A DNA stretch of 17,957 bases from Candidatus Parcubacteria bacterium (lineage in GTDB: Bacteria; Patescibacteriota; Patescibacteriia; PEXW01). The translations under genes were made by a program, and so were the position numbers. Position 1 is the stretch's first letter. Every line of letters starts with the position of its first letter. Shown piece after piece: positions 1-17,957 of this stretch. Location: NCBI GenBank assembly GCA_003597955.1, contig QZJU01000013.1, positions 1-17,957 of the forward strand, read 5' to 3'. The notes beneath the pieces were generated by a model, which saw only the letters and a program-made list of their open reading frames with translations, was not told where the DNA came from and made no database searches.

Positions 1-209
1 CAAACAGTAAAGCTAAAGCAAAGCTGGTTGAAAAATTTTTTAGTCAAAACGAAGACTTTGATCGTTCGGGCTTTTTCAAAGCGGCGCGGATAAACTATCT
101 GTTTTTACGAAAAGAAGATGAGGCCGCGATTGGTTTTTTAAAACTTAAAGGACTGCTGCAAAACGCGGTTTACCAAAATGCAGAAGTGTTGATTTTTGAA
201 GTGACCTAG
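1..209 (+). CDS. C-terminal fragment of an unidentified protein, possibly a membrane glycosyltransferase-like protein
   Basis: An open frame enters from the left edge (first full codon at position 3) and stops with TAG at 207-209, leaving 68 residues. The visible part alternates short hydrophobic strands with charged residues (INYLFLRK, AEVLIFEV). No catalytic motif or membrane segment is visible. The ending 'hydrophobic strand, Tyr-Gln-Asn, hydrophobic strand' resembles the soluble tail of multi-span GT39/DUF2079-type membrane proteins. That is a loose impression, supported only by the DUF2079 gene next door. It converges on that gene with a 16-nt gap and no visible terminator. Confidence 0.45.
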   Translation, partial: NSKAKAKLVEKFFSQNEDFDRSGFFKAARINYLFLRKEDEAAIGFLKLKGLLQNAVYQNAEVLIFEVT

Positions 210-225
210 AAAATTGTTTAAAGGC

Positions 226-2151
226 CTAAACCGACACCGAAAAAACAATTTCTTCGCTTTGGCTTGGCAAGCCGGGTTTTAATTTTAATTCCGCCGAGCG
301 CCAGCCACTTAAGATCAAATTTCCTTCCGGCAGAATGGCGCGAATTTTTCCGCTTGCGGTTTTGGGCCCGGGCAAAACCAATTGGAAATGCGTGGTGACG
401 CTTTCTGTGGATTGCCAAGTCGAAGTTGGCTGCAAACCATAACCCAAAGGCAGCAAACGACTTTCCAAAATTTTTTGGTTTTCATCGTACCATGTCAGCT
501 CGACTTGGTAGTTATCATTGGATGGTTGGTTTATTCTGGCATTTAAATCCAGCTTAACCACTCCGCCTTGGCCAATCTTTAAATTTTTTTCAGCCAGCGA
601 CAACTTAATTGGTTTTGAACCGGCCGGTGACAAATCGGTTTGAGGCGTTGTCAATTCTAAATTCAGGTTTGCGGTTTTGGAAAAAACCAGCAGGGTGTCA
701 AAAATTTGGCTGAGTTTTAAACCCCGAGATTCCAACAGGGTTTTAAGCCTAGCTGGCCCGCTGGCGTACTCCTCCTCACGATCTGCCCGGCGCGAGTATT
801 GAATTTGATATGTGATAAATTCCTGGGCGTCGATTATTACCAGATCCAAGTTTTTGGGCAAAGGATAAACCGTTTCACTATATTGCCGTTTGCCCAAAAA
901 AGCATAATGCGCTGCAAAAATCTCGCTGCGGTTGCTAAAGAGCGGCAATTGGTCATAGCCAGCAACTACACTAAAGTTTTTGGGGGTATTTTCGCTTAAA
1001 TTCCTGCTAAAATCAGCCTTTTTTTCACTCGCCAAAGAAACTTGGCTCCAAGTTTTTATTGCGCCCACCGTTGGGCCAAAAGTTAGCAGACCATAAAGAC
1101 TGACAACAACTAAAATAATAGTTACTAAATTTTTTGCGTGAGGCTGGAGCGCAAACAAAAATTTTGGCGGGTGTTCCCAAATTTTTTGCCAACCAAAAAT
1201 GGCAGCCAAAAAAATTCCCGGCAAGAAAAAAGCGACATAATGGGTTTGTAAAATTATGTCGCCTGAACCCTGATTGCTTAAGCTAATTCCCAGAAAAGGC
1301 AAAAACATAAGCGCCAGCCACCGCCAGGCAAGAACCGGCAAACCCAGTACCGGCAAAATCAGCGCTAGCAAAGCAAACCAATTTTGCGGCCGGAAAAGTT
1401 TTAAAAACTTATCCAAAAAAATCCGGCCGGCTTCCAAAGTCACGCCGACATTTTGGCCGTAACTAAAAAATTTATAGCCCTCACCGTTAATTTTACCAGT
1501 AAGAAAAATTCCGCCCATAAGCCAGGCTGCGCTGGCGAGTCCGGGCCAGAGCCACCATTTGCTCTGCCGTTTTTCCAGAATGCCCAACAATGAGAAACCG
1601 GCGACGATCAGGCTTAAATCCTCGCGTGTTAAAAAAATTAAGATCAGCCAAAGCCAGTAAAGTTTATAATTTTTATTTACATAAGCAAGTGCAGCCAAAA
1701 TTATGAAAGGCAAACCCAAGAGCACAGCGTGAAATTCAAACGCCAAAGCATTTAAGGTAAAAGGGTTTAGCAAAAAAATCAGTGACCATAGTAGCGCCTG
1801 ATTGGTTGAAAGCAGTCTTTGAGCAAATCTGAAAATTAAAAAGCCCGTAATGACCACGGCCAAGGATTGAATCAAGATCAAAACCAGCGGACTCGCCCAG
1901 ATTTTATAAAAAGGCACCGTGAGCAGGAACAAAAATTCCAAATGGTCGCCCAAATAAGAATGTGGGTGAATGGTAAAGCCAAAAAGGTCGCCTTGCGCCG
2001 ATTGCCAGGCCACTTGATTGTAAATCCCCAGGTCCAGAGCATTCATATTGCCACTTCCAAGCTTGGCTTGGGCAAGTAGCAGAATCCAAATTGTGATTGA
2101 GAGCCCGACGATCGTCAACCAAAAATAAGCAGTTTTCTTTTGCATAGCCAT
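226..2151 (-). CDS. DUF2079 family multi-span membrane protein
   Basis: This 641-residue protein begins with a membrane helix (about residues 9-27). The family-type block follows: DLGIYNQVAWQ at about 40-50, then SYLGDHLEFL near 65-74. About ten hydrophobic segments extend to roughly residue 360. The last 250 or so residues are mostly soluble and probably extracytoplasmic, ending in a beta-rich region. DUF2079 proteins are related to GT-C fold membrane glycosyltransferases, but their reaction is not established. An acidic residue pair and the conserved His in SYLGDH are present. Two ATGs compete: 2151 and 2145. An extended -10 box (TGATACAAT) ends right before the first and 6 nt before the second, so the second may be the 5' end of a leaderless mRNA. 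There is no Shine-Dalgarno sequence. Confidence 0.9.
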   Translation of the reverse strand: MAMQKKTAYFWLTIVGLSITIWILLLAQAKLGSGNMNALDLGIYNQVAWQSAQGDLFGFTIHPHSYLGDHLEFLFLLTVPFYKIWASPLVLILIQSLAVVITGFLIFRFAQRLLSTNQALLWSLIFLLNPFTLNALAFEFHAVLLGLPFIILAALAYVNKNYKLYWLWLILIFLTREDLSLIVAGFSLLGILEKRQSKWWLWPGLASAAWLMGGIFLTGKINGEGYKFFSYGQNVGVTLEAGRIFLDKFLKLFRPQNWFALLALILPVLGLPVLAWRWLALMFLPFLGISLSNQGSGDIILQTHYVAFFLPGIFLAAIFGWQKIWEHPPKFLFALQPHAKNLVTIILVVVSLYGLLTFGPTVGAIKTWSQVSLASEKKADFSRNLSENTPKNFSVVAGYDQLPLFSNRSEIFAAHYAFLGKRQYSETVYPLPKNLDLVIIDAQEFITYQIQYSRRADREEEYASGPARLKTLLESRGLKLSQIFDTLLVFSKTANLNLELTTPQTDLSPAGSKPIKLSLAEKNLKIGQGGVVKLDLNARINQPSNDNYQVELTWYDENQKILESRLLPLGYGLQPTSTWQSTESVTTHFQLVLPGPKTASGKIRAILPEGNLILSGWRSAELKLKPGLPSQSEEIVFSVSV

Positions 2152-2160
2152 ATTGTATCA
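2143..2160 (-). promoter_or_regulatory. Extended -10 box directly before the DUF2079 start (leaderless-type)
   Basis: On the minus strand TGATACAAT (2160-2152) matches an extended -10 element. It is followed by ATGGCT and then a second ATG at 2145. Transcription usually starts 6-8 nt after the -10 box, so the RNA would begin at or next to that second ATG. No convincing -35 was found. Confidence 0.45.
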
Positions 2161-2177
2161 TTTTTTCATTAAACCAA

Positions 2178-2203
2178 TACCCCGACCAAATTAGGTCGGG
2201 GTA
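2178..2203 (-). terminator. Hairpin terminator after the 120-aa pilin gene
   Basis: A perfect 10-bp stem (TACCCCGACC with GGTCGGGGTA) and a 6-nt loop lie 26 nt past the pilin stop codon. On the minus strand a weak T-containing tail (TTGGTTTAAT) follows. It separates the pilin gene from the downstream DUF2079 gene. The tail is poor, so termination may be Rho-assisted or partial. Confidence 0.65.
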
Positions 2204-2229
2204 CTTGGGATTTTGATTGAGATTGTGAT

Positions 2230-2592
2230 TTAAGAGGTAACCTGGACCGTGCTCTTGATGACGAAGTTGACGATTGCCCAGGCCAGCAACACAACGATTA
2301 AACCCACGATAGCGGCAGAAATGATTTTCTTGGCCGAGCCAACCTTGTCTTCGTTGCCACCAGCGGTGAGCCAGATAAAGCCACCATAAAGAATCATGAT
2401 GACGGCGATTAAGCCCAACAGACCCAGAACGAAGCTGATGACATTAAGAACGGTTTGCTTTAAGTCTGTGGAGGTGAAGCCAATGGAGCCGGCAAAATCG
2501 GTTTCAAAAGATAATGCTAAAGCCGCGGCCGGTAAGGCCAAAACCCCTAAAGACGCAGCGGTTGCGATCAGGTGCTTGCGAGTAATTTTCAT
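2230..2592 (-). CDS. VirB2/TrbC-like pilin protein, 120 aa
   Basis: The protein has a cleavable-looking signal peptide (residues 1-27, ending ALA-LS) and a short extracytoplasmic stretch. Two membrane helices (about 48-70 and 91-112) flank a Gly-rich turn with LTAGGNEDKV (75-84) and then AKK. This is the usual shape of VirB2/TrbC-type pilin subunits of type IV secretion, and very similar proteins are common in CPR genomes. Its role there is not proven. The start is secured by a near-perfect Shine-Dalgarno sequence (AAAGGGGGTGA, 2609-2599) 6 nt before ATG. It is paralogous to the two neighbouring pilins but has its own strong promoter and terminator, suggesting it is the most abundant subunit. 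Confidence 0.85.
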   Translation of the reverse strand: MKITRKHLIATAASLGVLALPAAALALSFETDFAGSIGFTSTDLKQTVLNVISFVLGLLGLIAVIMILYGGFIWLTAGGNEDKVGSAKKIISAAIVGLIVVLLAWAIVNFVIKSTVQVTS

Positions 2593-2598
2593 TATAGT

Positions 2599-2609
2599 TC
2601 ACCCCCTTT
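2599..2609 (-). promoter_or_regulatory. Strong Shine-Dalgarno site of the 120-aa pilin gene
   Basis: AAAGGGGGTGA is an almost full complement to the 3' end of 16S rRNA and sits 6 nt before ATG. It stands out because many other genes in the window have no recognisable ribosome binding site, so high expression is implied. Confidence 0.8.
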
Positions 2610-2650
2610 CTTTAACTTCAGTTTTTTGAATTTGTCTTGAAAACAGGCTT

Positions 2651-2679
2651 AATATACCACACAAATTAACGACTGTCAA
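2651..2679 (-). promoter_or_regulatory. Strong sigma70-type promoter of the 120-aa pilin gene
   Basis: A consensus -35 TTGACA (2679-2674), a 17-nt spacer and a -10 TATATT (2656-2651) lie on the minus strand. The expected 5' UTR is about 50 nt and carries the strong ribosome binding site. This is the best promoter in the window. Confidence 0.85.
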
Positions 2680-2686
2680 TTTTTTA

Positions 2687-2796
2687 CCCCGCACCACTTT
2701 CCATCTTAACTCTAAAATGATGGTTAAAGCCGTTTGCCCACTTGAATATCCTGTAAGTAAGCATGTCAAAGCGTTGAGCTGGAAAGTGGTGCGGGG
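2687..2796. repeat. Inverted repeat, 17-bp perfect arms around 76 nt
   Basis: CCCCGCACCACTTTCCA (2687-2703) is exactly complementary to 2780-2796. The element begins one base past the stop codon of the 113-aa pilin gene and ends 7 nt before the -35 box of the next pilin gene. The 76-nt interior contains a further small stem (TTAAC 2706-2710 with GTTAA 2723-2727). There is no T-tract on either side and no obvious target duplication. It could be a processing or insulating stem between two pilin transcripts, or a small foldback mobile element. Confidence 0.75.
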
Positions 2797-2797
2797 A

Positions 2798-3139
2798 TTA
2801 TTGCACCTGACTGATGGCGGAAAAGATATAAGACAAGATTTGCCAGCTGCCAATGACTACGGCAATACCGACCGCCGCCCAGATTATGGTGGATTTGGCT
2901 TTCTTAATGGTGTCAGCATTGCCAGCGGAGGTGAGCATTAAAAAACCGCCGTAAAGAATCATTATAAGCCCGACAATGCCCAAAAAACCCAAGGCGTAGC
3001 GCAAAAGCCGGGCAATAAACAATTTGGGGTCGTTAATACTTAAGGGATTGGAAAGTTCGGTTGCAGTATCGGCCATAGCCGCCAAAGGCCAAAGCGCCGC
3101 TCCTGTGCTGATGAGAATTTTTCCCAATTTTTTCTTCAT
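2798..3139 (-). CDS. VirB2/TrbC-like pilin protein, 113 aa
   Basis: This is a second two-helix pilin-like protein. Its signal peptide (residues 1-23) ends LAAMA-D. Helices at about 44-67 and 84-108 flank the turn LTSAGNADTIKKAK (69-82). It shares the GGF-LT-GN-D spacing and the Trp/Ile pattern of helix two with the 120-aa and 277-aa paralogs. ATG is preceded by AAAGG with 3 nt spacing, a usable ribosome binding site. It lies 39 nt downstream of the 277-aa pilin with no terminator between, so it is probably the last gene of the galU operon. Function in a surface or secretion structure is inferred from family resemblance. Confidence 0.82.
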   Translation of the reverse strand: MKKKLGKILISTGAALWPLAAMADTATELSNPLSINDPKLFIARLLRYALGFLGIVGLIMILYGGFLMLTSAGNADTIKKAKSTIIWAAVGIAVVIGSWQILSYIFSAISQVQ

Positions 3140-3178
3140 ATACCTTTAGTTTAGACAATCCCGGCCTTTTTTGAAAAC

Positions 3179-4012
3179 CTAGGGCAGATTAGTCGGCAAG
3201 CCTTGTTGAAACTGCGTACAGGTGACGGGGAAGTTGTTAAAGTCAATGCCGGCCAGGCTGTTGGTTTGGGGTTGGCCATTGGCAATCTGCAGATTGTGCA
3301 ACGCTTGCAGGGTTTTGGGACCGAAACTGCCGTCAATTTCGCCGTTGCCGGGCTTAGGGTCAATATAGCAACCGGCATACAACAGCGCGGTTTGCGCTTG
3401 GATGACGGTATTCCGACCAGCCCTGTCTTTGCAGGGGTACTCGGGCGGGTCATTGCAATCGGGGTAAGAAGCGCTGGGATCGGTTTTAAACCAGGGCTGG
3501 TTCTGCACGATGAAGCCAATGCCATTGCTTTGTTGGCCGGTGAGCGCGATCACGGCGACATTAACAATCAACCAGCTGCCCAAAGCAACAAACAAACCAA
3601 CAAGCGTATTTGTTAAAATCATTTTGCCGACTCTCACGCGCTCTTCGTTCCCGCCGGAAAGCAGGAGAGTGCCGCCGCCCAAGAAAAAGAAAAAGACAGC
3701 CAAGGCTGAAAGGATATATAGGCCCCAACTAAACAGATTTATAAAAAGCTGCAAGAAATCATTGAAGCCGCAATTGACATTTGTCGTATAGCCCGTGACA
3801 TCCCATTGGCTTTCAGGATATTCCTCTGTGCCATATTGCTCTGCGTAAATTGTTAAAGCCCGCGGCACATTGCTACCAATAATTTTTTCTTGGATTTTAT
3901 ACATTGTCCGATCGCAATCAGGGAGGATCTGCGGCAAATTCGCAGCGCTCGCAGGCTGAGCCAGCAAAAAAAGCGAGAGTATGATTAGTGCGCCGAAAAA
4001 TTTTTTTCGCAT
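3179..4012 (-). CDS. VirB2/TrbC-like pilin fused to a peptidoglycan-binding domain, 277 aa
   Basis: A signal peptide (1-23, ASA-A) is followed by an extracytoplasmic segment of about 60 residues. A pilin-like two-helix core follows (about 86-110 and 131-156) around the turn LLLSGGNEERV (116-126). The C-terminal region (about 200-250) reads like a PG_binding_1 repeat: VIQAQTALLYAGCYI, then GEIDGSFGPKTLQALHNLQ. Such domains bind cell-wall peptides. Six Cys (33, 81, 186, 194, 215, 265) all fall in the predicted exported parts, an even number fit for disulfides. The gene follows the solute-binding gene by 10 nt. The fusion suggests a pilin-like subunit anchored to the wall, perhaps a base or adaptor piece. 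Confidence 0.8.
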   Translation of the reverse strand: MRKKFFGALIILSLFLLAQPASAANLPQILPDCDRTMYKIQEKIIGSNVPRALTIYAEQYGTEEYPESQWDVTGYTTNVNCGFNDFLQLFINLFSWGLYILSALAVFFFFLGGGTLLLSGGNEERVRVGKMILTNTLVGLFVALGSWLIVNVAVIALTGQQSNGIGFIVQNQPWFKTDPSASYPDCNDPPEYPCKDRAGRNTVIQAQTALLYAGCYIDPKPGNGEIDGSFGPKTLQALHNLQIANGQPQTNSLAGIDFNNFPVTCTQFQQGLPTNLP

Positions 4013-4022
4013 CCGGAAAAAA

Positions 4023-5426
4023 TTAAATCGAACTTAAAGCCAGCTGAAACAATTTGCTGGCGCGGTCTAACGCTTCCGCCGAGGTGGATTTTTGGGTCGC
4101 GATGTCTTCCACCAAGGCATCCAAGGCCTCCCGGCCTTTGGCCGGATTCAAACCCGGAAACCAAGTAAAAGCCGTGGCCGCCTGTCGCGCGAAGGTTTGG
4201 GCTGGGCCTGGAGTTTCGCCTTCCGCCACCTGACTTGCGGTTTCCACTAAGGCGCGGATTGCCGGCGTGCCCTGAATTTGTTGGATAAGATTTTTTGCTT
4301 GAGCTTGATCAGCCGCGAATCTTAAAAAGTCCCAGGCAACATTCGGATCTGCGGCTTTAGGCGCCACGGTTTGCAGCCAGTAATCGGCAATAAAGACCGT
4401 GCCGTTTAAAATTGACTGGGGAAAAGTCGTCACCCGAATATCCGCACCCGTGGTTTGGGTTTTTAAGTCGGCATAGTCGGTGGCCGTGCCAAAAGCAATG
4501 GCGGTTTTGCCTTGTGCCAGGGCATCCATAGCGTCGGGAAAGGTTTCGTCCCAGGTAAAAGTGGCTTTTGTTGGGTTACCAAAGCTGGTTGCTAAAGTCA
4601 AAACCGAGTTAATGTCCTTAGCGCCGGCAAAGGTCACGGTCGTGCCGGCCTTGTCGCTCAAATCAATATTGTATTGTTTGAAAATTGCGGTTAAAATTTC
4701 CGCGTTGCGAGCTACATTCAGGCTGCGGCCCAAAGCCGCACCGGCCCTGACCAACTTGCCCTTGTCGTCCACCAAAGTCAGCTTGGGAATGACGCTTACA
4801 AATTCGCTCCAGGTTTTGGGTGGAGTCAGAATGCCGGCTTCATCCAGCAATTGTTGGTTGTAGAACATGGCCAGACTGTCAAAAGCCAGAGGAAAGCCTA
4901 AAATTTGGTTAGTCTTAAAAAGATCGTTGAAAGCGCCGGTGACAAAAGTATTCCTCAGGGTGTCGATTGATGGCGCGGGCTTTTCAACTTTGCAAATTTC
5001 CAAATCTTCTTTAATGCCCAAAGTCTTTTTCAGCGTGTATGTATAAGAAGTCGTTTTGGCCGGCATGGGGCTGATCAGGCCGGCGCTGGCGAAATTTTTC
5101 AATTCTTCACTTCTGACGGAAAAAATGTCCGGACCCGCGTTTCGCGCCCAGGCCTCGATTAGTTTCTGGCGGCTAGTTTCCGGATCCAATTGCGTGTAGG
5201 TAATGCTGACATATTGGCGGCTGCCGGTGTAAGCCGCAATGATCGGTTGGACCGCGGCTTCGGGCAAATCGCCCCACCAAGCAAGCTGAACTCTCTGCGG
5301 CGGATTTTGATTGCAGGCCGTCGGCGTTTCCGTGCCCCCGCCGGTGAAAAGCCGGTAGGCAATTATGCCGACAACACAAAGCACCAGCGTCCCGCCCAAA
5401 ATGATCATTTTTTTCTTAAAGTCCAT
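4023..5426 (-). CDS. Membrane-anchored extracellular solute-binding protein (family 1-like)
   Basis: The 467-residue protein has one N-terminal membrane helix (about 7-25) and a short linker with Cys38. A bilobed periplasmic-binding fold follows: VQLAWWGD (46-53), then DIFSVRSEELKNFASAGLI, FPLAFDSLAMFYNQQLLDEAGI, PPKTWSEF and a late QGKTAIAFG. These are hallmarks of the ABC sugar-binding family 1. Cys17 lies inside the helix without a lipobox, so it is a helix-anchored rather than a lipidated form. No permease or ATPase gene is nearby. It starts 5 nt after galU and ends 10 nt before the pilin fusion. The ligand is unknown; a structural or sensory role in the pilin operon is possible. Confidence 0.85.
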   Translation of the reverse strand: MDFKKKMIILGGTLVLCVVGIIAYRLFTGGGTETPTACNQNPPQRVQLAWWGDLPEAAVQPIIAAYTGSRQYVSITYTQLDPETSRQKLIEAWARNAGPDIFSVRSEELKNFASAGLISPMPAKTTSYTYTLKKTLGIKEDLEICKVEKPAPSIDTLRNTFVTGAFNDLFKTNQILGFPLAFDSLAMFYNQQLLDEAGILTPPKTWSEFVSVIPKLTLVDDKGKLVRAGAALGRSLNVARNAEILTAIFKQYNIDLSDKAGTTVTFAGAKDINSVLTLATSFGNPTKATFTWDETFPDAMDALAQGKTAIAFGTATDYADLKTQTTGADIRVTTFPQSILNGTVFIADYWLQTVAPKAADPNVAWDFLRFAADQAQAKNLIQQIQGTPAIRALVETASQVAEGETPGPAQTFARQAATAFTWFPGLNPAKGREALDALVEDIATQKSTSAEALDRASKLFQLALSSI

Positions 5427-5431
5427 AAAGC

Positions 5432-6304
5432 TTATTTAAGAATTTTTTTCAAGTAGGCGGCCAAGCGGTCTTTCAAATCCTCGCGCTGCAGCGCAAATTC
5501 GATATTCGCGCGCAGATAATCAAACTTGTTGCCGGTATCGTAATACTCGCCGCCTTCAATTTCTTTGGCATAAACATCGTCGGCTTTCATAAGCGAGTTA
5601 ATGGCATCAACCAGCCACAATTCGCCGCCTTTGCCGGGCTTTAGTGCGCTTAGGTGCGGGAAAATTTCCGGCGTTAATATATAGGCGCCGTGCGCGGCCA
5701 GATTGGAGGGGGCGTCCGCGGGCTTGGGTTTTTCCACGATTTGCCGGATTTTAAAGACCTTTTCGGCTACTGGCTCGACATCCGCAATGCCGTATTTAGA
5801 AACATCTTCCCGGTTTTCAATGCGCACCGCGCTAATCACGGATTTGCCGTATTTTTCGTAAACCTCCACCATCTGTTTTAAGCGCGGCGGCTTGGCGTGT
5901 ATGAATTCATCGCCCCAGAGCACGGCGAACGGCTCGTTATTAATGATGTGTTTGGCGCTTAAGACTGGCGAAGCATTGCCATAAGGCCCGCGCTGGCGGA
6001 CATAAATATAGTTCGCCATTGTGGCTATGCGCCTGACTTCTTCTAGTTGTTCGAACTTGCCAGACTCTTCCAGTTTTTTCTCCAGTTCATACGGATAATC
6101 AAAATGGTCTTCCAAGGGCCGTTTGTTGGCGCTGGTGACGATAATAATGTCTTGAATGCCGGAGGCCACAGCTTCTTCCACCACATACTGAATTATTGGC
6201 TTGTCCACGATGGGCAGCATTTCTTTGGGCATGGATTTGGTAGCCGGTAAAAAGCGCGTGCCCAGACCCGCCGCCGGAATTACCGCTTTTCTAATTTTTT
6301 GCAT
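5432..6304 (-). CDS. galU: UTP--glucose-1-phosphate uridylyltransferase (GalU-like)
   Basis: The enzyme makes UDP-glucose from UTP and glucose-1-phosphate for glycan and envelope synthesis. The 290-residue length is normal. The nucleotide-binding start AAGLGTRFLPATKSMPKEML (11-30) is complete. Further conserved parts are DKPIIQYVVEEA, VEKP (190-193), GGELWLVDAI (226-235) and YYDTGNKFDYL. Two blocks differ from the common GalU pattern: RQRGPYGNASPVL (103-115) where most have a longer Gly-rich GLGHAV-type loop, and WGDEF (130-134) in place of LGDD. Another nucleotide sugar is therefore possible. It leads an operon with the solute-binding protein and two pilins. No Shine-Dalgarno sequence precedes ATG, and a promoter lies 34 nt upstream. 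Confidence 0.88.
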   Translation of the reverse strand: MQKIRKAVIPAAGLGTRFLPATKSMPKEMLPIVDKPIIQYVVEEAVASGIQDIIIVTSANKRPLEDHFDYPYELEKKLEESGKFEQLEEVRRIATMANYIYVRQRGPYGNASPVLSAKHIINNEPFAVLWGDEFIHAKPPRLKQMVEVYEKYGKSVISAVRIENREDVSKYGIADVEPVAEKVFKIRQIVEKPKPADAPSNLAAHGAYILTPEIFPHLSALKPGKGGELWLVDAINSLMKADDVYAKEIEGGEYYDTGNKFDYLRANIEFALQREDLKDRLAAYLKKILK

Positions 6305-6337
6305 AAGTTAAAAAATCAAACGCCGTAATTGGCCTTT

Positions 6338-6366
6338 ATTATACTAATTTTTTTTATTTCTGGCTA
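6338..6366 (-). promoter_or_regulatory. Promoter of the galU operon
   Basis: A perfect TATAAT (6343-6338) lies 17 nt from TAGCCA (6366-6361), a 4-of-6 match to the -35 consensus. The -35 overlaps the msrB stop codon region. The leader to ATG is about 27 nt and has no Shine-Dalgarno sequence. Confidence 0.6.
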
Positions 6367-6762
6367 GTTTTTTGGAATGAAATCCAGGGCTAAAGAATTT
6401 ATGCAATATCTCTTGCCGGTCGGCTGTTGGCCGCCTGCCTTACCCGCTTGGCGAGGCAGGTCATCAAAAACATGTCCCAAATGCGCTCCGCACCTGGCGC
6501 ATTGCACCTCGGTTCTTTCCATGCCTAAAGATAAATCCTTTTCGAATTTTACGGCTTTTGGCTCGGCCATATCCCAAAAGCTCGGCCAGCCCGTACCCGA
6601 ATCAAACTTGGTTTCGGAGGCAAAAAGTATTTGGCCGCAATTCACACAGGCGTAAACGCCCGCCGCTTTATTGTGCAAATATTTACCGCTGCCTGGCGGC
6701 TCCGTGCCTTTTAAAAAACAAACATTATATTGTTCAGGCGTTAGATTTTTATTTACTTGCAT
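6364..6762 (-). CDS. msrB: Peptide methionine-(R)-S-oxide reductase MsrB
   Basis: MsrB reduces the R-epimer of methionine sulfoxide in proteins. The 132-residue protein has the full family pattern: [10 protein letters not shown] (19-28), zinc Cys pairs C39/C42 and C88/C91, SGTGWPSFW (55-63), [10 protein letters not shown] (92-101) and the catalytic Cys120 in RYCINSLAL. About ten residues ([12 protein letters not shown]) are inserted between HVFDD and PTGKRYC compared with the usual DGP-PTGLRYC spacing. They are encoded by a palindromic DNA segment. The gene sits 20 nt after the CREST-type hydrolase gene, probably in one transcript. Partner MsrA is encoded about 2 kb away on the same strand. 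Confidence 0.93.
6434..6460. repeat. Palindromic in-frame insert inside msrB
   Basis: CCTGCCT (6434-6440) pairs with AGGCAGG (6454-6460). The loop contains a second stem CGC-TTG-GCG (6445-6453). It encodes LPRQAGKAG, precisely the segment that typical MsrB proteins lack. It has the form of a coding palindromic element of the kind known from Rickettsia. Confidence 0.6.
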
Positions 6763-6782
6763 ATGGCTTAAAGGTTGGTTTT

Positions 6783-7403
6783 TTAAGGCTCCGCCCGCAG
6801 AAAATTAACCGAAAATTGCTTGAAATGATTATACAACAAACCTAAGCTGATGGCGGTTAAAAAATGCCACACGGCATGCGCGTTGGTGTGGTTTTGACCA
6901 GCCAATTTAACAAAGTCCAAAACCCAAAAATTCGCAGCGATGGAAGCAATCAATATGGTGGCCAGAATCCACCCCAATCGAAGTGGATTTTGGGCTTTCG
7001 ACCAACATAAGGCCTCGCAGCTTAAAGCTGCGGCAATATGGACGCCTAAGATGGGAATGCCGATGTTCAAGCCTATAATCGCGTTCACCGCGCACATCAG
7101 TGCCCAACTAACCAGATTAACGGTTGCATAAATCCAGGCCAAAGAAGAATTTTTAATTTGCGGACGATATCGCCGCAGTTCCAAGATCACTAGCAGACTG
7201 GAAAACAGAAATATCGTTCCCAAATCGAGCGTTTTTGAAAATTCCGTGTAGCTGGAGTGATGATAAAACGAGCTTAAGCCCATTAAAATAAAAATCGGCC
7301 CAAACCACCAAGTCAAGGTTCGCTTAGACTTGCGACTCAAGAAAATAGTTAGGAGGCCAACGGCGATAAAAGTTAAATTCGACCATGCCACAGCCGAGCG
7401 CAT
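6783..7403 (-). CDS. CREST-superfamily (ceramidase/PAQR-like) membrane hydrolase
   Basis: The 206-residue integral membrane protein has about seven hydrophobic segments. The CREST superfamily signature can be placed: Ser44/Ser45 and His48/His49 in [10 protein letters not shown], Asp60 in TLDLGT, and a late HAVWH (His176, His180). In alkaline ceramidases and PAQR receptors these residues hold a catalytic zinc. An amide or ester hydrolase acting on a membrane lipid is inferred; the substrate is unknown. The frame is open upstream to TTG at 7424 (seven more residues) and GTG at 7418. ATG 7403, with GTGAG about 10 nt before it, was preferred, but the start is uncertain. msrB follows by 20 nt. Confidence 0.75.
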
Positions 7404-7511
7404 TAAATCAAGACTCACAAGCAAAGGGTTAAATTAAAACTCGAAAATTAAGACCGCAACATTGGCCAGTCATTTTTGGATTCAGGGAAAGTCCATCGCT
7501 GGCCCCTTTGG

Positions 7512-8273
7512 TTATTTTTGGTTGGCGGTCAAATTTTTGAAAAGCGCAAAACCGGCGACGATTGCGAAAATCGTCGTAACGCTGTTGATGGTGGCAAAAA
7601 TCACATTACTCACCGCGCCGTTTGGTAAAAATGAAAACACTACTTGCAAAATCCAAGCCGCGATTGAGGCGAGAATACTGAAAGCGATTAGGTTGCCAAA
7701 AACTTTCCACCAGCGGCCCTGCACGACGGTTTTGCTCCTTTTTAAGGCAGCCCAGCCCGAAAGGTTTTCAGTCATAACCAGGTAAATTGAAAATGCCCAA
7801 AAGACGCCAAAAATAATGGCCGGAACCACCAAAGCAATTGCCAGCGGAATTAAACACACCACCATAAGAAGAGAGGTTTTTATGCCTGCACCCCAACGAC
7901 CAAAGGCTTGTTTTAAGGCGTTTTGGTAATCGATTTTAGTCCCGCCAAGATCAGCCATCACAATGGCAGCAACGCCTAAAGGAATTAAAATCCCGGCCAG
8001 GCTTAAGACCACTGCGCTGACCGCGAGGCCACCGATAGAAAAACCCAAAAAAAGATTACCAAGGTTGTCGGTGTTGGCGTTATTGATAACGCGGTTTATG
8101 ATTTCGCCCACGATATTCATGGGCACGGAAATAATCAAAGTCAGCAGTAGCAGGTTTTGCCAGTTGTTTTTGATGATTTGCCAGCCGATTTGCAAAAGCT
8201 CGGCCAACTGCAAGACGCGGGAATTAAGATCCTGCTTGGTTGGCGGCATTGAAGCGCCCGGATTTGGTTCCAT
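7512..8273 (-). CDS. YciC / GPDPase-membrane-domain-like integral membrane protein
   Basis: A 253-residue protein with a short hydrophilic N-terminus and about six long hydrophobic segments. Features seen in the YciC/DUF975/glycerophosphodiesterase-membrane-domain group are an early amphipathic stretch (LLQIGWQIIKNNWQNLLLLT, about 26-45) and a late block SGWAALKRSKTVVQGRWWKVF (about 177-197). The latter matches the 'ALKRS...V.GRWW' signature. The biochemical role of this group is not known. No partner gene is obvious; it has its own promoter about 30 nt upstream and precedes the CREST hydrolase gene by about 90-110 nt. Confidence 0.72.
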   Translation of the reverse strand: MEPNPGASMPPTKQDLNSRVLQLAELLQIGWQIIKNNWQNLLLLTLIISVPMNIVGEIINRVINNANTDNLGNLFLGFSIGGLAVSAVVLSLAGILIPLGVAAIVMADLGGTKIDYQNALKQAFGRWGAGIKTSLLMVVCLIPLAIALVVPAIIFGVFWAFSIYLVMTENLSGWAALKRSKTVVQGRWWKVFGNLIAFSILASIAAWILQVVFSFLPNGAVSNVIFATINSVTTIFAIVAGFALFKNLTANQK

Positions 8274-8302
8274 AGGTTTTTAAATTAATTTTAAGCAAGA
8301 TA

Positions 8303-8331
8303 AGTATACCAGACATTTTGGCCTTTTTTAA
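8303..8331 (-). promoter_or_regulatory. Probable promoter of the YciC-like membrane protein gene
   Basis: A -10 TATACT (8308-8303), a 17-nt spacer and a weak -35 TTAAAA (8331-8326). The leader to ATG 8273 is about 23 nt and lacks a ribosome binding site. Confidence 0.5.
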
Positions 8332-8401
8332 CATGGCTCAAATTTTCAAAAACTTGCACGGAATTATTTAGATCCTATACTCAATTCAGGCCTGGTCAGC
8401 G

Positions 8402-8620
8402 TTAACTAGGTATTTGCTCTTTAAACCCTTTGATCGGTTCATTTGGAGGATGAGTATCGCCCCTATGAAACGCAATCTGAATCAGGCGGTCGTCGCTTAA
8501 ACCAAGAATGAAACCCGCCCGGGCACAAGTTTGGGTGTACGCCAGCTTGTCAACCTGGTGTGGACGAAGCCCGCAGGAGCACCGCCCCTTTACCATAAGG
8601 AAACATCCTGCACAGTACAA
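8402..8620 (-). CDS. Hypothetical Cys-rich small protein (tentative)
   Basis: This is the only plausible reading frame in the 395-nt stretch 8274-8668. From TTG at 8620 it encodes 72 residues with CxxC (3-6) and CxC (14-16), like a small zinc knuckle. A basic/polar segment (RPHQVDKLAYTQT) and a hydrophobic helix-like stretch (RAGFILGL, DDRLIQIAF) follow. An ATG at 8596, preceded by AGGA at 9-nt spacing, would give 64 residues but drop the first Cys pair. Codon use looks protein-like. No family is recognised, and it may be spurious. The remainder of the stretch holds the msrA-end hairpin and the promoter of the next gene. Confidence 0.38.
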   Translation of the reverse strand: MYCAGCFLMVKGRCSCGLRPHQVDKLAYTQTCARAGFILGLSDDRLIQIAFHRGDTHPPNEPIKGFKEQIPS

Positions 8621-8631
8621 AAATCGTTTAT

Positions 8632-8667
8632 TAACCCCGGTGAAGCATTGTAAAATTCCCGGGGTTA
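8632..8667 (-). terminator. Hairpin just after the msrA stop codon
   Basis: TAACCCCGG (8632-8640) pairs with CCGGGGTTA (8659-8667) across an 18-nt loop, one base beyond the msrA stop. On the minus strand the tail is AATAAACGATTTTT, a delayed T run. The plus strand has a T-rich tail directly after the stem, so it may act in both directions. Confidence 0.5.
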
Positions 8668-8668
8668 T

Positions 8669-9205
8669 TTATTTTAGTAAATTCCTAAAGCGCTTTCGGA
8701 ATTTAATGAGTTTCGGGCTGATGACGATCTGACAATAGGGCAGCTTGGGATTGTTGGCGAAATAGTCAGCATGGTAGCCTTCAGCTGGATAAAAGTTTTT
8801 CATCGGCAGGATTTGCATAATAATCGGGCGTTCAAAGACTTTTTCCGCCTCCAGCCTGGCCTTGAGATTTTCCGCAATATTTTTTTGCCCTTCAGATTGG
8901 TAAAAAACAACGGAGCGGTATTGCTCGCCCACATCATTGCCTTGCCGGTTCAGAGTGGTGGGGTCATGCGTGGCGAAAAGTATTTCCAGGAGTTTTTCTA
9001 AAGTAATAACTTCCGGGTCGAACTCCACCTGGACGACTTCGGCGTGGCCAGTCGTGCCAGAACAGACCTGTTCGTAGGTGGGATTTTCAACGCTACCGCC
9101 GGCATAGCCCGAAGTTATTTTGATTACGCCTTTTAATTCTTTTAAAATTGCTTCCGTGTACCAGAAGCAGCCTCCACCCAGGGTGATATATTCAGGCTTT
9201 GACAT
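8669..9205 (-). CDS. msrA: Peptide methionine-(S)-S-oxide reductase MsrA
   Basis: MsrA reduces the S-epimer of methionine sulfoxide in proteins and free methionine. The 178-residue protein carries the catalytic GGGCFW (Cys13), GYAGG (33-37), YEQVCSGTTGHAEVVQVEFDP (44-64), DPTTLNRQGNDVGEQYRS (81-98) and LPYCQIVISPK (156-166). Cys158 may be a resolving Cys; the distal C-terminal Cys pair of the E. coli enzyme is absent. The gene is last in a run with two ferritin-like half proteins (15-nt gap), suggesting a shared response to oxidants. Only a weak GGA precedes the ATG. Confidence 0.95.
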   Translation of the reverse strand: MSKPEYITLGGGCFWYTEAILKELKGVIKITSGYAGGSVENPTYEQVCSGTTGHAEVVQVEFDPEVITLEKLLEILFATHDPTTLNRQGNDVGEQYRSVVFYQSEGQKNIAENLKARLEAEKVFERPIIMQILPMKNFYPAEGYHADYFANNPKLPYCQIVISPKLIKFRKRFRNLLK

Positions 9206-9220
9206 CGGGTTCCAAATTTT

Positions 9221-9442
9221 TTATAAATTATTTTCAACCAAAAAAATGATTTTTTGCAAAATTGCGGCATGCTTGCGTTCGTCAGCCTGGATGAGATCAA
9301 AGGCGGTTTTGACTTTTTCGTCCACGATTTCCGGGCTCTTGGCAATGGTTTGGTAAAAGCCGCAGGTGCTTTCTTCCAAACTTTTCATTTCTTTCATTTC
9401 CCGCAAAATTTGATCTTTGGTTTTAGGGTCCGGGTTTTTCAT
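9221..9442 (-). CDS. Small two-helix ferritin/rubrerythrin-like half-domain protein, 73 aa
   Basis: Two predicted helices (about 8-35 and 38-70) match one half of a ferritin-like four-helix bundle. Helix one has SLEESTCGFYQTIA with Glu23/24 and Tyr30. Helix two has IQADERKHAAIL with an intact ExxH motif (Glu55, His58). In rubrerythrin-like proteins two such halves form a diiron site. Here only one half is encoded, so a dimer or a pairing with the upstream protein would be needed. The gene overlaps its upstream neighbour by 20 nt in another frame and is followed by msrA. Encapsulin-targeted ferritins also use two helices with ExxH, but no encapsulin gene or targeting tail is seen. Confidence 0.72.
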   Translation of the reverse strand: MKNPDPKTKDQILREMKEMKSLEESTCGFYQTIAKSPEIVDEKVKTAFDLIQADERKHAAILQKIIFLVENNL

Positions 9443-9677
9443 GCAATCGTTTAATTAATCCTTTGATAATTTTTTTGTGTCTTTCCGTGTCATCGATTAG
9501 AATGCGCAAAAGCTTCAGAATTTCCTGAAATGGCTCATTGCTTAAATTTTTCGGCCACATGCTTCGGATCAAATAAACACCGTAAACCGCAAAGCTCATG
9601 TGGTCTTCAATGTCTAAAGCCCGCAGTAGGTAATTATCTAATATTTCGAATTTTTTTTGCGAGCCCTCCCGATTCAT
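9423..9677 (-). CDS. Small ferritin-like half-domain protein with altered metal motif, 84 aa
   Basis: Two helices (about 10-38 and 48-78) resemble the other half of a ferritin-like bundle: ALDIEDHMSFAVYGVYLI (20-37, Glu24, Tyr32) and LIDDTERHKKII (60-71, His67). The position that should be the first Glu of ExxH, three residues before the His, is Thr64, with Asp63 and Glu65 on either side. It may be a structural partner that lacks a full site. The gene ends 20 nt inside the 73-aa gene, so translation is probably coupled. ATG follows an A-rich run without a Shine-Dalgarno sequence, 9 nt after the 106-aa membrane protein gene. Confidence 0.65.
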   Translation of the reverse strand: MNREGSQKKFEILDNYLLRALDIEDHMSFAVYGVYLIRSMWPKNLSNEPFQEILKLLRILIDDTERHKKIIKGLIKRLHEKPGP

Positions 9678-9686
9678 TTTTTTAAG

Positions 9687-10007
9687 TTAATGCCAGGTGG
9701 CCAGAGTCAGGAAAAAGATAAGCGCCTCCACGAACAAAAATCCCAAAGTGGTGAAAGTTAAACTCACGGCCTCCTTTTTCTTGCCGTTTAAAAATAGATA
9801 CACGGGCCGGCCAAAGACCAAGAGTCCGACTATGGCCGCGGAGAGCGTGAAAAGCAATAAAAAAGCTAAAGGCCCCAAGAGGTTGTCCGCGCGGCCGAAC
9901 CAGGTTTCGGCATTGCTAAGTATCCAGGCAACGATGAGGATGTAAATAACCACGCCGACGGAATGCAGAAACCCCAATTTATTAACGGACAAGCTTGTTT
10001 TCTTCAT
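9687..10007 (-). CDS. Small three-helix membrane protein of unknown function, 106 aa
   Basis: The protein has a basic N-terminus and three hydrophobic helices (about 12-31, 43-68 and 81-103). A WFGR motif follows helix one, and FGRPVYLFLNGKKKEA forms the loop before helix three. No catalytic residues or family are recognised with confidence. It opens the run to the ferritin-like pair and msrA, so a link to redox or envelope stress is possible but only by context. ATG at 10007 has an AT-rich leader and no ribosome binding site. Confidence 0.7.
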   Translation of the reverse strand: MKKTSLSVNKLGFLHSVGVVIYILIVAWILSNAETWFGRADNLLGPLAFLLLFTLSAAIVGLLVFGRPVYLFLNGKKKEAVSLTFTTLGFLFVEALIFFLTLATWH

Positions 10008-10036
10008 TTTTTTATTTGTTTATTAATTCAAATGCA

Positions 10037-10042
10037 AGTATA
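10037..10042 (-). promoter_or_regulatory. Possible -10 box upstream of the 106-aa gene
   Basis: TATACT lies about 30 nt before ATG 10007, in the short gap after the nucleotidase gene. The -35 region is poor (TTTTAA at 17-nt spacing). It resembles the leader length of the YciC-like gene. It would let the ferritin-like/msrA run be expressed separately. Confidence 0.38.
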
Positions 10043-10059
10043 CACCCTGTTTGGAATTA

Positions 10060-10908
10060 TTAAAACAACTCTTGAAAAAAATCATTTACACCACTTAAAG
10101 CCCCGTCATTTGTTATTATCAGATCAAAAACCCTTTGGTAATTTCCAAGATTTTTTTCGGCCTGTTCGTTCAAAAAGCCGATGGTAAGCAAGCTAGCATA
10201 ATCAAAACCCGTGACCATTTCCAGGTCGTGAGGGCTGTCGCCCAGCAAAATAACATTTTTGCGGCTTCTGATTTTTTCGTAAATTGGAAAACTCTTTAGG
10301 ATGGTTTCATCCTTATTTAAGGCGTGAATTATCGGCGTCTTTACGCTTTGCAACCGCCCCTTTGCGTCCCAGACCAACTGGTTGGAAATCACCTCGACAT
10401 TCGGTAAATTTAATTTTTCTTTTTCCAAAAATTTTACAATCGCGCCGCCGCCCAAGCCGCTGGAAGACATAATGATCAAGGGGATATTTTTTTCATTCAA
10501 CAAACCAAAAAAATCACCAGCGCCCTTGCGGAGCTGGAGCTCGGGCGAGCTGACGACTTTTTCAATATCAGCCTGGGTCAAACCCGAGGCAATTAACAGC
10601 TGAAAATGCCTGGTCCACCATTCCTGCATGGCCGCCTTTTTTTCGGCCAAAGGCAGGTTCGGATCAACTTCGATCTGATGATAATGTCGGAATAGCCCCT
10701 CGGCTTTTTGGGGGTAGTCCGGGGTTAAATGATTTTCATTCCGTAAAACCGAAATCATGGAGGCGACTTTTTTCCCACGGACAAAAGCCTTGATGAGCGT
10801 CCGATCAAAATCGCTTAGAACATGCACAGAGTCAGGGCCGGCTTTTTGCAAAAGTCGTTTAAGGTTTTCAAATTTTCTTGGATTGGAAATTAATAAATCG
10901 GAGCTCAT
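10060..10908 (-). CDS. UMPH-1 (cytosolic 5'-nucleotidase III-type) HAD phosphatase
   Basis: This family dephosphorylates pyrimidine nucleoside monophosphates. All HAD motifs are visible in the 282-residue protein: motif I VLSDFDRTLI with Asp33 and Asp35, motif II IIMSSSGLGGG (145-155), motif IV ILLGDSPHDLEM (220-231, Asp224, Asp228). Family-specific blocks are HYHQIEVDPNL (75-85), MQEWWTRH (94-101), NVEVISNQLVWD (170-181) and IHALNKDE (194-201). These match the eukaryotic NT5C3 group better than ordinary bacterial HAD nucleotidases. It follows the 134-aa membrane gene by 8 nt, probably as one transcript. Substrate preference cannot be read from the sequence. Confidence 0.85.
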   Translation of the reverse strand: MSSDLLISNPRKFENLKRLLQKAGPDSVHVLSDFDRTLIKAFVRGKKVASMISVLRNENHLTPDYPQKAEGLFRHYHQIEVDPNLPLAEKKAAMQEWWTRHFQLLIASGLTQADIEKVVSSPELQLRKGAGDFFGLLNEKNIPLIIMSSSGLGGGAIVKFLEKEKLNLPNVEVISNQLVWDAKGRLQSVKTPIIHALNKDETILKSFPIYEKIRSRKNVILLGDSPHDLEMVTGFDYASLLTIGFLNEQAEKNLGNYQRVFDLIITNDGALSGVNDFFQELF

Positions 10909-10916
10909 TTAAAACA

Positions 10917-11321
10917 CTATTTAATCGTTTTGATATTTCCGCTTATAAAGCCGTGAAAAGTCGTTTGGGTTATCAGCACAAACGGCAACTGAATAAAAAT
11001 TAAATTTACCATGAGTAAGTCAAAGGGAAACCACAGGAAGAAAAGTAGGGTTGAAAATGACAGCGTATAGAATATGCTGTAGACGATTTTTTGCCACAAT
11101 TTGCGCGGCTGGTCATAACGGGTACCGAATAATATCATGCCCAGACAGCGGTTATATCTTATTTCAAAAACTAAATTATACAGCAAAAAAACGGTTAGCC
11201 AGGCGATTTTCCACCAAAGTTTTTCCTGAAAAAGAAAATAAAAGGGCGCTGCCAGCAGAAAGGTTATTAAAATGTTGAAAATCGAGGGTAGAATTTTATA
11301 AATAAGATTTGTGCTAGCCAT
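10917..11321 (-). CDS. Small integral membrane protein, RDD-like (tentative)
   Basis: The 134-residue protein has four hydrophobic segments (about 10-30, 36-52, 79-98 and 100-120). After helix two comes YNRCLGMILFGTRYDQPRK (56-74), reminiscent of the 'Gly-x-Gly-Lys' turn and following basic strand of RDD proteins. The Arg-Asp-Asp signature itself is not evident. RDD proteins are poorly characterised. It starts a transcript with the UMPH-1 nucleotidase. The ATG lacks a Shine-Dalgarno sequence. Confidence 0.6.
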   Translation of the reverse strand: MASTNLIYKILPSIFNILITFLLAAPFYFLFQEKLWWKIAWLTVFLLYNLVFEIRYNRCLGMILFGTRYDQPRKLWQKIVYSIFYTLSFSTLLFFLWFPFDLLMVNLIFIQLPFVLITQTTFHGFISGNIKTIK

Positions 11322-11373
11322 TAATTTAAGTGTGATTGTAAAAAGATGTTAATAATCTACATTAGACTTGCTT

Positions 11374-11401
11374 ATTATACCTCTTTAAAATTCCCACACA
11401 A
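11374..11401 (-). promoter_or_regulatory. Promoter of the 134-aa membrane protein and nucleotidase
   Basis: A perfect TATAAT (11379-11374) is spaced 16 nt from TTGTGT (11401-11396). It lies back to back with the plus-strand promoter of the Nudix-like gene, giving a divergent regulatory region between 11322 and 11502. Confidence 0.6.
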
Positions 11402-11415
11402 AAAGCCCCCCACGC

Positions 11416-11444
11416 TTGACAAACGCCTTGGTAGGTGATAGATT
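11416..11444 (+). promoter_or_regulatory. Promoter of the Nudix-like gene
   Basis: TTGACA (11416-11421), a 17-nt spacer and TAGATT (11439-11444). The predicted leader is about 50 nt. A start codon at 11416 would place the -35 box inside the coding region, which argues for the later GTG start. Confidence 0.7.
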
Positions 11445-11457
11445 TCGAAGTTCGAAA
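11443..11457 (+). promoter_or_regulatory. 15-bp palindrome at the Nudix-like gene transcription start (candidate operator)
   Basis: TTTCGAA-G-TTCGAAA is a perfect palindrome around one central base. It overlaps the last two bases of the -10 box and the expected start site. That position suits a repressor site. No known regulator is assigned. Confidence 0.45.
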
Positions 11458-11490
11458 ACGAAAAAAGCACATAATATTAACAATATTTTT

Positions 11491-11505
11491 TGGAGGTTAA
11501 AAGTG
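11491..11505 (+). promoter_or_regulatory. Ribosome binding site that fixes the GTG start
   Basis: GGAGG (11492-11496) sits 6 nt before GTG at 11503. This decides against the longer reading frame that begins at TTG 11416. Confidence 0.75.
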
Positions 11506-12009
11506 GATTTCTGGACCAGTGTTGACACGGAGAATTTAAAAAAGCTTTTGGACAAAGTCCCAAACCCCATGCCTTATAATGTCTTCCGAATGCTAAGCTT
11601 GCGAATGACCACGACAGCTGTGGAATTGGTTATCTTTCGGCGCTTCGGCGCCAAACTTCTGGTTTTGCTGACCAAGCGACCTTCGGATGATCCGGATTGG
11701 CCGGACATGTGGCATTATCCGGGGTCGATAATCCGGCCGGACGATAAGTCTTTGGACGAAGTTTTGGAAAGACTGCAACAGCATGAAATCATTAATAAAT
11801 TCGCCTTTTGGCCGAAGTTTGTCAAAGTCAATGTTTCCCAGACTATGCGTGGGACGGTTGTTCAGCTCATCCATTTTGGTGAAATTATTGGCATACCCCA
11901 GAAAGGTAAATACTTTAGCGTAAAAAAATTGCCAAGCGGCTTTATCAAAAGCCAGACAAAAGGATTATTGCTGGCTTATAACGCCTTTACCCACAGCAAA
12001 AAATTGTAA
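11503..12009 (+). CDS. Nudix-fold protein with degenerate Nudix box
   Basis: From GTG 11503 the protein has 168 residues. Beta strands VELVIFRRFGAKLLVLLTKR (40-59), then DMWHYPGS (68-75) and a helix (83-95), match the Nudix fold entry and box. Aligned to GX5EX7REUXEEXGU, Gly74 and Glu89 are kept. The other key positions read Asp80, Leu88, Gln92, Gln93 and Glu95, so the two metal-binding Glu of the EE pair are Gln. Hydrolase activity is doubtful; it may be a sensor or binding protein. It is a single-gene unit with its own promoter, a palindromic candidate operator and a strong terminator. Confidence 0.68.
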   Translation: MDFWTSVDTENLKKLLDKVPNPMPYNVFRMLSLRMTTTAVELVIFRRFGAKLLVLLTKRPSDDPDWPDMWHYPGSIIRPDDKSLDEVLERLQQHEIINKFAFWPKFVKVNVSQTMRGTVVQLIHFGEIIGIPQKGKYFSVKKLPSGFIKSQTKGLLLAYNAFTHSKKL

Positions 12010-12015
12010 TTTTCT

Positions 12016-12062
12016 AAAACCACCAGATTGCCAGAAGCAATTGGGTGGTTTTTTATTTTTTT
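12016..12062 (+). terminator. Rho-independent terminator of the Nudix-like gene
   Basis: The outer stem AAAACCACC (12016-12024) with GGTGGTTTT (12044-12052) encloses an inner stem ATTGC/GCAAT (12027-12031, 12037-12041). A T-rich tail runs through 12063. It starts 7 nt past the stop codon. Confidence 0.88.
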
Positions 12063-12089
12063 TAAAAACCCAAACACTAGATTTTGGTA

Positions 12090-12105
12090 TATACTTAATA
12101 ATATG
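12090..12105 (+). promoter_or_regulatory. -10 box 7 nt before the protease ATG (leaderless-type)
   Basis: TATACT (12090-12095), then seven bases, then ATG at 12103. Transcription starting at the usual distance would begin at the start codon. There is no Shine-Dalgarno sequence and no clear -35. Confidence 0.5.
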
Positions 12106-13671
12106 CAAAGTTTTTTTCGAAAAACAAATTATTTTTTGCTTATTGCATTAATAATTGTTTTGGTTTCGCTGTCGCCTTTGCCGGCTTTCCCAAGCGCGCA
12201 TGCCGGATACGTGCCATCTGCGCCAGACAGCAATTATATGGATGCTTATCCGAGCTACAAAATTGCCGCAATACTTGTGACTTTTAGCGATAAACCGGCC
12301 AAACCCAATATTTCAGGCACGAAAAATCCCTGGACAAAGTCCTATGTAGACGGGGTTTTGTTCTCAAATAATGACTCCATGGCCGCCTTTTTCGCTGAAA
12401 CCTCCAATGGGGCGATTTCCGTCACCGGCGAAGTATTTGATAATAACGGTCTTTGGTACACAATCAATAGGCCGGCGACAATAAGGGGGACATGTAATTG
12501 GCGGTCATATTTTGACGAAACTTTGGCCGCAGTTGATGTGGATATTGATTACACCCAATACAACACTATTGTGGTGCTTTCCCCGCAAAAAACCTGCGGG
12601 GCCGAAGGTTTGGCCGGCAGCGTGGATGTGCCCGAGGCGGGATATAAGATGTATGGCGCTATTGATATTAACGGGAACATGGGCAGTAACCCACATCATG
12701 AGCTTGGGCATTTGTTGCAGCTTGGCCACGCCAATTCCTGGCAGTGCGACGCGCCGGGCGTAATGTACGGTACTAATTGCCGGAATATCGAATACGCAGA
12801 CCGGTACAATATCATGGGCGCAACCGGATCGCGGACATTGTTATTAACTGGACAGCAGTTGGAAAATTACGGCTGGATTCCGGCCTCGGATGTAACCACC
12901 GCCACTGTAGACGGGGATTATACGATTCAGGCATTCGAACTGCATGGCAACTTACCAAGAGTGCTGAAAATTCCTTTGGGCCGTGATGCGAACGGGAATA
13001 TCAACAGTTGGTATTATTTGGAATACCGACAGCTGATTGGTTTTGATAAAGTTTCCAACATAAACAGGTTCCTTAAGCCAACTGCCCAGGAATTAGGCGT
13101 GCCAAATGGAGTTTTGGTCCATGCAGGCAATTCCCAAGGCGACAATTTTTCGTCCACGTTGTTGGATATGACCCCAGGCTCTTTGCCTGGCGGTAAAGAC
13201 ATTTTCGACCCGGCCCTGCCATTGGGTTATAGCTATAGCGATTCAGTCGCGGGCGTCAGTTTTGGGGTTTTAGCCCGGAATGCCACGGCCATGGCCATCC
13301 GCGTAAAATTCAGCGCTGAAAGTTTGTGCCAACCCAAAGCGCCAACGGTTTCAATCAAGACCATAAAAGGCTCTGGCAAACCCGGCCAGGAGCTGCGTTA
13401 TGATTTGACGGTAAAAAACAACTCCACGCTTTGCGGCAAACAAAGTCTGGAATTGCGGACTTTAAAGGCGCCGGCTGGTTGGAAGGTGACGATTGATAAA
13501 CAGAAAAAGAAAACCGTCAGCGTAGTTTCACGGCAAACCCAAAAATTTGTGGTCAGAATCGTCCCGCCCAAAAAATCCAAATATCAAAAATATTCCCTCA
13601 GCCTTGAAGCCAGATTAGCCAAAAAACCAAGCTACAAAAAAACCACGCTTTTGCAGCCTCGGTTGAAATAA
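12103..13671 (+). CDS. Secreted metzincin-type metalloprotease (M11/gametolysin-like) with C-terminal NEW3-like domain
   Basis: From ATG 12103 the protein has 522 residues. A signal peptide (basic start, hydrophobic core about 11-28) ends near SAHA-G. The catalytic zinc site is HELGHLLQLGH (His199, Glu200, His203, His209). A Met-turn follows in YNIMGA (Met238), as in metzincins; Gln replaces the usual Gly at position 8 of the signature. After the catalytic region comes a beta-rich part with LEYRQ. The last 100 residues (PTVSIKTI... YDLTVKNNS... LKAPAGWKV) resemble the NPCBM-associated NEW3 fold. The frame is open 25 codons further upstream, but that part covers the previous terminator and promoter. 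It converges on the flavodoxin gene with a 3-nt gap. It is probably an exported or surface protease; the substrate is unknown. Confidence 0.82.
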   Translation: MQSFFRKTNYFLLIALIIVLVSLSPLPAFPSAHAGYVPSAPDSNYMDAYPSYKIAAILVTFSDKPAKPNISGTKNPWTKSYVDGVLFSNNDSMAAFFAETSNGAISVTGEVFDNNGLWYTINRPATIRGTCNWRSYFDETLAAVDVDIDYTQYNTIVVLSPQKTCGAEGLAGSVDVPEAGYKMYGAIDINGNMGSNPHHELGHLLQLGHANSWQCDAPGVMYGTNCRNIEYADRYNIMGATGSRTLLLTGQQLENYGWIPASDVTTATVDGDYTIQAFELHGNLPRVLKIPLGRDANGNINSWYYLEYRQLIGFDKVSNINRFLKPTAQELGVPNGVLVHAGNSQGDNFSSTLLDMTPGSLPGGKDIFDPALPLGYSYSDSVAGVSFGVLARNATAMAIRVKFSAESLCQPKAPTVSIKTIKGSGKPGQELRYDLTVKNNSTLCGKQSLELRTLKAPAGWKVTIDKQKKKTVSVVSRQTQKFVVRIVPPKKSKYQKYSLSLEARLAKKPSYKKTTLLQPRLK

Positions 13672-13674
13672 AAA

Positions 13675-14139
13675 TTATTTATTCATTTGTTTGGCCCAAG
13701 CCGCTGCCCGTTCCAGTTCGCCGTCCTTGAGCGGGCCTTCTTTGCCGTTGACGAAGAAACCTTCGGGCTTGGCAATCAAGATACCGCCTTTGGCCTGCAA
13801 GGCGTTGGCGATTTTTTCCGCGGCGTAATGAAGGGTCTTCATAAGAAAGCGCACGAAAAAGCCCTGGTCTGGCATGGCAAACCGAGTGTCGAACGCCGTC
13901 ACTTTCGTATTTTTTAGAGTTTTGGTTGGCAGGCTGCTTAGAAAATTTTGGACTGCTTGGGTTGCCCGGCCGCCCTGGGTGGGGGAGCCGACAATCAACA
14001 GTTCGACATTTTGCAATTCGTTTTCTTGCATTTCACTGGGTCGCGTAACTTTTGCCTGATCGCCAAAAGCGTTGCCAATGGCCCGGGCGATTTTTTCGGT
14101 GTTGCCGAATTGGGAGTCGTAGATGACGAGGGTTTTCAT
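13675..14139 (-). CDS. Flavodoxin-family protein
   Basis: A 154-residue alpha/beta protein with the FMN phosphate loop near the start (VIYDSQFGNTEKIARAI, 5-21), IVGSPTQGGRATQAVQNFL (49-67) as the second FMN loop, and AFDTRF (82-87). Flavodoxin-like proteins carry electrons with FMN or act as small flavoproteins. Length and motif order are normal. A -10-like TAAAAT lies 6 nt before ATG, and GAGG is too close (1 nt) to serve as a normal ribosome binding site. It converges with the protease gene. Confidence 0.88.
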   Translation of the reverse strand: MKTLVIYDSQFGNTEKIARAIGNAFGDQAKVTRPSEMQENELQNVELLIVGSPTQGGRATQAVQNFLSSLPTKTLKNTKVTAFDTRFAMPDQGFFVRFLMKTLHYAAEKIANALQAKGGILIAKPEGFFVNGKEGPLKDGELERAAAWAKQMNK

Positions 14140-14151
14140 GCCTCTATTTTA
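14137..14151 (-). promoter_or_regulatory. -10-like box 6 nt before the flavodoxin ATG
   Basis: TAAAAT (14151-14146), six bases, then ATG 14139. The element overlaps the last codons of the transposase gene. A -35 candidate TTGGTC sits at a long 19-nt spacing. This is the same arrangement as at the DUF2079, protease and EndoQ genes. Confidence 0.4.
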
Positions 14152-14655
14152 GAACAATTTACGCAAATCTGACCAATCGAAAAATTGATAAGGGGGTTTA
14201 TGGTATTTATCTGGTAATTTTGCCATGATCGGGTTGTTTTGAATGTATTGGATAATCGTTTCTAAATATTTATGGGTATTGATGATTTTTGTATAAAAAC
14301 GTCTTTGCCAAAGGTTGCCCATATGGATTTTTCTGGAAAAATTTCCTTTTATAGATTGCGATAAATCGGAAATTGTATATTTAAAATTTTTTTCGTATCG
14401 CACCATAGAAAGGGTGCTCTTGGGGTTGTGGAGATTTTTATTGATCAAAACCGAGCGTACGTTTTTCAACGTGCGCTCGGTTGTTCCCGTGGGCGCGCTC
14501 GCATTTACCAACAAATGGATATGGCCAGGCATTATTTGGTACGCCAAAATATCAAATCGTTTTAATTTTCCGGAATTAAAAATAATTTCGGATAACAATT
14601 TTGCATATTCGGTTTTTTCAAATAGCAAAGACTCCTTTTTAGTCCGAAAGGTCAC
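14149..14655 (-). CDS. RAYT / Transposase_17 (IS200-like Y1) transposase with an insert
   Basis: The 168-residue protein starts in the family-typical TFRTK sequence. It has the HUH motif in MPGHIHLLV (His45, His47), a TISDLSQSIKG helix (94-104), NLWQRRFYTKII (114-125) and YIQNNP (137-142). REP-associated tyrosine transposases nick single-stranded DNA at palindromic REP sequences. Two oddities are seen. Upstream codons still read YPYFV in frame before a TAA, so the N-terminus is a few residues shorter than usual and relies on GTG. About 43 residues (51-93) separate the HUH strand from the Ser-Leu-Ser helix, far more than usual, and this insert carries a DNA palindrome. Activity is uncertain. 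Confidence 0.8.
   Translation of the reverse strand: MTFRTKKESLLFEKTEYAKLLSEIIFNSGKLKRFDILAYQIMPGHIHLLVNASAPTGTTERTLKNVRSVLINKNLHNPKSTLSMVRYEKNFKYTISDLSQSIKGNFSRKIHMGNLWQRRFYTKIINTHKYLETIIQYIQNNPIMAKLPDKYHKPPYQFFDWSDLRKLF
14451..14480. repeat. Palindrome inside the transposase gene
   Basis: CCGAGCGTACG (14451-14461) pairs with CGTGCGCTCGG (14470-14480) across an 8-nt loop; the single mismatch is a G-T pair in RNA. It encodes part of the unusual insert (TTERTLKNVRSV) between the HUH motif and the rest of the protein. Confidence 0.6.
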
Positions 14656-14702
14656 AAAATACGGATATTAATTTTGATATATTTTGCGTTGAGTCACAAC
14701 GG

Positions 14703-15149
14703 TTATTTCCAAGCCTTGGGCAGCTTCAAAAATTCGTAAAATAAATTGCCTTGGTTAAATCCGTATTTTTTTAGCATTTTAATAATTACCGGGTTTTTGG
14801 CATAAGCATAGGCCACGAACAAGTTTCGGCCTTGCTGGAGGCAGGTTTTCTCAAAAGCCTTAACTAATGCCCGGCCAATGCCTTGGCCGCGCAAATTTTT
14901 TTCCACCGCCATCAGCCAAACCATCACCGCAATTCCGATCAGCTTTTCGCCCAGGATAAAGCCGACGATTTTGTGGTTAAGGCTGGCCACCAGAAATATC
15001 CCCCTATTTTTGGTTAACAGTTTTAACCAATTGATATTTGGCGCTTTCCCTCCCGGGTTAGTTAGGCCAGGAGTTTTGGCCAGCCGGTGAACAGCCGGAC
15101 AATCGGACAATTTGGCTTTACGAATTTTAAGTTTGGCTTGCTTGGTCAT
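14703..15149 (-). CDS. GNAT-family N-acetyltransferase
   Basis: The 148-residue protein begins with the usual first strand KIRKAKLSDCPAVHRLA (8-24). It has VGFILGE (62-68), the acetyl-CoA binding motif RGQGIGRALVKAFE (87-100) and a late NPVIIKMLKKYGF (119-131). It transfers an acetyl group from acetyl-CoA to an unknown amine. It lies 14 nt after the CCA end of the tRNA-Ser gene in the same direction, so one transcript could carry both. No Shine-Dalgarno sequence was found. A weak CGTTG/CAACG hairpin (14687-14701) follows the stop. Confidence 0.85.
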   Translation of the reverse strand: MTKQAKLKIRKAKLSDCPAVHRLAKTPGLTNPGGKAPNINWLKLLTKNRGIFLVASLNHKIVGFILGEKLIGIAVMVWLMAVEKNLRGQGIGRALVKAFEKTCLQQGRNLFVAYAYAKNPVIIKMLKKYGFNQGNLFYEFLKLPKAWK

Positions 15150-15163
15150 GGAAGAAATTTTTT

Positions 15164-15253
15164 TGGCGGAAGGAGCAGGATTCGGACCTGCGGTCCCCGT
15201 AAAGGGACAGTGGTTTTCGAGACCACCCCGTTAGACCACTCCGGCATCCTTCC
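15164..15253 (-). tRNA. tRNA-Ser (anticodon CGA), CCA encoded
   Basis: The minus strand folds as a class II tRNA. The acceptor GGAAGGA pairs with TCCTTCC. The anticodon stem GTGGT/ACCAC encloses loop CTCGAAA, giving anticodon CGA for UCG. A long variable arm (GTCCC/GGGGAC) typical of tRNA-Ser is present, as is the T arm GCAGG/CCTGC. Discriminator G is followed by a genomic CCA. The first 23 nt also encode the end of the GIY-YIG protein, whose stop TAA lies in the D-arm region. Confidence 0.95.
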
Positions 15254-15524
15254 CTTGATGATCTGTTTGAATTTCATTAAGCAAATCCCTTATTTGCATC
15301 TTTAATAATCGCTTGCCTTCAGTTGTTTTTAAAAACTTTTCTCGCCTTCTTGCGTCCGATTCTTTTAAATAAACTTCATAATGGATTAGTTTTAGAGGTC
15401 GTCTGTGTATGGTTGATTTAACTTTTTCATTTTGATGTTGAAGCAGTCTTTCTTTAAGATTAGCGGTAAAGCCGGTATAAAGCTGTTTATTTGATAATAA
15501 AAGTATGTAGACAAAATAGTGCAT
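15231..15524 (-). CDS. GIY-YIG domain protein overlapping tRNA-Ser
   Basis: From ATG 15524 the protein has 97 residues. It has YVYILLLSNKQLYTGFT-type order (FVYILLLSNKQLYTGFTANL, 4-23), LKERLLQHQ (23-31), the HRRPLKLIHYE block (40-50) and ARRREKFLK (58-66). This is the single-domain UPF0213/YhbQ-type GIY-YIG fold; such proteins are putative DNA endonucleases. The frame is open up to 15677, but that extension crosses three GC-rich hairpins and overlaps the methyltransferase gene, so MHYFVYIL is preferred. The last seven residues and the stop are encoded by the 5' part of the tRNA-Ser gene. TATAAA lies 3 nt before ATG. Confidence 0.8.
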   Translation of the reverse strand: MHYFVYILLLSNKQLYTGFTANLKERLLQHQNEKVKSTIHRRPLKLIHYEVYLKESDARRREKFLKTTEGKRLLKMQIRDLLNEIQTDHQGKDAGVV

Positions 15525-15540
15525 ATATTTATACGGTTTT

Positions 15541-15601
15541 CGCCCCATCATTCGATGGGGCGCCCCGGGTTTATCCCGGGGCGAGTGCCGCGCCTCCGCG
15601 G
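15541..15601. repeat. Three consecutive GC-rich hairpins between the methyltransferase and GIY-YIG genes
   Basis: CGCCCCATC/GATGGGGCG (15541-15562) comes first. CGCCCCGGG/CCCGGGGCG (15561-15583) shares two bases with it. CCGCG/CGCGG (15588-15601) comes last. They lie in the 91-nt gap after the methyltransferase stop. No T-tract follows in either direction, so they look like a REP-type palindromic element rather than a plain terminator. Confidence 0.7.
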
Positions 15602-15615
15602 ATTGATGAAACATC

Positions 15616-16170
15616 TTAAACCATCTTCTTATAAATGTAAAACTTGGAACCCGTGGGGTTTTCAGGCTGAGGGTCAATAATTTTTACCAAATGCAATTCT
15701 TTCAATTCAAAACCATAACTTATTATCAAAGTCCCGGGCTTAGCTTCATTCTTAAGCTTGTGCATCAAGGTCGGCAGTCCAGCCGGCGCTAAAAATGTGA
15801 AAATTACGGTTGGTTCGGAAAGGTCAATCTGCAGGAAATTCTGCAAGTGCATTTTCCATTTTTTGGATTTGGCAGCCCGAAGTTCGCCTAAAAACCAGAA
15901 AAAAGGCGAAAGTTCAAAGCCTTCGGCGCGGCAATTAGTGGCCCTAACGAGTTCTTGGAGAAATTTGCCATCGCCCGCGCCCAGATCGTAAACTAAGTCT
16001 TTTTCCGTTATTAATCCGCTTTGGGCCAAAGCCGCAATAGCCGTTTTGGGCGTGCGCACAAAAGGCACGCGCAAAATCAGCAGAACCAGAAAGCTCATAA
16101 GCAAGCCCAAAGCAGCCAGGCTGACCAGCCCAAGCACAATATAGACGATGATGAGAATGAAATTTAACAT
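15616..16170 (-). CDS. Membrane-anchored class I SAM methyltransferase (FAM173/ATPSCKMT-like)
   Basis: A 184-residue protein. Its N-terminal hydrophobic region (about 4-33) is followed by VPFVRTPKTAIAAL (35-48) and the SAM-binding motif I LVYDLGAGDGKFL (59-71). Acidic motif II follows in AEGFELSP (82-89), then TVIFTFLAP (about 120-128). A membrane helix, then VPF-TP, then DLGxGDG is the layout of FAM173-type lysine methyltransferases; the target here is unknown. It starts 2 nt after the EndoQ stop, so the two are co-transcribed. Whether it serves repair, envelope or ribosome is not visible. Confidence 0.78.
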   Translation of the reverse strand: MLNFILIIVYIVLGLVSLAALGLLMSFLVLLILRVPFVRTPKTAIAALAQSGLITEKDLVYDLGAGDGKFLQELVRATNCRAEGFELSPFFWFLGELRAAKSKKWKMHLQNFLQIDLSEPTVIFTFLAPAGLPTLMHKLKNEAKPGTLIISYGFELKELHLVKIIDPQPENPTGSKFYIYKKMV

Positions 16171-16172
16171 AT

Positions 16173-17459
16173 TTAGAAAAGCGAAGCCTGCTGAATTTTT
16201 TTGCGCTCTTTGGGGTTGAAAATTTTTATCACCCCAAAGATGCCGTCATAACCGCCTTCAATAATAAGCTTACCATTGCGGATGCGGTCAATGGCTTCAG
16301 CCACGATTTCCTGGCTGGCATTTTTAATGTCCGCAATCGGGGTTTCCAAAAGCACATTGAATTCCCCGCCAAATTTTTTGATTAAGCTCGTCCAAATTTC
16401 TTGGACGGCCTTGCTCCCGGCCCCTACATCCAAGGCTTCGCCAATGGCCTCTTCCAGGGGCACCAATGTCCTGTACGGCGGCCGTTTGGGGTTTTTATAA
16501 CCTTCTGGCCGATCAGCCAGTTTTTCCACCCGGTTTAAGACGCCGATAGTTAGGGGTTTTTTGCAGACTGGGCAAAGCCCATTAAGTTTTTTGGTTTCTG
16601 CCGGTAATAAGCTTTTTTGGCATTTGGCATGGCCATCAAGATGGTATTTGCCTTCCTCTGGAAAAAATTCCAGGGTTTCGGCGATGTAATTTTTCGGCCG
16701 CGTGGCGTGAGCAAGGGGGTTGAACCACAGCGCTTCCGTCAGCTCTTTAAAGCCGAATTTTTCCAGCTCAAAAACCGTGGCTTCCCGCCCCAGTTTCCTG
16801 GGCGAATGTGAATCGCCGGCCGAGACGATGTTAAATTTATCCAGTTCCGACCAGCGCCAGTTCATTGGCGGGTCAGAAGACAAACCGGTTTCGATGGCCG
16901 GAATTTTATTCAGCAAATCCCGAAAACACACTTGGGCCGAATCATAGCCAGAAGCGGAGCCAAACAGCGAAAACCATGGCGTCCATACATGAGCGGGGAT
17001 AACCAGGATTTTTGGATTTAGGTTTAGTAATTTTTCCGTCAGGTCGTGCGCGCTAATACCCAGAATCGGCCGGCCGTCGCTTTGCAGATTAAAATTTTCT
17101 CCCAAACTTTTGTTGATTTTTTCCACTGTCGGTAAATCCGGCGCCAGAATCACCAGGTGGATTCGGTGCGAGGCGCCGGCCTCGGTGTAGATGCAGGAGA
17201 GTTCAGTCGTAGGAATAAACAGGGGATTGGCAATGGCTGATTTAGCCCGGAGTTCGGGTTTTAATTCCAACAAGCCCTCGGCTGTGGGCCGGAGCTGTTC
17301 GCGCATTTCCGCAAACCAGGTCGGGTGGGTAAAGTCGCCGGTACCCACCAAACCAATGCCTTTGTAAGACGCCCATTCGTGCATGGTCGGCAAATTCATG
17401 TCTTTGGAAACCGCCCGGGAAAAGCGGGAGTGCACATGAAAATCGGCGATGAGTTGCAT
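16173..17459 (-). CDS. Endonuclease Q-like PHP-domain DNA repair nuclease
   Basis: EndoQ nicks DNA 5' of deaminated bases (uracil, hypoxanthine) and abasic sites. The 428-residue protein starts with the PHP metal motif ADFHVHSRFS (5-14). It has GTGDFTHPTWF (39-49), IPAHVWTPWFSLFGSASG (154-171) and SAGDSHSPRKLGREAT (213-228). A zinc-binding insert YHLDGHAKC (272-280) with CPVCKKPLTIGVLNRVE (296-312) and RPPYRTLVPLEE (326-337) follow, all typical of EndoQ. Such proteins are often mislabelled 'UvrD-like'. An extended -10 (TGCTAAAAT) lies 6 nt before ATG with no Shine-Dalgarno sequence, suggesting a leaderless mRNA. The methyltransferase follows directly. Confidence 0.86.
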   Translation of the reverse strand: MQLIADFHVHSRFSRAVSKDMNLPTMHEWASYKGIGLVGTGDFTHPTWFAEMREQLRPTAEGLLELKPELRAKSAIANPLFIPTTELSCIYTEAGASHRIHLVILAPDLPTVEKINKSLGENFNLQSDGRPILGISAHDLTEKLLNLNPKILVIPAHVWTPWFSLFGSASGYDSAQVCFRDLLNKIPAIETGLSSDPPMNWRWSELDKFNIVSAGDSHSPRKLGREATVFELEKFGFKELTEALWFNPLAHATRPKNYIAETLEFFPEEGKYHLDGHAKCQKSLLPAETKKLNGLCPVCKKPLTIGVLNRVEKLADRPEGYKNPKRPPYRTLVPLEEAIGEALDVGAGSKAVQEIWTSLIKKFGGEFNVLLETPIADIKNASQEIVAEAIDRIRNGKLIIEGGYDGIFGVIKIFNPKERKKIQQASLF

Positions 17460-17474
17460 AAAGGCATTTTAGCA
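17457..17474 (-). promoter_or_regulatory. Extended -10 box 6 nt before the EndoQ ATG
   Basis: TGCTAAAAT (17474-17466), then GCCTTT, then ATG 17459. This is a good extended -10 at leaderless distance. No -35 is needed for this promoter type and none is clear. Confidence 0.5.
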
Positions 17475-17486
17475 CGCTGGCTGGTC

Positions 17487-17513
17487 TTGACGGACTTAGC
17501 GTTTTCCGATAAT
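17487..17513 (+). promoter_or_regulatory. Possible promoter of the 90-aa gene
   Basis: TTGACG (17487-17492) and GATAAT (17508-17513) are separated by 15 nt, slightly short of the ideal. It lies divergent to the EndoQ promoter, about 50 nt before the start codon. Confidence 0.45.
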
Positions 17514-17565
17514 TATTGAATAATAAAGTCGCTCTTAAAAAAAATCGAAGGGAGGATACGAAAAG

Positions 17566-17838
17566 ATGGATCTGCGGATTGAAAAAGAATATGAGATGTT
17601 GCGCAAAATCCCCAAAAACCTCAAAGTGCGCTTTATGGAATTATCGGATTGCGTTCTTGCCGGGTCAGCCGATAAAGACCGCCGCTGGGGCCCGGAAATA
17701 ATGCACCTTAAGAATTTTTTGGCCGTTAACCATATTCTGTTGGGCCCGTGCCACGCATTAGATCATTTGCATGACCGTTTCAAAAGATTCAAAGCCCATC
17801 AGCAAATTCGCCAGATTTTCGAAGCGGCTGAAACTTAA
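17566..17838 (+). CDS. Hypothetical protein, 90 aa
   Basis: A 90-residue soluble, mostly helical, basic and His-rich protein (HLKNFL, GPCHALDHLHDRFKRFKAH). One membrane-free helix region spans about 5-25, with Cys29 and Cys62. No family is recognised. The start is supported by GGGAGGA about 9 nt before ATG, and the gene has its own promoter candidate and a strong terminator, so it is very likely real. The clustered His (63, 67 and 69, then 79) and Cys62 could bind a metal, which is only a guess. Confidence 0.72.
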   Translation: MDLRIEKEYEMLRKIPKNLKVRFMELSDCVLAGSADKDRRWGPEIMHLKNFLAVNHILLGPCHALDHLHDRFKRFKAHQQIRQIFEAAET

Positions 17839-17870
17839 AAGCCTTTAGCTTTAAACCTAAAGGCTTTTTT
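17837..17870 (+). terminator. Rho-independent terminator of the 90-aa gene
   Basis: AAAAGCCTTTAG (17837-17848) pairs with CTAAAGGCTTTT (17857-17868) around an 8-nt loop, ending in a six-T run. It overlaps the stop codon. Confidence 0.9.
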
Positions 17871-17883
17871 CTAATCCAGGAAA

Positions 17884-17936
17884 CCCCGCACGGAAGCGGC
17901 GTCAGGAGTAGTCTTTTAGCCGCTTTAAGTGCGGGG
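17884..17936. repeat. Two-tier foldback element at the right end
   Basis: The outer stem CCCCGCAC (17884-17891) with GTGCGGGG (17929-17936) encloses an inner stem AAGCGGC (17894-17900) with GCCGCTT (17919-17925) and an 18-nt loop. There is no T-tract. The form is like the subterminal hairpins or guide-RNA ends of IS200/IS605-type elements, but no such gene is present before the window ends. The outer 8-bp stem is shared with the 2687-2796 repeat. Confidence 0.6.
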
Positions 17937-17957
17937 ATGAATGGAACCTCTCTTGCC

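Follow-up and report, generated by a model that had tools for sequence, protein, structure and literature searches.

Encapsulated ferritins (EncFtn) assemble into an annular decamer with a symmetric di-iron centre, and have ferroxidase activity. The designed due ferri proteins (DF1, DF2, DFsc), in which a helix-loop-helix unit carries one Glu and one ExxH, are symmetric or consist of a single chain, and in the rubrerythrin/ferritin-like superfamily (PF02915, PF13668) the whole bundle is contained in one chain. The di-iron site of EncFtn lies across a dimer of identical two-helix chains and is made up of Glu32, Glu62 and His65, with Tyr39 nearby (PMC5012862). Since the two chains are identical, this centre is 'by necessity symmetrical' (PMC5012862). 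Functionally distinct subunits occur in the heteromeric bacterioferritin of Magnetospirillum gryphiswaldense (PMC6529640), which resembles the putative complex discussed here in joining two kinds of ferritin subunit, but is a 24-mer of full-length four-helix subunits, so that its asymmetry does not lie within one half-and-half site.

The A-B gene pair described here is a new variant among half-ferritins. Protein B is, like EncFtn, a two-helix chain with a Glu...Tyr...ExxH arrangement and a four-helix site expected across a dimer, but its partner is a different protein that lacks the ExxH glutamate. From the due ferri designs the pair differs in consisting of two natural genes and in having Ser/Thr where one bridging Glu would stand. 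The open-access literature searched (coverage incomplete) yielded no account of such a pair, and it is apparently undescribed there.

The gene pair in the window

The window, i.e. the whole stretch of 17,957 nucleotides analysed, belongs to a genome of 21 contigs, 0.99 Mb in total and 98.5% complete, which is CPR-like in size. The reading frames of genes A and B, their overlap and the distance to msrA (Table 1) are exactly as in the initial annotation of this DNA, as are the residues that it named, Glu55 and His58 of B and Thr64 of A; His67 of A can be added to these. The helix-1 glutamate to which it drew attention is conserved, but Glu24 is the residue of A, the corresponding one of B being Glu23. 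The overlap of the frames is likely to result in translational coupling.

Table 1. Positions of the A and B genes, their putative ligand codons and msrA in the window
Feature	Positions	Strand	Observation
Gene A, 84-aa two-helix protein, altered half-site	9423-9677	-	Homologues in 22 pairs; no Pfam or NCBIfam family
A Glu24, helix-1 glutamate, invariant	9606-9608	-	22/22
A Thr64, at the position expected for the ExxH glutamate	9486-9488	-	Ser/Thr 21/22, Asn 1
A His67, invariant	9477-9479	-	22/22
Gene B, 73-aa half-ferritin, complete E...ExxH half-site	9221-9442	-	PDB profile matches and hairpin model
B Glu23, helix-1 glutamate, invariant	9374-9376	-	22/22
B Glu55 of ExxH, invariant	9278-9280	-	22/22
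B His58 of ExxH, invariant	9269-9271	-	22/22
A/B reading-frame overlap, 20 nt	9423-9442	-	Other pairs also overlap or nearly abut
msrA	8669-9205	-	PMSR E=4.3e-64; 15 nt downstream of B; neighbour only

Protein B

Protein B is a two-helix half of a ferritin-like bundle. The Rubrerythrin model of Pfam (PF02915) matches 45 residues of window B with E=3.6e-4 and 21.4 bits, which is below its gathering cut-off of 22.8, and B is not a four-helix domain in a single chain; the model has no other match in the window genome. A profile of 12 B sequences, compared with the PDB, matched DFsc at 1.8e-13, DF-type hairpins at about 3e-9 and EncFtn of Pyrococcus (5n5e) at 2.9e-5, besides further chains of ferritin-like type. 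AlphaFold2, run on B with an alignment of three sequences, predicts a two-helix hairpin (residues 9–34 and 42–70, pLDDT 92), for which the top PDB match found by Foldseek is again EncFtn 5n5e (TMq 0.84, E 0.11, probability 1.00). With Glu and ExxH on a helical hairpin, B falls within the broad ferritin-like superfamily, whose motif and helix pattern it shares. Tyr30 follows Glu23 by seven residues, the same spacing as between Glu32 and Tyr39 of EncFtn.

The EncFtn family models (TIGR04535, EncB_fam NF058679, Pfam PF22277) also delimit this likeness, as window B scores 13.8 bits against a cut-off of 90 (EncB_fam) and its best-scoring relative 25 against 125 (TIGR04535). The C-terminus of window B (...IIFLVENNL) is by inspection unlike the targeting tails in PMC11202242. 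Moreover, encapsulin (PF04454) was found in none of 12 genomes, eleven with pairs and one with a remnant, while control matches were obtained in three named genomes; a role of the pair as encapsulin cargo was rejected on this ground.

Protein A and the altered half-site

No Pfam or NCBIfam family matched protein A, nothing credible was found for it among PDB sequences, and its homology to ferritins is not detectable at this level. Alignment of the A and B profiles with hhalign gave a weak probability of 21%, and paired Glu24 of A with Glu23 of B and His67 of A with His58 of B. This weak profile similarity, together with the common E...H spacing, suggests that A may be kin to B. The initial annotation had taken both genes to encode half-bundles of a ferritin-like protein; this is borne out for B by the profile matches to DFsc and EncFtn and by the EncFtn-like hairpin, but A matches no family and cannot be placed among ferritins by its sequence.

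Over the 22 pairs identified (see below), most of the positions that hardly vary are those of the putative ligands and the Ser/Thr. Glu24 and His67 of A are present in every pair, and position 64 is Ser in 18, Thr in three and Asn in one, but never Glu. In B, Glu23, Glu55 and His58 are each found in 22/22, as is an acidic residue (Asp/Glu) at position 54. The EncFtn arrangement of a two-helix chain with a helix-1 Glu and an ExxH is thus that of B and not of A, which has Ser/Thr at the position of the Glu. Since Ser/Thr (Asn once) replaces the ExxH glutamate of A in all 22 pairs, the alteration of this half-site is a conserved feature of the pair rather than a sign of decay, and the combination of one complete and one altered half-site that had been noted in the window holds for the whole set.

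A is also the variable member of the pair. It has an N-terminal stretch resembling a membrane helix in four pairs (G139, G286, G177 and G379), and in two genomes (G516 and G502) it follows a PAS protein as a C-terminal fusion.

Recurrence of the pair

Profile searches identified 22 A-B gene pairs in 21 genomes, one of which (G002) carries two. Most are from the phylum of the window, with its small, CPR-like genomes, and two are from related genomes of a different phylum, to which a Cyclobacteriaceae bin belongs and of which 80 genomes were sampled; the overlap in these two is 23 nt. A precedes B in every pair, and the genes nearly always overlap or lie no more than about 26 nt apart (115 nt in one pair). 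The recurrence of the pair in at least 21 genomes, with the same metal-binding residue missing from the same partner, makes it look like a real module and not like a decayed gene.

The first adjacent pairs were obtained by searching with B among relatives and in the class, and the phylum search yielded three more. A profile of A only was built next and run on 380 genomes of the class, where it detected eight new A genes (E 6e-20 to 1.7e-7); as a prospective test of the pairing, a B reading frame with ExxH was found directly downstream of all eight. Among the 379 genomes sampled from the phylum, credible matches of A are confined to four genomes that also have a pair-type B, a co-occurrence that is partly circular as these four belong to the training set of the profile. 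Distances of A and B are correlated with r=0.82, and with r=0.41 after thinning of similar pairs to 16 (both p=2e-4), in a comparison that ignores kinship in the species tree. These results support linkage and joint inheritance of A and B.

Searching genome contigs with window B gave no match, and with the B proteins of G516 and G502 only those two genomes and a polyketide synthase (L055), a chance match, were retrieved. Viral contigs gave no match, and no plasmid contained A. Weak A matches (E>=6e-4 among class genomes, 0.005 among those of the phylum) and the early single matches at L008 and L009 were likewise attributed to chance, those inspected being situated inside larger proteins. A match in the other phylum (G799) was rejected, as it has neither the Ser/Thr nor a B partner.

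Genomic neighbourhoods

The initial annotation had noted the adjoining msrA and linked the pair to methionine sulfoxide repair. The survey of related genomes confirmed conservation of the pair, but not of this position: msrA adjoins the pair in the window only and is absent beside the others. In a genome of the same genus (G001) a remnant of the pair (L003:1450-1850) adjoins a GalU gene, with A ending after helix 1 and B lacking a start, in different frames, and there is no msrA between the remnant and its neighbouring genes. A methionine-repair system was therefore rejected as a conserved link.

Neighbourhoods vary, and at most of the 22 loci the pair has no adjoining signalling or metal genes. 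Two-component genes are present near six loci. The operon of G502 (L054) has the order PAS-A, B, HAMP protein, dCache-HAMP-PAS histidine kinase and response regulator; in G125 a PAS protein, A and B occur together with a response regulator and a histidine kinase split over several reading frames; a response regulator follows directly after B in G360, and response regulators are located within 5 kb of the pair in G085 and G373. Among genes related to metals or redox, Nramp adjoins a pair on its upstream side in G002 and DJ-1/PfpI on its downstream side in G198; a ferric-reductase-like gene near the G139 pair has homologues near those of G177 and G286.

As a separate observation on L054 (2833-5160), a 'RELKMIELKK(K)I' segment lies within, or close to the end of, the PAS-A protein and the HAMP protein. 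Both proteins are without a kinase domain and stand right before the full histidine kinase and response regulator.

Proposed model and alternatives

We propose that A and B probably form an obligate natural heterodimeric half-ferritin, with a shared, asymmetric metal site. Each protein would be a two-helix hairpin, and side by side they would make up one four-helix bundle with the metal site between them. B would donate Glu23, Glu55 and His58, and A Glu24 and His67. As Ser/Thr in A would replace the second bridging glutamate, the site is predicted to be asymmetric, offering three Glu, two His and one hydroxyl compared with four Glu and two His, and its more open face would favour binding of O2, peroxide or labile iron over storage. 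A tethered A-B chain, in which one four-letter word was read as a codon purely as a modelling device, was predicted as four helices (pLDDT 78, pTM 0.71), with a topology biased by the tether; its structural matches are generic four-helix bundles.

A may serve as the part for location or output, through the membrane anchor or the PAS domain that it carries in some genomes, and B as the small subunit that always remains free. This combination of variable attachment of A with a free B favours a metal/O2-responsive (redox) module, which would be sensor-like where two-component genes adjoin. The reading as a whole, that of a widespread, undescribed, obligate heterodimeric two-helix ferritin with an asymmetric site fixed by selection and with metal/O2-responsive coupling via A to PAS domains or membranes, is put forward tentatively, as a conjunction that falls somewhat short of probable. 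Taken by itself, a sensor role is a possibility to which we give slightly less credence. If the model is true, a natural pair of unlike chains in which Ser/Thr has become fixed would illustrate the way in which a minimal di-iron site becomes asymmetric, a step commonly placed between half-ferritins and ferritins of one chain. It would also provide bioinorganic chemists with a natural counterpart of the designed due ferri proteins, and very small genomes with a candidate part for sensing iron or O2.

A serious rival to the responsive module, and one that is quite possible without being our preference, is that A-B is a plain small heteromeric ferroxidase or scavenger of peroxide or O2, the Ser/Thr tuning catalysis; it challenges the model as regards function and leaves the heterodimer in place. 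The ferritin-like motif fits such an enzyme, as do msrA in the window and the DJ-1/PfpI, ferric-reductase-like and Nramp neighbours elsewhere. Ferritins that mix active and inactive subunits offer a parallel, as does the heteromeric bacterioferritin of M. gryphiswaldense (PMC6529640). However, no storage shell or encapsulin was found in the 12 genomes, and for part of the family signalling is favoured by the PAS-A fusions and by the two-component genes nearby.

It is rather unlikely that B acts alone, as a homodimer resembling EncFtn or the due ferri proteins with a symmetric di-iron site, A being an adaptor or anchor outside that site. B does possess all the ligands for a symmetric site, in agreement with homodimeric designs and EncFtn, and the variable extras, whether membrane anchor or PAS fusion, are borne by A; but an adaptor would have no need of Glu24 and His67, which A has kept in 22/22 pairs while little else in it is invariant. 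That the two genes form a selfish cassette, of toxin-antitoxin-like or another kind, is very improbable: they are small and overlapping, their distribution is patchy, their neighbours vary and a damaged copy exists in the same genus, but the invariant putative metal ligands, the PAS and transmembrane fusions of A and the relation of the B profile to di-iron proteins argue against it. The idea of a decayed, split four-helix rubrerythrin that has lost its function with the missing Glu, to which the half-bundle size of each protein and the absent ligand of A might point, is largely refuted by the same split and substitution in 22 pairs from two phyla with invariant ligand residues.

Additional observations

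A different, unpaired half-ferritin of about 91–105 residues, with the core ELDAVNLYEQMAA...EEKTHVGEF, is widespread in the phylum of the window (L018, L021, L022, L024, L026, L033, L034, L036, L038-L043, L045, L047 and L049), and is sometimes found beside superoxide-dismutase-like genes (L033, L043). In the window itself, an msrB gene (6364-6762, minus strand) lies about 2 kb from msrA, with membrane-protein genes between them. Positions 10060-10908 (minus strand) encode a clear UMPH-1 pyrimidine 5'-nucleotidase (E=9e-63), a member of a family known mainly from eukaryotes, and positions 12028-13671 (plus strand) a secreted-looking protein with a zinc-protease-like motif, HHELGHLLQLGH.
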